This document shows, piece by piece, positions 1 through 64,000 of a stretch of 64,000 bases of DNA. The notes below the pieces were generated by a model. It saw only the letters and a list, made by a program, of their open reading frames with translations, did no database searches and had not been told where the DNA came from. The stretch lies in NCBI GenBank assembly GCA_013112585.1, contig JABFGH010000001.1:1-64000 (forward strand), given 5' to 3'. This stretch comes from Ignavibacteriota bacterium (GTDB lineage: Bacteria > Bacteroidota > Ignavibacteria > Ignavibacteriales > Melioribacteraceae). Each line of letters begins with the position of its first letter. Position 1 is the first letter of the stretch. The translations under genes and the position numbers were made by a program.

Positions 1-66
1 ATTTAATTAATGATTCAAAAATACGATTATTTACAGTAGGCAAAAATTTAATTAGGAGAATTAATA

Positions 67-1032
67 GTGGCAATTAAAAATGTTATTACGGTGGATTTAG
101 GCGGAACAAAAATATTAACAGCATTACTGAATAATAAAACTGAAATAGTTTCTAAATATAAATTACCAACTAAGTACGATAGCGGTGCAGAGAATTTAGT
201 TAAAAGTATTGCAAAAACAATTAATGCGGTTTTAACTAATTCCAAAATTGATCAGAAAAAAATATCGGCAATATCGCTTGGCGTGCCCGGTACTGTTAAT
301 CCTAATTCCGGAATTATAGGCAACGCTCCGAACTTATCGATAGTAAATTTTAATATTAAGGAAGCACTGCAAAAATATTTTTCGATACCTGTAATAATTG
401 AAAATGATGTAAACTTAGCCGCACTCGGAATAAAAAAATATGAGTTCAAAGATAAAGTTAATAATATGCTTGTTGTATTTGTGGGCACGGGTATTGGCGG
501 AGCGTTAATATTTAACGGAAAAATGTATAGAGGTTCATCATTTTTTGCAGGTGAAATTGGACACATGAAAGTAAGTAAAAAAGGCAGGTTGGGTGCGACT
601 AATAATTCCGATACATTTGAAGGTATTGCCAGCCGAACAGCAATTGTAAATAGTATTACGGCTAAAATTAAAAAAGGTGAAAAAAGTGAACTTGCTGAAA
701 TGGTTAAATCGGGTGAGCCGATAAAAAGTAAATCAATTGCAAAGGCATTAAAAAATGGAGATGAACTTGTAATTAAAAATGTTGAATCAGCATCAAAGAC
801 AATAGGAACGGTACTTGGCAGTATTACAACGCTGCTTAATTTAGATACGATTGTTTTAGGCGGGGGAGTTGTAGAAGCCGCCGGTGATTTTATGCTGCCG
901 GTAGTTGAAACCGCATTCTATAAAACAGTATTAAATGAACCGGGTAAAGCGGTAAATTTAAAGATTACAAAACTTGGTGATTACGCCCCAATTTACGGCG
1001 GTGCTGCATTAGCCGAAGAGTTTATTTTATAA
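67..1032 (+). CDS. ROK family sugar kinase (glucokinase-like)
   Basis: Probable cytoplasmic ATP-dependent hexose kinase of the ROK family, feeding sugar into glycolysis. The N-terminus has the phosphate-binding DLGGTKI loop (about residues 10-16), followed by ENDVNLAALG with the catalytic Asp (about 117) and the ROK core GTGIGGALI and GEIGHM. The length (321 aa) is normal. The GTG start at 67 is chosen because AGGAG lies at 54-58 with ordinary spacing and the family N-terminus begins there. One oddity: the segment after GEIGHM normally holds the Cys-rich zinc motif (CxCGxxGC), and here it reads KKGRLGATNNSDTFEG without any cysteine. The substrate could be glucose, N-acetylmannosamine or another hexose. 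The family is certain from the sequence, the substrate is not. The 3' end overlaps the convergent ABC-F gene by 6 nt. Confidence 0.9.
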   Translation: MAIKNVITVDLGGTKILTALLNNKTEIVSKYKLPTKYDSGAENLVKSIAKTINAVLTNSKIDQKKISAISLGVPGTVNPNSGIIGNAPNLSIVNFNIKEALQKYFSIPVIIENDVNLAALGIKKYEFKDKVNNMLVVFVGTGIGGALIFNGKMYRGSSFFAGEIGHMKVSKKGRLGATNNSDTFEGIASRTAIVNSITAKIKKGEKSELAEMVKSGEPIKSKSIAKALKNGDELVIKNVESASKTIGTVLGSITTLLNLDTIVLGGGVVEAAGDFMLPVVETAFYKTVLNEPGKAVNLKITKLGDYAPIYGGAALAEEFIL

Positions 1033-2976
1033 TTTAAACTCCGATTCAATAGCTTCGAGTTTTTCGCTCATTTCATCCCATTGCGAATATAGCTGCTGTA
1101 GTTCGGACTTAACTGTTTCGTATTCAGTAGTAACTTGTTTTATTTTTTCGGAATCATTGTAAAGGTTTTCATCATTTAATAAAACTTCCAGCTCACTTTT
1201 TCGTAATTCCAATTCTTCAATTTTCAATTCTGCTTTGTTTAAATCGTCGGTTAATGTTTTTGTTGCTTTAAATTTTTTCTGTCTCAGCTCGGCTTCAATT
1301 CTTTTTTCATCTTTCCGCGTTAGTTTAGTGCTGCTGATTTCATCTTGCCTATCGTATAATGCCTGCGGCGCCTCTTCATTTCTCTTGAATAAAAAGTAAT
1401 CAATATCGCCATGGTAAATTTTTATTGTATGATTTTTTACTTCTATAACTTTGGCAGCTATTGGTTTTAAAAAATCAACATCATGCGAAACAATAATTAA
1501 ACTGCCTGTAAACTGGATTAAAGCATTTTGCAAAACTGCTTTAGAAGAAACATCCAAGTGATTGGTTGGTTCATCAAGAATAACAACGTTAGCTTTTGTT
1601 AAAAGAATTTTCGATAACGCAAGCCTGCTTTTTTCACCGCCGGAAAGCACGCCTACTTTTTTAAAAACATCATCGTCACTGAATAAAAATGAACCGAGTA
1701 AAGTTCTAATCTGCACAGGTGTTGCCTCTTCACTGCTGGCTGATGCCTCTTCAAATATTGTATTTTCTAAATTCAGTTCCTCAGCAGCTTCTTGAGCGTA
1801 ATATGAAATAAAAGTATTATTCCCGATTTCAACTTTACCCGAAGTAACGTTTAATTTGCCGGCTATTATTTTTGCGAGAGTAGTTTTGCCTGCTCCATTC
1901 GGTCCCAGGAATGCAATCTTTTCTCCCCGCTCAATTTTCAAATTAATATTATCAAGTACCTTTTTATCGGCAAAAGATTTACTAACATCAACTAAATTGA
2001 TAGGCAGGGCACTGCTTTTAGGAGGTGAGGGGAATCTTAAACTAATTTCTTTTTCATTTTCAAATAGCTGTATTGAATCGAGTTTTTCTAATTGTTTTAT
2101 TCTGCTCTGTACCTGCTTAGCTTTTGTTGCTTTATATCTAAATCGTTCGATAAATTTTTCGGTCTCTTTAATTTTTTTCTGCTGATATTCAAATTGTGCT
2201 TTAAGCTGTATTTCTCTTTCACTTTTAAATTTTAGGTAATCATTATAATTGCCCCGGTAAAAGATTAATTTCTTATTAAATATTTCAATTGTTTTGTTGG
2301 TAACACTGTTAACAAAGTGTTTGTCATGCGAAACTATTATCAATGCGCTCTTATAACTTTTCAAATAATCTATCAGCCATTCTAAACTTTCAATATCAAG
2401 ATGGTTGGTTGGTTCATCGAGTAATATTATATCATTTTCAACCAGCAGTATTTTTGCAAGATGAACCCGCATTTGCCAGCCGCCCGAAAATGTGCCTACA
2501 TCTTTACTAAAGTCTGAAATGCTGAATCCCAAGCCGGTTAATACTTTTTCAATTTTTGAGTCAGCAGAATAAAAGCCTGAGCCTTCTTTCTTATGCTGAA
2601 TTTCACCAAGTTCATGAAGTAAAGCATCTTCGTTTGAACTTAAGTTTCTATCATCACTCAACAATTCGTTTATTTCATCTTCCCGTTTCTGAAGAAAGAT
2701 TAATTCTTTCATTGTTGATTTAACTTCATCAAATAGTGATCTTCCGGAAAAAGCTATAAACTCCTGCGGCAAATATCCTATTCTTAAATTCTTCTGTTTC
2801 TGAACTGATCCGCTTTCAGCTTCATCCATTCCTGCTATAACTTTAAGCAAGGTGGATTTACCTGAACCGTTTGAGCCTACGAGACAAATTCGATCGAGGG
2901 GATTTATTTTAAGATTTACATCTTCAAATAATATACGGTCGCCGAATTGAATTGTGAGATTAACTAAGTCTATCAT
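1027..2976 (-). CDS. ABC-F family ATPase (ribosome-associated type)
   Basis: Soluble duplicated ABC ATPase without membrane segments. ABC domain 1 has Walker A GSNGSGKST near residue 35, signature FSGGWQMRV near 164 and DEPTNHLD. The linker of about 80 residues is charged and helical. ABC domain 2 has GPNGAGKTT near 363, signature LSGGEKSRL and a second DEPTNHLD. The C-terminal 80-90 residues are charged and coiled-coil forming, as in Uup or YdiF-type proteins. ABC-F proteins act on the ribosome (translation rescue, antibiotic protection) or, for Uup, affect genome stability. The subgroup cannot be fixed by eye. It is transcribed towards the ROK gene and overlaps its stop region by 6 nt. It starts 23 nt after the end of the PorZ-like gene on the same strand, so the two could share a transcript. 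Confidence 0.92.
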   Translation of the reverse strand: MIDLVNLTIQFGDRILFEDVNLKINPLDRICLVGSNGSGKSTLLKVIAGMDEAESGSVQKQKNLRIGYLPQEFIAFSGRSLFDEVKSTMKELIFLQKREDEINELLSDDRNLSSNEDALLHELGEIQHKKEGSGFYSADSKIEKVLTGLGFSISDFSKDVGTFSGGWQMRVHLAKILLVENDIILLDEPTNHLDIESLEWLIDYLKSYKSALIIVSHDKHFVNSVTNKTIEIFNKKLIFYRGNYNDYLKFKSEREIQLKAQFEYQQKKIKETEKFIERFRYKATKAKQVQSRIKQLEKLDSIQLFENEKEISLRFPSPPKSSALPINLVDVSKSFADKKVLDNINLKIERGEKIAFLGPNGAGKTTLAKIIAGKLNVTSGKVEIGNNTFISYYAQEAAEELNLENTIFEEASASSEEATPVQIRTLLGSFLFSDDDVFKKVGVLSGGEKSRLALSKILLTKANVVILDEPTNHLDVSSKAVLQNALIQFTGSLIIVSHDVDFLKPIAAKVIEVKNHTIKIYHGDIDYFLFKRNEEAPQALYDRQDEISSTKLTRKDEKRIEAELRQKKFKATKTLTDDLNKAELKIEELELRKSELEVLLNDENLYNDSEKIKQVTTEYETVKSELQQLYSQWDEMSEKLEAIESEFKL

Positions 2977-2999
2977 GTTAAGTGAAGTTTTCCCGGTAA

Positions 3000-5210
3000 T
3001 TATTCTTTTATTATTGCCACTTTAGCGGTTGAAACATTGTTTGCTTCTTCATCATAGGCAACAATTAAATAAATACCGCTCGATACTAACTTGCCTTCCA
3101 AGTCTAACCCGTTCCACTGCGTAATACCGCCGCCGGGTGTTTCCAGCTCATTTACTAATTTACCGGAGATAGTTAAAATTTTGATTTGGGAATTTCTAAC
3201 TAAACCTTTTATCACTAATCTATTTTCATCGGCTGTAAGTACAAATGGATTTGGGTAAATAAATATTTCATCAAACTCTGCAAGTGGTTTTAATGAAGTT
3301 GTTACCAGCGAAGTTAGTCCGGCTGAAGTACCGACATAAATTTTACCGGTTGTACCATCAGCTGCAAGACTTGTAATTTCGTTCGAGGGAATTGGGCTAT
3401 TGCTTTCCGTATAATTATCAAATAAAGTAATTCCATCGGAGGACATATGAAATACGCCCTGGTTGGTTCCGAACCATTTACCATTAACTGCATCAACGGC
3501 AATGCAATTTACAGACTGCTGCCTTATTGTACTGAACAGACCTTGGATATTGCTGTCTCCGTTATTGGGATTAAAGATATAGTTCACGCCGATTGGAGTT
3601 CCTATCCAAATATCGTCTCTGTTGTCAATTGCTAAAGCAGTAATAGCGTTATCATTCAAACCGTCTGCTTCTGTAAATCTTCCCCAAATATCATCGCTCT
3701 TATCGCCCAAAGTTCCATTTTCATTAAAGTAAAAAAGTCCTTCGCCCGAAATTGAAAACCATTTTGTACCCCTTCGGTCAATGATCAAATGCTCTGCAAT
3801 TGAGGGACTGCTTAGGAGCGGCGGTTTAAAATGGTAAATGCTGTCAGCTGTAATTACACTGAGGGCGTTTAATGATACGGTCTCAGAGTTTACCAGCCAA
3901 ATATTATTATTTTTATCAGCAGCCATATTTTGAACAACTAAGAAATCCGGATTCGTTGCAATACCTACTAAACTTGTGTTCGAGGTATTAAAAGTTTCAA
4001 AGTTTTCACCATCAAATTTTGTAAATCCATTTCCCCAATTTGATAAATAAACATCAGTTGTAGGCGAAACATAAACTTTGTGCATCGCCCTGCCGGCTTC
4101 TTCCAATCCGTTTTGAGTGTTATAGTTTGTCCACGATCCATCACTTAAAAAATAAACTCCTTTTCCGGTAACATCTGTTCCGCTCGCCGACCATAAATTT
4201 CCCTTGGCATCAACATCAATACTGGGGAATGAATTTGCTGTTGGACCATTGGGGAAATTATATTCGATGGAGCCATTTGCAATTTCTATAATGCCGTTTG
4301 TTGAACTAACAATTAATTTATTGTTGTTTAAAAGTATAATACTGTTAAGAGTTATACCTTGAGTTTGGAAGAGAAGAGTTGGGATATCATTTTTTATAGA
4401 ATAAATTTTATCAGCAAAAACAGCGATGATGGAATCACCATTCACAATAATATCTTTAACAATATTTCCGAGAAAATATTTTCTCGACCAGGTATCATTT
4501 TCATAAACTAATATTCCGTTACCATCAGTTGATGCTGCGAGACCGTTATTGTATTTCACTACTTTCAAAATTCTGTCGGCAGGAATAACATTCGGAGTAG
4601 GGAACACATCCCATGATTCCGGTGCCGATAAATTAATTGCATTTTCTTTTTGAATTGCTAAACCGCTCTCGGTACATGCATAAATTAAATCTAACTTTAC
4701 CGAATAGAATACTTTGATGGCAGATAAGAAATTTCCAAATTTGCTGTAATCCTCAATCACCGATAATGTAGATGAATTAAACACGGTAATTCCAAAATCC
4801 GTTGCCGCAAAAACAGAATCGCCGCTCACACTTAAATTATTAATTCTCTTCAGATTAAAATTAGTTTTTTGAATATCAAAGATAGACTTTACATCACCGG
4901 TAGAAGGTGTGATAACATTAATAACGCCATCAGTGTTGCCCGCCCAAATTTTACTATCTCCATCTATAGCTATTGATGTTATTAAGTTGCTGTGCAATCC
5001 ATCGGCTTTAGTGTATTTTGTATAGGAACTATCTTCCTTATTAAACATAAAAATTCCGCCCGTGGTGGCGCACCAAATATTACTGTTATTGTCCATTACT
5101 GAAATGCTTACATCCTTCATGCTGGTATAGGTTTCCCATTTACCTATCTGTTGTGCATAGCTGATACTTGAGAACAAAATCAATAAAAATAGACAACTAA
5201 ATTTCTGCAT
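3000..5210 (-). CDS. porZ: PorZ-like T9SS beta-propeller protein with C-terminal sorting domain
   Basis: Exported 736-aa protein. The N-terminus (MQKFSCLFLLILFSSISYAQ) is a clear signal peptide. The body is built of repeated propeller blades with the two-component-regulator-propeller pattern (IWCATTGGIF, IWAGNTDGV, IWIGTPIGVN, KWFGTNQGVF). The tail from about residue 650 starts with FIYPNPF and ends with SSGIYLIVAYDEE...AIIKE, a type A sorting-domain fold. This order (two propellers plus a C-terminal domain, about 740-780 aa) and the opening IGKWETYTSMKDVSISV match PorZ, a cell-surface component of the type IX attachment complex in Porphyromonas. The alternative is an ordinary secreted propeller protein. 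The start ATG at 5210 is preceded by a modest AGG. No other T9SS machinery gene is nearby, which is common because T9SS genes are scattered. Confidence 0.65.
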   Translation of the reverse strand: MQKFSCLFLLILFSSISYAQQIGKWETYTSMKDVSISVMDNNSNIWCATTGGIFMFNKEDSSYTKYTKADGLHSNLITSIAIDGDSKIWAGNTDGVINVITPSTGDVKSIFDIQKTNFNLKRINNLSVSGDSVFAATDFGITVFNSSTLSVIEDYSKFGNFLSAIKVFYSVKLDLIYACTESGLAIQKENAINLSAPESWDVFPTPNVIPADRILKVVKYNNGLAASTDGNGILVYENDTWSRKYFLGNIVKDIIVNGDSIIAVFADKIYSIKNDIPTLLFQTQGITLNSIILLNNNKLIVSSTNGIIEIANGSIEYNFPNGPTANSFPSIDVDAKGNLWSASGTDVTGKGVYFLSDGSWTNYNTQNGLEEAGRAMHKVYVSPTTDVYLSNWGNGFTKFDGENFETFNTSNTSLVGIATNPDFLVVQNMAADKNNNIWLVNSETVSLNALSVITADSIYHFKPPLLSSPSIAEHLIIDRRGTKWFSISGEGLFYFNENGTLGDKSDDIWGRFTEADGLNDNAITALAIDNRDDIWIGTPIGVNYIFNPNNGDSNIQGLFSTIRQQSVNCIAVDAVNGKWFGTNQGVFHMSSDGITLFDNYTESNSPIPSNEITSLAADGTTGKIYVGTSAGLTSLVTTSLKPLAEFDEIFIYPNPFVLTADENRLVIKGLVRNSQIKILTISGKLVNELETPGGGITQWNGLDLEGKLVSSGIYLIVAYDEEANNVSTAKVAIIKE

Positions 5211-5663
5211 TAATAAACCTGTTATAATTGGTTGTTAAAAAATAATAAACTTTCGAGTTTTAATAATCACTTAAATATAAAAACATTATCATCAATTGAT
5301 TATTAACTAAAATATTGCAATCAATATTATAAAATTTCTCATATCCGAAAAGGAGAAAATAGTTGACCTCCGGTATGATAAAGAAATTCAATTTGAATGT
5401 TTGAAATGAATATTAAACCCGAATTATACAAAAGAGATAATAGCACGGTGCAATTACAAAGACAATTTTTATTTAGACTTTATAAATTATTTCTAATGCA
5501 TAATTCGGGTTAAAGGCAAACAATGTTAGTTATCGATATTAAGAGAAATTTTTATTTTTGTTAAGATTACAGCAGTCCCGAATAAATTTAACTATGAAAT
5601 TAAAAGCATGAATTGAAATTTAAAAAAGCAGGTTTGAAATTGACGCTCGTGATCTATGAAAAA
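5211..5663. other. Intergenic region with a miniature inverted-repeat element
   Basis: A gap of 453 bp between two leftward genes. It is AT-rich and contains no credible reading frame. Its one recognisable content is the 96-bp element at 5416-5511, described separately. The promoter of the PorZ-like gene should lie at about 5211-5300, but no convincing box was identified. Confidence 0.6.
5416..5511 (-). repeat. Miniature inverted-repeat element, intact short copy
   Basis: A 96-bp sequence bounded by AACCCGAATTATACA on the left and TGCATAATTCGGGTT on the right, i.e. terminal inverted repeats of about 15 bp with one mismatch. The interior has the short palindrome GCACGGTGC near 5442-5450. The same sequence in opposite orientation, almost identical over both arms, occurs at 50940-51231, where it is interrupted by an insert. 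There is no coding capacity, so any movement would need a transposase supplied in trans. Confidence 0.85.
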
Positions 5664-6497
5664 TCATGCACTATTTTTATGCAGCCTTTTACGCATTGCT
5701 TCAACCTTTGATGCATCAATAAAATATTTACCCAAATTATCAAAGTCTCCTTTTTTGCCGCCGTGAAAATCGGAACCGCCGGATTCCAGCAGGCAGTATT
5801 GATTTACAATACCTTTGTAGAACCGCTTTTTATATTCTTTATGAGATGGGTGTACAACTTCGATACCATCCAAGCCCGCTTTAATTAAAGTCATTAAAAT
5901 AGATTCCTTAACATAAGCCGGATGTGCAATAAATGAAAGCCCTCCGGCATCGCTGATAATTTTTAAAGCCGACTGCGGGGAAACATGAATTTTTCTTTCA
6001 GCGGCGGGCTTGTTATCCCCAAGGTATTTATCAAATGCTTCGTAATAATCGTCAACAAGTTTTAATTCTACCATTGTGTTTGCAATATGCGGTCTTCCAA
6101 CGGCAGAGTTCCTTGCTCTGTCCATCACATCATCAATAGAAATACTCATTCCTAAATTTTTTAGTTTCTGAACAATTCTACGTGCCCTATGAAAACGTTC
6201 TTGTCTAAAAAAAGTTAAATACTTTTTCAGTTCGTCATTTGCGGTATCTAAAAAGTAACCAAGCAGGTGAACCTCCCGGTCTTCGATATCGGTGCTTATT
6301 TCAACACCGGGGATTACTTCAATGCCGAGACTTCGCCCGCATTCGGTTGCTTCTTCAATGCCGTTAATGCTATCGTGGTCGGTTATAGCAATTTTATCAA
6401 TTTCATTTTTCTTTACTAAATCAATCAATTCCGAAGGGGAGTAATGCCCATCGGAATGATTTGTATGCATATGTAGGTCGGCTTTGGCTCTTATCAT
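5664..6497 (-). CDS. PHP-domain phosphoesterase (TrpH/RNase AM-like)
   Basis: A 277-aa cytoplasmic PHP-superfamily hydrolase. Metal-ligand motifs are visible: DLHMHTNHSDG (residues 7-17), ITDHDSI (about 39-45), PGVEIS (about 62-67), the His in FIAHPAY (about 190) and SGGSDFHGG (about 240). The size and motif order fit the TrpH/YciV group, characterised in E. coli as a 3',5'-nucleotide bisphosphatase and 5'-3' exoribonuclease acting on short RNAs. It begins 3 nt after the stop of the Crp/Fnr gene upstream on the same strand, so the two are almost certainly co-transcribed and translationally coupled. Confidence 0.88.
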   Translation of the reverse strand: MIRAKADLHMHTNHSDGHYSPSELIDLVKKNEIDKIAITDHDSINGIEEATECGRSLGIEVIPGVEISTDIEDREVHLLGYFLDTANDELKKYLTFFRQERFHRARRIVQKLKNLGMSISIDDVMDRARNSAVGRPHIANTMVELKLVDDYYEAFDKYLGDNKPAAERKIHVSPQSALKIISDAGGLSFIAHPAYVKESILMTLIKAGLDGIEVVHPSHKEYKKRFYKGIVNQYCLLESGGSDFHGGKKGDFDNLGKYFIDASKVEAMRKRLHKNSA

Positions 6498-6499
6498 AA

Positions 6500-7183
6500 T
6501 TAATTGTAGAGTTCTTTAAACTTTTCGTAATCGAGAATGCGCAGTTTAGTCCCTTCAATTTCAACTAAATCTTTTTTAGCAAAAGAATGCAGTGTACGCG
6601 AAATTGTTTCCCGTGAAGTTCCAGCCATGTTTGCCAAGTCCTGCTGAAGCGGCAGTTTCTCAATTTCAACTAAACCTTGTTTAATTTTACCATAGTCATC
6701 GGCTATTTGCAAAATAACCGTTGCTACTTTGCCTTCAGCATCTTTCAAGGTAAGTGCTTTAATTTTCATATCGGCAGTTCTTAAACGCTGCGTAAGTTCC
6801 TGCAGTAATGAAATTGAAATTTCGGGATGAGATTTGAGAAGTTCTAAAAATTGATTTCTCTGAATGATATATAATTCAGATTCTTCAATTGAAATTACAG
6901 TAGCGGAGCGGGTCAATCCGTCAAGAATTGCCATTTCACCAAAAAAATCAGATTCAGATAAAATAGAAAGAATAACTTCTCTGCCGTCGCTGCTTGTACG
7001 TGAGATTTTTACTTTACCGCTTATAATTACAAATAAAGCTGATCCGGCTTCTTCTTCCATAAGAATAACGTTCTCTTTGCCATAGGATTTTCTTACCCCA
7101 ACCTGTGCTATTTTTTCAATTGTTTCTTCCTCTAACTCGGAAAATATTGGTACCCATTTGAGAAATTCGGCTAGTGAAGACAT
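6500..7183 (-). CDS. Crp/Fnr family transcriptional regulator
   Basis: A 227-aa regulator. Residues about 15-125 form the cyclic-nucleotide-binding beta-barrel with a phosphate-cassette-like stretch SESDFFGEMAILDGLTRSATV, close to the E. coli CRP cassette FGE-(x)-RSA. Residues about 150-225 are the Crp-type winged helix, with recognition helix GTSRETISRTLHSF. There is no N-terminal Cys cluster, so it is not an iron-sulfur FNR, and cAMP or another cyclic nucleotide is the plausible ligand. A perfect TGTGA-N6-TCACA palindrome lies 28 bp upstream of its start (7211-7226), suggesting autoregulation. The ETSR-type recognition helix agrees with a TGTGA-reading protein. It heads a two-gene operon with the PHP phosphoesterase. 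Confidence 0.93.
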   Translation of the reverse strand: MSSLAEFLKWVPIFSELEEETIEKIAQVGVRKSYGKENVILMEEEAGSALFVIISGKVKISRTSSDGREVILSILSESDFFGEMAILDGLTRSATVISIEESELYIIQRNQFLELLKSHPEISISLLQELTQRLRTADMKIKALTLKDAEGKVATVILQIADDYGKIKQGLVEIEKLPLQQDLANMAGTSRETISRTLHSFAKKDLVEIEGTKLRILDYEKFKELYN

Positions 7184-7210
7184 GTATGCTCCTTAAGAGT
7201 TAAATAATAT

Positions 7211-7226
7211 TGTGATTTGAATCACA
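7211..7226. promoter_or_regulatory. Perfect CRP-type operator upstream of the Crp/Fnr gene
   Basis: TGTGATTTGAATCACA is TGTGA, six bases, TCACA, the exact half-sites of the E. coli CRP consensus, and a full palindrome apart from the centre. It sits 28 bp upstream of the regulator start on the minus strand and about 175 bp upstream of the divergent gap gene. By position it would most simply repress its own gene. An effect on gap is possible. Confidence 0.75.
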
Positions 7227-7282
7227 TACATAACAAAAAAATGATGATTTATCAAGAAATATTTAATCTGTTTCTCCTATAA

Positions 7283-8398
<1,116 letters not shown>

Positions 8399-8417
8399 CC
8401 AATTTCAAATGTTTACA

Positions 8418-8456
8418 GACGCAGTAATCGATCTTTGATTCTGCGTCTTTATTTTT
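8418..8456 (+). terminator. Intrinsic terminator after gap
   Basis: The stem GACGCAG (8418-8424) pairs with CTGCGTC (8441-8447). The 16-nt loop itself can pair as AATC/GATT. A T-rich run, TTTATTTTTT, follows. It lies between gap and pgk. Confidence 0.85.
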
Positions 8457-8482
8457 TAAAATATATTTATGCTGGAGTAGAA

Positions 8483-9679
8483 ATGAACAAATTAATGATT
8501 GATGATTTAGAACTTGAAGGTAAAAAGGTTTTAATGCGTGTGGACTTTAATGTTCCGCTGGATGAAAACCTGAAGATAACCGATGATGTTAGGATAACTG
8601 CGGCATTGCCGAGTATTGAGAAAGTAATTAATGATGGCGGAAAATTAATTCTTATGAGTCACCTCGGCAGACCAAAAGGTGAGGTCAAATCTGAATTTAG
8701 CTTAAAACCGGTATCGGAAAGATTAGCAGAATTGATAAAACAAGATGTTAAATTTGCTAATGACTGTATTGGTGATGAAGTTGAGAAATTAGTTGATTCC
8801 TTAAAAAATGGCGAAGTACTGCTGCTTGAAAATGTAAGATTTCATAAAGAAGAAACAAAAAACGATGAGGATTTTTCTAAAAAATTAGCTGCGCTTGGTG
8901 ATGTTTATGTTAATGATGCTTTTGGTTCTGCCCACCGCGCACATGCATCAACCAAGGGAGTAACAAAATTTATTGAAAAATGTGCTGCCGGTTATTTGAT
9001 GCAGAAGGAATTGGATTATCTCGGTAAAGCCGTAGCAAATCCACAGAGACCTTTTACCGCAATTTTAGGCGGAGCAAAAGTTGCCGATAAAATTCCGGTT
9101 ATTGAAAGCCTGCTTAAAAAAGTTGACAGTTTGGTTATCGGCGGAGGAATGGCTTACACTTTTCTAAAAGCTATGGATTATCCGATTGGTAATTCACTGT
9201 TGGAAAAAGATAAAATTAAGGAAGTATCAGGATATTTGAAAAAAGCCGAAACTTCAAATATAGCTTTACTGATTCCTGTTGATGTTGTAGCTGCAGCCGA
9301 ATTTAAAGAAGATACCGATGCAGTGGTTGTTGATGTTGATGTTATGCCTGATGATAGAATGGGATTGGACATTGGACCGAAATCAATTAAAGTTTTTACC
9401 GAGCAAATAAAGCTTAGCAAAACTATTATTTGGAATGGACCAATGGGTGTATTTGAAATGGAGAAATTTGCAAACGGAACTAACGCAATTGCTCAAGCGT
9501 TGGTAGAAGCAACAGAAAACGGAGCCGTAACAATAATCGGCGGCGGAGATTCTGCATCAGCAATTAAAAAAGCAGGTTTAGCTGATAAGGTTTCACATGT
9601 TTCTACCGGCGGCGGTGCATCCTTGGAATTTCTCGAAGGTAAAACTTTACCCGGCGTTGCTGCTTTATCAGATAAGTAA
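8483..9679 (+). CDS. pgk: Phosphoglycerate kinase
   Basis: Cytoplasmic glycolytic kinase transferring the acyl phosphate of 1,3-bisphosphoglycerate to ADP. Visible family segments are RVDFNVPL near the N-terminus, [41 protein letters not shown], the nucleotide-binding NGPMGVFE, and [11 protein letters not shown] with the final [18 protein letters not shown]. The start at 8483 (GGAG at 8474-8477) gives the usual length of 398 aa. A longer in-frame start at 8435 lies in the gap terminator region and was rejected. It is followed by its own terminator. Confidence 0.98.
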
Positions 9680-9711
9680 TTTTATTTTTTTTATGAGAAC
9701 TTTTTAATTTT

Positions 9712-9748
9712 GAAGCGGTCTAAGTGTTTTAGATTGCTTCTTTTTTTT
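9712..9748 (+). terminator. Intrinsic terminator after pgk
   Basis: The arms GAAGC (9712-9716) and GCTTC (9736-9740), with inner pairing of TCTAA and TTAGA, form an interrupted stem. A run of eight T follows. Confidence 0.8.
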
Positions 9749-9800
9749 ATTTAGAATATAATGTAAATTATATTAATGTATATGACGATAAGGAATTATA

Positions 9801-10745
9801 ATGGGATTTGAAGATAGAGGATATCACCGACCAACGGGATTTAGAAGTTTTTCTTTTTTTCCTCCGGTTATAAAATATTTGTTAATAATTAATGTTGCTG
9901 TATTTTTTATACAGTTTTTATTAAGTAATATAAATTTTGGCGGCATTCCCGGCTGGTATATTCTTAATCGATATTTTGCGCTAAATCCGATTACCGGTGT
10001 TGATATAGTTGGTAATCCTTACAATTTTCAAATCTGGCAATTAATTACTTATCAATTTATGCACAGCACTTCAAGTATTTGGCATATTGCCATGAATATG
10101 TTTATTCTTTGGATGTTCGGGATGGAGATTGAAAATAGATGGGGCTCCAAAAAGTTTTTACTTTTTTACCTGCTCGGCGGTATTGGCGCAGGCATTCTTC
10201 AAATTAGTTTGTCACCTGTTTTTACCGATGGATTAGCAGTAACCATTGGTGCATCGGGTGCAGTTTACGCCGTAATGGTTGCATTTGCAATGTTCTTTCC
10301 CGATAGAAATATTTACTTGTATTTTCTTTTACCGATTAAGGCAAAGTACTTTATTGCATTGTGGGTTTTGATAGACTTTTTTGCAATCGGAAGTGTCAGT
10401 CCTACCGCACATCTTGCCCATGTTGGCGGTGCAATAACCGGCTTCTTATTTATTTTGTTAGACCGCCGTTACAATTTCAATGTCGAAGGCTGGTTCTCTT
10501 CAATCAAAGATTATACTTCTGATAAAAAGGATCAACCCAAATTCAGACAGAGCTTTAGAAAACCGACAAGTGCTAATGATATTCAAGAAGCAAAGTTTTA
10601 CGATCTAAATAGTTCAAATAAAAAATCTGATGAAATTGATCAGGACGAGATCGATAGAATTCTGGATAAAATTAGTCAGAGCGGATACCAAAATTTAACC
10701 GCGCGAGAAAAGAAAATATTATTTGAAGCAAGTAAAAAAGAATAA
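9801..10745 (+). CDS. Rhomboid family intramembrane serine protease
   Basis: A 314-aa inner-membrane protease of the rhomboid family. There are six hydrophobic segments between about residues 25 and 225. The catalytic serine is in GASGAVYAV (about residue 153) and the partner histidine in HLAHVGGAITG (about 203), with the usual oxyanion/HxxxN helix HIAMNMFILWMFG between. The C-terminal 80 residues are hydrophilic, cytosolic and unassigned. An AAGGA lies just before the ATG. Two nucleotides separate it from the small lipoprotein gene, with which it is probably co-transcribed. Substrates are unknown. Confidence 0.93.
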   Translation: MGFEDRGYHRPTGFRSFSFFPPVIKYLLIINVAVFFIQFLLSNINFGGIPGWYILNRYFALNPITGVDIVGNPYNFQIWQLITYQFMHSTSSIWHIAMNMFILWMFGMEIENRWGSKKFLLFYLLGGIGAGILQISLSPVFTDGLAVTIGASGAVYAVMVAFAMFFPDRNIYLYFLLPIKAKYFIALWVLIDFFAIGSVSPTAHLAHVGGAITGFLFILLDRRYNFNVEGWFSSIKDYTSDKKDQPKFRQSFRKPTSANDIQEAKFYDLNSSNKKSDEIDQDEIDRILDKISQSGYQNLTAREKKILFEASKKE

Positions 10746-10746
10746 T

Positions 10747-11079
10747 ATGAAACTGCTGCTTTCTATTTTAGCACTCCTTTTATTTTTTTCATGTGATGAT
10801 GAAGCGGATGTGGATGTTGACACAATTTCAAAAATTTATGTTGACCTTCTAGTTGCAGAAGAAACTTACCGCGGTCATTCCGATTCACTTATTCAAAAGA
10901 GAGAAGATATTTTTGCTGAATACAATAAAACTGAAGAGGAATACAATAATACTTTTATGCAGATGAAAAATAACCAGAAAATTTGGAATGATTTTTTTGA
11001 AGCTTCATTAGCTTATTTGGATACTTTACGGGCAAGAGGAACTAACGTAAAGATTGATTCTTCGCAAGTACGACTCTGA
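10747..11079 (+). CDS. Small lipoprotein, DUF4296-like
   Basis: A 110-aa lipoprotein. The start is placed at ATG 10747, two bases after the rhomboid stop, because this gives the signal peptide MKLLLSILALLLFFSC with lipobox Cys at about residue 16. The mature part is helical and acidic: a DTISKIYVDLLVAEE segment, then SLIQKREDIFAEYNKTEEEYNNTF and a final helix. This pattern (short lipoprotein, early helix, a 'Y..T..EY..TF' segment, one long C-terminal helix) resembles the Bacteroidota DUF4296 family, which has no known function. The end overlaps the convergent recQ gene by 38 nt. Confidence 0.75.
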   Translation: MKLLLSILALLLFFSCDDEADVDVDTISKIYVDLLVAEETYRGHSDSLIQKREDIFAEYNKTEEEYNNTFMQMKNNQKIWNDFFEASLAYLDTLRARGTNVKIDSSQVRL

Positions 11080-13624
11080 TTTTTGCATAGGAAATATTGG
11101 AGGGTAGAGCACTCTTTATTTCTTTCAAATTTCGCATCCCTTTTTTAATCTCATTTTCAATCTGTTCTATCTCATTTTTATTTATAAGTTTTTCAATTCC
11201 TACTTCAGGCATATATTCAATAATCGTTTCAATCTGAATTGAGATAATAGATTCCGGTGCTTTTAATAATGAAGCAATATCCTCCAAGGGATAACCTTTG
11301 GTAAGCAGCTCAAAAGTTGAAACTATATTCTTAGGTAAATTAGCTTTACCCAATCTTTCAGTTTTATTTTCAGCGGGCTTAAACTCATGTAATATTTCTA
11401 AAAATTCTTCACCTACTTTGTTAAATGTTCTACGTTTAAATCCTTCAATGGATAAAAGCTCATCTGTGGTTTGGGGCTTTACATCGGCAATTTTCCGCAG
11501 CAGTTCATCTGAACAAATTATCTGTGCATTCTGACTAAACTTTGAAGCAGCTTCTTTACGAGCCTGCCTCAGTTTATTGAATAGTTCAAGTTTAATTTCG
11601 TAATCGGGTTTATCATCATTTTTACTTACCGGTTCGGCAAGCAGTTCCTTTCCCTTTTCATTTAAGTACACATAACTGGTGTCAAGGTAAATTAGCTCTT
11701 TCTTCATAAGTCTATCAATGGAATCTTCCAAGTCTCTAATATCATAGAGTGTTAGCGACCCGTATGTTGAAAAGTCCCTTGCATAATGTTTAAGTGAAGT
11801 ACCGTTAAGTATTTTTGAAAGCTCTCCCTTTTTAATGCGTCCTTTAGATTCATGAATTGTTTGAATAATAATTTCCTGCACATAATTTAATGATGCAGTT
11901 TCCTCGGCATTTTTTCCGGTGCAGTTATCACATTTTCTGCATTTATATTCCAGATCAACTTGACCGAAATATTCAAGAATTAAAGCAAGCCGGCATCTGG
12001 AAGACATTGCATAGTCAACCATTTCCATCAATTTTGCTTCAGCTATAAGTTCTCGTTTCAATAAACTCTCTTCGTCAATTTTCAGTTTTGCAGCATCAAC
12101 CCGCTCATGCAGCAAATCAATTTCTTTAAAACGGGAGGGCTTATAATAAGTGATAATTCCGCTTCTGTGCAGATTATCCAAAGCATCCGAAAGCATGCCT
12201 GCACTGCATTCTAAATCTTCCGAAATTTCCTGAAGATCAAAGAGCATTTCCCGTAATAAAATTTCCGAACCGAATTTTTTGAGCAGAAAGATTATCAAGT
12301 CGCGCAGAAAAACATTTTGAAGATTGCCGGTGTAATTCTGCAATTGTTTTTTATCCAGCAGAAATTTTACTTTGCTTTTCCTCTTTAGCGTTGGATGGGA
12401 AACCAAACTGCCGGAAGATTCCAGCGTATTAAGTGCAGCGTTAATTTTTGAAGGAGAAAAATTATTTACACCAAGAAATTTTAAGAGTTCGTCATCAAGG
12501 GGAATAGGGGCATCATTTTTACTGCCGACAGATATTTTTCCAATATCGCAAATTGCGTTGTAGATAAACTTTATTTCTTCTGCGCTTGGGAAAGAATTTG
12601 AGAGTATAAATTTTTGAACATGCTTATCCTTTGCGCTGTAAAACAAAACCGCGTTCGAATCTTTACCGTCTCTCCCTGCTCTTCCAATTTCCTGATAATA
12701 GTTTTCGAGAGAAGAGGGAATTGATGTATGAATTACAAGCCGGATATCATTTTTGTCAATACCCATTCCAAAAGCATTTGTTGCGGTAATTACTTTTTTT
12801 CTTCCTTCTAAAAAATCATCTTGAATTACTCTGCGCAACTCGTTGCTCAATCCGGCATGATAATAATCAGCATCAATTTTATTCAGCTTCAAATAATTTG
12901 AAACAGCCTCTGCTTCCTTTCTTGTTGATGAATAAACTATTGCCGGTGTTCCGAATTCTTTAATTATCTCAAGTGTCTTTTCTTTTTTAAAAGTAGTGTG
13001 AATTACATGAAGCGAGAGATTGTCACGTTCAAATCCCTTAACAAAAGTCTTGGGCTTTTTGAAACCCAATTGCTTGATAATATCTTTTCTTACTTCGGGC
13101 GTTGCCGTAGCAGTAAATGCCGAAATCTTTTGAACTCCCGTGAACTCGCAGAAGTCTTTAAGTCTTGTGTAGCTTGGTCTAAAGCTATGTCCCCACTCAC
13201 TGATGCAATGTGCTTCATCTACAAAAATATATTCAGGGCTCAAACTTTTAATTCTTGCAGCAAACTCTCTATTCTCAAGTCGTTCCGGTGCTAAGTATAG
13301 TAATTTTATTTCACCCTGATTAATTTGATTTAAAACTTTCTCGGTGGCTTGGTAGTCTAAAGAACTGTTAATAAATGCAGCTATTTCATTTTTTTCATTT
13401 ATTGAAGAAACTTGATCCTGCATCAAAGCAATAAGGGGTGATATAACAATTGAGAAGGAGTTACCTAAAAGCGCCGGAATTTGATAGCATAGAGATTTAC
13501 CCGCACCGGTAGCCAAAACGGCTAAAACATTATTGCCCTCAATAATGCTATTAATTATTTCTTCCTGACCTTCTCGAAAAGTTGAATAGCCGAAATATTT
13601 ATTTAGCGCTTCGTAAATTGTCAT
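11042..13624 (-). CDS. recQ: ATP-dependent DNA helicase RecQ
   Basis: An 860-aa 3'-5' superfamily 2 helicase for DNA repair and recombination. The helicase core has motif I TGAGKSLCYQ, the RecQ-specific DEAHCISEWGHSFRPSY, SAFTATATP, and motif VI QEIGRAGRDG. The RQC zinc-binding Cys cluster CRKCDNC lies near residue 555, with an upstream Cys in SSRCRL. An HRDC domain follows at about 660-740 (LRQARKEAASKF...DELLSIEGFK). The extra C-terminal 110 residues contain a helical repeat like that of long Bacteroidota RecQ proteins. The gene is convergent with the small lipoprotein and divergent from the ABC operon, with only 89 bp between starts. Confidence 0.95.
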   Translation of the reverse strand: MTIYEALNKYFGYSTFREGQEEIINSIIEGNNVLAVLATGAGKSLCYQIPALLGNSFSIVISPLIALMQDQVSSINEKNEIAAFINSSLDYQATEKVLNQINQGEIKLLYLAPERLENREFAARIKSLSPEYIFVDEAHCISEWGHSFRPSYTRLKDFCEFTGVQKISAFTATATPEVRKDIIKQLGFKKPKTFVKGFERDNLSLHVIHTTFKKEKTLEIIKEFGTPAIVYSSTRKEAEAVSNYLKLNKIDADYYHAGLSNELRRVIQDDFLEGRKKVITATNAFGMGIDKNDIRLVIHTSIPSSLENYYQEIGRAGRDGKDSNAVLFYSAKDKHVQKFILSNSFPSAEEIKFIYNAICDIGKISVGSKNDAPIPLDDELLKFLGVNNFSPSKINAALNTLESSGSLVSHPTLKRKSKVKFLLDKKQLQNYTGNLQNVFLRDLIIFLLKKFGSEILLREMLFDLQEISEDLECSAGMLSDALDNLHRSGIITYYKPSRFKEIDLLHERVDAAKLKIDEESLLKRELIAEAKLMEMVDYAMSSRCRLALILEYFGQVDLEYKCRKCDNCTGKNAEETASLNYVQEIIIQTIHESKGRIKKGELSKILNGTSLKHYARDFSTYGSLTLYDIRDLEDSIDRLMKKELIYLDTSYVYLNEKGKELLAEPVSKNDDKPDYEIKLELFNKLRQARKEAASKFSQNAQIICSDELLRKIADVKPQTTDELLSIEGFKRRTFNKVGEEFLEILHEFKPAENKTERLGKANLPKNIVSTFELLTKGYPLEDIASLLKAPESIISIQIETIIEYMPEVGIEKLINKNEIEQIENEIKKGMRNLKEIKSALPSNISYAKIRVVLAKNQSLR

Positions 13625-13713
13625 ATTTTTTATTCTGATGGATCATTGGGTTTGTTAAAATTACATAAAAGACTATTTTAAAATAACACAAATTAAAACA
13701 TTGCGAAATTTTA

Positions 13714-14634
13714 ATGCTCAAGATCAGCAATATTTCTAAAAGATTCGGCAGAATTGATGCACTAAAAAATATTGACCTGGAGATTGAACAAGGTGAATTT
13801 TTTGGACTGCTTGGTCCGAACGGTGCAGGCAAATCCACTTTGATGGATATTATTATTGGGTATCATAAACCGGATACAGGCACTTTGTTTTTTGAAAATG
13901 AAATAATCATTCCCGAAAAACTCGTCACCCGTTATAAATTCGGATATGTTCCGCAAGAGATTTCATTATATCAAGAATTATCGGCACACCAAAATTTAAA
14001 GATTTTCGGCAGCATTTATAAAATGAGTTCAAAGGAATTAGATAGAAAGATTGCTAAGGTTTTAGAACTTGTAAAATTAAGTGAAAGAAAAAATGATACA
14101 GTGAAAGATTTTTCAGGCGGAATGAAAAGAAGATTAAATCTTGCCGCTTCAATACTTCATGATCCTCAAATAATCCTTTGTGATGAGCCTACAGTCGGGA
14201 TTGACCCTCAATCACGCAACGCAATTTTTGATATGCTGCATCAGCTTAATCAGAATGGGAAGACAATTATTTATACAACTCATTATATGGAAGAAGCTGA
14301 AAGGCTTTGCTCCAAGCTGGCTATAATTGATGAAGGAAAAATAATTGCTAACGGTTCACTTAATGATCTCATAAAATTATCTGAAAAAAGAGAAACAATT
14401 CGTGTACGGAAAACGTCAGGTATTATAAGTAAGGCAGATTTCTTAAAATCACTCGGGGATGTTATAGAATTGGATTATTATTTCGAGATCAGAACGGAGG
14501 AAAAGGGCAAACAGAATTCCGAGCTATTTTTAAATTTAGAAAAGGAAGGGATTCCCCCGGAACTGATTGAATTGCGAAAGTCATCCTTGGAAGATGTGTT
14601 TTTAAACTTAACCGGCAGGAGTTTAAGAGATTGA
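13714..14634 (+). CDS. ABC transporter ATP-binding protein (export, DrrA/CcmA-like)
   Basis: A 306-aa nucleotide-binding subunit of an ABC-2 exporter. It has Walker A GPNGAGKST (about residue 36), Q-loop YVPQEISLY, signature FSGGMKRRLNLA and Walker B IILCDEPTVGIDP, with switch His in YTTHYMEEAE. The 80-residue C-terminal extension is usual for DrrA/NatA types. It is the first gene of a tightly packed four-gene operon (13714-17722). The stop TGA overlaps the TTG start of the permease in TTGA, implying translational coupling. Substrate not predictable. Confidence 0.93.
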   Translation: MLKISNISKRFGRIDALKNIDLEIEQGEFFGLLGPNGAGKSTLMDIIIGYHKPDTGTLFFENEIIIPEKLVTRYKFGYVPQEISLYQELSAHQNLKIFGSIYKMSSKELDRKIAKVLELVKLSERKNDTVKDFSGGMKRRLNLAASILHDPQIILCDEPTVGIDPQSRNAIFDMLHQLNQNGKTIIYTTHYMEEAERLCSKLAIIDEGKIIANGSLNDLIKLSEKRETIRVRKTSGIISKADFLKSLGDVIELDYYFEIRTEEKGKQNSELFLNLEKEGIPPELIELRKSSLEDVFLNLTGRSLRD

Positions 14635-15953
14635 AAATAATATTTAATTTACTTCTGAAAGATTACATCCGTTATTTTAACGATAAGCCGGCAATACTAA
14701 TTACATTCGCAGTCCCTATAGTTTTAATTATTATTTTCGGCAGCATATACGGCGGGGGCGGATCACCGCGCGGAAAAGTTAAAATTATTTTTGTGAATGA
14801 GAGCAATAATGAAATATCAAAAATAATAGAGGCAAAACTTGATTCATCATCAATGATTCAGTTGGTAAAAAAATATACACCCGAAAATGAAAAAACTCCA
14901 ACGTTCATTGATGAAGAAAAAGCAAAACAATTTGTTCGGGAGGGTAAGCGTTCCGCAGCTTTAATTTTACCAAATGACTTTTTTGCCGATACATCCTCAT
15001 CATTAAAGTTTAAATTCTTTTACGACCCCAAAAATGAAATTGAATCGCAGATAATTCAAGCATCAATTCAACAGACGATAATGATGCAGATATCCGACCT
15101 TTTGCCGGTTTTAATGCAGCGTAAAGCACGTGACTTATTGGGCGGGGAAGAGGCGGAAAAATTTAAGAATAAGCTCGGAAGTGTAATTGGCGAGTACTTT
15201 GATGTTTCCGCCGATACAATTGTTGACGCAATGACAAATTTTAAACCAGGCAGCAGCTCCGGTTTCAGCAGCAGTGATTCCAATGAGACAAATATTTTAA
15301 GTGACATTATTAAATTTGAAAGTGAACAGCTTGTAGGAATGGAAATAAGTAATCCGGGAGTAACAAGAATTGTAGGCGGCTGGGCAATGATGTTTTTACT
15401 TTTCACATTAACCGCTACAGCAACTTCACTTTTCGAGGAGAAACAAGAAGGATCATTAAAAAGGTTGATGTGCATGCCGGTAAAACGCTCGCATATTTTA
15501 TGGAGCAAATATATCTTTTCTATTTCACTTGGTGTTGTGCAGCTTTTTACAATGTTTATTTTTGCATGGCTATTTTATGATGTCGATATTTTTTCAAATT
15601 TCCTCAACTTGCTGATCGTAGTAATTGCATCCGCTTCAGCAGCGGTAGCATTTGGAATGATAATCACATCCTTTGCTAAAAGTATTAATCAGGCAAGCGG
15701 AATTGCTACACTAATAATTTTAGTAATGTCGGCGCTCGGCGGTTCTTGGTTTCCAATTGTATTTTTTCCCGAGTGGATACAGGTGATTGCAAAAGGAACA
15801 ATTACTTACTGGTCGGTAGAGGCTTTTCTGCAAGTACTTTGGCGGCAGGCTGATTTTTCCGCCATTGCTCTTCATGTTTTAATTTTATTTTCCACAGCGT
15901 TTATTGTAAACTTTTATTCATTAATCCGTTTTAAAAGCGGAAAAATCTTTTAG
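14631..15953 (+). CDS. ABC-2 type transporter permease
   Basis: A 440-aa membrane partner of the preceding ATPase. One N-terminal transmembrane helix (about 21-40) is followed by a large extracytoplasmic domain of about 210 residues, and then five helices from about residue 250 to the end (MMFLLFTLTATATSLF, LGVVQLFTMFIFAWLF, LLIVVIASASAAVAFGM and others). This is the layout of the ABC-2 permease family with a YhgE/NatB-like ectodomain. The TTG start overlaps the upstream stop by 4 nt. The next ATPase gene starts 6 nt after its stop. Confidence 0.9.
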   Translation: MKIIFNLLLKDYIRYFNDKPAILITFAVPIVLIIIFGSIYGGGGSPRGKVKIIFVNESNNEISKIIEAKLDSSSMIQLVKKYTPENEKTPTFIDEEKAKQFVREGKRSAALILPNDFFADTSSSLKFKFFYDPKNEIESQIIQASIQQTIMMQISDLLPVLMQRKARDLLGGEEAEKFKNKLGSVIGEYFDVSADTIVDAMTNFKPGSSSGFSSSDSNETNILSDIIKFESEQLVGMEISNPGVTRIVGGWAMMFLLFTLTATATSLFEEKQEGSLKRLMCMPVKRSHILWSKYIFSISLGVVQLFTMFIFAWLFYDVDIFSNFLNLLIVVIASASAAVAFGMIITSFAKSINQASGIATLIILVMSALGGSWFPIVFFPEWIQVIAKGTITYWSVEAFLQVLWRQADFSAIALHVLILFSTAFIVNFYSLIRFKSGKIF

Positions 15954-15959
15954 GCTAAA

Positions 15960-16907
15960 ATGAATCCAATTGAAATAACTCAATTAAGTAAAATATTTAA
16001 TCCAAGTAGTGAATCAAAAAAAGTTACAGCACTCGATAATGTATCGCTTAATGTTGAACAAGGCTCAATTTACGGTCTGCTTGGTCCAAATGGTGCCGGT
16101 AAAACAACAATGGTAAAAATACTTTTGGGAATAACGTTTGCAACTTCCGGCGAAGCAAAAATACTTGGTACCTCCATCAGTGATTTTCAAGTAAAAAACA
16201 GAGTAGGGTACTTGCCCGAAAATCATAAATTCCCAAATTACTTGAATGGTGAAGATGTTTTAAAATATTATGCAAAACTCGGCGGTGTAAATTCAACTAA
16301 CGGCGAGTTAATGAATAAAATTGATGAGCTGCTTGACCTTGTAAAAATGCGTCAATGGAAAAAGATGAAGATCAAAAAATATTCTAAAGGTATGATGCAG
16401 AGATTAGGTTTAGCGCAAGCACTGATCAATGATCCAGAATTAATATTTTTAGATGAACCGACTGACGGTGTTGACCCGATTGGACGAAAAGAAATTAGAG
16501 ATATTCTTTCCGACTTAAAAAGTGAGGGTAAAACAATTTTTGTTAATAGTCACTTACTTTCTGAAGTTGAGTTAGTTTCCGATAGAGTTGCGATTTTGAA
16601 CTTAGGTAAATTAATTAGAGAAGGCACAGTTGATGAACTTACATCGAGTAAAGAAATTTATAAAATTCAAATTGATGAAGAAGTGAGCGAAGATTTTTAT
16701 TCCACTTCACTTGCCAATTTTCAAATTCAAAAAAGCAGCGGAAATACTTTTGAAACATTAATAGCAGATAATGATCAATTAAATAATTTGATAGATAAAC
16801 TTCGCTCGGAAAACAAAACAATTAAATCAATGGTACCTCTTAAAAATTCGTTAGAGGATATTTTTATTTCACTAATAGCCGATTCAAACAAAAATTCAAA
16901 ATTATGA
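15960..16907 (+). CDS. ABC transporter ATP-binding protein
   Basis: A second export-type ABC ATPase, 315 aa. Walker A is GPNGAGKTT, the signature is YSKGMMQRLGLA (a KG in place of the usual GG, common in this subgroup), Walker B is LIFLDEPTDGVDP and the switch His is in NSHLLSEVE. It is paired with the following permease, which it overlaps by ATGA. Two complete ABC pairs in one operon could form two exporters or one mixed complex. Confidence 0.92.
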   Translation: MNPIEITQLSKIFNPSSESKKVTALDNVSLNVEQGSIYGLLGPNGAGKTTMVKILLGITFATSGEAKILGTSISDFQVKNRVGYLPENHKFPNYLNGEDVLKYYAKLGGVNSTNGELMNKIDELLDLVKMRQWKKMKIKKYSKGMMQRLGLAQALINDPELIFLDEPTDGVDPIGRKEIRDILSDLKSEGKTIFVNSHLLSEVELVSDRVAILNLGKLIREGTVDELTSSKEIYKIQIDEEVSEDFYSTSLANFQIQKSSGNTFETLIADNDQLNNLIDKLRSENKTIKSMVPLKNSLEDIFISLIADSNKNSKL

Positions 16908-17722
16908 AAAACATTTTACTTACAGCGCAGCTAACTTTACGTGAAGCATTATCAAGAAAAATATTCATTGCTTTCGGAGGAATATCAACATTTATATTGC
17001 TCATATTTGCACTCCTATTTATATTTTTGAATCCCGAAGAATTCACCGGCATGGTAAAATCTCCGGGAGAAACCATTGATTTTACAAAGGAAATAGCCTA
17101 CGGACTTAAACTGCTCGTTGTTGCACCGCTATTCGGACTGGGTATTTTCCTTTCAATATTTTCAGCCTCCAGCTTTATTCCTAATATGCTGGAGAAAGGG
17201 AATATTGATTTACTCCTCTCAAAACCTCTTTCAAGGCATCAACTAATTATTGGTAAATTTTTAGGCGGGTTAGCTGTCGTAGCCTTAAATATTGCTTATG
17301 CTGTAATCGGTTTCTGGATTTTAGTCGGATTAAAATTTGGTGTTTGGGATGCCGATTTTCTGTTGACAATATTTTCTATAACATTTGCATTTGCATCGCT
17401 CTATTCACTAATAATCTTAATCGGAATTATAACACGAAGCTCAATTCTTGCAATGATGCTCAGTTATATAATATTTTTCATTTTATCGCCTGTTCTTAAT
17501 ATGCGCGATTCTATTAACGCAGTAGTTGACAGCAGCTTCCTAAAAGGAATATTAGATATTCTCTACTATATTCTACCAAAAATTACCGAGCTTGGGAATT
17601 TAACAACCGAGTTGTGCATTGGGGAAGGTATTAATCAATGGCAGCCAATCTTAACATCTTTTCTATTTATGATTCTCACTCTTTACGGCGGTATTTTCAT
17701 CTTTAGTAAAAAAGATTATTAA
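16904..17722 (+). CDS. ABC transporter permease, NosY/ABC-2 type
   Basis: A 272-aa permease with six predicted transmembrane helices (ISTFILLIFALLFIFL, LLVVAPLFGLGIFLSIFSA, LGGLAVVALNIAYAVIGFWI, LTIFSITFAFASLYSLIIL, ILAMMLSYIIFFILSPV and a C-terminal helix). The motif MLEKGNIDLLLSKPLSR between helices 2 and 3 is typical of NosY-like permeases. The start overlaps the stop of the preceding ATPase (ATGA). It is the last gene of the operon and is followed by a 10-bp perfect inverted repeat. Confidence 0.88.
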   Translation: MKNILLTAQLTLREALSRKIFIAFGGISTFILLIFALLFIFLNPEEFTGMVKSPGETIDFTKEIAYGLKLLVVAPLFGLGIFLSIFSASSFIPNMLEKGNIDLLLSKPLSRHQLIIGKFLGGLAVVALNIAYAVIGFWILVGLKFGVWDADFLLTIFSITFAFASLYSLIILIGIITRSSILAMMLSYIIFFILSPVLNMRDSINAVVDSSFLKGILDILYYILPKITELGNLTTELCIGEGINQWQPILTSFLFMILTLYGGIFIFSKKDY

Positions 17723-17749
17723 TCAGCTTTTTTGACTCAAAATCAACTG

Positions 17750-17780
17750 AATTAAATGGTACAGAAATTGCCATTTAATT
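17750..17780. terminator. Inverted repeat after the ABC operon
   Basis: AATTAAATGG (17750-17759) and CCATTTAATT (17771-17780) are perfect 10-bp arms around an 11-nt loop. Only a short GGTTTTG follows, so this may be a weak terminator or an operator for hbd, which starts 78 bp downstream. Confidence 0.5.
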
Positions 17781-17857
17781 GGTTTTGCATGTCCAATAAT
17801 CTGAAAAAAATTTATATTTGATTATTAAAAATTACATATTCTAAAAACGGGTTTATA

Positions 17858-18793
17858 ATGAGTAGAGAAAAACTAAAACTTAAAGATTTGTTAGGCGGTA
17901 TTAAGCCTGATAATGAAGATGGAAGAATTGAAGATGTAGCGATAATTGGTGCCGGCGTAATGGGGCAGGGTATTGCGCACTCCATATCCGCCGCAGGATT
18001 AGATGTGCTGATAATTGAAAAAAATGATAAGCATTTAAAATCTGCCCAGGATCTATTAAGTGCAAACTTAAAAAGAGAAATTTCGCGATGGGCAATGACA
18101 GAAAGTGAAATGAAATCTATTTTAAGCAGAATTAAATGGTCCCTGGAAATTGAAGATGTGAAAAATGCAGATATTATTATTGAATCTGTGGAAGAAAATT
18201 TTCAGTTAAAGCGTTTGATTTTTAAGAAACTTGATGAAATTGCAAAACCGCACACAATTTTTGTGTCCAACACATCAACTTTAAGTCTTACAAAAATTAG
18301 TGAAATAACAAACAGAAGCGATAAAATTATTGGCATGCACTTTCTTAATCCGGTACCCAAAGTACCCCTGGTAGAATTAATAAGGGGAATGGACACATCG
18401 GATAAGACAGTTCAAATTGCAAAAGAGTTTGCAGCAAAAATAAAAAAGACAGCAGTTGAAGTTTATGAATATCCCGGCTTTGTAACTACGCGCGCAATTG
18501 TACCATTGTTAAATGAAGCTATGTATATTCTTCTGGAAGGTGTTGCTTCGGCAGACGATATTGATACCGCAATGAGGCTCGGTTACAATTTCCAATTAGG
18601 ACCCTTGGAAATGGCAGACTCGATGGGATTAGACGAAGTACTTACATGGATGGAACAACTATGGGGTACATTAGGCGAACCGAGATATAGACCATGCCCA
18701 ATATTGCGTAAACTGGTTAGAGAAAGAAAACTCGGCAAAAAAGTCGGTGAAGGTTTCTTTAAGTACAATTCAGAAGGAAAAAAAATAAGTTAA
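17858..18793 (+). CDS. hbd: 3-hydroxybutyryl-CoA dehydrogenase
   Basis: A 311-aa cytoplasmic 3-hydroxyacyl-CoA dehydrogenase interconverting acetoacetyl-CoA and 3-hydroxybutyryl-CoA. It has a Rossmann motif VAIIGAGVMGQGIAHS about 28 residues from the start, catalytic motif GMHFLNPVPKVPLVEL (His about 165), the conserved Glu/Asn region GFVTTRAIVPLLNEA, and C-terminal GPLEMADSMGLD and GKKVGEGFF. It carries a 25-residue N-terminal extension before the fold. It is 17 nt upstream of ackA, suggesting joint expression in acyl-CoA/acetate metabolism. It could serve butyrate-type fermentation, beta-oxidation or polyhydroxyalkanoate use, and the window does not decide which. Confidence 0.9.
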   Translation: MSREKLKLKDLLGGIKPDNEDGRIEDVAIIGAGVMGQGIAHSISAAGLDVLIIEKNDKHLKSAQDLLSANLKREISRWAMTESEMKSILSRIKWSLEIEDVKNADIIIESVEENFQLKRLIFKKLDEIAKPHTIFVSNTSTLSLTKISEITNRSDKIIGMHFLNPVPKVPLVELIRGMDTSDKTVQIAKEFAAKIKKTAVEVYEYPGFVTTRAIVPLLNEAMYILLEGVASADDIDTAMRLGYNFQLGPLEMADSMGLDEVLTWMEQLWGTLGEPRYRPCPILRKLVRERKLGKKVGEGFFKYNSEGKKIS

Positions 18794-18810
18794 AAGTTTA
18801 AGAGGAACAA

Positions 18811-20040
18811 ATGAAAATTCTTGTTTTAAATTGCGGAAGTTCATCAATAAAATATCAGTTTATTGATACGGTTGAAGAGATTGCATTAGCAAAAGGATTA
18901 GTTGAAAGAATTGGAATGGGCAGCGCTGTTTTAACCCATACGCCGCACGGAAAAGAAAAAATTAGAATCGTTGGTGAAATTTTAGATCACAGTATTGCAA
19001 TTGAATATGTTATTGCAGTGCTGCTAAGCCCAAACCACGGAGTGATAAAAGATAAAAAGGAAATAGATGCAGTAGGACATAGAGTAGTTCATGGCGGCGA
19101 AACCTTCTCGGGCTCTGTGCTGATTACCGATGATGTTATGAAAGCCCTTAAGGATAATATTGAATTAGCGCCGCTTCATAATCCGCCTAATATTAGCGGA
19201 GTTGAAGCTGCAAAAATGCACATGCCGAATATACCCCAATGCGGTGTGTTCGATACATCTTTCCATCAATCTATGGAACCAAAAGCATATTTATACGGAC
19301 TTCCCTATGAGTTGTATAAAAGATATAAAATAAGACGATATGGATTTCATGGAACCTCTCATAGATATGTATCGCAAAGGGCAGCCGAACTTATGGGTAA
19401 ACCTTATGAAGAATTAAAAATTATTACTGCACACCTTGGCAACGGTGCAAGTATGGCTGCAATAAATTGCGGTAAATCAGTTGATACTTCAATGGGATTT
19501 ACTCCCTTAGAAGGATTAGTAATGGGTACAAGATGCGGTGATATTGATCCGGCTCTTATAACTTACATTATGGGTAAAGAAGGATTATCTCTCGTTGAAA
19601 TGAATACTTTGCTTAATAAGCACAGCGGCATGATAGGATTAAGCGGTGAAAGCAGCGATATGCGTGAAATAGAAGAAGCTGTTGATGAAGGAAATAAAAA
19701 GGCGATAGTTGCATTAGATTTATACAATTATAGAATTAAAAAATATGTAGGCGCTTATGCTGCTGCAATGGGCGGAGTAGATGCTTTAGTATTTACCGGC
19801 GGCGTTGGTGAAAATTCTATATCAACCAGAAAAGCTGTTTGCGAAGAGATGAATTACATGGGAATGGAAATAGATAATAATAAAAATGAAAATGCAAAGG
19901 GCGAAATGGACATCGCCGCTGATGATTCCAAAGTTAGAATTTTTAGAATTCCTACAAATGAGGAGTTAGTGATTGCGAAAGATACAGAGCAGATTGTTAA
20001 CGAAATGAAGAAGAAGATTGAAGAAACTGCAAGTGTTTAA
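18811..20040 (+). CDS. ackA: Acetate kinase
   Basis: A 409-aa cytoplasmic enzyme that makes ATP and acetate from acetyl phosphate. Family motifs are the N-terminal NCGSSSIKYQ, GHRVVHGGE, FDTSFHQSM, YGFHGTSHRYVS, AHLGNGASMAA and the C-terminal FTGGVGENS with the final IPTNEELVIAKDT. AGAGGAAC precedes the ATG. The usual partner phosphotransacetylase is not in this window. A strong terminator follows directly. Confidence 0.97.
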   Translation: MKILVLNCGSSSIKYQFIDTVEEIALAKGLVERIGMGSAVLTHTPHGKEKIRIVGEILDHSIAIEYVIAVLLSPNHGVIKDKKEIDAVGHRVVHGGETFSGSVLITDDVMKALKDNIELAPLHNPPNISGVEAAKMHMPNIPQCGVFDTSFHQSMEPKAYLYGLPYELYKRYKIRRYGFHGTSHRYVSQRAAELMGKPYEELKIITAHLGNGASMAAINCGKSVDTSMGFTPLEGLVMGTRCGDIDPALITYIMGKEGLSLVEMNTLLNKHSGMIGLSGESSDMREIEEAVDEGNKKAIVALDLYNYRIKKYVGAYAAAMGGVDALVFTGGVGENSISTRKAVCEEMNYMGMEIDNNKNENAKGEMDIAADDSKVRIFRIPTNEELVIAKDTEQIVNEMKKKIEETASV

Positions 20041-20061
20041 AAGTGGAAAATAGATTGATTA

Positions 20062-20090
20062 GAAACCTCGCAAGTTGCGGGGTTTTTTTA
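20062..20090 (+). terminator. Intrinsic terminator after ackA
   Basis: CCTCGC (20066-20071) pairs with GCGGGG (20077-20082) with one wobble pair around AAGTT, and is followed by seven T. The T tract contains the stop codon of the convergent metallophosphoesterase gene. Confidence 0.85.
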
Positions 20091-21755
20091 TTTTTTCTTA
20101 ATTAATACCTGCCGTTCAAATCTTTCTGCATCGTCGTTCCAGCGCGAAAGTAATCCATTATCCGCCGGTTGAAGTTTACCATCTGCATCTCGTTCTAAAT
20201 GTAGAAACGTATAAGTCTTATCCTGCCGTATATCAGCCGAAGAAGTTTCAACAACAGGAATCCACGTACCTGTATTGTAAAATCTTTTGTTCTCCTCAAA
20301 AATATATTCACCCGGGTTATGTGTGTGTCCCATTGTCATAATTCTGTAGTCAGTCCCTTTCAATCTATTTTGTGCGCATTTATTCAGACTGGAAGGCTCC
20401 GAAATTTGGAACCATGCAACGGCACGGGAAAGAAGATAGGAGAGCAGAAGCATTCCTACACTTTTGAATTGATCAATTACTAAAGAGAAGAAACCCTTAT
20501 CCTCAACCAGCAGTGCTTGATCTCCAATATCTGCGGAAAAGGAGTTAACGACAATAATAATTGCGGTAATTAGCGGCAGCAGAATTGCGAGTATAAAAAG
20601 TACAACCTTCTGAAATACAAACCAGAGGTAACGCATATTCTTAAAAAGTATTTTTACCATAAACGGAATGTGGTGCAGCAGTACTTTTATTGCAAGGGGA
20701 AAGTTTTCGCGCATAAGCATGGGCAGTACATTTGCAGTTGGACGAACATTATCCAAGTATGGATAAAACAATTCAATCCGGTTTAGCAGGTATCTGTTAA
20801 AGAATGACCCAAACGGAATGTTTAATTCGTCAGGTTTTTCTTTTAAAGTCGGCTCATCCAGAATCATTGTAAACTTATCATACCTATGCCCATGCTCAAC
20901 ATAAAAATCATCATCAATTAAAATTGAATCATCTACAAATTGAATATTCGGGAGAACTTTATTTGACAAAATTTCTTCAAGATTATTCTCCTCATTAGCG
21001 TCAGCAATTGATTCTCCTAAAATAAGCCGTAAATAATTTCTAACATTCAGCCAGTAAATTTCTAAATCGTGATTACCTTTTAGAATAATAATTTTATTTC
21101 CATTATTCAGCCAATTTGCGAGAGCATCAAAAAAGGGTTTATGTCCCTTTCTTATTTTTATCAGCTTGTAAATAGTTTTATAATCATTAGTCTTTAAACC
21201 GTAACTCCGCTCCTTTTTCGAAATACTTGCTTCCAGTTCGGTAATTGATTTATTGATACCGATTTTAGCTAATTCATCCCGCCACTCCTTATATTCTTCG
21301 GTCACAGAGTCATAAAAATTTGAATCGATGTTAAGAGGATTAAACTTTAGGAAGTGCTTAAACTGCTTTGCTATTCTGGGTTTTCTAATTTTACCGGGAA
21401 AATCCGTTACTCGCAGAAAATCAAAAATATCACCATTGATAATTAGAATTGCATTGTCAGTTTTTTTTATTTTTTGTGCATGGTCCAAAAATCTTGCAAA
21501 TGATTCATCAGCAAAAAAGTTCTCTGTTCCCGAAAATACACCGGCTTTATTTCTACCGGCTGCAATGTGCAGATCACTAACAACAAAAATTTCTTCGCCA
21601 TCACATTTGTATTTAACCGGGTCAGTCAATACCATCTTTGTCTGTTTAAAAAAAGATGTCTTCTTTGCTTTATAAGAATTAGGGTCAACAATAAAGTTTG
21701 GTGCAGTTCCGTCCTGCTCGCATCTTTCCAGCAATAATGTTAATGAGTTTTCCAT
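20088..21755 (-). CDS. Membrane-associated calcineurin-like metallophosphoesterase
   Basis: A 555-aa protein. The metal-ligand motifs of the metallophosphatase superfamily are present in order: SDLHIAAG (about residue 58), INGDIFDF (about 107), LKGNHDLE (about 223), VEHGHRYDKF (about 285) and MGHTHNPG (about 475). Two hydrophobic helices lie between the fourth and fifth motif (VVLFILAILLPLITAIIIVV and a segment near 430), so the protein is anchored in the membrane through an insertion within the catalytic fold. LpxH-type and general Bacteroidota phosphoesterases are related, but the substrate is unknown. It is convergent with ackA. A palindrome at 21811-21829 lies upstream of the start. Confidence 0.85.
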   Translation of the reverse strand: MENSLTLLLERCEQDGTAPNFIVDPNSYKAKKTSFFKQTKMVLTDPVKYKCDGEEIFVVSDLHIAAGRNKAGVFSGTENFFADESFARFLDHAQKIKKTDNAILIINGDIFDFLRVTDFPGKIRKPRIAKQFKHFLKFNPLNIDSNFYDSVTEEYKEWRDELAKIGINKSITELEASISKKERSYGLKTNDYKTIYKLIKIRKGHKPFFDALANWLNNGNKIIILKGNHDLEIYWLNVRNYLRLILGESIADANEENNLEEILSNKVLPNIQFVDDSILIDDDFYVEHGHRYDKFTMILDEPTLKEKPDELNIPFGSFFNRYLLNRIELFYPYLDNVRPTANVLPMLMRENFPLAIKVLLHHIPFMVKILFKNMRYLWFVFQKVVLFILAILLPLITAIIIVVNSFSADIGDQALLVEDKGFFSLVIDQFKSVGMLLLSYLLSRAVAWFQISEPSSLNKCAQNRLKGTDYRIMTMGHTHNPGEYIFEENKRFYNTGTWIPVVETSSADIRQDKTYTFLHLERDADGKLQPADNGLLSRWNDDAERFERQVLIKKK

Positions 21756-22057
21756 TATGATAATCTATCCCGCGTATATTTTACTATCCAATAAATTTAA
21801 ATATATAAAATATGGATATTATATCCATAAATAAAAAAAATTACTTATTTTAGCGACTTAATTTTCCATTTTTTGTTTGAAAAAAAATTATAAAATTTGC
21901 ATCAGTTAATTTACAAAGTTCATATTTATTTAATGCGTTGTAATCGATTTACCTACTGCTTTTATAAAAAAAAAATTAATAGCTTAGGGCATCTTTTTAT
22001 ATTTTTATTTACTTTTATAACTTGTTTATTTTTAAAGTGTTTAATTATAGGTTTTTA
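21756..22057. other. Divergent intergenic region, AT-rich
   Basis: A spacer of 302 bp between the leftward phosphoesterase and the rightward TonB receptor gene. It should contain both promoters. The only clear structure is the 19-bp palindrome at 21811-21829. No reading frame is supported. Confidence 0.6.
21811..21829. promoter_or_regulatory. 19-bp palindrome TATGGATAT-T-ATATCCATA
   Basis: Perfect 9-bp arms around a single central T, 56 bp upstream of the phosphoesterase start and about 230 bp upstream of the TonB receptor start. It is symmetrical like a dimeric-repressor operator. Its TATGGAT/ATCCATA arms also match one of the hairpins around the RAYT gene (56467-56485), so a solo hairpin element is another reading. 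Confidence 0.5.
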
Positions 22058-24307
22058 ATGAGTAATAAAACTACTGCTTCTCATTTATTGTTTATTTTAT
22101 TTGCTGTACTGCTTTTCTTTAATGCATCATTTACAAAGGCGCAAACCAACGGTTCCCTAAGAGGTTTTGTTAAAGATTCCACAAACGGAGAGGCATTAGC
22201 GTTTGGTAATGTTTATATAGAAGAACTGAACACAGGTGCCTCTACAAACGAGCGTGGATATTTTTTTATTGGCGGTATTCCCGGCGGGTTAAATTATACT
22301 CTTGTTGTTTCTTATGTAGGCTATCAGCAAAAAACAATCAAAAATGTTTTCGTTGAAAAAAATAAAATTACACATCTCGATATTATGCTGGCTCCTTCAA
22401 GTTTTGAATTGCAGACAATTGAAAAGGTTGGTGAAAAAGTTATTGAAACTAATGCAACCGACATTGGTTTGCAGCGAATTGCAATAAAGGAATTAGAAAC
22501 TCTGCCGAAAGGTGTGGAGACAGATATATTCCGTTCACTTCAGTATATGCCCGGCGTTAGGTCAACCGGTGATGTTTCTGCGCGGTACTATGTAAGAGGC
22601 GGGTCGAGTAATCAAAATTTAGTTTTACTAAATGGTGCAACGGTTTATAATCCTTTTCATGCATTGGGGCTGTTCAGTGTCATTGATCCGGAAATGATAA
22701 ATAATATTGAATTTTATAAAGGCGGGTTTACTGCAGAATACGGCGGCAGGCTTTCATCAGTATTAGATATAAATACCAAGGACGGCAATAAATTTAATTT
22801 CGGGGCAAAATTCAGCTCGAGCTATTTAACCGGTAAAGCCCTTATCGAAGGTCCAATTCCCGGCGGATCTTTTTTAGCAACAGGAAGAGTAAGCTACAGC
22901 AATACTGTACTTAAAAAATTCTTAAATAATCAAAATCTGCCAATTGATTTTTATGACGGATCTTTTAAAGTAAATATTGATAACCCCTTAATACCAAATG
23001 GAAAAATTGAATTATTCGGTTTTGTAAGTAAAGACAATCTTGATAACAACGATCCTTTTTCAGAAGATTTTACCTGGGATAATAATATTTTCGGAATGCA
23101 GTGGGTTCAGGTCTATGATAGTCCTCTTTACTCCACGGTTCGTATCCATCACAGCAGTTTTAGCGGAGAAGTGATTGCAAACCTCAGCAATGTTAAACCC
23201 CGCAAAAATGATCTTTCGGATTTTACTATGAGTTTAGATTTTACTTACATACAAAACTCAAAAGATGAATTGGGGTTAGGACTTCAGATAAAGACTATAA
23301 CTACAAATTTATTTTTAGAAAACAGTGCCGGAGCAATTACTAACATTGAAGAGTTCGGCGGGAGTATAGGGCTTTTTGCAAAGTATAAATTTTTAAGATT
23401 TGAAAACTTTGGCATTGATGTCGGATCAAGATTTAACCTGGTTTCTTTTACTCCCGGCGGGGAATTTACTTTTGAACCGCGAGTTAGTTTTACCTACAGA
23501 CCAATTTCCTGGCTTGCAGTAAAGGGTGCGTGGGGCGTTTATTTGCAGGAGGTTACAACTGTATCCGATGAGAATGAAATTATATCATTATTTGAACCTT
23601 GGATTATAACTCCTGATTACTTAGAACCTCAAAAAGCAATACATTATGTGCTCGGTGTTGAAATGGATATTTTTGAAAGTCTGAATTTTGAAGTTGAAGG
23701 CTATTATAAAGATATAGTTAATCTTACTGCCATAAACGAAATGAAAGAAGTTGCTTCCGATCCCGACCTTGTTACCGGAATTGGTGAATCATACGGATGG
23801 GAGTTCTCATTAAAATATAATAAAGACCCATTTAGTTTCACCACCTCATATTCACTCAGCTGGGCATATAAAGAAGTTGAACAAAGAGTTTACTACCCAA
23901 GATACGACTCAAGACATACACTCAATTTACTCTTTGAAGTAAATATAGGAAGCGGCTGGAAAGCAAGTGCTATATGGAATTACAGCACAGGAATTCCTTT
24001 TACAGAATTAACCGGCTTTTATGATAAACTTTACTTTACAGATTTTAGTAATCTAAATAATAACGCTTATGATTATTTACCTTTTTCTTTGTTAGGCGAC
24101 CGGAATTTAGGCAGACTGCCTGATTACCATCGATTAGATTTAAGTGTTTCAAAAAAACTGCAAATATTTTTCCTAAATGCTTATTTGGATTTCAGCATAA
24201 TAAATGTTTACGACAGAAAAAATATTTTTTACTTTAAACGAGATACCGGCGAGCGGGTGAACATGCTGCCGTTTCTTCCAACTGCAACAATTAAAATTGA
24301 ATTATGA
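22058..24307 (+). CDS. TonB-dependent receptor with carboxypeptidase-regulatory-like N-domain
   Basis: Outer-membrane active transporter of 749 aa. A signal peptide (about 1-30, ending TKAQT) is followed by a CarboxypepD-reg-like domain (GSLRGFVKDSTNGEALAFGNVYI...). The plug has YMPGVRSTGDVSARYYVRGGSSNQNLVLLNGATVYNP (given here as the R-YYVRGG and LLNGATVYNP motifs). The beta-barrel follows, ending in TATIKIEL. The start at ATG 22058 is chosen because it opens the signal peptide. An in-frame start 36 nt earlier is possible. It overlaps the DUF4249-like lipoprotein gene by ATGA. This receptor plus DUF4249 pairing is common in Bacteroidota and its ligand is unknown. Confidence 0.93.
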   Translation: MSNKTTASHLLFILFAVLLFFNASFTKAQTNGSLRGFVKDSTNGEALAFGNVYIEELNTGASTNERGYFFIGGIPGGLNYTLVVSYVGYQQKTIKNVFVEKNKITHLDIMLAPSSFELQTIEKVGEKVIETNATDIGLQRIAIKELETLPKGVETDIFRSLQYMPGVRSTGDVSARYYVRGGSSNQNLVLLNGATVYNPFHALGLFSVIDPEMINNIEFYKGGFTAEYGGRLSSVLDINTKDGNKFNFGAKFSSSYLTGKALIEGPIPGGSFLATGRVSYSNTVLKKFLNNQNLPIDFYDGSFKVNIDNPLIPNGKIELFGFVSKDNLDNNDPFSEDFTWDNNIFGMQWVQVYDSPLYSTVRIHHSSFSGEVIANLSNVKPRKNDLSDFTMSLDFTYIQNSKDELGLGLQIKTITTNLFLENSAGAITNIEEFGGSIGLFAKYKFLRFENFGIDVGSRFNLVSFTPGGEFTFEPRVSFTYRPISWLAVKGAWGVYLQEVTTVSDENEIISLFEPWIITPDYLEPQKAIHYVLGVEMDIFESLNFEVEGYYKDIVNLTAINEMKEVASDPDLVTGIGESYGWEFSLKYNKDPFSFTTSYSLSWAYKEVEQRVYYPRYDSRHTLNLLFEVNIGSGWKASAIWNYSTGIPFTELTGFYDKLYFTDFSNLNNNAYDYLPFSLLGDRNLGRLPDYHRLDLSVSKKLQIFFLNAYLDFSIINVYDRKNIFYFKRDTGERVNMLPFLPTATIKIEL

Positions 24308-25269
24308 AATTATTATTAAAAATATTTTTACCGGCTTTATTGTTTCTCTTTTCCCTTTCATGCGAAGAAAGTTTTAGTCCGATTGGTGATTTTGAAGAAA
24401 AGTATACATTAAACTGTGTTTTAAACGGCAATAGCGGATTTCAAGAAGCCACACTAACTGCAACCTATTTTGCTGATGGTAAAGACCCGTTTACAAATCA
24501 AACAGACCCTGTTGTAAAAGATGCAATAATAAAAATTTGGCTTAACCCCGATACGGTTGTAATAATGAAGGACAGTACAATTTCAGATACTTCATTGAAC
24601 AGATACAATACGCCCAAATACTTTTATTATATAGAAAATTTCAAACCGGACTTCGATCAAGAGTTAAGAATAGAAGCTCAGCTTGCCACTGGTCAGCGTT
24701 TAATTGGAACTACGAGCACTCCAAAACAAGTTGAATTCAACCGGCGATCAGATTCAATGCTTCCGATGGATAATAAAGATATTGTTGAATTATCCTGGAT
24801 AGCTAAAGAAGCCGATCTCTACTATTACCCCAGTTTAACATTTTCGTATGAAAAAGAAATAAATGGTATTAGAACAGAACATATTGAAAAAATACCGGCT
24901 AGGTATATTGAATTTGAAGGTAAGACAATTCCATTTTATCCGCGTGCCTCTGAAAGCCCCGCAGTTATATTCGAACGCAGCGCAATAATTAAAGTCTTAA
25001 CTGATATTGCTGAAGGTGTTGACAAAAGTTCAATTTATTTAAATGTTCAAGCAGAATTGGAAGTTACTGTTTTAGATAAAAATTTGAAAAGCTATTATCA
25101 GGCTTCTATAGACGGATTAGATCAATTTACTGTAAGACTTGACGGTTCTGATTTTACCAATATTAGCGGGGGATTAGGGGTGTTCGGTTCTTATCTTAAA
25201 ATTTCGAGAACAATACCTATAAGTGAAAAGTTAATAACCTCACTTGGGTACAATGCAATCTTTAATTAG
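24304..25269 (+). CDS. DUF4249-like lipoprotein, TonB-receptor partner
   Basis: A 321-aa predicted lipoprotein: signal MKLLLKIFLPALLFLFSLSC with lipobox Cys at residue 20. The mature part begins EESFSPIGDFEEKYTLNCVLNGN, like the CEE...LVVNG opening of DUF4249 proteins, and is beta-rich, with alternating strands and DTSLNRYNTPKYFYYIENFKP in the style of that family. It overlaps the TonB receptor gene by 4 nt, so the two products should be made together. By analogy with SusD-like partners it may cap or assist the receptor at the cell surface, but that role is not established for DUF4249. Confidence 0.75.
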   Translation: MKLLLKIFLPALLFLFSLSCEESFSPIGDFEEKYTLNCVLNGNSGFQEATLTATYFADGKDPFTNQTDPVVKDAIIKIWLNPDTVVIMKDSTISDTSLNRYNTPKYFYYIENFKPDFDQELRIEAQLATGQRLIGTTSTPKQVEFNRRSDSMLPMDNKDIVELSWIAKEADLYYYPSLTFSYEKEINGIRTEHIEKIPARYIEFEGKTIPFYPRASESPAVIFERSAIIKVLTDIAEGVDKSSIYLNVQAELEVTVLDKNLKSYYQASIDGLDQFTVRLDGSDFTNISGGLGVFGSYLKISRTIPISEKLITSLGYNAIFN

Positions 25270-25284
25270 AGTTAAACAATTATT

Positions 25285-26814
25285 ATGAATAGAAAGTTTA
25301 TAAAAGATTTTAAAGGATTAGTTTTGAATAAAATATTCTATAAGAATTTAGTTTTATTATTTGTTCTTTCCCTAGTTATTAGCTGTGATAAAGAAGTAAC
25401 GGTAACTGAACCCAATGTTCCAGGAGAAGGTATAGTAACAATAACATCAAATCCGGCAAACGCTAAAATTTATTGGCAGGGTTACTATACGGGGTTCAGA
25501 ACTCCCTACACAATAAAATTTCTTGATTATAAAGAACACGATTTTCTTCTAAAGTTAGAACTTTTTAAAGACACAACAATTACTATTGATGTAGTTAAGG
25601 ACGAACCGAAAGAAGCTAATATAGAGTACCTAAAAAACCCGCTTATGTTTGGTGGAATTAGATGTAATTCAGTACCGGATGGGGCTGAAATATTTTTAAA
25701 TGATTCAAGTATTGGAAAAACTACTCCTTATGATATCAATAATCTTGTTCCCGGTTATTATGAAATTAAATATCAATATCCCAATCACCGTAAAGATAGT
25801 TTAGTTATTCCGGTTGAGAGCAGTAAAAGACCGACAGTAAAATTAACCCTGCAAGATACCACCGTTTGGGTAGATTATCAGCGCAGCAATTCCGGAATAG
25901 CAGATCAGTTTTTAACCTGTATAGCTATTGATAATAATGATGTGAAATGGATGGGGACTTCAAGCCACGGTGTTCTTACTTTTGACGGTAAAAATTGGAA
26001 CAGTTTTAATACATCAAATTCACCCGTTCCAAGCAATCTAATTAAAGAAATTGGTATTGATCCTGTATCCGGTAAAAAATGGATTTGCACGGCTGCCGGC
26101 GTTGCAATATATGATGATTTTAACTGGGAAGTTTATACTCCATTCAATTCCATTATGCAGACAGCAGATTTTACTTCTATTGAGTTTGTTGGGGATGGTA
26201 AAACATGGCTGGGTACAAATGGGGAAGGACTTGCGATTTTTGACGGGGTTGAATGGGAAATTTTTGTCGGGAATGAGAATAACAAATTTTTACCATCTAC
26301 ATCTATCTCCGACTTATTCATTAATGATGACGGCACATTATGGGTTGGAAATTTGAATAGAGGAATTAATCGTTTTGATGGAGTTGATTGGGTTAGATAT
26401 TTTTGGCATGGATCACCGCAATCATTTTTAGGTTATGGTTTACCGGGCGAAATTTATTCGAACCGGGTTCAATCAATTGCCGTAGATGGTTCGGGCAGAG
26501 TATGGATAGGTCATTGGGGTGGAGGCAGTTCTGCACCGCTTTCTATGTTTGATGGTAATGCCTTTTATAATTACGGCGAAATAATTTTTGGTGCATCAAT
26601 TAATAATATATTTATCGATGCTAATGATAACAAATGGCTGGGTACCGAATCCGGATTGACCAAATTTAAGGAACTCGGTGATAGAATTGTTTTTCTAGAT
26701 TCTAATTCCGGATTGACATCTAATGACATAAGGCAAATTGCTCAAGATTCACAAGGTGTAATCTGGATATCAACATACGGCGGAGGACTGGTAAAATATA
26801 AAGGAGAAATATAA
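25285..26814 (+). CDS. PEGA-domain and beta-propeller lipoprotein
   Basis: A 509-aa predicted lipoprotein with a long signal region and lipobox VISC (Cys about residue 34). Two PEGA-type domains follow (GIVTITSNPANAKIYWQG at about 50, and GGIRCNSVPDGAEIFLNDSSIGKTTPYD at about 130), then at least six propeller blades from residue 205 with the pattern DNNDVKWMGTSSHGVLTFDG, TWLGTNGEGLAIFDG, LWVGNLNRGINRFDG, VWIGHWGGG, KWLGTESGLTKF, IWISTYGGGLVKY. These blades are the same class as those in the PorZ-like protein at 3000-5210. It lies 15 nt after the DUF4249-like gene, probably the third gene of the operon. A surface-exposed binding or scaffold role is inferred only from the folds. Confidence 0.85.
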   Translation: MNRKFIKDFKGLVLNKIFYKNLVLLFVLSLVISCDKEVTVTEPNVPGEGIVTITSNPANAKIYWQGYYTGFRTPYTIKFLDYKEHDFLLKLELFKDTTITIDVVKDEPKEANIEYLKNPLMFGGIRCNSVPDGAEIFLNDSSIGKTTPYDINNLVPGYYEIKYQYPNHRKDSLVIPVESSKRPTVKLTLQDTTVWVDYQRSNSGIADQFLTCIAIDNNDVKWMGTSSHGVLTFDGKNWNSFNTSNSPVPSNLIKEIGIDPVSGKKWICTAAGVAIYDDFNWEVYTPFNSIMQTADFTSIEFVGDGKTWLGTNGEGLAIFDGVEWEIFVGNENNKFLPSTSISDLFINDDGTLWVGNLNRGINRFDGVDWVRYFWHGSPQSFLGYGLPGEIYSNRVQSIAVDGSGRVWIGHWGGGSSAPLSMFDGNAFYNYGEIIFGASINNIFIDANDNKWLGTESGLTKFKELGDRIVFLDSNSGLTSNDIRQIAQDSQGVIWISTYGGGLVKYKGEI

Positions 26815-26873
26815 AAATAAAATTCTCCTTCCATTCATTATTATTCACGTAAAACTGCAGCGTTAAATTTCAT

Positions 26874-26903
26874 TTGACTTACAAGACATCATGTCTTATT
26901 TTG
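26874..26903 (+). promoter_or_regulatory. Bacteroidota-type promoter with palindromic spacer
   Basis: TTG at 26874-26876 and TATTTTG at 26897-26903, 20 nt apart, resemble the Bacteroidota -33/-7 boxes (TTG and TAnnTTTG). The spacer contains AAGACAT-C-ATGTCTT (26883-26897), perfect 7-bp arms, placed like an operator that would block polymerase. It is 48 bp upstream of the membrane protein that precedes the di-haem cytochrome. Confidence 0.5.
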
Positions 26904-26951
26904 ATTTAAGCACCCCAGACAATTGTGTTAATTTAATAAACGGGGATTAAA

Positions 26952-27554
26952 TTGAATATTCAAAGTGTTAACATAAACCTCTCTTCAAAAGAAATTATTA
27001 TAAGTATAATTTCTATCGTTGCATTAAACATTGCAGTAATCTATTTAGCCCAATTCAGAAGCAGCAAACTATTTTATGAAGTACTCTATACCGCACGCCT
27101 GACAATGTTTCTGTTTAACGCCGCTGCCTGCCTGTTTCTTCTCAGTTACATTTCTCAAACCATTGTTAAGTTCTGGGTTTTATTTTGGACAGCCAGTTTT
27201 ATTGCCTACGCAGTTCATGTGTACTATAGTTTTTTTCTGTTTTTTAACGGCAGCTTAAAAATATTTTACGAAACGCAAGGAGTGTTTGTTGCTACCTTAA
27301 ATTTGGTAATATCAATATGGTGGCTATTCGATGTAGTTTTACTTTGGTTTGTAAATACAAATTCTAAATGGGTAACAATTCAGCGATACGGAATTCATAT
27401 TTTAGTTTTTCTCGCATTTTTCGTTTCAACAGTTTTTCTGCATGCAGTTGATAACAAAGAATTATTTGTAATTGTGATGGGATATATTTTAGGAGTAACT
27501 ACAATAATTTGTTTAATCCTAAAAATAATTTCACATAACAGAGTAAAAGATTAA
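26952..27554 (+). CDS. Six-helix integral membrane protein, unrecognised
   Basis: A 200-aa protein made almost entirely of six hydrophobic helices (about residues 10-32, 44-66, 70-98, 108-130, 143-163, 168-192). No signature of a known family was recognised. Charged residues are few and mostly at the helix ends, and His residues occur in helices 3 and 5 (YAVHVYY, FLHAV), which could in principle ligate haem. The TTG start at 26952 is used because GGGG lies just before it and the first helix follows directly. It is 66 bp upstream of the cytochrome lipoprotein gene on the same strand. A redox-related membrane partner is a contextual inference only. Confidence 0.7.
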   Translation: MNIQSVNINLSSKEIIISIISIVALNIAVIYLAQFRSSKLFYEVLYTARLTMFLFNAAACLFLLSYISQTIVKFWVLFWTASFIAYAVHVYYSFFLFFNGSLKIFYETQGVFVATLNLVISIWWLFDVVLLWFVNTNSKWVTIQRYGIHILVFLAFFVSTVFLHAVDNKELFVIVMGYILGVTTIICLILKIISHNRVKD

Positions 27555-27620
27555 CGGAGACTTTACAGAAATAAAATGCATCTACATATTTTATATAGAT
27601 AAACACTTAAGGAGGATACC

Positions 27621-29948
27621 ATGATAAAAAAAATATACATCTACCTAATTCTACTTTTAACAATAGGATTAATTTTAACCGGCTGTCCTCCAAAACCAAA
27701 AGATTGGGGAGACTATAATGTTCTTAAAGATGAAATACCAGGACCTGATATACCTACCTACAACGGTAAACAAATTCCTTATGATGAATATAAAAATTGG
27801 GTTGCATGGGGCGAGGAATGGTTCCGCGGGGAAACATTCGGGAATGAAAAATTGCTGACTGATATAATTGGTTTTCTTCAAGTTGATATTAATACACCAA
27901 AAGCGGGCGGCGGAGTTACAACCGAGCCTTTCTTCAAATATTTTATTGAAGCAATTGATGAACTTGACGGAGTAAGAGGAAATCTTTATACAGGCAACGG
28001 CGGCGGGTACACTCACGACTTAGTAGTTTCGTTCCCTCCCGGAAGCACGCTCGATGATATAATTCCGGTTCCTGAAAAACTTCATACCGGGCTTGACGTT
28101 GAAGCCGGTGAAGCCTGGCCTGTAGGAATTGTTCCTGTAAAAGCTGATGAAAGTGAATCGGATTTACCGTATCTGCTCGATCCCTCAAAATATTCTTCCG
28201 GTGCAAAAGGTGTTGGAGATTTACCCGGCGGAGGAAAATTTAGAACAGGTTTTTCTTGTGCAATTTGCCATTACTCCCTTGATATTGATTGGGATGGAAA
28301 AACAGATTTGAAATCAGCAAAAATTGGTGAAGAGACTGAAGGATCACCATGGAAACCTTATGATGCATGGGCAATCGGAAATCAGGATTTACATCTCGGC
28401 TGGGTTTTCGTAACTGCCAGCAACCCCATTTCAGCAATCTTTGCTTCCGGTCAGCCAAACAAATTGGAACTTAATGATGCAAAAGAATGGATGAAATCAA
28501 TTATTGAAAATTATAAAACTAATCCGCATAAAGTAAAAAGTGAGATAGTAAAAGGTGTACAGCTAATGCCACGCGGTTATTTTGATGATACTCCCGATGC
28601 TATTCACAACCCGCTTCAATACCCTACATTATTTACGCGCGGTAATCACCCATTTAATTATGACGGTGTAATGCTTAATGCTTCCGATAGAAACAATAAC
28701 GTTTGGACAGTCTCATTCGACCCATCGGAATTTGTTGCGCTCTGCAGTGATAGAGGGGGACAAACAGAAAATTTACTCTTTTGGAAGCAACCCGGAATAT
28801 TTTCACTTCTGACCGCAAAAGAATATGCTGAAATGATGGTGGAATATGCACCTGCAGTTCTGCATGACAGAAACAATTTTGAAAAACTAAGAGATGATAT
28901 ACTTGGTACATCCGATGGTATGCCCGGAATATTGCCTGTTAATTCGACAGTTATTATTGAAGGCACCGAAGCTTATGTTTCTAAAGAAGTAATGAATCAT
29001 CCGGATAATAAAAAGTACAACAGAATTAGAGATGCCGCCGAATTTGGAAGCGACGGAGATAAACGGGGACAGATGACCGGCATGCTTGGCGTGAGAGTGA
29101 TAACTACTCCCGAAGTTAGAGAAAAATATAATGTTGATGAACTTGAAGCAAAATATGGGTTAAATGGTGATGAGTTTATTACTAATGCGGTAAGTATAAT
29201 GCTCAACTGGTTAGAACCGCCAACAAACCATTCTCCGTTATTGAAAAATGCTAAAGAAAAAGGACTTGTTGAAAAAGGTTATCAAGTATTTAAAGATAAT
29301 GGATGTGCCGGTTGCCATGCAGGTCCGTTTTTAACGAACAATACAATTATTCCTCTTCATGAAATTAAAACAAATAATGCGAGAGCACTTGCAACTGAAC
29401 CGCTGCAGACATTTATTGCACCGGAATATGATCCTGCTACCGGTGAAGCAATTTCAACAGGCATAGGCGGCGTGTTGGCAAAGTGGTTTGGAAGCAAGCA
29501 GACATACGGCTACAAGGTTCTTACACTAAGATATCTCTGGGGAACAGCACCCTATCTGCATGATGGCGGAGTTGGGGTAACAGTTAAACCGGGCAGTAAA
29601 GTTGAAGAGGAAGATCTGCAAATATTATTAAGCACACCCGAAAATTATAAGCTATACGGTATGGGTGAGATTTTATCATACAGAGAAAATGTACCCGGCT
29701 CCTATTTGAGACCCAATGCAGCCTTAAGTTTGCAGGCATTACTCCTAAAATCTGAACGGGAAAAGGTTATTGCGTCGAACAAAACTGAACATTATCCAAT
29801 TACTGGAACCGATGATAAACTGGCGCTTGCAAATATGAACATTCAAGGTGTGGGTCATAATAATTACATTGATGATGTACCGGGCGGAGAAAAAATAACT
29901 GCATTAGTTGCATTTTTATTAGCCTTGGATGATAAACCCGGGGAGTGA
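27621..29948 (+). CDS. Di-haem c-type cytochrome lipoprotein (CcP/MauG/RoxA-like)
   Basis: A 775-aa exported lipoprotein. The signal MIKKIYIYLILLLTIGLILTGC has its lipobox Cys at 22. Two haem c attachment motifs are visible, CAICH (about residue 212) and CAGCH (about 562). Downstream of the second is the LRYLWGTAPYLHDGGV segment typical of di-haem cytochrome c peroxidases and relatives (family text TAPYLHDG). The length far exceeds peroxidases (about 350 aa) and is nearer the RoxA/LcpA-like di-haem oxygenases (about 650 aa), so the function could be peroxidase, oxygenase or electron transfer. AAGGAGG at 27609-27615 sets the ATG. A strong terminator follows. Confidence 0.85.
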   Translation: MIKKIYIYLILLLTIGLILTGCPPKPKDWGDYNVLKDEIPGPDIPTYNGKQIPYDEYKNWVAWGEEWFRGETFGNEKLLTDIIGFLQVDINTPKAGGGVTTEPFFKYFIEAIDELDGVRGNLYTGNGGGYTHDLVVSFPPGSTLDDIIPVPEKLHTGLDVEAGEAWPVGIVPVKADESESDLPYLLDPSKYSSGAKGVGDLPGGGKFRTGFSCAICHYSLDIDWDGKTDLKSAKIGEETEGSPWKPYDAWAIGNQDLHLGWVFVTASNPISAIFASGQPNKLELNDAKEWMKSIIENYKTNPHKVKSEIVKGVQLMPRGYFDDTPDAIHNPLQYPTLFTRGNHPFNYDGVMLNASDRNNNVWTVSFDPSEFVALCSDRGGQTENLLFWKQPGIFSLLTAKEYAEMMVEYAPAVLHDRNNFEKLRDDILGTSDGMPGILPVNSTVIIEGTEAYVSKEVMNHPDNKKYNRIRDAAEFGSDGDKRGQMTGMLGVRVITTPEVREKYNVDELEAKYGLNGDEFITNAVSIMLNWLEPPTNHSPLLKNAKEKGLVEKGYQVFKDNGCAGCHAGPFLTNNTIIPLHEIKTNNARALATEPLQTFIAPEYDPATGEAISTGIGGVLAKWFGSKQTYGYKVLTLRYLWGTAPYLHDGGVGVTVKPGSKVEEEDLQILLSTPENYKLYGMGEILSYRENVPGSYLRPNAALSLQALLLKSEREKVIASNKTEHYPITGTDDKLALANMNIQGVGHNNYIDDVPGGEKITALVAFLLALDDKPGE

Positions 29949-29978
29949 GTTTTATACTTTAAATAATAATATCTTTTT

Positions 29979-30016
29979 AATTGCCCCGGCATAAATGTCG
30001 GGGCAATTTTTATAAT
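29979..30016 (+). terminator. Strong intrinsic terminator after the cytochrome gene
   Basis: ATTGCCCCGGCAT and ATGTCGGGGCAAT form a 13-bp stem with one mismatch around AA, followed by TTTTTAT. Confidence 0.9.
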
Positions 30017-30326
30017 ATTGAATCCTCACATTTAAACCACTTCTAATTTATCAAACAACTTTTTAATCTTGATCTCCAAATCTTTGTAAAATTCCTAAGA
30101 GATTCGCTGCATTAAAAATTCCTCGTAAATCAGTTTGAGAGTTATTAGATTCTTTTAATATGTTTCCACAAATCATATTCCGCTCCAAATAATTTCTCTC
30201 TCTGACCACTTGCGCAGACACCAAACCCGAAAAGTAAATTATTATAAAATTCAATAATTATTAATTAAGCTAGTTTTTAGAGCAAAAATAATATTTAAGC
30301 GAATTCACTTGACAATTAATCTTATA

Positions 30327-30360
30327 ATCGATAATTTTATATCGATAATAAAATATCGAT
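30327..30360 (+). promoter_or_regulatory. Three ATCGAT boxes at 14-bp intervals upstream of rex
   Basis: ATCGAT starts at 30327, 30341 and 30355, exactly 14 bp apart, each followed by AA or TG in an AT-only context. A TTGACA lies just upstream at 30309-30314. The array ends 25 bp before the rex start. ATCGAT is self-complementary, so adjacent boxes also form larger palindromes. It is plausibly the operator of the hydrogen operon, though it is not the textbook Rex site (TTGTTAANNNNTTAACAA). Confidence 0.6.
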
Positions 30361-30385
30361 TGAATAAAATATAAAAGAAAAGAGA

Positions 30386-31027
30386 ATGGATAAAAGTTTA
30401 ATTTCAGCACCGATTCCAACAATAAGAAGACTTCCAAAGTATATTCACATGCTTAAAAGGTTAAAAATCGAAAATGTACTTTATGTTTCCGCTACCACCA
30501 TAGCACATGAATTAAAAATTGAACCGATTTTAGTACGCAAAGATTTAAGTATTACAGGAATAATCGGCAAGCCGAAAGTAGGATTTGAGGTTGAGGAATT
30601 AATTGCCTCGATAACACAATTTTTAAATTGGAACAATACTGAAGATGCTTTTATTATTGGTGTAGGTGCACTTGGCGAAGCAATATTGGGCTATTCCGGT
30701 TTTAAGGATTACGGTTTGAACATAATTGCCGGGTTTGATATTGATAAGAAAAAAATCGGAAAAAAAATATTTGGGGTTGAAATTCTTCCGCTGGATTCAT
30801 TAGAGGATTTAATAAAAAGAATGCATATAAATATTGGTGTATTAACTGTCCCGGCATCTGAGTCGCAGGAAATTTGTGATTCGATGGTAAGTTCGGGCAT
30901 AAAAGCAATTTGGAATTTTTCGCCAATAGCGCTTCAAGTGCCTGATGAGGTAATTCTAGAGAATGTACATTTATCGCAAAGTTTGGCAGTTCTTACTCAT
31001 AAACTGGCAAAAAAACTTAAAGGTTAA
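30386..31027 (+). CDS. rex: Redox-sensing transcriptional repressor Rex
   Basis: A 213-aa cytoplasmic regulator that senses NADH/NAD+. The N-terminal winged helix begins with IPTIRRLPKYIHMLKRL and has the recognition segment KIEPILVRKDLSITGIIGKPKVGFEV. The Rossmann domain begins IIGVGALGEAILGYSGFKDYG, with the characteristic IAGFDID and VPASESQEICDSMVSSGIKAIWNFSP, and the swapped C-terminal helix follows. The length is typical. It is the first gene of an operon leading into NADH-linked [FeFe] hydrogenase genes, which are well-known Rex targets, so it probably represses the operon when NADH is low. Confidence 0.96.
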   Translation: MDKSLISAPIPTIRRLPKYIHMLKRLKIENVLYVSATTIAHELKIEPILVRKDLSITGIIGKPKVGFEVEELIASITQFLNWNNTEDAFIIGVGALGEAILGYSGFKDYGLNIIAGFDIDKKKIGKKIFGVEILPLDSLEDLIKRMHINIGVLTVPASESQEICDSMVSSGIKAIWNFSPIALQVPDEVILENVHLSQSLAVLTHKLAKKLKG

Positions 31028-31044
31028 ATTTAGGAGAAATTATT

Positions 31045-31440
31045 ATGAAACCTTTTGCTGATAGGCTGGAAATAGGATTACAGTGCACCCGCTCTGAATC
31101 TTTTGATTACTGCTCGCGTAAAACGAATAGTATTAGTACAGAAAATAAGAAACTGAGTATTTCGGTTTTTCTTAACGATTTTAATCAGGATAACTTTCAA
31201 CTAGCTGAATTTATTTCAAACCATATTGAAAAGAGAGGCTTTACAGATGCAGTTGAGTTGAAAATTATTCGGATAGCTGATAATCAAGTAGAAGAAAATA
31301 TTGTGATAATCGGTAATAGAGTGATTCAGAACCTTAATAGAAGTGAAACAATTTCAATGATAAATAACGAATTAGATAAAATATTATACAATTCATTAAA
31401 AACAGCAAAGCGGGATCAACTGACCTCCCGATATGCGTAA
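31045..31440 (+). CDS. Small protein between rex and hydC, possible degenerate thioredoxin-like fold
   Basis: A 131-aa soluble protein without a clear family. GGAG precedes the ATG, and it sits 17 nt after rex and 14 nt before hydC, so it belongs to the hydrogen operon. Residues about 40-125 run strand-helix-strand-strand-helix (LSISVFLN, NFQLAEFISNHIEKRGF, VELKIIRIA, ENIVIIGNRVIQNLN, SETISMINNELDKIL). This order resembles the thioredoxin-like 2Fe-2S domains at the ends of HydB and HydA in the same operon (compare VTVAGKHISNADFQKITKEINKVI), but only two cysteines remain, both near the N-terminus (about 14 and 23). It may be a cofactor-free structural subunit like HydD of other bifurcating hydrogenases. 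This is an inference from fold order and position. Confidence 0.6.
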   Translation: MKPFADRLEIGLQCTRSESFDYCSRKTNSISTENKKLSISVFLNDFNQDNFQLAEFISNHIEKRGFTDAVELKIIRIADNQVEENIVIIGNRVIQNLNRSETISMINNELDKILYNSLKTAKRDQLTSRYA

Positions 31441-31454
31441 CTATAGGAAATATT

Positions 31455-31976
31455 ATGAGCACAGAAAATCAATCAATAGTGATGGCGCGAAAGTTCGATA
31501 AAGTATGCTCCATTTTAGAGGAGCATTCATACGACCCAAATAAACTTATTACAATACTTCAGGCAATTCAAACCGAGTATAGGTATCTGCCGGAAAAAAT
31601 ATTATCATTTGTAGCTACCTCACTCCACATTTCTCCGGCTAAGGTTTACGGTGTAGCAACATTCTATTCTCATTTTGCCCTTAAACCAAAAGGTAAATAT
31701 ATAATTAAGGTTTGTGCCGGAACAGCCTGTCATGTTAAGGATTCCGAATTACTTGTTCATACAGTGAGAGAAAAATTAGGTTTGAATAAGGGGGAAGATA
31801 CAACCCCGGATATGCTATTTACAATTGAAACCGTATCATGTTTGGGAGCATGCGGACTTGCTCCGGTTGTTGTGGTAAATGAAGAGGTCTTTTCTTTTAT
31901 GACAAAAGAGAAGACTAGAAAACTGATCGACGAAATTATTCATAAGGAGGTTAAAGTTGAAGAACCTATCAGTTGA
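31455..31976 (+). CDS. hydC: NuoE-like 2Fe-2S subunit of bifurcating [FeFe] hydrogenase
   Basis: A 173-aa NuoE/24-kDa-type subunit (HydC/HndA). The N-terminal helical bundle (ILQAIQTEYRYLPEKILSFVATSLHISPAKVYGVATFYSHF) is typical. The thioredoxin-like half carries the four 2Fe-2S cysteines in VCAGTACHVKDS and VSCLGACGLAPVV. In group A3 [FeFe] hydrogenases this subunit passes electrons between the flavin subunit and the hydrogenase. It overlaps hydB by 20 nt, indicating translational coupling. Confidence 0.94.
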   Translation: MSTENQSIVMARKFDKVCSILEEHSYDPNKLITILQAIQTEYRYLPEKILSFVATSLHISPAKVYGVATFYSHFALKPKGKYIIKVCAGTACHVKDSELLVHTVREKLGLNKGEDTTPDMLFTIETVSCLGACGLAPVVVVNEEVFSFMTKEKTRKLIDEIIHKEVKVEEPIS

Positions 31977-33858
31977 CCTGGAAGATATTAAGCATAAGTA
32001 TAGCAATAATATTAGCTGCATAAAAAGACGAGTAACTATCTGTGCCGGAACAGGCTGTTTAGCAAACGGAGTACAGAAAATATACGACACATTTCAAAGT
32101 GAATTAGAAAAAATAGGACTAGACGTACTTGTTGAAGTGAATTTTACCGCTGAAAAAAAAGAAGGGATACTTCTTTCAGAAAGCGGATGCCAGGGATTTT
32201 GCCAAATGGGACCCCTTGTAACGATTGATCCTGATAATATTCTCTACGTAAAAGTTAAAGAAAAAGATGTTAAATCTATTGTTGAAAAAACACTTGGGCA
32301 AAATATCATCTTAAAAAATCTGCTTTATAAAAATCCTTCTACGAAAGAGCATTGCAAAGGCAAAGAGGAAATTGATTTTTATAAAAAACAGAGCCGCTTT
32401 GTTCTGAAAGATTGCGGTGTTATAAATCCTGATGATATACATGAATATATTTTTGAGGGAGGATATGAAGGAGCCAGAAAAGCGATACTGAATTACGATG
32501 AAAAAGAAATTTGCAATGAAGTTATAAACTCAGGATTAAAAGGACGCGGCGGCGGCGGATTTTTAACGGGTAAAAAATGGGAATTAACAAGAATTGAGAA
32601 CTCGGAAAAAAAATATGTTATTTGTAACGGCGACGAAGGTGACCCGGGAGCATTTATGGACCGAAGCATCATGGAAGGGAATCCGCACTCTGTTATAGAG
32701 GGAATGATAATCGCCGGTAAAGCTATTGGTGCCGATGAAGGCTTTGTTTATGTACGTTCCGAATATCCGCTTGCAGTAAAAAGGATTAAATATGCTGTTG
32801 AAGTTGCCGAAAAATATGGCTTACTCGGTGATAATATTTTTGGTTCGGATTTTAATTTCAAAATTAATGTAATGGAAGGTGCCGGCGCTTTTGTCTGTGG
32901 CGAAGAAACTGCGCTTATGGCATCAATTCAGGGTAACAGGGGAATGCCGAATCCCAAACCTCCATTTCCCGCTCAAAGGGGATTGTGGGATAAACCAACT
33001 GTTATCAATAATGTTGAAACTCTTAGTACGATTCCTTTAATATTAAAATTTGGAGCAGGTGAATTTATTAAAATCGGCAGCAGTTTTTCTTCAGGAACAA
33101 AAACATTTGCCCTTACCGGTCATGTAGCAAACACAGGTTTAATTGAAGTACCATTTGGTACAACACTCCGTGAAATAGTTTATGATATTGGGGGAGGAGT
33201 AACAGATAAACGTGGTAAAATTTCGAATGAAGGATTTAAGATGGTTCAAATCGGCGGTCCTTCGGGCGGCTGTTTAACTGAAGAACATTTAGATCTTCCA
33301 CTCGATTTTGATTCATTAACTAAAATTGGTGCAATGATTGGTTCCGGCGGTCTGGTTGTAATGAATAAGGATACATGCATGGTTCAAGTTTCCAGATTCT
33401 TTATGCAGTTTACACAAAATGAATCTTGCGGAAAATGTGTTCTCTGCCGCGAAGGTACAAAACAAATGCTTGCACTTCTGGATGATATAATTGAAGGAAG
33501 GGGAACCATCGATACAATAAACCTTCTTGAGGAGTTAAGTAAATCTGTTAAAGTCGGTTCACTTTGCGGTTTAGGTAAAACTGCTCCAAACCCAATTCTT
33601 TCAGCTTTAAACTATTTTAGAGAAGAATTTGAAGCACATGTAGTTCAGCAAAGGTGTCCGAGTGCAAAATGTAAAAATTTACTTATGCCCGAAATCATTG
33701 TTGAACTCTGCAAAGGCTGCGGACTTTGCATTAGAAAATGTCCCGTAGATGCAATTACCGGTGAAAAATCAAAACCTCATACTTTACATCAAGAGAAATG
33801 TATTAAGTGTGGAGAGTGTATTGAAGTATGTAGATTTAATGCTGTTACAGGAGGCTAA
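31957..33858 (+). CDS. hydB: NuoF-like NADH/flavin subunit of bifurcating [FeFe] hydrogenase
   Basis: A 633-aa HydB/HndC-type subunit. An N-terminal thioredoxin-like 2Fe-2S domain (CAGTGCL...SGCQGFCQMG, residues about 30-90) is fused to the 51-kDa NADH:FMN domain with GRGGGGFLTGKKWE, NGDEGDPGAFMD and GAGAFVCGEETAL. The 4Fe-4S motif ESCGKCVLCREGTKQM follows, and then a C-terminal pair of ferredoxin clusters (CKGCGLCIRKCP and CIKCGECIEVCR). This domain order is that of electron-bifurcating hydrogenases, which couple NADH and reduced ferredoxin to H2. The TTG start is supported by a perfect AAGGAGG at 31944-31950, inside the end of hydC. Confidence 0.95.
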   Translation: MKNLSVDLEDIKHKYSNNISCIKRRVTICAGTGCLANGVQKIYDTFQSELEKIGLDVLVEVNFTAEKKEGILLSESGCQGFCQMGPLVTIDPDNILYVKVKEKDVKSIVEKTLGQNIILKNLLYKNPSTKEHCKGKEEIDFYKKQSRFVLKDCGVINPDDIHEYIFEGGYEGARKAILNYDEKEICNEVINSGLKGRGGGGFLTGKKWELTRIENSEKKYVICNGDEGDPGAFMDRSIMEGNPHSVIEGMIIAGKAIGADEGFVYVRSEYPLAVKRIKYAVEVAEKYGLLGDNIFGSDFNFKINVMEGAGAFVCGEETALMASIQGNRGMPNPKPPFPAQRGLWDKPTVINNVETLSTIPLILKFGAGEFIKIGSSFSSGTKTFALTGHVANTGLIEVPFGTTLREIVYDIGGGVTDKRGKISNEGFKMVQIGGPSGGCLTEEHLDLPLDFDSLTKIGAMIGSGGLVVMNKDTCMVQVSRFFMQFTQNESCGKCVLCREGTKQMLALLDDIIEGRGTIDTINLLEELSKSVKVGSLCGLGKTAPNPILSALNYFREEFEAHVVQQRCPSAKCKNLLMPEIIVELCKGCGLCIRKCPVDAITGEKSKPHTLHQEKCIKCGECIEVCRFNAVTGG

Positions 33859-33859
33859 A

Positions 33860-35887
33860 ATGAAAGAAAATACAATAACTATAAACGGACGAAATGTTAA
33901 ATTTAATGAAGATCAAAATTTACTTCAGGTAATTCGAGCGGCAAATATTAATCTCCCAACTTTCTGTTATCATTCCGAGCTTAGTGTTTACGGTGCATGC
34001 CGTTTGTGCCTGGTTGATATTGAAGGAAAAGGTGTTGTTACTTCTTGCTCAATCAAACCGGAAGAAGGGATGATTGTAAAAACACATACAAGTGAAGTTA
34101 GAAACATCCGCAAAATATCTTTAGAACTACTCCTTGCAAATCATGAACAAAAATGTACCTCATGTACAAAAAGTTCAAGCTGCAAACTGCAGGTATTAGC
34201 AAGTGATTTAGGAGTAGATAAAATCCGGTTTAAAAAAACCGAGTCTCATAAACCTCTTGATGACAGCTCCCATGCATTAGTGCGAGACCCAAACAAGTGC
34301 ATTTTATGCGGAGATTGTGTTAGAGCTTGTGAAGAACTTCAGGGAATCGGAGCAATAGAATTCGCATTTCGGGGATCGGATGTAACAGTTCTTCCCGCTT
34401 TTGGGAAAGGTTTAGCCGAAGTTGAGTGTGTTGACTGCGGTCAATGTGCAAGGGTTTGTCCTACCGGGTCCCTAATTCCTAAGTCGGAAACCGCGAATGT
34501 GTGGGAAGAAATTGATAATTCGGCGAAAAAAGTTGTAGCTCAAATAGCACCGGCTGTTAGAGTTGCAATCGGGGAAGCCTTTGGCATAGAACCTGGAACA
34601 GTGTTAACCGGACAAATAGTTACAGCACTGAAAATGTTGGGATTCGATAAAGTATATGATACTTCATTCGCTGCCGATTTAACTGTTATTGAAGAAGCAA
34701 ATGAATTTTTAGATAGAACACAGCAGGGAGGTAAGATGCCCTTATTTACCTCGTGCTGCCCCGGCTGGGTGAAATATGCAGAACAGTACTATCCTGAATT
34801 TATTGATAATTTATCTTCTTGTAAATCACCGCAGCAGATGTTTGGTTCTGTTGCAAAAGAAGTTTTACCCGAAAATCTTAATGAAAAAAGAGAAAACATA
34901 GTTGTTGTTTCCATTATGCCCTGTACAGCAAAAAAAGTTGAAGCGCGTAAAGAAAAATTTAAAACCAATAATCAGCCCGATGTTGATTATGTTTTAACCA
35001 CGCAAGAACTAATTGCAATGATTAAAGAATCAGGAATAAAATTCGAAGAATTGACACCCGATTCTCTCGATCTTCCATTAGGATTTAAAACCGGTGCAGG
35101 TGTTCTTTTCGGTAATAGCGGCGGAGTAAGTGAGGCTGTTTTAAGATATGCTGCAGAAAAACTCAGCGGCGAAAAATGTTCCGAATATGAGTTTGTGCAA
35201 GTTAGAGGCGAAAACGGAATACGCGAGACTCAAATTAATATTAATGGCGAGGTTTTGAATTTAGCTGTTGTTCACGGATTAAAAAATGCCGGTAATGTTC
35301 TCAAGCAAATAAATTCCGGTGAGAAAAACTATCACCTGGTAGAAGTAATGGCATGCCCCGGAGGATGTATTGGCGGTGCAGGACAGCCGGTTTGTTTTGA
35401 TGATGAAACTAGGAAGAAGAGAACTGAAGGAATTTATAATGCAGATAAAATGCTTCAGATTCATAAATCGCAGGATAATCCTTATATAACTAAGCTATAC
35501 AATGAAGTACTCGGTAAAATCGGCGGCGATAAGGCTCATGATTTACTGCATACTAAGTTCAGCAATAGAAAAAGAATGATTGAATCGGAACTAAGCATAA
35601 TAACAGCTTCTGATGCTCAAAAATTGGAAGTCCGTATTTGTATCGGTACAAACTGCTTTGTTAAAAATTCTCAAAAATTAATGAAACAGTTAGTCGATTA
35701 TGTTGAAGAAAAAGGATTGGAAAAATTTGTTGATGTTAAAGGTACATTCTGCATGGAAAAATGCTCGGAAGGACCTAATGTTACAGTTGCCGGCAAACAT
35801 ATTTCAAATGCAGATTTCCAAAAAATAACTAAAGAAATAAATAAAGTAATTGAACCTATTTTTGAAGAACTGTCGTTAATAAAATAG
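33860..35887 (+). CDS. hydA: [FeFe] hydrogenase catalytic subunit, group A3
   Basis: A 675-aa H2-forming subunit. In order: NuoG-like 2Fe-2S domain (CYHSELSVYGACRLCLVD), His-ligated 4Fe-4S (HEQKCTSCTKSSSC), two 4Fe-4S (CILCGDCVRACE, CVDCGQCARVCP), and the H-cluster domain with TSCCPGW (about 297), MPCTAKK (about 352) and MACPGGCIGGAGQP (about 495). The C-terminal thioredoxin-like domain (CIGTNCF...CMEKCSEGP) completes it. All active-site cysteines, including the proton-transfer Cys of SCCP, are present. The start at 33860 is chosen because AGGAGG lies at 33848-33853. The longer frame from 33749 lies inside hydB. Maturases HydE, HydF and HydG are not in the window. Confidence 0.97.
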   Translation: MKENTITINGRNVKFNEDQNLLQVIRAANINLPTFCYHSELSVYGACRLCLVDIEGKGVVTSCSIKPEEGMIVKTHTSEVRNIRKISLELLLANHEQKCTSCTKSSSCKLQVLASDLGVDKIRFKKTESHKPLDDSSHALVRDPNKCILCGDCVRACEELQGIGAIEFAFRGSDVTVLPAFGKGLAEVECVDCGQCARVCPTGSLIPKSETANVWEEIDNSAKKVVAQIAPAVRVAIGEAFGIEPGTVLTGQIVTALKMLGFDKVYDTSFAADLTVIEEANEFLDRTQQGGKMPLFTSCCPGWVKYAEQYYPEFIDNLSSCKSPQQMFGSVAKEVLPENLNEKRENIVVVSIMPCTAKKVEARKEKFKTNNQPDVDYVLTTQELIAMIKESGIKFEELTPDSLDLPLGFKTGAGVLFGNSGGVSEAVLRYAAEKLSGEKCSEYEFVQVRGENGIRETQININGEVLNLAVVHGLKNAGNVLKQINSGEKNYHLVEVMACPGGCIGGAGQPVCFDDETRKKRTEGIYNADKMLQIHKSQDNPYITKLYNEVLGKIGGDKAHDLLHTKFSNRKRMIESELSIITASDAQKLEVRICIGTNCFVKNSQKLMKQLVDYVEEKGLEKFVDVKGTFCMEKCSEGPNVTVAGKHISNADFQKITKEINKVIEPIFEELSLIK

Positions 35888-35912
35888 AACTAATTTTAAT
35901 CAGTGTAATGAA

Positions 35913-37688
35913 ATGAAAGTAATAAATAATTCCACAAATATAATTTATACAAATTCGGCAAGATGCAGGGATTGTTACCGCTGTGTAAGGGAATGCCCGG
36001 TACATGCTATAAAATTTAAGGATGATCAGGCAAACGTTGAAATTGAAAATTGCATTCTCTGCGGAACTTGTATAAAGGAATGCCCGCAAGATGCTAAATC
36101 GTTTCGTAATGATTTAGAGCGTGCAGAACGATTACTGAAAAATAATGATAAAGTTGCTGTAAGTATTGCTCCTGCCTTTGCTTCATTTTTCTCTCCTGAA
36201 GAAATAAAAAGAATACCAACCCTAATGCGTAAATTGGGCTTTTGTTATGTAGGTGAAACTGCAGAGGGAGCTTATCATACAGCAGAGGCAACCGCATCAT
36301 ATTTTAAGGAAGAGACAAATCAATCAATTTTAGCCACAGCTTGTCCTTCTTTTATTAATTTTATTGAAAAATATAATAAGGAATTTCTGCCGAATCTTGC
36401 ACCGGTTGTCTCGCCTATGATTGCTCATGCAAAAATATTAAAAAAGAGGCTGGGCAGCGAAACAAAAAATGTTTTTGTTGGTCCATGTTTAGCAAAAAAA
36501 GGAGAAGCGGAACGTGAGGAGTTTAGTCATCTAATTGATGTTGTATTAACTTTTGAAGAATTACAAACATGGATAGATAAGGAGGGAATTGATTTTAGTA
36601 AATTGGAAGAAAGCACATTCGATAACGAACCTGTTAAATTTGCCTCTCTTTTTCCTCTGCTTGGCGGGCTAACCAAAACAGCTTCAATGGGGTCGGATTT
36701 ACTGGCTGATAAAACTCTCTCAGTGAGCGGTGTAGATGAAATAAGAGAATCACTTGAGTTTATTAAATCGAATAAGGAACCAATACTAATCGAACCGCTT
36801 GTTTGTAAATCGGGATGCGTAAATGGACCGGGCGTAGTATGCGATTTGGATATTTACTCGAGAAGAAAAAAAGTTATCGAATATAGTCGAAGTATTGAGG
36901 AAGTATCAAAGATTCCGGAACCTGAAAACCTAAATTTAAAAACTTATTACAGTGAGAAAAAACTAAATTACAGTTTTGAATTCGATGAAAATTTAATTGA
37001 AGCTATTCTCGAAGAAACAGGAAAAGCAAAAATTGAAGATCAATTAAATTGCGGTGCATGCGGTTATGAAACATGCCGCCTTAATGCAATTGCGGTATTA
37101 TCGGGTATGGCTGCCGAGGAAATGTGCATTCCGTATATGCGTCGTAAAGCAGAGCAGCGTGCCGATAAAATAATGGAAAGCAGTCCGAATGGAATAATTA
37201 TAATTGACGAACACCTTAACATTATTCATATGAATCCGGCTTTTAAAAATCTATTCATGTGTTCAAATTCACTTTATGGTAAAAGAATTTCAGAATTGAT
37301 GGATCCGGAGCCGTTTATTTCAATTAGGGGTGGAGACAAAAAGATCATTGAATTCACAAAAAAACATAACCGGTATAACATTACTTGTCATCAAATTTTA
37401 TATAAGCTTGAAGATGAAAATCAATATGTTGGAGTATTTGTCGATATTACAAAAAGTTTAAGCAACAGTGAAAAGTTTGATAAGCTGCGGGTTAAAACTA
37501 TTTTGCAGGCAGAGGAATTGATGAATCATCAAATTGAGATGGCACAGAACATTGCTAAATTTTTAGGTGAGAGTACTGCAAAGGGTGAAGAACTGGTTGA
37601 TAATCTTATTAAACTGACTGAAAATAATGGAAAGAAAAGCAGTAATAGGAGCGGAGAGTGGCTGAAGGATATTTACACGTCCAAATAG
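35913..37688 (+). CDS. HydS-type sensory [FeFe] hydrogenase with PAS domain
   Basis: A 591-aa putative H2 sensor. Residues about 1-75 hold two ferredoxin-type 4Fe-4S sites (CRDCYRCVRECP, CILCGTCIKECP). The hydrogenase-like domain keeps four H-cluster cysteines, in TACPS (about 141), GPCLAKK (about 190) and LVCKSGCVNGPG (about 296). The proton-channel Cys of HydA (SCCP) is replaced by Ala here, as reported for HydS sensors with slow catalysis. An additional 4Fe-4S FES-type domain (CGACGYETC, about 380) and a PAS domain (about 425-530) follow, and the tail is helical. The downstream phosphatase gene overlaps by 31 nt. This matches group C sensory hydrogenases known in Thermotoga and Clostridia. 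Confidence 0.9.
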   Translation: MKVINNSTNIIYTNSARCRDCYRCVRECPVHAIKFKDDQANVEIENCILCGTCIKECPQDAKSFRNDLERAERLLKNNDKVAVSIAPAFASFFSPEEIKRIPTLMRKLGFCYVGETAEGAYHTAEATASYFKEETNQSILATACPSFINFIEKYNKEFLPNLAPVVSPMIAHAKILKKRLGSETKNVFVGPCLAKKGEAEREEFSHLIDVVLTFEELQTWIDKEGIDFSKLEESTFDNEPVKFASLFPLLGGLTKTASMGSDLLADKTLSVSGVDEIRESLEFIKSNKEPILIEPLVCKSGCVNGPGVVCDLDIYSRRKKVIEYSRSIEEVSKIPEPENLNLKTYYSEKKLNYSFEFDENLIEAILEETGKAKIEDQLNCGACGYETCRLNAIAVLSGMAAEEMCIPYMRRKAEQRADKIMESSPNGIIIIDEHLNIIHMNPAFKNLFMCSNSLYGKRISELMDPEPFISIRGGDKKIIEFTKKHNRYNITCHQILYKLEDENQYVGVFVDITKSLSNSEKFDKLRVKTILQAEELMNHQIEMAQNIAKFLGESTAKGEELVDNLIKLTENNGKKSSNRSGEWLKDIYTSK

Positions 37689-38812
37689 CTGAAGCACAAC
37701 TATCGAAAAATCATGGCAAACCCTGCGGTGATTTTCAAGAAGTTCTACGCAGTAAAACATCAACGATCCAGATTTTGTGTGATGGTTTAGGTTCGGGTGT
37801 AACTGCTAATCTTGCCGCTGTAATGTGTGCATCACGTATTAAGCAATTATTAAAATCGGGTTTTACGGTTAGAGAAACATTCGAGAAAATGTTTAAAACC
37901 ATGGAGCACGCAAAAAAAAATAATCTGCCGTATTCGGTATTTTCTATTGTTAGAATTTTAAATGATGGAGTAACTTCAATTTTCAGCTATGAGATGCCTC
38001 CCCCTATTTTCGTATCGCGTAATTACTCTACAATACTTAATCAGAAGAAGAGAGATATAAACGGTGCTGTACTTTATGAATCCAACTGTATTTTAAAAAA
38101 TGGCGAAGGCATTTTAGTTGTAAGTGACGGAATTACTTATTCGGGCATTGGTACAATACTATCGGACGGTTGGGGGATTGAAGGACTTAACAAATTTATT
38201 ACAAACACATTATCTGAAGGAATAAGAAATCCATTATTGCCAAAATTAATTTTAGATGAAGCAGAAAAAAATTGGGGCTATAAACTTGGCGATGACTGTA
38301 CTGTGGTATTTGCACGCTGCTGCCTTGGAAACATCGTTAATATAATTACCGGTCCCCCGGTTGATCCCAATACAGATAAAAAAATAGTTTCACAGTTTAT
38401 GAACCTTAAAGGATTAAAAGTAGTTTGCGGAGCTTCGACGGCAAAAATGGTTGCAAGGGAAATTGGAGAGGAATTAGAGATGTCCTCGAAATATGAAAGT
38501 AATATCGCACCGCCGAATTATGATATAAACGGATTGGATTTAGTAACCGAAGGTGCCGTAACCTTAAACCAGCTCTATAATATTTGGGATGAGGATAACA
38601 GTAAATTTGAAAGGAAAAGTCCTGTAACAGAATTATATAATTTAATATCCTCCTCTGATAAAATTAATTTTTATGTAGGTAATGCATTTAATGAGGCAAA
38701 CGAAGATATTAGCTTTAAGCAGACGGGAATTCTTAGTCGCAATAAAATTATACCCCTTTTAAAACAGTTATTTGAGGAGGATGGGAAATTGGTAGAGGTT
38801 GTTTACAATTAG
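37658..38812 (+). CDS. SpoIIE-type PP2C serine/threonine phosphatase
   Basis: A 384-aa soluble phosphatase. The PP2C/SpoIIE metal motifs are visible: GDFQ (about 25), LCDGLGSGVTANLAAV (about 40), VVSDGIT (about 160) and LGDDCTVVFARC (about 210). The last 150 residues form a second, unassigned domain. The GTG start at 37658 has AGGAG at 37647-37651 and lies within the HydS-type gene, so the two are translationally coupled. Phosphatases of this kind accompany sensory hydrogenases in Clostridia, where they are thought to relay the H2 signal. The target is not visible here. No histidine kinase or Ser/Thr kinase gene is adjacent. Confidence 0.9.
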   Translation: MAEGYLHVQIAEAQLSKNHGKPCGDFQEVLRSKTSTIQILCDGLGSGVTANLAAVMCASRIKQLLKSGFTVRETFEKMFKTMEHAKKNNLPYSVFSIVRILNDGVTSIFSYEMPPPIFVSRNYSTILNQKKRDINGAVLYESNCILKNGEGILVVSDGITYSGIGTILSDGWGIEGLNKFITNTLSEGIRNPLLPKLILDEAEKNWGYKLGDDCTVVFARCCLGNIVNIITGPPVDPNTDKKIVSQFMNLKGLKVVCGASTAKMVAREIGEELEMSSKYESNIAPPNYDINGLDLVTEGAVTLNQLYNIWDEDNSKFERKSPVTELYNLISSSDKINFYVGNAFNEANEDISFKQTGILSRNKIIPLLKQLFEEDGKLVEVVYN

Positions 38813-38998
38813 GGTTGAAATCATAAATAAATTTGAGTTGTTTATTGTAAAAAATAAACTAAATCTTTTACAGTAACTTAAGTTATTTTTAACGTGTAGT
38901 AGCAGGTATTTTATATTCAACAACATCAATCATGCAAATACTTTCCGCAACTGCAAAAGAATTTAATAATAGAGACTCATACATATTAGTTTGTTTTT

Positions 38999-39019
38999 CA
39001 AAATAGTTATTCTATTTTG
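38999..39019. promoter_or_regulatory. Inverted repeat upstream of the restriction gene
   Basis: CAAAATAG and CTATTTTG, perfect 8-bp arms around TTATT, 50 bp upstream of the restriction endonuclease start. It could be an operator. No dedicated C-protein gene is seen. Confidence 0.4.
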
Positions 39020-39068
39020 TTTTAATTTTAATGAGTAGAATTATTATAACTTTTGTTCGGAATCTCAA

Positions 39069-39956
39069 ATGTCATTAGTTGAAGAAATTCAATCAGTCAA
39101 AACAGATTTGTCGGCGTTTTTTGATATTACTAAAAGAATATTAGAATATCTTCCAGATGTGATAAATGAAGAAGTGAGTTATAAACAATATAAATTGTGT
39201 GCTTCGAATATTGCCGGCACTAAAAAACATATTCGCCCATTCAATTCGGATTTATTTTTAAGGAACAAAAATATTTTTCAAGAAGAATATGAGAAGTTTT
39301 TGACGATAATCGAAAGTTTAAATTCAGGTAGTAGGAATTTTCAAAAAGAAGATTACTCAATAATTGATAATGTAGTTTATACAATACAACAATCGTTAGG
39401 TATCGGGTTAGATTTATTTGTAGAAAGCAATAGCGCGAGAAAACATGTGGGCAATCGATTTGAAGAACTTATCCGTGCCTTATTAACATCCCTAAATATT
39501 TCCCTCAAGAAAATAGTGCTGAATATTCCTTATGAAACTAATGAAGGAGAAAAGTATTATAAGTGTGAGACTGATGTGGTCGTGTCACCGTTTCACGAGG
39601 TTAGGTCTAGTTCTAAAAATATTGACCCAAATGAATTAATTATTTCATTGAAAACTACCACAAAAGACAGAATGCCGAAAATATTTATTGATAAGATTTT
39701 ATTAGAAAATTTTCTTCAGCATAAGGTTAGAGTTGTTGGAATATCACAGAATGATATTCAGAGAAAGGGAAGTGATAAGATTAGTTCGACATTTGTCTCC
39801 AATCTTTTCATGGTCTATTCTAAATTTCTGATTCAACTTGAGGGATATTATTATATTGACAGACCTTCAAGAGCGCTGGAAAGTCCGTTCAATCAGTATA
39901 TATTTCCATTCTCACAATTTCTTCTAAAGGACATTTGGAAATTACTTAGAACGTAA
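39069..39956 (+). CDS. Type II restriction endonuclease, PD-(D/E)XK type (probable)
   Basis: A 295-aa protein called from context and residues. A candidate nuclease core is GNRFEELIRALL (Glu), KYYKCETDVVVS (Asp in ETDVVV) and ELIISLKTTTKDRMPKIFIDK (the xxK strand with Lys in SLKT), fitting E-(x)-D-(x)-SLK of PD-(D/E)XK nucleases. The KTTTKDRMPK segment is of the kind seen in several type II enzymes. It is convergent with, and overlaps by 15 nt, a DNA methyltransferase, the classic arrangement of a type II pair. The recognition sequence cannot be inferred. No hydrophobic segments. Confidence 0.8.
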   Translation: MSLVEEIQSVKTDLSAFFDITKRILEYLPDVINEEVSYKQYKLCASNIAGTKKHIRPFNSDLFLRNKNIFQEEYEKFLTIIESLNSGSRNFQKEDYSIIDNVVYTIQQSLGIGLDLFVESNSARKHVGNRFEELIRALLTSLNISLKKIVLNIPYETNEGEKYYKCETDVVVSPFHEVRSSSKNIDPNELIISLKTTTKDRMPKIFIDKILLENFLQHKVRVVGISQNDIQRKGSDKISSTFVSNLFMVYSKFLIQLEGYYYIDRPSRALESPFNQYIFPFSQFLLKDIWKLLRT

Positions 39957-41009
39957 TTTAACCCGTCTTTTTACAGCATCAATTTCATCTTTTTCTGATG
40001 CTACTCTTTCGATTAGTTTCTTATCACTTAAACGATCCTTAATAATTTTGCAATAATTTATTTCGAGCTCAGTTCCAATCCAATTTCTTTCAAATGCTTC
40101 GGCAACTGCGTAAGTAGTGCCGGATCCGCCAAAGGGATCAACAATCAGGTCTCCTTTTCTTGAAGATGAAAGAACACATTTTTTAACTAACTCAATAGGT
40201 TTTTGTGTGCTGTGTTCAGTCTTTTCCCAGGAACCATTCGACAGTGTTGGGATTTCCAAAACATCTTTGGGCTTGGCGCCCTTGGGGTGAGGCTGCCAAA
40301 CGTATTTTTTCCCACCACCATTATTATATTGTGAACTTTCGGCTTGTGGATGTATCGGATATTTTAAAGTATGCTCATTATATGGAATTCTTACCTCATC
40401 CAGATTGAATGTAAAATCTTTACTCTTTCTGAAATGTAAAATACTTTCATGAGACCTTCCCCAGTCATTACCTAGGTTTGCTTTGTTTCTATAAAACCAG
40501 ACAAGCCATTTACATCCCTTAAATAAATGACTTGCACCCCATTTTAGGTCCGCCAAAATTTCTGAAAAACCGCAAATGAATAGTGTGCCGGTAGGTTTTA
40601 ATACTCTATGAGCTTCCTCAATCCAAAGCATACTCCAATCTACATATTGCTGCTGTGATTGAAATGTATCCCATTCAGCTTTTTTAATATTATAAGGCGG
40701 GTCTGCAAAAATTAAATCAACCGTTTCATCTTCAATTGACCTAAAGAATTTGAGTACATCTAAATTGTATAATTTCCCGAATTCAGTTTCAAAAAAAGGT
40801 GTTGGAAAATTTTTAACCTCATTCCGAACGGTAAATTCAAGCTGCAATTCTTTAACAAAGGAATCTACTTTTTCAGCAGCATAAACCCGGTAATTGTTAA
40901 TTGGATTACGTGTTGATTTAAACTTGCCGCTCTTATCCCATCTTCGTAAGGTTTCCTTATTAACACCAATAATATCAGCGGCTTCAGCTATTGTATATAT
41001 TTTTTTCAT
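39942..41009 (-). CDS. HTH-fused DNA methyltransferase (beta class, N6-adenine likely)
   Basis: A 355-aa modification enzyme. Residues 1-55 are a MerR/excisionase-like helix-turn-helix (YTIAEAADIIGVNKETLRRWDKSG followed by NNYRVYAAEKVDSF). The methyltransferase domain has the catalytic motif IV DPPYN (about 103), then the target region, and motif I VDPFGGSGTT near the C-terminus, the beta-class order. DPPY suggests N6-adenine, though some N4-cytosine enzymes use it. Partner of the convergent restriction enzyme. Two direct repeats TTATACAAC (41021-41040) lie just before its start, which suggests that the N-terminal domain controls its own gene. Confidence 0.92.
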   Translation of the reverse strand: MKKIYTIAEAADIIGVNKETLRRWDKSGKFKSTRNPINNYRVYAAEKVDSFVKELQLEFTVRNEVKNFPTPFFETEFGKLYNLDVLKFFRSIEDETVDLIFADPPYNIKKAEWDTFQSQQQYVDWSMLWIEEAHRVLKPTGTLFICGFSEILADLKWGASHLFKGCKWLVWFYRNKANLGNDWGRSHESILHFRKSKDFTFNLDEVRIPYNEHTLKYPIHPQAESSQYNNGGGKKYVWQPHPKGAKPKDVLEIPTLSNGSWEKTEHSTQKPIELVKKCVLSSSRKGDLIVDPFGGSGTTYAVAEAFERNWIGTELEINYCKIIKDRLSDKKLIERVASEKDEIDAVKRRVKLRSK

Positions 41010-41020
41010 ATTTTTCTTAG

Positions 41021-41040
41021 TTTATACAACATTATACAAC
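41021..41040 (-). promoter_or_regulatory. Phased direct repeats in the methyltransferase leader
   Basis: TTATACAAC occurs at 41022-41030 and again at 41032-41040, one helical turn apart, 12-31 bp upstream of the methyltransferase start. Read on the coding strand this is GTTGTATAATGTTGTATAA, which also contains TATAAT-like text. It may be a direct-repeat operator overlapping the promoter. Confidence 0.55.
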
Positions 41041-41215
41041 TATGCACAAAGATAATTTGCTTTTGGAAATTTATCAATACTTTTTAAATATTTTTTTAGA
41101 AGTTTTATTGAAAATCTTAAAAACAAATTTTTTACCTAAAATTTATTCTCTTTCTACTTTTCTTACTAACCTGTAATTTTAGTGTAAAGCCGTTCCAATT
41201 TAACTGGAGTTAAAA

Positions 41216-43171
41216 TTGCATAAAATCCTACTTCGTTTAATCATGATTTTTCCATTTTCACTTCTGCTTATTTCTACATGTACATTCGCAGAATCGGGCG
41301 GACCATTAAGCCCTGAGCAGGCAGCATACAATGTAAATTTTTATGATCTTGATTTATCAATTGATCCTGTTACAAAATCTATCGGCGGTTCATTATTATG
41401 CCGGGCTGAGGTTATTAACTCACTAACAACATTCGTATTGGATTTAGATAATCCATTCACTGTTGATTCTGTCCTTTTCAAAAAAGGCGGGGGTGATTTT
41501 GAAACGACTCTCTTCAATCATACTAATGGAAAAATAAATATTACAATTCCAGTTTCAGTAAGTGCAGGAGATTTTATTTCCGCAAAAGTATTTTATAACG
41601 GTGCACCGCGTATTGCATCCAATCCGCCTTGGGGAGTTGGATTTGTTTGGGATACAACACCAAGCGGCAAACCCTGGATCGGTGTTGCCTGCGAAGATGA
41701 CGGGGCTGATATTTGGTGGGCATGCAAAGATCATCCATCTGATGAACCCGACTCCATGAGAATGAAATTTACTGTTCCAAATCCGCTTACTTGTGTATCT
41801 AATGGGAGATTTATTGACAGCACGGATAACGGAGACAACACCTCAACTTTTGAATGGTTTATTTCAACTCCAATTAATAATTATAATGTTACAATTTATG
41901 CCGCCGAGTTTTCACTAATTGAGGATACTTACCAATGCGTGAGCGGCGAAGAGATACCTTTTTATTTTTGGGTGCTGCCGGAATATTATAATACAGCAGT
42001 AAATTATATGGATGTGTTCCTCAACGAGTTTAATTTCCTTGAAGCAATTTGCGGACCTTTTCCTTTTGGAACCGACAAACACGGCTGGGCGCATGCTCCT
42101 TATTGGGGAATGGAGCATCAGACAATTATTGCATACGGACACAACTTTACAACAAACAGTTGGGGATTCGATTATATTCACTATCACGAGTTAGCGCATG
42201 AGTGGTGGGGAAATTTAATATCCGCAAAAGATTGGGCGGATGTTTGGATACACGAGGGACTGGCAACATACACCGAAGCACTTTATGTCGAACATCTTTC
42301 CGGTATGGATGACTATCATCAATATATGGATAATCGAAGACCTTCAAACAATCATTCTTATCCACTAGCACCAACCGAGCCGATGACTGCTGCGCAAGCG
42401 TTTGATAATCTTAATCCATATTACCGCGGAGCATCGGTTATGCACACATTGCGTTACCATGTGGGGGATTCAACATTTTTTAATTTACTTAAGCGATGGG
42501 CTTACCCTGATAGCAATGATTATGATAATACAAACGGCAGACTCTGCCAAATTTTAACTACCGATAATATGAAAGAGAAAGCTGAAACTGCAACCGGAAG
42601 AGAACTTGACCCATTCTTTGATGTATTTTTTCGCGAGGCATCCTACCCGGTTTTGAATGTTGTTAGAGGAACAAGTGAAGCTGCCTTTTCATGGTCAACT
42701 GAAAATAGCATACCGCTTGATGTGAATATTCCAATAACTGTAAACGGGATTGACAAAACTGTGGAAATGACTGCGGGAGAGGGAAGCATTGCACTTTCGT
42801 TGAGTGATAATTTGGTCCTTGATCCAAAAAAATGGCTGCTTATGGATGAGCCGAATATTGTTACAAATTTTGATGATGGCAATTTGGGTACTACTCATTA
42901 TCGCGTTGAGCAAAATTATCCTAACCCTTTTAATCCTACAACAAAAATTCAATACCAAATTCCGGTAAACGGATTTGTGCAGCTAAAAGTTTATGATGTG
43001 CTCGGGAATGAAATTGCAGAGTTGGTAAGCGAGGATAAATCAAAAGGAATTTACTCTGTTGATTTTGATACAGCAGAAATAAACGGCAGAGAAATTACTA
43101 GCGGAGTTTATTTTTATACTATTACAGTAAATGATTTTGTACAGACGAATAAGATGCTGCTGCTTCGTTAG
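41216..43171 (+). CDS. Secreted M1 family aminopeptidase with T9SS type A sorting domain
   Basis: A 651-aa exported zinc peptidase. The signal peptide ends near TCTFAES. The catalytic motif HELAHEWWG (about residue 324) with the third ligand Glu 18 residues later in WIHEGLATYTEA is the gluzincin signature, and YWGMEHQ stands in place of GAMEN. The last 85 residues begin EQNYPNPFNPTTKIQYQIP and end SGVYFYTITVNDF...KMLLLR, a type A C-terminal sorting domain, so the enzyme should be exported by T9SS and attached to or released from the surface. The TTG start at 41216 is preceded by GGAG at 41206-41209. It is likely to degrade peptides outside the cell. Confidence 0.93.
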   Translation: MHKILLRLIMIFPFSLLLISTCTFAESGGPLSPEQAAYNVNFYDLDLSIDPVTKSIGGSLLCRAEVINSLTTFVLDLDNPFTVDSVLFKKGGGDFETTLFNHTNGKINITIPVSVSAGDFISAKVFYNGAPRIASNPPWGVGFVWDTTPSGKPWIGVACEDDGADIWWACKDHPSDEPDSMRMKFTVPNPLTCVSNGRFIDSTDNGDNTSTFEWFISTPINNYNVTIYAAEFSLIEDTYQCVSGEEIPFYFWVLPEYYNTAVNYMDVFLNEFNFLEAICGPFPFGTDKHGWAHAPYWGMEHQTIIAYGHNFTTNSWGFDYIHYHELAHEWWGNLISAKDWADVWIHEGLATYTEALYVEHLSGMDDYHQYMDNRRPSNNHSYPLAPTEPMTAAQAFDNLNPYYRGASVMHTLRYHVGDSTFFNLLKRWAYPDSNDYDNTNGRLCQILTTDNMKEKAETATGRELDPFFDVFFREASYPVLNVVRGTSEAAFSWSTENSIPLDVNIPITVNGIDKTVEMTAGEGSIALSLSDNLVLDPKKWLLMDEPNIVTNFDDGNLGTTHYRVEQNYPNPFNPTTKIQYQIPVNGFVQLKVYDVLGNEIAELVSEDKSKGIYSVDFDTAEINGREITSGVYFYTITVNDFVQTNKMLLLR

Positions 43172-43270
43172 GGAATACTCTGAAGTTCATTTGTTGAATT
43201 TAGGTTTTTAATAGTATAGATTGGAATTATAAAAAAGCTTTTATTCTTTAATTTTTAGTAGAGGGAAATT

Positions 43271-45778
43271 ATGAAAAAAGTTTTATTACCGCTTCTTGTA
43301 TTCTTATTCTCTTTTACAGTTTCAATGGCTCAAAGTAAAAGTCATGAAGCTTCATTTTATAACAAATCTTTAAAATCCGGCATCTCTCATATACCGGCTG
43401 CAAAGGGAGCAATTGAATCAGCAGGCGATACACTTTATACATTTCCTATTCAGGTTAATGGTAAAACTTCACAATATAACTTAGGTTTAACAGTGTATAA
43501 TGGAACTGTAATTGTATCCAGTGGCGGTTATTCTCTATTTACATCTGATGATAACTTGTTCTATTGTTATAGTTTAGATGGAACTTTTATTGATTCAATT
43601 GCACAGCCAAATTCAAGTGATGGCTCGGGCTATAGAGATATGGCATTCGACGGAACAAATATTTTAGCCAGCGAGAGTAGAACAATTAGAAAAATTGACC
43701 CTATCACATTTACTATTGTTAATTCCATTACAAACACAAATCATCGACCACATAGGGGTATTGCTTATGATAATGGAGTAATTTACACAACTAACTTTCA
43801 AAATGGTCCCCTTGTAAAAATTGATACAGCTACGGGGGCAACGTTAAGAAATTATGGTATTCCGGAAGTTGCACCTTATGGTATTGCAGCAGATCCTTTC
43901 AATAATCCGTCAGTTACTGACCTATGGTATGCCGAGCCGTCAACACTCGGTACATTCAGATTATCAAAGGTAGATACAGCTACAGGAAATGTAGTATTCA
44001 CATTTGATCTAAGTTCAATTTTTCCTAATTCATCATCAGGCGGATTAGAAATTATTAATAACCATCCCTTATATCCTGATAAAATTATTGCAGTAATGTT
44101 AGTTCAAGCGAACCCTGATTTAGTTGCCTTTGTTGATATTACGACTGAAGGAACACCAAAACCACCAACAAATGTTGTTGCAGAAAGCCCAATTCATGGA
44201 TATGATGTAAATTTAACCTGGGAGGATCCAACGGAAGATTTAGCAGGTAATGCAATACTGATTGACTCGATTGTAATTTACAGGAATGAAGATCGTATCG
44301 CTTCAGTTAATGCCGGAATCCAATATTTTCATGATACCGAAGCATATTATTCTCGCGTATTGACTTATTCTTTAGTTGCGTGGAGTGATGGTAATAAAAG
44401 TATTTTAGCATCCTCAAATAGTATTGCACCCAGTTCTATCTTCTTTGACAATTTTAATTCTGACTTATCTAAATGGGAAATTACCAATAATGGTATATGC
44501 CCCTGGGAACTTCTGCCAGCTAACTTTTACCAACTTCCTTCAACAGCAACCGGATATTGTTTAGCCGCAGATGCAGATGATTGTGGTAGCGGTACAAATA
44601 TAAATACTATTGCAACTATGATAGACTTTATTGATCTAAGACCTTATGGAGATCATGCATATTTATATATGGAGTTTGATTCAGATTGGGAAGCTCTAGA
44701 TGAAGATGATTATGGTTATGTAGAGATTAGTTCAAATGGAACTGACTGGGAGCCTATACTTGTTTATAATAGTGTTGATGTTAGGAATGAACATGTTGAA
44801 ATTTATATTACTCATTCTATGGGATATGTTCCAAAATTGAAAATACGATTCAGAACTGTTATGCCAGGTTGGGATTGGCATTGGGCAATTGATAATGTTA
44901 TTATTGATATTAGTTATTATCCAAGCTCAGAACCTAGAAATTTGGTAGCGATTGCACATCAGCATCCATATCTACATGTTGTGTTGACATGGGATGAATA
45001 CAATCGGAATCAAGAGGGATTTGAAATTTATAGGAGAGAGTCTGGTTCTGAAAAAAAAGAAGATTATAATTTAATCGGGTTTGCTGAACTAAATGCTACA
45101 ACATTCACTGATACCTCTGTACTTCCTTTAAAAGAATACGAATATAGAATTAGGGCTAAATTGTTAGGAGGAATAAATTATTCTTATTATTCATTTCCAA
45201 CTACGGTTATCACACCAATACCGGTTGAACTTACAAGTTTTGAAGCCCAGGCAGCAAAAGCCGGGGTATTCTTAAAATGGTCAACAGCAACGGAAACCAA
45301 TAACAGTGGTTTTGATGTAGAGAAAAGTATAAATAATTCAGACTTTATTTCAATTGGATTTGTTGAGGGAATGGGTACAAGAACTGAAATTACAAATTAC
45401 TCGTTTGAAGATAAATCAGTCAGTACCGGAACAGTATATTATAGATTAAAACAAATTGATTTTGATGGGTCGTTTGAATATTCAAACACAATAGAAGTTG
45501 ACCTGAATGTTATTTTGGAATATAGTTTAGAACAAAATTATCCGAACCCATTTAATCCCGCTACAAAAATTAACTACCAAATTCCAGAAGATGGTTTTGT
45601 TCAATTAATAATTTATGATGTATTAGGAAATGAAGTAGCCGTGTTGGTTAATGAAAAAAAGATTCCCGGAATTTATGAGGTCGATTTTGATGCAAGTAAT
45701 ATCACCAGCGGAGTTTATTTATATTCACTTAGAGTTAACCATTTTGTGCAGACGAATAAGATGGTAATTCTGAAGTAA
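43271..45778 (+). CDS. Secreted multidomain protein with T9SS type A sorting domain
   Basis: An 835-aa exported protein of unknown function. A signal peptide (ending SMAQSK) leads into a propeller- or lactonase-like region (about 55-290, blades such as GIAYDNGVIYTTNFQNGPLVKID). A fibronectin-III-like domain follows at about 302-390, a jelly-roll/MAM-like region at about 395-545 ending WAIDNVIIDI, and a second Fn3-like domain at about 555-640. After that comes the PVELTSFEAQAAKAGVFLKW module common before sorting domains. The tail EQNYPNPFNPATKINYQIP ... VQTNKMVILK closely matches that of the aminopeptidase upstream. It is probably a surface binding or adhesion protein. It is downstream of the peptidase by 99 bp. 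Confidence 0.88.
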   Translation: MKKVLLPLLVFLFSFTVSMAQSKSHEASFYNKSLKSGISHIPAAKGAIESAGDTLYTFPIQVNGKTSQYNLGLTVYNGTVIVSSGGYSLFTSDDNLFYCYSLDGTFIDSIAQPNSSDGSGYRDMAFDGTNILASESRTIRKIDPITFTIVNSITNTNHRPHRGIAYDNGVIYTTNFQNGPLVKIDTATGATLRNYGIPEVAPYGIAADPFNNPSVTDLWYAEPSTLGTFRLSKVDTATGNVVFTFDLSSIFPNSSSGGLEIINNHPLYPDKIIAVMLVQANPDLVAFVDITTEGTPKPPTNVVAESPIHGYDVNLTWEDPTEDLAGNAILIDSIVIYRNEDRIASVNAGIQYFHDTEAYYSRVLTYSLVAWSDGNKSILASSNSIAPSSIFFDNFNSDLSKWEITNNGICPWELLPANFYQLPSTATGYCLAADADDCGSGTNINTIATMIDFIDLRPYGDHAYLYMEFDSDWEALDEDDYGYVEISSNGTDWEPILVYNSVDVRNEHVEIYITHSMGYVPKLKIRFRTVMPGWDWHWAIDNVIIDISYYPSSEPRNLVAIAHQHPYLHVVLTWDEYNRNQEGFEIYRRESGSEKKEDYNLIGFAELNATTFTDTSVLPLKEYEYRIRAKLLGGINYSYYSFPTTVITPIPVELTSFEAQAAKAGVFLKWSTATETNNSGFDVEKSINNSDFISIGFVEGMGTRTEITNYSFEDKSVSTGTVYYRLKQIDFDGSFEYSNTIEVDLNVILEYSLEQNYPNPFNPATKINYQIPEDGFVQLIIYDVLGNEVAVLVNEKKIPGIYEVDFDASNITSGVYLYSLRVNHFVQTNKMVILK

Positions 45779-45781
45779 TCT

Positions 45782-46300
45782 CTAAAACGTAATATTAAAA
45801 GTACCATTTACAACATTCATTGAATCAACGGGAGTTGTTTTTGTAAATCCTCGAAAACCAAATTCACCACGGATACGTTCGCTGTCTATTCCGGTCACAT
45901 CAAGCAGACTCAAATTTTCAACATACTGTCCATAAAATATTTCCTTTGTATCTCCATTTCTCGGTGTTGCTTCAACTCTTGCATAAGCGCTGTAATTCAA
46001 CCCGTTTCCGTCTTCGCCAATTGCAAAAAGTTTAGGTCCATTCAAATGCAGTATATCAATGAAAAGAATCATTGAACTATACTTGTTTTGTGTATCCGAT
46101 ATTTCTTGAGTTCCATTAATTCTTGTATAAATACCCTGCTTGTAAGCGCGCACTGTACCTGCATTCCATTGCACACCGCCGATATTGGCGGAAAAAATTC
46201 CCGTGGAAAATGCTCCCGGTTCAACCGGGGAATCTGTTTCATCCTTGCTGCATGAAATTAAAATCAAAAGCGATAATATAACTGCTAAAATATTCTTCAT
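45782..46300 (-). CDS. Small lipoprotein, DUF6252-like
   Basis: A predicted lipoprotein of 172 aa: signal MKNILAVILSLLILISC with lipobox Cys at 17. The ATG at 46300 is chosen over a TTG 51 nt upstream because it opens the signal. The mature domain is a beta-rich module of about 145 residues (FSANIGGVQWNAG...RINGTQEIS...NVVNGTFNITF), the pattern of the DUF6252 family of Bacteroidota lipoproteins. Function unknown. It is convergent with the T9SS protein, with a 3-nt gap, and divergent from the next lipoprotein. Confidence 0.75.
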   Translation of the reverse strand: MKNILAVILSLLILISCSKDETDSPVEPGAFSTGIFSANIGGVQWNAGTVRAYKQGIYTRINGTQEISDTQNKYSSMILFIDILHLNGPKLFAIGEDGNGLNYSAYARVEATPRNGDTKEIFYGQYVENLSLLDVTGIDSERIRGEFGFRGFTKTTPVDSMNVVNGTFNITF

Positions 46301-46493
46301 TAAAATTATTTGCCATATAACATCATTAAAAATTGCTACGAAAGATATCAAATAATTATAAAATTATGAGTACAATTATAAAGACATATTTATTGCGTTA
46401 AGAAATTAATTTCCGATTTTAATATGCCTTGCTAAAATAAAACTGTTTGTATAGTTTTGAATTACAAAAGATGCGCGTACCAATAGAAACTAA

Positions 46494-47570
46494 ATGGCAA
46501 GCAAAACAAAAATAAATATTAGAACAATATTATCAGCTCTCATTTTTGTTTCTGTATTATTTTCATGCAGCAGAGAGAATGACACTCCGCTTACAACCAA
46601 CCCATTCAAATTCAAAAAAAAATTATTTGGTTTTGTTAAAGACAGCGTTCTGAATAGAAGTATTGCCGGTGCAGAGCTGACATCTTTTCCTGATATGAAA
46701 ACTGTATTTACAGATAGTGCCGGCTATTTTGAATTTACTGATCTAAACGAAGATGAATATGTAATTGTAATTGATAGACAATTTTATCATGAAGATTCCG
46801 TTACCGTTGATCTAATAAGCAATGACACCCTACAAATAGATTTCAACTTGGAACGAATTAGAACCGAGTTTTATAATTTTGAAATCAATTTTGCTGAGGG
46901 ATATACTGATAATCAAACTCCCCAAATGCCTGCGATATTTATGAACATGCAGACGGAAGAGGATTTTGAATGTTATAATTATGTGATCGTGACTCAAAAT
47001 TCATTTCAAAATAATTTTGTGGGAATAAACTTTGTAACGATTGATCTGCCCGGCGGAGTATGTGTTACAGCTATTGGTCCGGCAACAACAAAAATTCCAT
47101 TTAACGTTTCTCCCGGAACGTATTCCGTTTCAATATTTTTTGAAGATGTGGAAGATAGGTATAACCTGTTCGTAACAGACAGTAGTTTATTTGCAGAAAA
47201 TGTTGAGACTTATTTTACAAAACTCGATTTCAAAAAATACTGGAGAAAGCCGGTAAACTCATTTGTTTATTTATGCGGTACAACTTCACGTACAGATTGG
47301 ATATATGAAGATTTTATTGATACACTAAAAAGTAAAGTAGCAATAACAGAATTCTTTTTTCCTGAAGATGGTGTGAAGCCTTATGCAGAAAGTACTTACG
47401 GACATGTAATAAATTATCCTGCACGTTACTTCAAATATAATAGTGATGCGGATTTTGAATCGATGGAATTTATTCTCGAAAATTATTCATCTGAGGTCAT
47501 CGGCAATTTATCTGGTGTTGCCGTATCACTTAGAAATTGGAAAAATCAATTTTATTATTCTTGGAATTAA
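46494..47570 (+). CDS. Lipoprotein with carboxypeptidase-regulatory-like domain
   Basis: A 358-aa predicted lipoprotein with lipobox LFSC (Cys about 25). Residues about 45-120 are a CarboxypepD-reg-like beta-sandwich (KLFGFVKDSVLNRSIAGAELTSFPDMKTVFTDSAGYFEFTDL, given as GFVKDS and GYFEF motifs). The remaining 230 residues are beta-rich with no recognised family. It is divergent from the DUF6252-like lipoprotein across a 193-bp spacer. No function can be assigned. Confidence 0.75.
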   Translation: MASKTKINIRTILSALIFVSVLFSCSRENDTPLTTNPFKFKKKLFGFVKDSVLNRSIAGAELTSFPDMKTVFTDSAGYFEFTDLNEDEYVIVIDRQFYHEDSVTVDLISNDTLQIDFNLERIRTEFYNFEINFAEGYTDNQTPQMPAIFMNMQTEEDFECYNYVIVTQNSFQNNFVGINFVTIDLPGGVCVTAIGPATTKIPFNVSPGTYSVSIFFEDVEDRYNLFVTDSSLFAENVETYFTKLDFKKYWRKPVNSFVYLCGTTSRTDWIYEDFIDTLKSKVAITEFFFPEDGVKPYAESTYGHVINYPARYFKYNSDADFESMEFILENYSSEVIGNLSGVAVSLRNWKNQFYYSWN

Positions 47571-47585
47571 TATTAGATAAAAAAA

Positions 47586-47780
47586 CTGTCATTACGAGTC
47601 GCTGCTTTTTGCGACGAAGTAATCTCAATACAGAGATTGCTTCACTCCGATAAACGACATCGGAATTCTCCCAAAGGGATTCCTTTGGAAGCAATGACAC
47701 ACAAAAATTTTGTCATTACGAATCGTTGCCTTTTACGATGAAGTAATCTCAATAGAGAGATTTTCGGGAATTGTAATGAA
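47586..47780 (+). repeat. GTCATTACGA palindromic repeats, first cluster (2 copies)
   Basis: Copy 1 is 47586-47699, bounded by TGTCATTACGA and CAATGACA. Copy 2 is about 47711-47780, with a degenerate right end. Each contains internal hairpins (GTCGC..GCGAC, AATCTC..GAGATT, CCGAT..ATCGG). This is the widely distributed TGTCATTGCGAG-type intergenic repeat of environmental bacteria. No coding capacity. Confidence 0.85.
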
Positions 47781-47836
47781 GGACTTAAAAATATTCTAAG
47801 ACTCTAATAAACCTTATATTTATTAAGGAGAAAATC

Positions 47837-48535
47837 ATGGAAAGGAAATTAGTAAACACATCAATTTTATTTTTACTTATTGCGTTCACATTAGGATGCA
47901 GTGACGGCGGACCAACAATTAGTAATGAGGGCGATGCAGCAATTATAGGTAAAATAGTGGACTCAAACGGAAATCCTCTTGAAGGAGTGGGAGTTCATTA
48001 CATTCCAAAATTAGTGGGTACTGCGCCAACCGGATTTGCAAAAATAACTCCTACAACTATAATTAGTTTTACAATTCCTGAACCGACCGAATTGACTGTT
48101 TATATTTTAAGGTATGGCAGCAGAGATACCGTGGCTGTGATTATGCAAAATGAATCAGTTGCAGCCGGCAATCATGCTGTTGAATTTTTCGGTGATTCAT
48201 TAACTAATGGTGTTTACATTTATGTGATTGAATATGATGACAAACATTATGAAAGAAAGATGTTATTTTTAAAAAACTATCACGAATTATGGAAGGCAAT
48301 TCCCTTAGCTGAATCTTCAGATGAAGGAAGTTTTACACTCCCTTATGATCTTTTAGCCATTGGAGAATATTTTCCTAGAACCTCCGAAACCGATCCTACA
48401 GTAATAGACAGTATGTTTATTTCATCTGAAATTACATTAGTTATTACACGTGGTGAAAACGAATTTAGTTTGGAAGACTTAGTCGTTGATAAATTTACGG
48501 CTATTGAAAAAACATTTACTTTGCCTATAAATTAA
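47837..48535 (+). CDS. Lipoprotein with internal T9SS-sorting-domain-like fold
   Basis: A 232-aa predicted lipoprotein with lipobox TLGC (Cys about 21) and AAGGAG just before the ATG. Residues about 35-60 (AAIIGKIVDSNGNPLEGVGVHYIP) start a carboxypeptidase-regulatory-like strand pair. This is interrupted at about 75-155 by FTIPEPTELTVYILRYGSRD...LTNGVYIYVIEYDDKHYERKMLFLKN, which aligns with the T9SS type A sorting-domain text of the proteins at 41216 and 43271 (YQIP...VQLKVYDVLGNE...SGVYFYTI...KMLLLR). The rest (about 160-232) ends in strands that could complete the first domain. Function unknown. The gene stands alone between two clusters of palindromic repeats. Confidence 0.75.
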   Translation: MERKLVNTSILFLLIAFTLGCSDGGPTISNEGDAAIIGKIVDSNGNPLEGVGVHYIPKLVGTAPTGFAKITPTTIISFTIPEPTELTVYILRYGSRDTVAVIMQNESVAAGNHAVEFFGDSLTNGVYIYVIEYDDKHYERKMLFLKNYHELWKAIPLAESSDEGSFTLPYDLLAIGEYFPRTSETDPTVIDSMFISSEITLVITRGENEFSLEDLVVDKFTAIEKTFTLPIN

Positions 48536-48554
48536 GATTCTGACATTCATAAAT

Positions 48555-48916
48555 TGTTATCACGAGTCCGTCAGCCGAAGGGTGAAGTAATACCAATTAG
48601 GGGATTGCTTCTTCCGATAAACTGCATCGGAATCGCAATGACACATAAAAAATGTCATTACGAATCGTTACTTTTTACGATGAAAAAATCTCAATCCGGA
48701 GATTGCTTCTCCCGATAAACGACATCGGAATCACAATGACACGTAAGAAAAATGTCATTACGAGTCATCGATTTTATGACGAAGTAATCTCGATGTGGAG
48801 AGTGCCTTTCCCGACAATCAAAAACTGTCATTACGAGTCGTTGCCTTTCACGACGAAGTAATCTCGATGTGGAGATTGCTTCATTCCGATAAACGATATC
48901 GGAATTCGCAATGACA
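48555..48916 (+). repeat. GTCATTACGA palindromic repeats, second cluster (4 copies)
   Basis: Four tandem degenerate copies of the same 90-bp unit as at 47586: about 48555-48643, 48653-48741, 48753-48816 (truncated) and 48826-48916. All lie in the same orientation. The spacers are 9-11 bp and the copies differ at many positions, so this is not a CRISPR array. The last copy ends at the sequence that supplies a false upstream ATG for the MFS gene. Confidence 0.85.
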
Positions 48917-49015
48917 ATCTATTTGCTCAATTCCAATTTAGTTTTCCATAGCTACTATTTATCTTATCTCATAGTTATTATATTGCACTCCAATTTTTTA
49001 ATATTTCAAAAGTAT

Positions 49016-50320
49016 ATGCAAAAAGTAAAATCAACTATTTCTAATTTCCCATTCTTTTACGGTTATGTAATTCTTTTCAGCGGTACGATCGGTGTGCTGA
49101 TGAGTTCTCCCGGACAAACTGTCGGTATTTCAGTCTTTACAGATTTTTTAATTGATGATCTGAAAATATCACGCGAAAATCTAAGCCTGGCTTACCTTAT
49201 CGGCACACTCTCAAGCTCTTTTCTACTCACCTATGCAGGCAGATTTTTTGATAAATTCGGTGCAAGAGTAACCTCTGTACTTGCAGGCTACTTTCTCGGA
49301 CTCGCACTATTGCTCATTTCAGAAATTGGGACAGTTGGCAGTTTTATATCTTCACTCTTTGGAATCGAAAATTGGTTTGTCGTAATTTTCCCTCTCTTGA
49401 TTCTTGCTTTTTTCTTCGTAAGGTTTTTCGGTCAAGGAGTCCTGACCATGTCATCAAAAAATATGGTTATGATGTGGTTTGAAAAAAGAAGGGGAATGGC
49501 GAGTGCGTTTATGGGAATTGCAATTTCTTTCGGCTTCTCATACTCACCTGTTGTATTTGATCATCTAATCAATTTTAGCGATTGGCAATCTGCATGGAAA
49601 ATTATTGCTTTAACAGTCGGGATATTATTTGCACTATTTGCCTTCATAACTTTCCGTGATGATCCAAAACAATTTGGATTAGTGCCGGATGGCTCGGCAA
49701 AAATAAAAGTAAAAAAAGGCTCACCGAAATATCATCCTGATAAAGATTTTACTTTAAAAGAAGCACGCTCAACATACAGCTTTTGGATATTCAATTTAAC
49801 GCTATCATTACAAGGATTATACATAACCGCACTAACATTTAATATTGTAGATATTTTTAAGGATGCCGGATTGAACAGGGAAGATGCAATTCTAATATTT
49901 TTACCGGCTGCTGTTATTGCTGTTATTTTTCAAATATCAAGCGGCTATTTAGCGGATATTATTAAACTTAAATATTTGCTTCTCATCAAACTTACGGGAA
50001 TGATAATCTCGATGATCGGGCTTTCTATTTTGAGTCCCGGATTGCCGGTGTACTTAATTATTATCGGCAATGGTATTGCAAGCGGACTCTTCGGAGTTCT
50101 TTCTGCTGTAACATGGCCCAGATTTTACGGTACAAAATATCTCGGTGCAATAACCGGTTACAATATGAGCTGGATTGTAGCCGGCAGTGCTTTGGGTCCA
50201 TACATGTTTAGTTTTATAAATGATTCATTCGGTAATTATGAATGGGCAGGTATTATCAGTTTATGTGCCGCTGGTATTCTTTTCGGTTTAGCATTCAAAG
50301 CCGATAATGTGAATAATTAA
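49016..50320 (+). CDS. MFS transporter, oxalate/formate antiporter-like
   Basis: A 434-aa inner-membrane carrier with twelve hydrophobic helices. It starts FYGYVILFSGTIGVLMSSPGQTVGISVFTDFL, the N-terminal layout of the OFA/monocarboxylate subgroup, and the helix 2-3 loop has GRFFDKFGARV, the MFS A-motif. ATG 49016 is chosen because family homology begins within ten residues. The in-frame ATG at 48911 lies in a palindromic repeat. The substrate is probably a small carboxylate, but this is not certain. Followed after 75 bp by a TPR protein gene on the same strand. Confidence 0.88.
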   Translation: MQKVKSTISNFPFFYGYVILFSGTIGVLMSSPGQTVGISVFTDFLIDDLKISRENLSLAYLIGTLSSSFLLTYAGRFFDKFGARVTSVLAGYFLGLALLLISEIGTVGSFISSLFGIENWFVVIFPLLILAFFFVRFFGQGVLTMSSKNMVMMWFEKRRGMASAFMGIAISFGFSYSPVVFDHLINFSDWQSAWKIIALTVGILFALFAFITFRDDPKQFGLVPDGSAKIKVKKGSPKYHPDKDFTLKEARSTYSFWIFNLTLSLQGLYITALTFNIVDIFKDAGLNREDAILIFLPAAVIAVIFQISSGYLADIIKLKYLLLIKLTGMIISMIGLSILSPGLPVYLIIIGNGIASGLFGVLSAVTWPRFYGTKYLGAITGYNMSWIVAGSALGPYMFSFINDSFGNYEWAGIISLCAAGILFGLAFKADNVNN

Positions 50321-50395
50321 TTGCAAGAAAAATTTAACCCATTCTATCTATTGAATTTACTCTTAAAGTAAATTAAATTCCCATTATTAGAAAAA

Positions 50396-50854
50396 ATGGT
50401 ATTGCAAATGTCGTTAATGTTAGGAAATCAATATTTTATGGCTCGCAAGTATAATGAAGCACTCAAAGAACTTGCCGAATATTTTAATCATAACTCACAC
50501 GATAAAAGTACGCATAGAAAATTAATTATCTGCTATGCAATGTCGGGCAAATTAAATTCAGCACTCAATCTATTTTTAAGTTTAGTTTCTACTGATATTG
50601 ATTTTATTTTAGAAGCAGATCCGATACAGGATGATTGCCCCTGCCCCGAAATTGTGTACGACTTAGAAAATGATATAAATTATGATAAAGACTCATCTGC
50701 ATACTATAAAAATCTTGGTGTGCTATGGCTCTACTGCGATTTGAATAAATCAATAGAAAAATTTGAAAAGGCAATGGAGCTCGATAATAATGATCCTACA
50801 GTTAAATCAATTCTCACACATCTTAAAGCAAAGAAGAGTTCTATAAAGAAATAG
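50396..50854 (+). CDS. Small TPR-repeat protein
   Basis: A 152-aa soluble helical protein. Tetratricopeptide-like motifs lie at about 10-40 (LGNQYFMARKYNEALKELAEYF), 43-70 (RKLIICYAMSGKLNSALNLFLS) and 103-135 (YYKNLGVLWLYCDLNKSIEKFEKAMELD). The middle segment with DDCPCPEIV breaks the repeat pattern. ATG at 50408 is an alternative start, since neither has a good ribosome-binding site. A protein-interaction role is all that can be said. A terminator follows 28 bp after the stop. Confidence 0.8.
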   Translation: MVLQMSLMLGNQYFMARKYNEALKELAEYFNHNSHDKSTHRKLIICYAMSGKLNSALNLFLSLVSTDIDFILEADPIQDDCPCPEIVYDLENDINYDKDSSAYYKNLGVLWLYCDLNKSIEKFEKAMELDNNDPTVKSILTHLKAKKSSIKK

Positions 50855-50882
50855 TTGTTTTCGAATATTTAAAAAGTAAAAC

Positions 50883-50918
50883 CCGAACTGAATTTATATA
50901 AGGGAGTTCGGTTTTTTT
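50883..50918 (+). terminator. Intrinsic terminator after the TPR gene
   Basis: CCGAACT (50883-50889) pairs with AGTTCGG (50905-50911), followed by seven T. Confidence 0.85.
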
Positions 50919-50939
50919 ATAAGTAAATAATGATTATTA

Positions 50940-51231
50940 AACCCGAATTATGCATTAGAAATAATTAATAAAGTCTAAATAAAAATTGTCTTTTTAATTG
51001 CACCGTCATTCCTGCCCGTCCGGCAGGCGGGTATGACGGTGATTGATTTTAAAATTATGTAAGGGGCTTTAGCCCGCCTTTGCCGGTGGACAGGCCCAAA
51101 ACCGTTTGGGTTATCCCAAGGATTCCTTTGGAAAAACCCAATATTTATGTTTGTTCAATCCCGCCTGCCGGACGGGCAGGATTCACGGCGCTTAAGCACC
51201 GTGCTATTATCTCTTTTGCATAATTCGGGTT
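50940..51231 (+). repeat. Miniature inverted-repeat element, copy interrupted by an insertion
   Basis: The ends are AACCCGAATTATGCA (50940-50954) and TGCATAATTCGGGTT (51217-51231), perfect 15-bp inverted repeats. The two outer arms (50940-51006 and 51196-51231) match the reverse complement of the 96-bp copy at 5416-5511 with only a few substitutions. Between them is the insert at 51007-51195. The right terminus provides the TAA stop codon of the porin gene on the minus strand (51230-51232). Confidence 0.88.
51007..51202. mobile_element. Nested insertion with 7-bp duplication and 21-bp inverted repeats
   Basis: GCACCGT is present at 51000-51006 and again at 51196-51202, but only once in the uninterrupted copy at 5416-5511. 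This marks the 189-bp block 51007-51195 as an insertion with a target-site duplication. Near each end it has a GC-rich arm, CCTGCCCGTCCGGCAGGCGG(G) at 51011-51031 and its exact reverse complement at about 51160-51180. It has no reading frame. Confidence 0.8.
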
Positions 51232-52495
51232 AAAAGAATAAAAACGCTGCTACTAATAATCTTAAGTTTGATACAGCTTCGCTATTTTCAACTTTCCCTT
51301 TTACATCGGCTACACCATACATAGCTGAAGTAAATTCAACTTCACAAGCAAACCTTGTTTTACCTGCTGAATATTGAGCACGGGGTGAAACTCTAATAAT
51401 ACTTTCAATATTTGAACCCCTCGAATACACAGAGCCGGCAATGTTATCATCAGCACCTAAGTTTTTTGTGTATCCTGCAAATAACCCAACCTGAAATTTA
51501 CTGCCATAAATAAATTCCGTCCATGCTGAAAGTGTTTTAATACTCGTGTACTCTTCAATTCCGGTATTTACATCAAGTGACTTTACTGCATAACCGCCAA
51601 GCATTAACAAGTCTGTCATGTTGCCGCCGTAAATTCCTTCAGCTTTGAATGTAAACAGATCGCTTACAACTTTTAAAAAACCCATAAAGGCAATGCTGTT
51701 AATCCTTTCATCAGATTTAAATGATTTACCCGAATCGACACCGGCAATGGCTAAAGTTGATGTTTTTGGAAGAAGAGATTTAAAGTTTCCTCCAACACCT
51801 GCCACAAAGTTTTTGTTAACATATTTAATATTCAAATCCACTGTTGGTATTGCTGAGTTTCGCAAATAAATGGAACTTGCTCCATTTGGACCGGTGCTTG
51901 TAAAATCCCTTTGTGTGAATGCAGTTAAACCAACGTGAACATCGTTCAAAACTCTTGTGAATTTAATTTGCGGGTTTCGTGAAAATGGTTGAAACGGAAC
52001 TCCGGTATTGAATGAAATAGTGCCGGGAAAAACTTCGGTAATGAACATTGGGTTCCAATATTGCCCAATAAGAAGATTACATTTATCCCATGTTAACTTT
52101 ACAAATGCATGCCGAAGTCTAAACCCGTTTACATCGCCATTTGAGTGACCAAAAAATGCTCCTTCGATTACACCATTAATTTTTGCTCCAAAAGCATCGG
52201 GTGCAGTTATGCTGCCCTTTAAACGAGTTTGAATTGAAAGCATATTTAAGTTTGCCTTTGCATTGATGTCTTCACCCTTCGCATCCAAAACTTCCGGAGT
52301 AGGGAACAATAGCAAATGGCCTTCGCGCGCCGAGACTGTCTGGCGTGAGTCGAACATTAAATCTGTTTTAACAAAGCCGCTAAAATCAATTCCGAAATTC
52401 TTTTCTTCTGATTTCCTTTGGGCAATTGAAATTGAAAATAGTAGAACTAGAAAAAGGAAAGTAGTAATTGAATATTTCAAAGTGTTCATCCTCAT
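51230..52495 (-). CDS. Outer-membrane porin
   Basis: A 421-aa predicted beta-barrel. A signal peptide (ending ISIAQ) is followed by FSGFVKTDLMFDSRQTVSAREG, the opening of a trimeric-porin-like barrel. Alternating amphipathic strands fill the length (KLTWDKCNLLIGQYWNPMF; VGLTAFTQRDF; FQVGLFAGYTKNLG), and the last residues LRLLVAAFLFF end in Phe, the outer-membrane barrel signal. No TonB features, so this is a passive channel of unknown specificity. The stop codon lies within the terminal repeat of the miniature element. ATG 52489 is an alternative start. The gene seems to stand alone. Confidence 0.85.
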   Translation of the reverse strand: MRMNTLKYSITTFLFLVLLFSISIAQRKSEEKNFGIDFSGFVKTDLMFDSRQTVSAREGHLLLFPTPEVLDAKGEDINAKANLNMLSIQTRLKGSITAPDAFGAKINGVIEGAFFGHSNGDVNGFRLRHAFVKLTWDKCNLLIGQYWNPMFITEVFPGTISFNTGVPFQPFSRNPQIKFTRVLNDVHVGLTAFTQRDFTSTGPNGASSIYLRNSAIPTVDLNIKYVNKNFVAGVGGNFKSLLPKTSTLAIAGVDSGKSFKSDERINSIAFMGFLKVVSDLFTFKAEGIYGGNMTDLLMLGGYAVKSLDVNTGIEEYTSIKTLSAWTEFIYGSKFQVGLFAGYTKNLGADDNIAGSVYSRGSNIESIIRVSPRAQYSAGKTRFACEVEFTSAMYGVADVKGKVENSEAVSNLRLLVAAFLFF

Positions 52496-52739
52496 AAGGT
52501 TTTATAATATAATTCAGACAAAACTATCGTTTAAAATTAAGAATAATTTTCTTATGTCCCCATTAAAATTTTATAAAATAATTTTGTAATTGAATTATTA
52601 TTAGTTAGATGGTCGAAGAAATCGATACTATATTTTCGAACTAGCAAAAAAGATGTTTTATTGAATTAATTATTCGCTTTAAATCAAAAATATTTTAGAT
52701 TGTTCTATAACTATATAAATTTCAAAAACGAGGAATAAA

Positions 52740-53531
52740 ATGGATTTTCATTTAGCCGGGAAAACTGTACTAATCACAGCAGGCAGTATGGGCATTGGAA
52801 GGGCAGCCGCTGAAGAGTTTATCAAGGAGGGATGCAAAGTTGCTATTTGTTCTAGTAATGAAAAAAATCTAATAAAGACAGTTGAAGAAATTAAAAAATC
52901 ATTAAATGTTGAACCTGTGTGGGCTGTCTGTGATATCAATAATTTGAATGATATTGAAAATACAGTAAAAGTAGTAAATAATAATTATGGCGAAATTGAT
53001 ATTTTAGTAAATAATTGCGGCGGACCAAAACCGGGTTACTTTGAGGAGTTAAATGATAAGGATTGGCAGGATGCACTTGATCAAGTTTTATTAAGCGCTG
53101 TTAGATTTACCAGACTTGTGATTCCAGGAATGATCAATAAGGGGTGGGGCAGAATTGTTAATATAACTTCAATTTCAGTAAAGCAGCCAATCGATAATTT
53201 AATTTTATCCAATTCATTAAGAAGCGCAGTAACTGCATTTGCAAAAACAATAAGTAATGAATATGGCAAGCACAATATAACTGTTAACAATGTTGCTCCA
53301 GGATATACACTTACATCCCGACTTTACGAGTTGGCAGTTGCGAGAGCAAAAGAAAGACAGGAATCCCATGAGCATGTTCTTGCTTCCATGGCTGCGGATG
53401 TACCGATGAAAAGATTAGCCCGACCTGATGAAGTTGCTTCGCTGATTGTTTATCTCGCATCAGAGCAGGCTGGCTATATTACAGGTACAACAATTCCTGT
53501 TGATGGCGGATTGATAAAATCGACTTACTAA
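52740..53531 (+). CDS. SDR-family protein lacking the Tyr-Lys catalytic pair
   Basis: A 263-aa Rossmann-fold short-chain dehydrogenase-like protein. The NAD(P)-binding TAGSMGIGRAAAEEF motif, ILVNNCGG and the C-terminal GTTIPVDGGL are canonical. The active-site region reads ITSISVKQPIDNLILSNSLRSAVTAF: the conserved Ser is present, but the expected YxxxK is replaced by SNSLR (Tyr to Ser, Lys to Arg). This SNSLR variant occurs in a known but uncharacterised group of SDR proteins annotated as 3-oxoacyl-ACP reductases. The FabG label should therefore not be used without test. GAGGA precedes the ATG. No operon partner is evident. Confidence 0.85.
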   Translation: MDFHLAGKTVLITAGSMGIGRAAAEEFIKEGCKVAICSSNEKNLIKTVEEIKKSLNVEPVWAVCDINNLNDIENTVKVVNNNYGEIDILVNNCGGPKPGYFEELNDKDWQDALDQVLLSAVRFTRLVIPGMINKGWGRIVNITSISVKQPIDNLILSNSLRSAVTAFAKTISNEYGKHNITVNNVAPGYTLTSRLYELAVARAKERQESHEHVLASMAADVPMKRLARPDEVASLIVYLASEQAGYITGTTIPVDGGLIKSTY

Positions 53532-53714
53532 AATTGCTGCATTGTTAAATTGCTTAATGGTAAAAAAAAGTTCTACTGCACCCCGGTTACCGCCAATGGG
53601 TTAAATTACATTAATTACTTGATTTGTATTGTTGTTATTAATCGGATAGTGTTATAATTTTATAATAGAATTATTAATAATTCTTTACAGTTTATTTATC
53701 GCAAGGTTCTAAAA

Positions 53715-54719
53715 ATGTTCACAAGAAAAGCTCTAATTTGGCTGTCAATACTTAGCTTTGTTATGGTACTATTAACGTTGCCAAGATTTGATCGAAATGA
53801 TATTTTTATAAAATCAATAACTACAGACGGCACCGGAAAATTAAGTGATTCGGAAAAGTATGTTGCAATAACAAATTATTTTAGAGGTGAAGTAGATGCG
53901 AAAGAATTACTGCCTCCCTTTTCATATCGACCGCTAGTGCCATACATTGCATCACTGCTGCCGTTTAAGGCAATGACCGCAATTAATCTTATTAATTTAG
54001 CAGTGCTGATAATTGCAATTTTTATACTCTATAAATTACTACACTTACTGGGTATCGATTTTAGCAGTAGCATTATTGCTTGCGGATTATTTGTTGTCTC
54101 TTTTCCTACATTTTATTATGCAACTATTGGCTTTCTTGATCCAAGTTTAATTTTTCTTTTAATTATCGGAACTTATTTAATTTTTAAAAATAAATTGATA
54201 TCACTTTTAATTGTTATATCATTTGGAGTTTTTGTAAAGGAAACAATAATTATTCTGCCAATGATATTGGCGGCATATTTATTTTTCAATAAAAGATTAT
54301 TTAAAAAAGATGGGTTAATACTGTTGTTGAGTATCATAATTTTTACTATTGGATTTTTTGTTACGAGGTTAATAATTCCGGCTAATCCGGAAGTGGGCTG
54401 GATGCCATCGATTGAACAATTATTATTCAATATTACCAGACCAAGAACTTTTATAAGCTTTATTCTTAGTTTCGGTGCACCGGGCTTTTTGTCATTATTT
54501 ATATTTAAGTACAAGAATTCAATTTGGTTAAATGAAAAATTTGCTTTAACTGCCACACTAATTACCGGTGTAATTATTTCAATTGCCTTATTCGGATTTG
54601 CTATGTTATCCGCTTATGCTGACGGTCGTTTCGTTTGGACATCGTACCCATTTACAGTACCGCTCGCTGCAATGGTAATTTCTGAGTTTAGAAATAGAAT
54701 GATTATAAAACTAGACTAA
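53715..54719 (+). CDS. Multi-pass membrane protein, GT-C glycosyltransferase-like
   Basis: A 334-aa membrane protein with eight to nine hydrophobic helices. The first loop after helix 1 is extracytoplasmic and contains YVAITNYFRG and LPPFSYRPLVPYIASLLPF, acidic and proline-rich like the first loop of GT-C glycosyltransferases and related DUF2029-type proteins. No complete catalytic motif was identified, so the function stays open. The start ATG at 53715 has AAGG upstream. Followed after 21 bp by another membrane protein gene. Confidence 0.7.
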   Translation: MFTRKALIWLSILSFVMVLLTLPRFDRNDIFIKSITTDGTGKLSDSEKYVAITNYFRGEVDAKELLPPFSYRPLVPYIASLLPFKAMTAINLINLAVLIIAIFILYKLLHLLGIDFSSSIIACGLFVVSFPTFYYATIGFLDPSLIFLLIIGTYLIFKNKLISLLIVISFGVFVKETIIILPMILAAYLFFNKRLFKKDGLILLLSIIIFTIGFFVTRLIIPANPEVGWMPSIEQLLFNITRPRTFISFILSFGAPGFLSLFIFKYKNSIWLNEKFALTATLITGVIISIALFGFAMLSAYADGRFVWTSYPFTVPLAAMVISEFRNRMIIKLD

Positions 54720-54740
54720 CATATTAAAATCTAAAATTAC

Positions 54741-55406
54741 ATGAAAAGTGAATTGCGAATATCCATTATCCTTCTTCTTATTTTCTTAAGCTCGAATAAT
54801 TCTGCACAAGATAGTTATCCATCTCTATTTAGCCTGACTAAAAACAATTATAATTTTGATAAAGCAAAATTTAGTAATTACTCAATCAATAACCCTTTAA
54901 GCATTCCTCCAGAGAATCATTCATTCATAAACTTAGGTGGGCAGTTTCTTGTAGGTTCTACTTTATCATTTGCATTTTTTATTCCATCAGTTGTTATAGG
55001 TTGGGCAAGTGCATGGAATCGATCAACAGATTTGGAGGAAGCTGCGGTTGGAATTTTAATGATCTCTTCATATCTATTTGGTGCTACAGTTGGGGTTCAT
55101 TGGATTGCGAAAGTAGAAAATTCAAATTTATCATTTTGGGGAACAGCAGCATATTCTGCTATTGGAGGTGGTGCTAGCGCATTATTGATAGCAATTGCCT
55201 CTACTAAATATACAAGAATCCCATCGGTTGTTATTATAATTGCTGCATCTCTCCCTGTGATTGGTGCAATGTTTTATTCGTCGTTTATTTCAGATTGGTC
55301 AGACCAGAGAAGTGAGGAATCTTCAATACAAAAAGATCTAACTCATTTTGATTTAATTGAACGTACAAAGTTGTTTAATATTAACTTGCTCCACATTAGA
55401 CTATAA
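54741..55406 (+). CDS. Exported or membrane protein, unrecognised
   Basis: A 221-aa protein with an N-terminal signal-like helix (about 5-22, ending SAQD) and four further hydrophobic segments at about 72-95, 104-123, 130-153 and 160-180, several rich in Gly and Ala. No family recognised. It is on the same strand as its neighbours, and its stop is one base before the ATG of the TIM-barrel gene, implying coupled translation. Nothing more can be said. Confidence 0.65.
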   Translation: MKSELRISIILLLIFLSSNNSAQDSYPSLFSLTKNNYNFDKAKFSNYSINNPLSIPPENHSFINLGGQFLVGSTLSFAFFIPSVVIGWASAWNRSTDLEEAAVGILMISSYLFGATVGVHWIAKVENSNLSFWGTAAYSAIGGGASALLIAIASTKYTRIPSVVIIIAASLPVIGAMFYSSFISDWSDQRSEESSIQKDLTHFDLIERTKLFNINLLHIRL

Positions 55407-55407
55407 T

Positions 55408-56238
55408 ATGGAATTGGCTAACAGAAACTACGGTCTAAATTGTTTTAGAAGTTTAAATGAAGAACACTTTATTTATGCTTCCTCTCATAACCTCAAATCC
55501 ATAGAAATCCATCTCGATAAATTACACATCACTCTAGAAACATTTACACTTAAAAGAATAAATGAATTAAATAGATTAGCTGAAAAATATAATGTTAAAT
55601 TGAGTATCCATAATCCATATAATATTAATGCTTCGGATATTATTCCAACATTCAGAAAGAGTGATACAAGTTTTATGCTTGCCGGTATTAGGTTAGCAGC
55701 AGAATTACAAGCCGAACATATAACTGCCCACATTGGTAATTTTTATTGGTTTCCGGTTGAACGTTGGATGCGCAAAAAAGCACTTAATAGATTTATAAAA
55801 TGTATGGATGGAATTGTTGAGCAATGTGAAGTGAATAACATTACTTTTGCCTTAGAAAATGTAGTGCCAATCCCGCAAGGATCTGATTATTATTTTCTGG
55901 GTGATAATCTTGAAGATTTTTCATTTTTGTTTGAGCGCTTGAACTCAAAGTATTTCATGTTTTGTTTAGACATCGGTCATGCAAATGTTGCTGAGGGGGT
56001 ACTCCCCTATATAGATCACTTTGGGGAGAATATAAAAACTATTCATTTTCATGATAATTTGGGGGATGACGATACCCATCTTCCAATAGGCAAAGGAAAT
56101 ATTAATTGGAGTAAAGTTGCTAGAGCGATACAAGAAATAAATTTTACCGGACCAATAATAAGTGAATGCCGCGAATTAAAACCTCACGAAGCCGCACTGC
56201 TTTTTGAAGAGTATTTTGATGATGTAAAATCAAAGTGA
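55408..56238 (+). CDS. Sugar phosphate isomerase/epimerase-like TIM-barrel protein
   Basis: A 276-aa AP-endonuclease-2/xylose-isomerase-like TIM barrel. Metal-binding segments are recognisable: LSIHNPYNI, ITAHIGNFYW (His), FALENV (Glu), FCLDIGHANV (Asp and His), IKTIHFHDNLGDDDTHLPIGKGNINW (paired His) and GPIISECRE (Glu). ATG 55408 is chosen because it directly follows the upstream stop. An in-frame start 51 nt earlier overlaps that gene. Substrate unknown: inositol, sugar-acid and nucleic-acid enzymes share this fold. Confidence 0.85.
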   Translation: MELANRNYGLNCFRSLNEEHFIYASSHNLKSIEIHLDKLHITLETFTLKRINELNRLAEKYNVKLSIHNPYNINASDIIPTFRKSDTSFMLAGIRLAAELQAEHITAHIGNFYWFPVERWMRKKALNRFIKCMDGIVEQCEVNNITFALENVVPIPQGSDYYFLGDNLEDFSFLFERLNSKYFMFCLDIGHANVAEGVLPYIDHFGENIKTIHFHDNLGDDDTHLPIGKGNINWSKVARAIQEINFTGPIISECRELKPHEAALLFEEYFDDVKSK

Positions 56239-56271
56239 AATTTATTATTAATCAAATTTAAATATTAATTT

Positions 56272-56523
56272 CAACTGCGCTGCAGTTGGAAGCAAATCTA
56301 TACTGCTTTTCCTCAACTCCGTTTGAGGCTATTATGATTTTAACAGCTCCGCAGTTATGACGTTTAAAATACTATAGGGATTTTATTAGCTTATTATTAA
56401 TATAACAATTGTTAAGATTGTTATAGCTAAAATTTTGGAAGTACGTAGTACTTCAATTTATAATAGCTATGGATGAAATCCATAGAAAAAAAGAATTAAT
56501 ATCTGTGAACTACGAAGTAGTTC
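56272..56523 (+). repeat. Left hairpin cassette of the RAYT locus
   Basis: A series of short hairpins, most with 7-8 bp stems and a 3-nt loop: CAACTGC-GCT-GCAGTTG (56272-56288), CCTCAA..TTGAGG (56311-56328), TAACAGC-TCC-GCAGTTA (56341-56357, one mismatch), GAAGTAC-GTA-GTACTTC (56438-56454), CTATGGAT-GAA-ATCCATAG (56467-56485) and GAACTAC-GAA-GTAGTTC (56507-56523). The same order recurs on the right side of the transposase gene. Confidence 0.85.
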
Positions 56524-56557
56524 AAGTTAAATAAATTAAAATATAGAGGGATTAATA

Positions 56558-57004
56558 ATGGCAACTTATACTCAAATTCTTTATCAAATAATATTTTCCA
56601 CAAAAGATAGAGTAAAATCGATTGAAGAGGAAAAGCAGCAATTACTCTTCAATTACATTTGGGGAATCATAAAAAATAATAAATGTCATCTCTATCGTAT
56701 AAATGGAATGGATGACCATTTACATATTTTAACACATCTGCATCCTTCCATTGCACTTTCAGAATTAATCAAAGATATAAAAGTTTCATCCTCAAAAATG
56801 ATAAAAGAGGAAGAAATATTTCCAAAATTTAACGGGTGGCAAATTGGATATGGAGCATTTACATATTCTATTGATGCGAAACAAAAATTGATTGACTATA
56901 TCATTAATCAAAAGGAACACCATAAAAAGTTGAGTTTTGTTGATGAGTATAAAAATATTTTAAAAGAATTTGAGATTGAATTTGATGAGCAATATCTGTT
57001 TTGA
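56558..57004 (+). CDS. REP-associated tyrosine transposase (IS200/IS605-like Y1 HUH)
   Basis: A 148-aa single-strand transposase. The HUH metal motif is HLHIL in MDDHLHILTHLHPS (about residue 52), and the catalytic tyrosine is in QKLIDYIINQKEHHKK (about residue 113), in the usual Y1 arrangement. GAGGG lies before the ATG. It is intact in length and motifs. IS200 elements normally carry one subterminal hairpin per end. Here a whole series of hairpins flanks each side in direct orientation, the arrangement of RAYT proteins that act on REP-type palindromes. The protein is thus likely to recognise these hairpins. Confidence 0.9.
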   Translation: MATYTQILYQIIFSTKDRVKSIEEEKQQLLFNYIWGIIKNNKCHLYRINGMDDHLHILTHLHPSIALSELIKDIKVSSSKMIKEEEIFPKFNGWQIGYGAFTYSIDAKQKLIDYIINQKEHHKKLSFVDEYKNILKEFEIEFDEQYLF

Positions 57005-57028
57005 TTAGGACTATAAGTCGGAATACTT

Positions 57029-57383
57029 CAACTGCGCTGCAGTTGTACATTATTGAAAATTTTACTTCTCTCCGCACTTCGCACGGAGCTATTATAATTT
57101 TAACTGCTTCGCAGTTATAAAAAAATGCATAGTCTTAGATTGCATCACTTGGTTGGGGATGAATATAATTTTGACTACTCTCTAGTTATTAAAATTTTAA
57201 TGCTTCGCAGTTTAACTGGTTAATATTTCTATGAATATCTTATTCATAGAATAATAGTTTAGCAGAATTTAAGATCGGAAGAAAAGTTCTCGGGAAGTAC
57301 GAAGTACTTCAATTTATAATAGCTATGGATGCAATCCATAGAAATTGAGAGAAGAAATAGTTTTGAGAACTACGGAGTAGTTC
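57029..57383 (+). repeat. Right hairpin cassette of the RAYT locus
   Basis: It has the same order and orientation as the left cassette: CAACTGC-GCT-GCAGTTG (57029-57045), CTCCG..CGGAG (57070-57088), TAACTGC-TTC-GCAGTTA (57101-57117), GAAGTAC-GAA-GTACTTC (57294-57310), CTATGGAT-GCA-ATCCATAG (57323-57341) and GAACTAC-GGA-GTAGTTC (57367-57383). The middle spacer is about 100 bp longer than on the left. Stems are conserved between sides while loop triplets differ. Confidence 0.85.
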
Positions 57384-57413
57384 AAGTTGTAAAATTTAAT
57401 GCCCAATTCTCAC

Positions 57414-60323
57414 TCACAAAGCATCACCTGTAAAATCATAACTAAGTTTTTTTTGAATGCTCGCGATTTGTGAAAATGTATTTTTTAATGTGTTCTGTTC
57501 TATTTGTGTTAATTGCTCAGGATTTACAAAATTATTGGGTTCGCTGTTTTTAGAAATTGCTAAAACTTGATGCTTGATCCTAAGCTGCATAAGGAAATTA
57601 TATGCGTGAATCATTTCCAAATATGTGTTGCGGTTTAAAATATTTTTCTCAAATAAAGAATGAAATCGATCTAAAGTATTTGTATCAGAAACTGAGTGGC
57701 GCAGAGAGTAAATCCTAGCAAAATCTACTACCGGCATCATTGCTTTTTTTATGTCAAAAGTTTCGGGATGCTCACCGGATGATTTAACTACAATTTTACC
57801 AAGCAGTCCAACCGGTGGTTTATGTTCCAAGCAATTCATAGTCAAGTGCTGAAAGAATGCGGCTTTATGTTCTGTTACTTTAAATATATGCTCGCGCAAT
57901 TGATTTGCAAATTTATCATCACCGTAAACGCTCCGGAAATCGAAAAATATTCCTAACCTTAATAAGTCGTCAGGAGTAGAATTAATTATCCAATTTGAAA
58001 AATTATTTTTCCATGTATCAATCGATTGAACCCACTCGGGGTTCTTTGCCATATTATCTCCTTCGCAGAAAGAGTATCCGGCTTCATTAAGTTGATTACA
58101 TACTTGCTCGCCAAGTTTTGTGAAGTACAGCTTTGCTGACTTATTTTCATCTGCGGCATAAATTATAGCATTATCTTGATCTGTAATTAAAGTTTGTTCT
58201 TCTCTGCCTACGCTTCCAAAAGTAATAAAAGAAAATGGTACCGGCGGTTCACCAATTTCTTTAATAGTAAGTTCAACCAATCTCTTAATTATTGCATCGG
58301 AAACAGATGAAATTATTCGCGTAATATTTTTTGCCTTGGCACCGCTTTCGACCAATGTTTTTACAATTCTCGGCAGTCTTTCATAACTCTCAATAATATC
58401 CTCAGTTGAATCGGAATTGTTTATCTCTCTAATTAAAAATGAAGTTGATCCTCTTTGGATTTGCAGCAGTTCTTCACTGCTTATTGTTGCTTGAATTTTT
58501 CCGTTATTATCCCTTACTGCCAAATGTCTAGTTGATTTATTATGCATCTTTAAGAGAGCTTCAAAAATTAATGCATTAGAATTGATTGAAAGCAGGGGAG
58601 AAGTCATTACTTCAAACACAGGTTTCTGTAAATCATAGTTTCCTGCAACAACACGCTCTCTCAAATCTCTATCCGTTATAATGCCAACATATTCACCGGA
58701 ATCAGCCGTAACTAAAATTGCACTATATTTCTTTTTAGTCATCAACTCTGCAGCTTGGTAAATCGGTAAATTCATATTACATGAGACGATCTCTTTTGCG
58801 TAATACTGTATTGGGTGATTGAGAAAATAAAGCGATGTCTGTAATTCCGCAATTAAATTTTCACGCTCTTCGCTTAATTTTATTCTCTCGGTTATATCAT
58901 CAATAATTCCGTCACAATAAATTTGTGAACCTGTCTCATCATTTACTAATACTGCCGATACGGAGATAATAGATGAAATACCATCACCGCGTGTAATTTG
59001 AACTACAGCATTTTTGATCGATTCATTTTCCATTAAATTTTTTACAAAACTTTTTCTATCCTCACTATTATGAAAAAGATCAAAAATATTAACTCCATAA
59101 AGAGCTTCTTTTGATTTGTATCCAAGTAATTTTAAAACAGCCTCATTGGCTTCAATAAACTTACCCTTTCTGCCGAGTGTTGTTCGGAATACCCCAATGC
59201 TTACAATATTGGTGAGCCTATTAAATTTTTCCTTTGTTTCATCCAGCTCGCCTGTAATAATTTTTTGACTGCTTAAATCCTTAACAATAATTGTGTAGCC
59301 GGATTTATCGGCGAAATTTATTTCCGAAGCAAATAACAAAACGTCAATACTCTTGCCGGACTTTGTTTTTAGCTGTGCTTCTATTTGTGTGTCCGGCAGT
59401 TTTCCTCTTAACAATTCATAAAAATATTTTTCACCCGATGATTTGTTTTCATCACTTCCGCATAAAATATTTTTAATGCTGATATTTTCGATATCCTCTG
59501 AGGAATAGTCAAGCAAGTGGTAGATAATATTATTTGCATAAACGTACTCGCCGTCAAGAAACATAACAAGTCCCTCTGTTGATGCTTCAACCAAAGCACG
59601 ATACTTTGCTTCCGACTCTCTAAGACCTTTTTCTGCTTCCTGTTTTTTTCTTTCAATCTTTAAGCTTTGCGTGGCGATGTAAGATAAAATAACTCCAAGT
59701 AGTAAAAGAATGGCGAGTGAGATATAGAACAATCTTTTTTTAAGCTGTGCTGTTTCTTCCGCAACATCCTCAACATAAATGCCCGTGCCTATAATCCAGC
59801 CCCACTGCTTAAATCCTTTTACGTATGAAAGTTTTGGAACTATCTTAGTGGAGTCATCTTTCCATTGCCACATATAATCAACATAGCCCTCCCCATTATC
59901 GGAAACAACTTTTGCCAATTCTACAAATAATCTTTTTCCTTCAGGGTCTTTGTAATCGGATAAGTCAGTTCCGTCAAGTTCTTTTCGATAAGGATGCATG
60001 ATCATATTTGGATGCATGTCGGTAATCCAAAAGTAATCCTTTCTTTCATTGCCGTAACGCAGATATTCAATTCTAGTTAATGCTTCTTTTTGTGCTTCCT
60101 CTTTTGATAGCTTCCCTTCCTGCTCATGCTGCTCAAATTCGGCAAGGACAGACCATGCAGAGTTTGTTAACTCTTTTATCATTTCCCGTTTGCGCTCAAG
60201 TATTGTGTCTTCAAATGATGGGATAATAATAGTGAAGATAGTTAAAGTGAATAATACAAATGCCAGAAGAGTCGGTAGGATTATCCTAATAAAAAAATCT
60301 TTCCATGTACTTTGAAGCGGCAT
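57414..60323 (-). CDS. Cache-PAS-PAS-CBS-DUF294 nucleotidyltransferase sensor
   Basis: A 969-aa membrane signalling protein. A first helix (about 10-32) and a second (about 203-222) enclose a periplasmic Cache domain (FWITDMHPNMIMHPYRKELDGTD, GWIIGTGIYVEDV). Two PAS domains (about 235-355 and 360-480), a CBS pair (about 500-625, ending in GKIQATISSEEL) and a nucleotidyltransferase domain follow. The last has the GlnD-like motif FGSVGREEQTLITDQDNA (about 696), and a helical C-terminal domain (about 800-960) completes it. DUF294 proteins commonly sit beside sodium:solute symporters, as here. The usual N-terminal cyclic-nucleotide domain is replaced by Cache plus PAS. The target of nucleotidyl transfer is unknown. 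Confidence 0.9.
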   Translation of the reverse strand: MPLQSTWKDFFIRIILPTLLAFVLFTLTIFTIIIPSFEDTILERKREMIKELTNSAWSVLAEFEQHEQEGKLSKEEAQKEALTRIEYLRYGNERKDYFWITDMHPNMIMHPYRKELDGTDLSDYKDPEGKRLFVELAKVVSDNGEGYVDYMWQWKDDSTKIVPKLSYVKGFKQWGWIIGTGIYVEDVAEETAQLKKRLFYISLAILLLLGVILSYIATQSLKIERKKQEAEKGLRESEAKYRALVEASTEGLVMFLDGEYVYANNIIYHLLDYSSEDIENISIKNILCGSDENKSSGEKYFYELLRGKLPDTQIEAQLKTKSGKSIDVLLFASEINFADKSGYTIIVKDLSSQKIITGELDETKEKFNRLTNIVSIGVFRTTLGRKGKFIEANEAVLKLLGYKSKEALYGVNIFDLFHNSEDRKSFVKNLMENESIKNAVVQITRGDGISSIISVSAVLVNDETGSQIYCDGIIDDITERIKLSEERENLIAELQTSLYFLNHPIQYYAKEIVSCNMNLPIYQAAELMTKKKYSAILVTADSGEYVGIITDRDLRERVVAGNYDLQKPVFEVMTSPLLSINSNALIFEALLKMHNKSTRHLAVRDNNGKIQATISSEELLQIQRGSTSFLIREINNSDSTEDIIESYERLPRIVKTLVESGAKAKNITRIISSVSDAIIKRLVELTIKEIGEPPVPFSFITFGSVGREEQTLITDQDNAIIYAADENKSAKLYFTKLGEQVCNQLNEAGYSFCEGDNMAKNPEWVQSIDTWKNNFSNWIINSTPDDLLRLGIFFDFRSVYGDDKFANQLREHIFKVTEHKAAFFQHLTMNCLEHKPPVGLLGKIVVKSSGEHPETFDIKKAMMPVVDFARIYSLRHSVSDTNTLDRFHSLFEKNILNRNTYLEMIHAYNFLMQLRIKHQVLAISKNSEPNNFVNPEQLTQIEQNTLKNTFSQIASIQKKLSYDFTGDAL

Positions 60324-60411
60324 ATCAATATCCTGAAGAAATATTGGTTTATAAAAATTATTAAATCACAGCATCAAATTAAAGTCTAACCAAAATAATA
60401 CATTCACCATT

Positions 60412-60451
60412 ATTAAAAGCAGTCAGTCTTCGTTAACCTCAGACTGACTGC
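60412..60451 (-). terminator. Intrinsic terminator after the symporter gene
   Basis: On the minus strand, GCAGTCAGTCT pairs with AGACTGACTGC (11 bp, loop 11 nt), followed by TTTTAATAA. A second hairpin (TTGCCCG..CGGGCAA, about 60473-60497) lies just before it. It separates the symporter operon from the sensor gene. Confidence 0.85.
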
Positions 60452-60519
60452 AGCAATCTTGTATCGTCAAAGTTGCCCGTCAAACATCAGCGGGCAATAC
60501 AGATTTTCAAAAATTCAAA

Positions 60520-62211
60520 CTATCGATCGTTCGGTTTATAATTATGAACTTTTTCTGCTAAGAATTTTTTGATCTCAATCGGCGTTTTATTTTTTGATAA
60601 CTTGGAAGCAATAATATTTACAATGATTGCAAAGGGAGCACCTAACCATGCGAAATACCAAGCATTCAAGTAATAATTAATAATATCTTGTGCAGGCAGT
60701 GTTCCGCCATATTTACCAACTACAAAATAAACCAAAGCAATCAAGGATATTCCGCCGCCTGCAAATAATCCAGCCCATGCGCCGGTTCTATTTGATCCGC
60801 TCCACCAAATTCCCAAAAGGAACAGTGGGAAAATTGTGCAGCCCGCAAGTGAAAAGGCAACTGCAACGAGCTGGGCGATCAAACCCAAATTTAATAAGGC
60901 TACTAATGAAACTCCGGCAGCCATTAAAATTGTTCCAACTCGAGCCATCAGCATCTGTTTCTTCTCAGTAGCTTCGGGATTAATTACTTTGAAATAAAGA
61001 TCATGAGAGAATGCAGAGGCACCTGCGACGAGCAGACCCGATACAGTTGAGAATGCCGCCGATACTGCTCCTGCCGCAAGCAAACCAATTATAAGCGGAA
61101 AGAGATCGCCGAGTTGAGCGGTGTAAACCACAATTGCATCTTTTGCCAGTTTTCCAACTTCGGGATTAGCGGATAATACTTTACCGAAGGCTGAATAAAC
61201 CGGAGCACTCCAATATAAAATACAAATGAAAAATAACCCCCAAACTACTGACCACCTTGCATCATGTGCTCTTGGTACAACATAAAATCTTTGAATTACA
61301 TGAGGCAGTCCTGCAGTTCCGATCATTAATGAAAAACAAATTGCTATCCATTGAAATGCCGTTTGACCGGTGGCGGGATCCCAAGGCATTGCAAACTCCG
61401 GCGAGGGGAGTATCGCAAAATCATGCCCCATAGCCGTTATACCTTTGCCGGGTGCAATTCCGTTTACTATATCGGAAACTACAGCGCCATAACCAACCTG
61501 TGGTAAAAATGGAAAGTAACCGAATTTATAGCAGAGAATGAAAAGTGGAATTACAAATGAAATAATAATGATGACATATTGGATCTGCATGTTTTTAGTT
61601 ACACCCAGCATACCTGATATTAAAGTGTAAGTAAGTACAACCGAAGCGCCGATTAAAACTGCCCAAGAATAGTCGATACCTAAAATCCATTTGAACATTA
61701 AGCCTATACCTGCAAACTGACCAACACAATATGAGAAAGAAATAAATATCGCAAGTCCGGCACCAAATCCTCGTAATCCTTTAGAATAAAATCTATCACC
61801 AATAAAATCAGCAGCGGTATATTTGCCGTAACGACGAATTTGTCCTGCCATTAAAATTAAAAGTAAAACGTAACCGCCTGTCCAGCCTACAACATAAGAA
61901 AGACCATGATAACCTGCTCCGTACATAACTGCAGCCATTCCCAAAAATGATGCTGCGCTCATCCAGTTTGAGGCTATTGCCATTCCTGCCCCAACCGGAG
62001 AAATTTTTCTTCCAGCAGCCCAATATGTTGAGGTATCTTTTGCACGATTAAAAATTCCCACCATTACAAAAGTTATTAGAAGACAAATTAGAATAATTGC
62101 GGGACCAATTTTAAATTCTCCCTCAAGCTGAGTTGCTGATTGAGCGAATAATGAATTAGAAACAAAAAACAGCAATGAAAAGTAGAGTAAAAATTTTACA
62201 TATCTATTCAC
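60520..62211 (-). CDS. Sodium:solute symporter, acetate-permease (ActP)-like
   Basis: A 563-aa inner-membrane carrier of the SSS family with about 13 hydrophobic helices, beginning with a signal-like helix (ending LFAQ). The conserved start YWAAGRKISPVGAGMAIASNWMSAASFLGMA is typical of ActP-type permeases, and GLPHVIQRFYVVP and AAGAVSAAFSTVSGLLVAGASAFSHDLY are the central sodium-binding region segments. Probable substrates are acetate or another short carboxylate. It begins 33 nt after the small-subunit gene and is co-transcribed with it. The sensor-nucleotidyltransferase gene lies downstream behind a terminator. Confidence 0.9.
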   Translation of the reverse strand: MNRYVKFLLYFSLLFFVSNSLFAQSATQLEGEFKIGPAIILICLLITFVMVGIFNRAKDTSTYWAAGRKISPVGAGMAIASNWMSAASFLGMAAVMYGAGYHGLSYVVGWTGGYVLLLILMAGQIRRYGKYTAADFIGDRFYSKGLRGFGAGLAIFISFSYCVGQFAGIGLMFKWILGIDYSWAVLIGASVVLTYTLISGMLGVTKNMQIQYVIIIISFVIPLFILCYKFGYFPFLPQVGYGAVVSDIVNGIAPGKGITAMGHDFAILPSPEFAMPWDPATGQTAFQWIAICFSLMIGTAGLPHVIQRFYVVPRAHDARWSVVWGLFFICILYWSAPVYSAFGKVLSANPEVGKLAKDAIVVYTAQLGDLFPLIIGLLAAGAVSAAFSTVSGLLVAGASAFSHDLYFKVINPEATEKKQMLMARVGTILMAAGVSLVALLNLGLIAQLVAVAFSLAGCTIFPLFLLGIWWSGSNRTGAWAGLFAGGGISLIALVYFVVGKYGGTLPAQDIINYYLNAWYFAWLGAPFAIIVNIIASKLSKNKTPIEIKKFLAEKVHNYKPNDR

Positions 62212-62244
62212 GATTTCCTCCCGGAAAAATTTAGTTTTTAATTT

Positions 62245-62952
62245 TTAAGCTTCTTCAATAAAGTTGAATTTTTTACTGGTTCGGTCAATTATTACTGCAT
62301 AGATGAGGCATAGCACAACAAACAGAATCAATAAAAATTGAGATGTGTACCAGTAGTGAAAGGGAAATCCTAAAAAGTTAAAATCTGTTAATACATTTTG
62401 ATTATGGACAAGATATAATTCCATAATGCCGGGCAGTGCTTCTTTAACTTCAGCACTTAGCTGATCTGATTCTACTTTAACTAATGAGAAAGGGAGGAGG
62501 TCAATCATTATTTTGTCGAACCCTTCATCAGCTAATCCAATTGATTTTATGGCTGCATCAATAAATTCTTCATTTGCACCGGATTGAATAATTTGATTTT
62601 CCGATTGAGGCAGCATTGAAACTACAGTTGACGACAACGCTTGTTTAAAGACAGCTTTGTGATCATCCGAAACTGCAATATTTTTACCGAGCACAGAAAG
62701 CAGTGATCTGGAAAACTGCTGTTTAGTTTCTAAACTTGCTTCCTGATTATCTACAATTTCAGGGTAAACAGTTTGGAAAGTTGTAAATGCCGGTTCGGGT
62801 GTGGGTTCATTCAGTATAATTAATAATGCTTGAAAACCAAAAACTGCACAGAACCAAATTGCAGCTAGTGTAGCAATTAGCTTTTTGTTCGTCCGTGCGT
62901 GATCGGACATAGGTTTGAAGAAATTAACATTGTACTCTTCGGTGTTAGCCAT
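62245..62952 (-). CDS. DUF4212-like symporter small subunit with large periplasmic insert
   Basis: A 235-aa protein. The first hydrophobic helix (LIATLAAIWFCAVFGFQALLIIL, about 24-48) and the second (FPFHYWYTSQFLLILFVVLCLIYAVIID, about 195-222) correspond to the two helices of the roughly 90-aa DUF4212 proteins that accompany SSS symporters (family text AIWF..., GFPxxFW...). Between them lie about 140 mostly hydrophilic residues with helical segments (SLETKQQFSRSLLSVLGKN; AVFKQALSSTVVSMLPQ), presumably outside the membrane. The gene is first in the operon with the symporter. The insert is not recognised. Confidence 0.75.
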   Translation of the reverse strand: MANTEEYNVNFFKPMSDHARTNKKLIATLAAIWFCAVFGFQALLIILNEPTPEPAFTTFQTVYPEIVDNQEASLETKQQFSRSLLSVLGKNIAVSDDHKAVFKQALSSTVVSMLPQSENQIIQSGANEEFIDAAIKSIGLADEGFDKIMIDLLPFSLVKVESDQLSAEVKEALPGIMELYLVHNQNVLTDFNFLGFPFHYWYTSQFLLILFVVLCLIYAVIIDRTSKKFNFIEEA

Positions 62953-63532
62953 TTGTGTACCTGTGATTTGTTTTATGTAAGAGTGAATTCAATGAATGCA
63001 GATGAATTGAAGTGAAACCAGAGAGGGCGGATGAAATAGGGAAATTTATTTTTTTCATAAACCGAACAATTGCTGAACTTAGTTATTAATAACAGTTAGT
63101 ACTAATTGTCGATAAATATTTTCAAGAGACAATTAAAATTAAAAAATTTAATGGATAAAAGCATCCTTAACTTTTTTGGGATGAATTAAAAATGTTTTTA
63201 CGTTTAGTAATATTGGCTTAGTTCCCTTAATGAAAGTAAAAAAAATTATACTTTAACAGTTCCGTAGTTTATTCTGGCATTGTCATCTTTTACTACGGAT
63301 TTTGAGGCTGTATGAAAAGTAAGTTTTCCTGTCAAACTGAGTTTGCCTGCGGCAAGCAGGTTCATCGAATTTTGTTTTTAGCAATTATTCAAAGATTTTG
63401 ACAAGTCCGGCTTCCGTCAGGCAGGCTCAATCTGACACTTATTCAATATATTCAATAAATATTTATTGCAATTAACCAATTTATTGTTAAATTCATTACT
63501 GTAATAAAAAATTTAACGGTAAATATTAAATT
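62953..63532. other. Intergenic region with an inverted-repeat element
   Basis: A 580-bp spacer between the leftward symporter operon and the rightward ATPase. AT-rich, without a supported gene. It holds the imperfect inverted repeat at 63331-63434. Promoters of both flanking units are expected but no clear boxes were identified. Confidence 0.6.
63331..63434. repeat. Imperfect inverted-repeat element (GTCAAACTGAG type)
   Basis: GTCAAACTGAGTTTGCCTG on the left faces CAGGCAGGCTCAATCTGAC on the right, about 15 of 19 pairs matching, enclosing AT-rich DNA. It resembles the GTCAGATTGAGCCTG-type intergenic repeats of Ignavibacteria and other Bacteroidota. No coding capacity. Confidence 0.65.
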
Positions 63533-64000
63533 ATGATTAAAAGAATTCACCAAATAAATATTGAAAAAAGCCTTTTTAAGGGCAAAACAATAATATTGTA
63601 TGGAGCAAGGCAGGTTGGTAAAACAACACTTGTTAAAAAAATATTAAACCATTATGGTACGGAAGGGCGCTATCTAAATTGTGAAATATTTTCAGTTGAA
63701 CAGAATTTAACTGTTGCAGAGCCGGAAAAATTAAAAGCATTTTTTGGTGATTATAAATTAATTGTACTTGATGAAGCGCAAAATTTAATTAATACCGGAA
63801 AAATATTGAAAGTTATTTCAGATTCCCTCACTGATATTCAAATAATAGCAACGGGCTCATCAAGTTTTGACCTTGCTAATAAAACAGCAGAACCGATGAC
63901 CGGACGAATTTCCACTTTTACACTTTTTCCATTATCAATTTTAGAGATTAAAGATAATAGTGATTGGCTTTCAGTTGATGCTCAATTGGAAAAATTACTT
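63533..64000 (+). CDS. AAA ATPase, DUF4143-type (partial, cut by window end)
   Basis: The first 156 codons of an open frame that runs off the window. It opens MIKRIHQINIEKSLFKGKTIILYGARQVGKTTLVKKIL, with Walker A GARQVGKTT. Walker B LIVLDEAQNL and the sensor region IIATGSSSFDLANKT and TGRISTFTLFPLSILE follow, the standard layout of the AAA+ proteins that carry a C-terminal DUF4143 domain (not visible here). Function unknown. Such genes are often accessory or horizontally transferred. Nothing further can be said about its end. Confidence 0.9.
   Translation, partial: MIKRIHQINIEKSLFKGKTIILYGARQVGKTTLVKKILNHYGTEGRYLNCEIFSVEQNLTVAEPEKLKAFFGDYKLIVLDEAQNLINTGKILKVISDSLTDIQIIATGSSSFDLANKTAEPMTGRISTFTLFPLSILEIKDNSDWLSVDAQLEKLL

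Follow-up and report, generated by a model that had tools for sequence, protein, structure and literature searches.

In the window, a 64-kb stretch of DNA from an Ignavibacteriota bacterium, a transposase gene, tnpA, shares an interval with a dozen hairpins (Table 1). The interval is bounded by a TIM-barrel gene on the + strand, whose end is at 56238, and by a gene for a large sensor on the - strand, which ends at 57414. The locus raises the question of what kind of enzyme is encoded there, what the repeated unit of the hairpins is, and whether the two belong together as a transposase and its DNA substrate.

The transposase and its surroundings

The product of tnpA matches the Pfam family Y1_Tnp (8e-22) and carries DHLH at residues 53-56, W94-Q95, Y114, Q118 and H121-H122. 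Y114, Q118, H121 and H122 are invariant across 19 TnpA relatives, and the intact relatives carry Y---Q--HH. An earlier note on this DNA had called the gene a RAYT; this identity was rejected because the signature is Y---Q--HH and not Y---NP, and because the score against the NCBIfam REP_Tyr_transpos (RAYT) model is 32.2 bits, below the cut-off of 80, whereas the NCBIfam IS200 model gives 60 bits, above its cut-off of 55. The Y---Q--HH motif has been described as the signature of TnpA_Y1 subclass 1.2 (Quentin et al., 2018, PMC6006769). The protein has the sequence features of that subclass (YIINQKEHH, DHLH, WQ and a length of 148 aa), by which the enzyme is assigned to TnpA_Y1 subclass 1.2. An AlphaFold model (pLDDT 89) matched the fold of ISDra2 TnpA with Z 13.3, that of IS608 TnpA with Z of about 13 and that of TnpA_REP with Z 10; the Y1 HUH transposase fold and the match to the IS200 model are both features of the IS200/IS605 family. 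Sequence search of the PDB with the single protein returned no match, and a TnpA profile used instead recovered the IS200 TnpAs. No close relatives were found in a plasmid collection.

Table 1. Positions of tnpA and the hairpin modules in the window, with E values from the covariance model
Feature	Position	Strand	Hairpins	AATAG	E	Remark
Module 1	56268..56359	- (reversed)	56272-56288 (7 bp, CAACTGC); 56311-56328 (8 bp, imperfect); 56341-56357 (7 bp, one mismatch)	56329-56333 (- strand)	1.1e-7	
Module 2	56436..56527	+ (forward)	56438-56454 (GAAGTAC); 56467-56485 (CTATGGAT); 56507-56523 (GAACTAC); all perfect	56462-56466	7.2e-12	adjoins tnpA upstream
tnpA	56558..57004	+				148 aa; predicted Y1 (HUH) transposase, TnpA_Y1 subclass 1.2 by sequence
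Module 3	57025..57119	- (reversed)	57029-57045 (CAACTGC); 57070-57088 (6/8 pairs); 57101-57117 (TAACTGC)	57089-57093 (- strand)	3e-11	adjoins tnpA downstream
Possible decayed module	57147..57215	-			0.33 (weak)	between modules 3 and 4; repeats D2/D3
Module 4	57292..57387	+ (forward)	57294-57310 (GAAGTAC); 57323-57341 (CTATGGAT); 57367-57383 (GAACTAC); all perfect	57318-57322	5.2e-11	

The three-hairpin module

The earlier note had described a cassette of five hairpins, duplicated on the two sides of tnpA, with identical stems and varying loops. Its order and orientation are indeed equal left and right of the gene, and most of its hairpins are perfect, including CAACTGC on both sides. The exception is TAACTGC, a perfect hairpin with loop TTC on the right, whose left counterpart reads TAACAGC-TCC-GCAGTTA with one A.A mismatch. 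The loops vary, left to right, in GAAGTAC (GTA/GAA), in CTATGGAT (GAA/GCA) and in GAACTAC (GAA/GGA); both CAACTGC loops are GCT. A sixth, imperfect hairpin on each side, the middle one of modules 1 and 3, had been overlooked, which brings the count to six hairpins per side, that is, two inverted three-hairpin modules. The core of the locus thus reads forward module, tnpA, reversed module, with four modules in total. Scanning of the 64-kb window with a covariance model, for which two of these four modules served as training sequences, found these four places only, with E from 7e-12 to 1e-7, and the next at E 0.09.

The nature of the unit is apparent from the arrays present elsewhere in the genome, which contain six hairpins, H1-H6, where H6-H5-H4 mirrors H1-H2-H3. 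The spacer between H1 and H2, AAGATAAATAG, reappears between H5 and H6 as CTATTTATCTT, and both arms have stem lengths of 7-8-7 with unlike stem sequences. The mirrored spacer and the common stem lengths indicate that the elementary repeat is a three-hairpin module. The five-hairpin cassette was rejected as the unit because the arrays and the relatives repeat the module and its inverse; what is conserved is the bracket of module, tnpA and inverted module, and the apparent duplicated cassette is the phase of an array around this bracket.

The module is about 93 nt long, with three hairpins of 7-8-7 bp and mostly GNA loops, and follows the formula [7-bp stem, 3-4-nt loop]-AA-9 or 10 nt ending in ATAG/A-[8-bp stem, GNA loop]-about 22 nt-[7-bp stem]-AA. 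Of 149 modules, 139 have ATAG or ATAA immediately 5' to the 8-bp stem and 6 have GTAA; H1 and H3 are each followed by AA in 147. Among the covariance-model matches, GNA accounts for 106/144 of the 3-nt loops in H1, 123/143 in H2 and 72/126 in H3, a bias that is partly built in by the training of the model on such loops. The complementary TNC loops number 0, 1 and 2, respectively, so the loops are strand-asymmetric.

The same layout was found around tnpA relatives in several phyla. The 28 loci encoding TnpA relatives that were analysed belong to named genomes, which include Melioribacteraceae, Calditrichia, several Bacteroidota families, Hydrogenedentes and Parabeggiatoa. A model-free pairing rule (at least 20 of 22 pairs) was satisfied by 21 of 47 flanks of tnpA relatives, compared with 3 of 458 control windows and none of the 940 shuffles; this hairpin-rule scan overlooked modules at several loci that were later recovered by the covariance model. 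That model, R1, was built from a plain MAFFT alignment of 25 modules, in which 97.6% of cells are paired, changes on both sides occur in 17 of 22 pairs, and the covariation score is 0.70 versus 0.05-0.11 for slid controls. Stems differ among species yet remain paired, and the suggestion of the earlier note that stem structure is under selection is upheld by the pairing and covariation. Its further idea, that the five stems are five recognition sites, is not supported: from genome to genome, any one position of the module may hold a quite different stem (37 different 8-bp stems in modules outside the window's genome), whereas the architecture, the loops and the ATAG/A motif are constant. A last rival at this level, that the hairpins are chance palindromes, starts from the AT-richness of the region, in which short palindromes are common; it is refuted by the shuffles, the cross-species covariation and the E values down to 7e-12 in the window, and its probability is negligible.

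R1 gave 260 matches in the fetched loci. When the nearest module within 200 nt of tnpA was considered at 40 loci, it was forward in 32/32 cases upstream and reversed in 28/29 cases downstream. Such a module occurs at 32 of 39 available upstream flanks and 29 of 38 downstream flanks in one tnpA clade, and in a tree of 53 TnpA proteins the enzymes bracketed by modules fall together in a single clade (38 rows, support 100/100). The REPtron-like unit with its own grammar that the earlier note proposed is supported, and its layout recurs around related tnpA genes. It is highly improbable that the modules are RNA-level elements (terminators, or mRNA-stabilising or processing hairpins) placed beside tnpA by happenstance. 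They are extragenic, near gene ends and strongly paired, and REPs do have RNA-level side roles as terminators or as mRNA-stabilising or processing hairpins; against this, no Rfam family matched the modules at gathering score, the pairing of forward and reversed copies leaves no consistent transcript strand, and the modules are tied to one transposase clade. The G.T pairs do not bear on this choice: they are rare (2.1%) but twice as frequent as A.C, the covariance model favours them, and a wobble-pair argument for DNA versus RNA was dropped because these statistics do not separate the two.

Dispersal, mobility and selection

When the left flank was used as a DNA query against the window's genome (77 contigs, 4.94 Mb), 39 related places were found, many of them repeated in tandem about every 245 nt. 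With R1, at least 120 matches were obtained at E<=0.01 and at least about 95 below 1e-4, and the dispersed copies that the earlier note had anticipated are thus present. An ORF of at least 100 aa is overlapped by 57% of random placements in those loci but by none of the 81 modules checked. Where checked, the modules are thus intergenic, and they occur as inverted pairs and as tandem arrays of alternating orientation. Eleven other genomes that carry this TnpA contain 5-40 modules each. Across 296 sampled genomes of the phylum, TnpA was found at E<=1e-25 in 113 and modules at E<=1e-4 in 28. The modules were present in 15 of the 18 genomes with a TnpA of at least about 200 bits (one of the 15 being the window's own, which contributed to R1), in 10 of 95 with lower-scoring TnpA only and in 3 of 183 without (Fisher p 4e-17 for 15/18 versus 3/183). 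Cassettes in relatives lacking the transposase, a case against the link raised in the earlier note, are mostly missing; the part that stands consists of these three genomes without a strong TnpA, one of which has a remote TnpA. Genome G133 holds twelve modules, many only about 75 nt long, but no TnpA beyond a fragment and a remote homologue of 82 bits, and a loss of the cognate TnpA is possible there.

Stem identity between scattered modules and those at the tnpA of the same genome is 0.75-0.92, compared with 0.57-0.66 for modules of other genomes (four genomes with enough data). The dominant topology of the pairs looks species-specific: among the listed pairs, those of G315 face inward and those of G311 mostly outward. 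A search of the open-access literature for exact module sequences gave no relevant paper among the matches listed.

Comparison of two congeneric genomes, G148 and G059, revealed a polymorphic site where about 344 nt containing a module pair in G148 (L173, 420-763) correspond to 25 nt in G059 between equal flanks; the comparison does not give the exact ends, and either gain or loss is possible. An orthologue search for another module pair (L172) gave no flank match. The tnpA locus is syntenic between G148 and G059, with dN 0.046, dS 0.70 and dN/dS 0.07 for the gene, and tnpA is under purifying selection. In the REPIN/RAYT pattern, repeats vary around a stationary, selected enzyme, and varying modules around a stationary, selected tnpA appear consistent with it.

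Another reading is that module, tnpA and inverted module together constitute an autonomous IS, the modules being its left and right ends and the tnpA-less pairs MITE/PATE-like miniatures. The tight bracketing of tnpA by inverted modules at nearly all loci, the tnpA-less pairs of equal topology in some genomes and the IS200 name of the NCBIfam model would fit such a transposon. It is nevertheless unlikely, because the window's genome has two tnpA copies, 77% identical to each other, versus about 100 modules, because the position of tnpA is equal in the two congeneric species at the low dN/dS given above, and because the ends would be inverted and three-hairpin, unlike the direct single hairpins of IS608 and ISDra2. 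The comparison with IS200/IS605 elements points the same way: the Y1 fold (Z of about 13) and the subterminal hairpins are shared, whereas IS ends carry one hairpin each in equal strand sense, here there are three per side, inverted, and tnpA is apparently stationary. The many near-identical autonomous copies of that family are not seen.

A second type of pair in the window's genome, with H1 hairpins inside, is 250-253 bp long and bounded by GGCTAAGTTC inverted repeats. Four such elements have 8-bp flanking duplications matching at 8/8, 7/8, 7/8 and 6/8 positions. From the inverted repeats and the duplications it follows that a DDE transposase may have moved those copies. Extended to all modules, this would make the pairs the interior of a GGCTAAGTTC element whose spread is unrelated to TnpA, a reading that we regard as very unlikely: such elements were seen, within the window's genome, only for pairs with H1 hairpins inside, no GGCTAAGTTC repeat was recognised by eye at the unit of the window, and it accounts neither for the constant bracketing of tnpA nor for the rule of orientation or the co-occurrence with the enzyme. 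The elements, most of which have recognisable module hairpins, lie at L194, L202, L206 and L219, and the window contains a decayed one near position 63215.

Some of the hairpins appear to be insertion sites themselves. Nine contigs of the window's genome break inside an apparent IS that sits in a module-hairpin loop (IS end, 1-2 nt, GGGGT), at the ends of C1, C2, C24, C11 and C32 (L044, L167, L163, L045, L171) and the starts of C15, C8, C22 and C19 (L169, L170, L051, L052), as if one IS repeatedly targeted module hairpins. In L036, the H5 loop of the second unit (about 1560-1690) is the exact insertion point of a small element that has the ends GAGGCTGTgTGAAAA and TTTTCAAACAGCCTC and is accompanied by a TTTC duplication.

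A probable composite REP and related hairpin sets

The locus is probably a REPtron-like system of TnpA_Y1 subclass 1.2 in which the REP is a composite of three hairpins and not a single one. The modules are likely to form a composite REP/REPIN/BIME system, the inverted pairs being REPIN-like, the alternating arrays BIME-like, and one pair bracketing tnpA. As in the REPtrons and RAYTs of E. coli, Pseudomonas and Stenotrophomonas, inverted palindromic repeats bracket tnpA and have dispersed extragenic copies, which occur as inverted pairs (REPIN) and alternating tandem arrays (BIME). Dispersed extragenic palindromes in such arrangements, linked to a Y1 gene, are what defines REP/BIME/REPIN elements, and the modules show all of this. 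In contrast to them, there are three hairpins per unit, the tetranucleotide is ATAG/A and not GTAG/GTGG, and the enzyme is of class 1 (Y---Q) and not class 2 (Y---NP); the modules thus depart from the arrangement that characterises REPs, in which GT[AG]G immediately precedes one hairpin on its 5' side.

In the survey of Quentin et al. (2018, PMC6006769), subclass 1.2 is given as 'no' for REP, generally without IS200-type terminal structures and at low copy number. The present system agrees with it in Y---Q--HH, DH[LI]H, WQ, 148 aa, low copy number and occurrence in Bacteroidota, and differs in having composite modules beside most enzymes of one clade. The assignment to subclass 1.2 stands despite the modules, because the absence of REPs is a reported observation and not a defining sequence feature. 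The automatic REP search of that survey accepted only single hairpins with an adjacent GT[AG]G, so the present modules would be missed. Subclass 2.6 of Bacteroidetes (PMC6006769) likewise has atypical flanking structures without a GT[AG]G tag and copies in the host genome, but its enzymes are of another class (YIH[QN]NP), and the comparison with it is by general description.

The REP that TnpA_REP cleaves in Stenotrophomonas (REP_Sm) consists of GTAG, an 8-bp palindrome and a 3-nt loop, and reversal of the loop severely impairs this cleavage (PMC8266576). The middle hairpin H2, together with its ATAG/A, repeats this layout of guide tetranucleotide, 8-bp palindrome and 3-nt loop, to which the module adds two outer hairpins. 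Because of this shared layout, H2 and ATAG/A would be the recognition and guide core, and H1 and H3, judging from the layout, would provide added contacts. We infer that TnpA binds, cleaves and mobilises the modules. The hairpins would fold when a strand becomes single-stranded; a dimeric TnpA would recognise the ATAG/A and 8-bp hairpin core together with the flanking hairpins, cut nearby via Y114 with formation of a 5'-phosphotyrosine link, and join module pairs to new single-stranded sites. Pairs would thereby spread and arrays grow, the latter possibly by recombination, while tnpA itself would usually stay in place.

The modules are real and conserved, and as repeats of the REP/REPtron type they would be new for an enzyme subclass reported to lack such repeats; an earlier description elsewhere is possible. 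TnpA of this subclass is a strong match in 113 of the 296 sampled genomes, and since the subclass was described without REPs or IS ends, its substrate had been unknown. If the module is that substrate, a widespread TnpA group gains a testable DNA target, REP units may be multi-hairpin, and the 37 different 8-bp stems constitute a natural covariation set for the reading of structure over sequence by Y1 enzymes. A large set of unannotated intergenic repeats would also be accounted for. A more speculative proposal, to which we give rather less than even credence as a whole, is a separate class of single-stranded DNA mobile repeat, whose enzyme would read a three-hairpin platform (a REP-like core with an ATAG/A guide and two needed satellite hairpins) and move inverted pairs in trans. 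Each subclass 1.2 clade might then have its own hairpin code, that is, GNA triple hairpins, 5-bp NYYCC-GTA hairpins or TNNA-loop hairpins.

Other hairpin sets were observed beside related genes. A second subclass 1.2 clade (NTYTQIYIQIVFAVK; L128-L139, L074) has short GC-rich hairpins near both gene ends, for example GCTCC-GTA-GGAGC, which were found in 20 of 26 flanks versus 20 of 216 control windows; the 'no REP' of the survey may be wrong for this clade too. Two further, distant tnpA genes of the window's genome, L003 (C13, 86863-87279) and L004 (C25, 68767-69174), are accompanied by a different set again, whose stems are 6 and 8 bp long and whose four-base loops read TNNA. A two-hairpin repeat in the same genome (L159-L166), TAACCCC-GTTA followed by aatgtttgtag and later GAACCGC, resembles the module without the middle hairpin but with GTAG.
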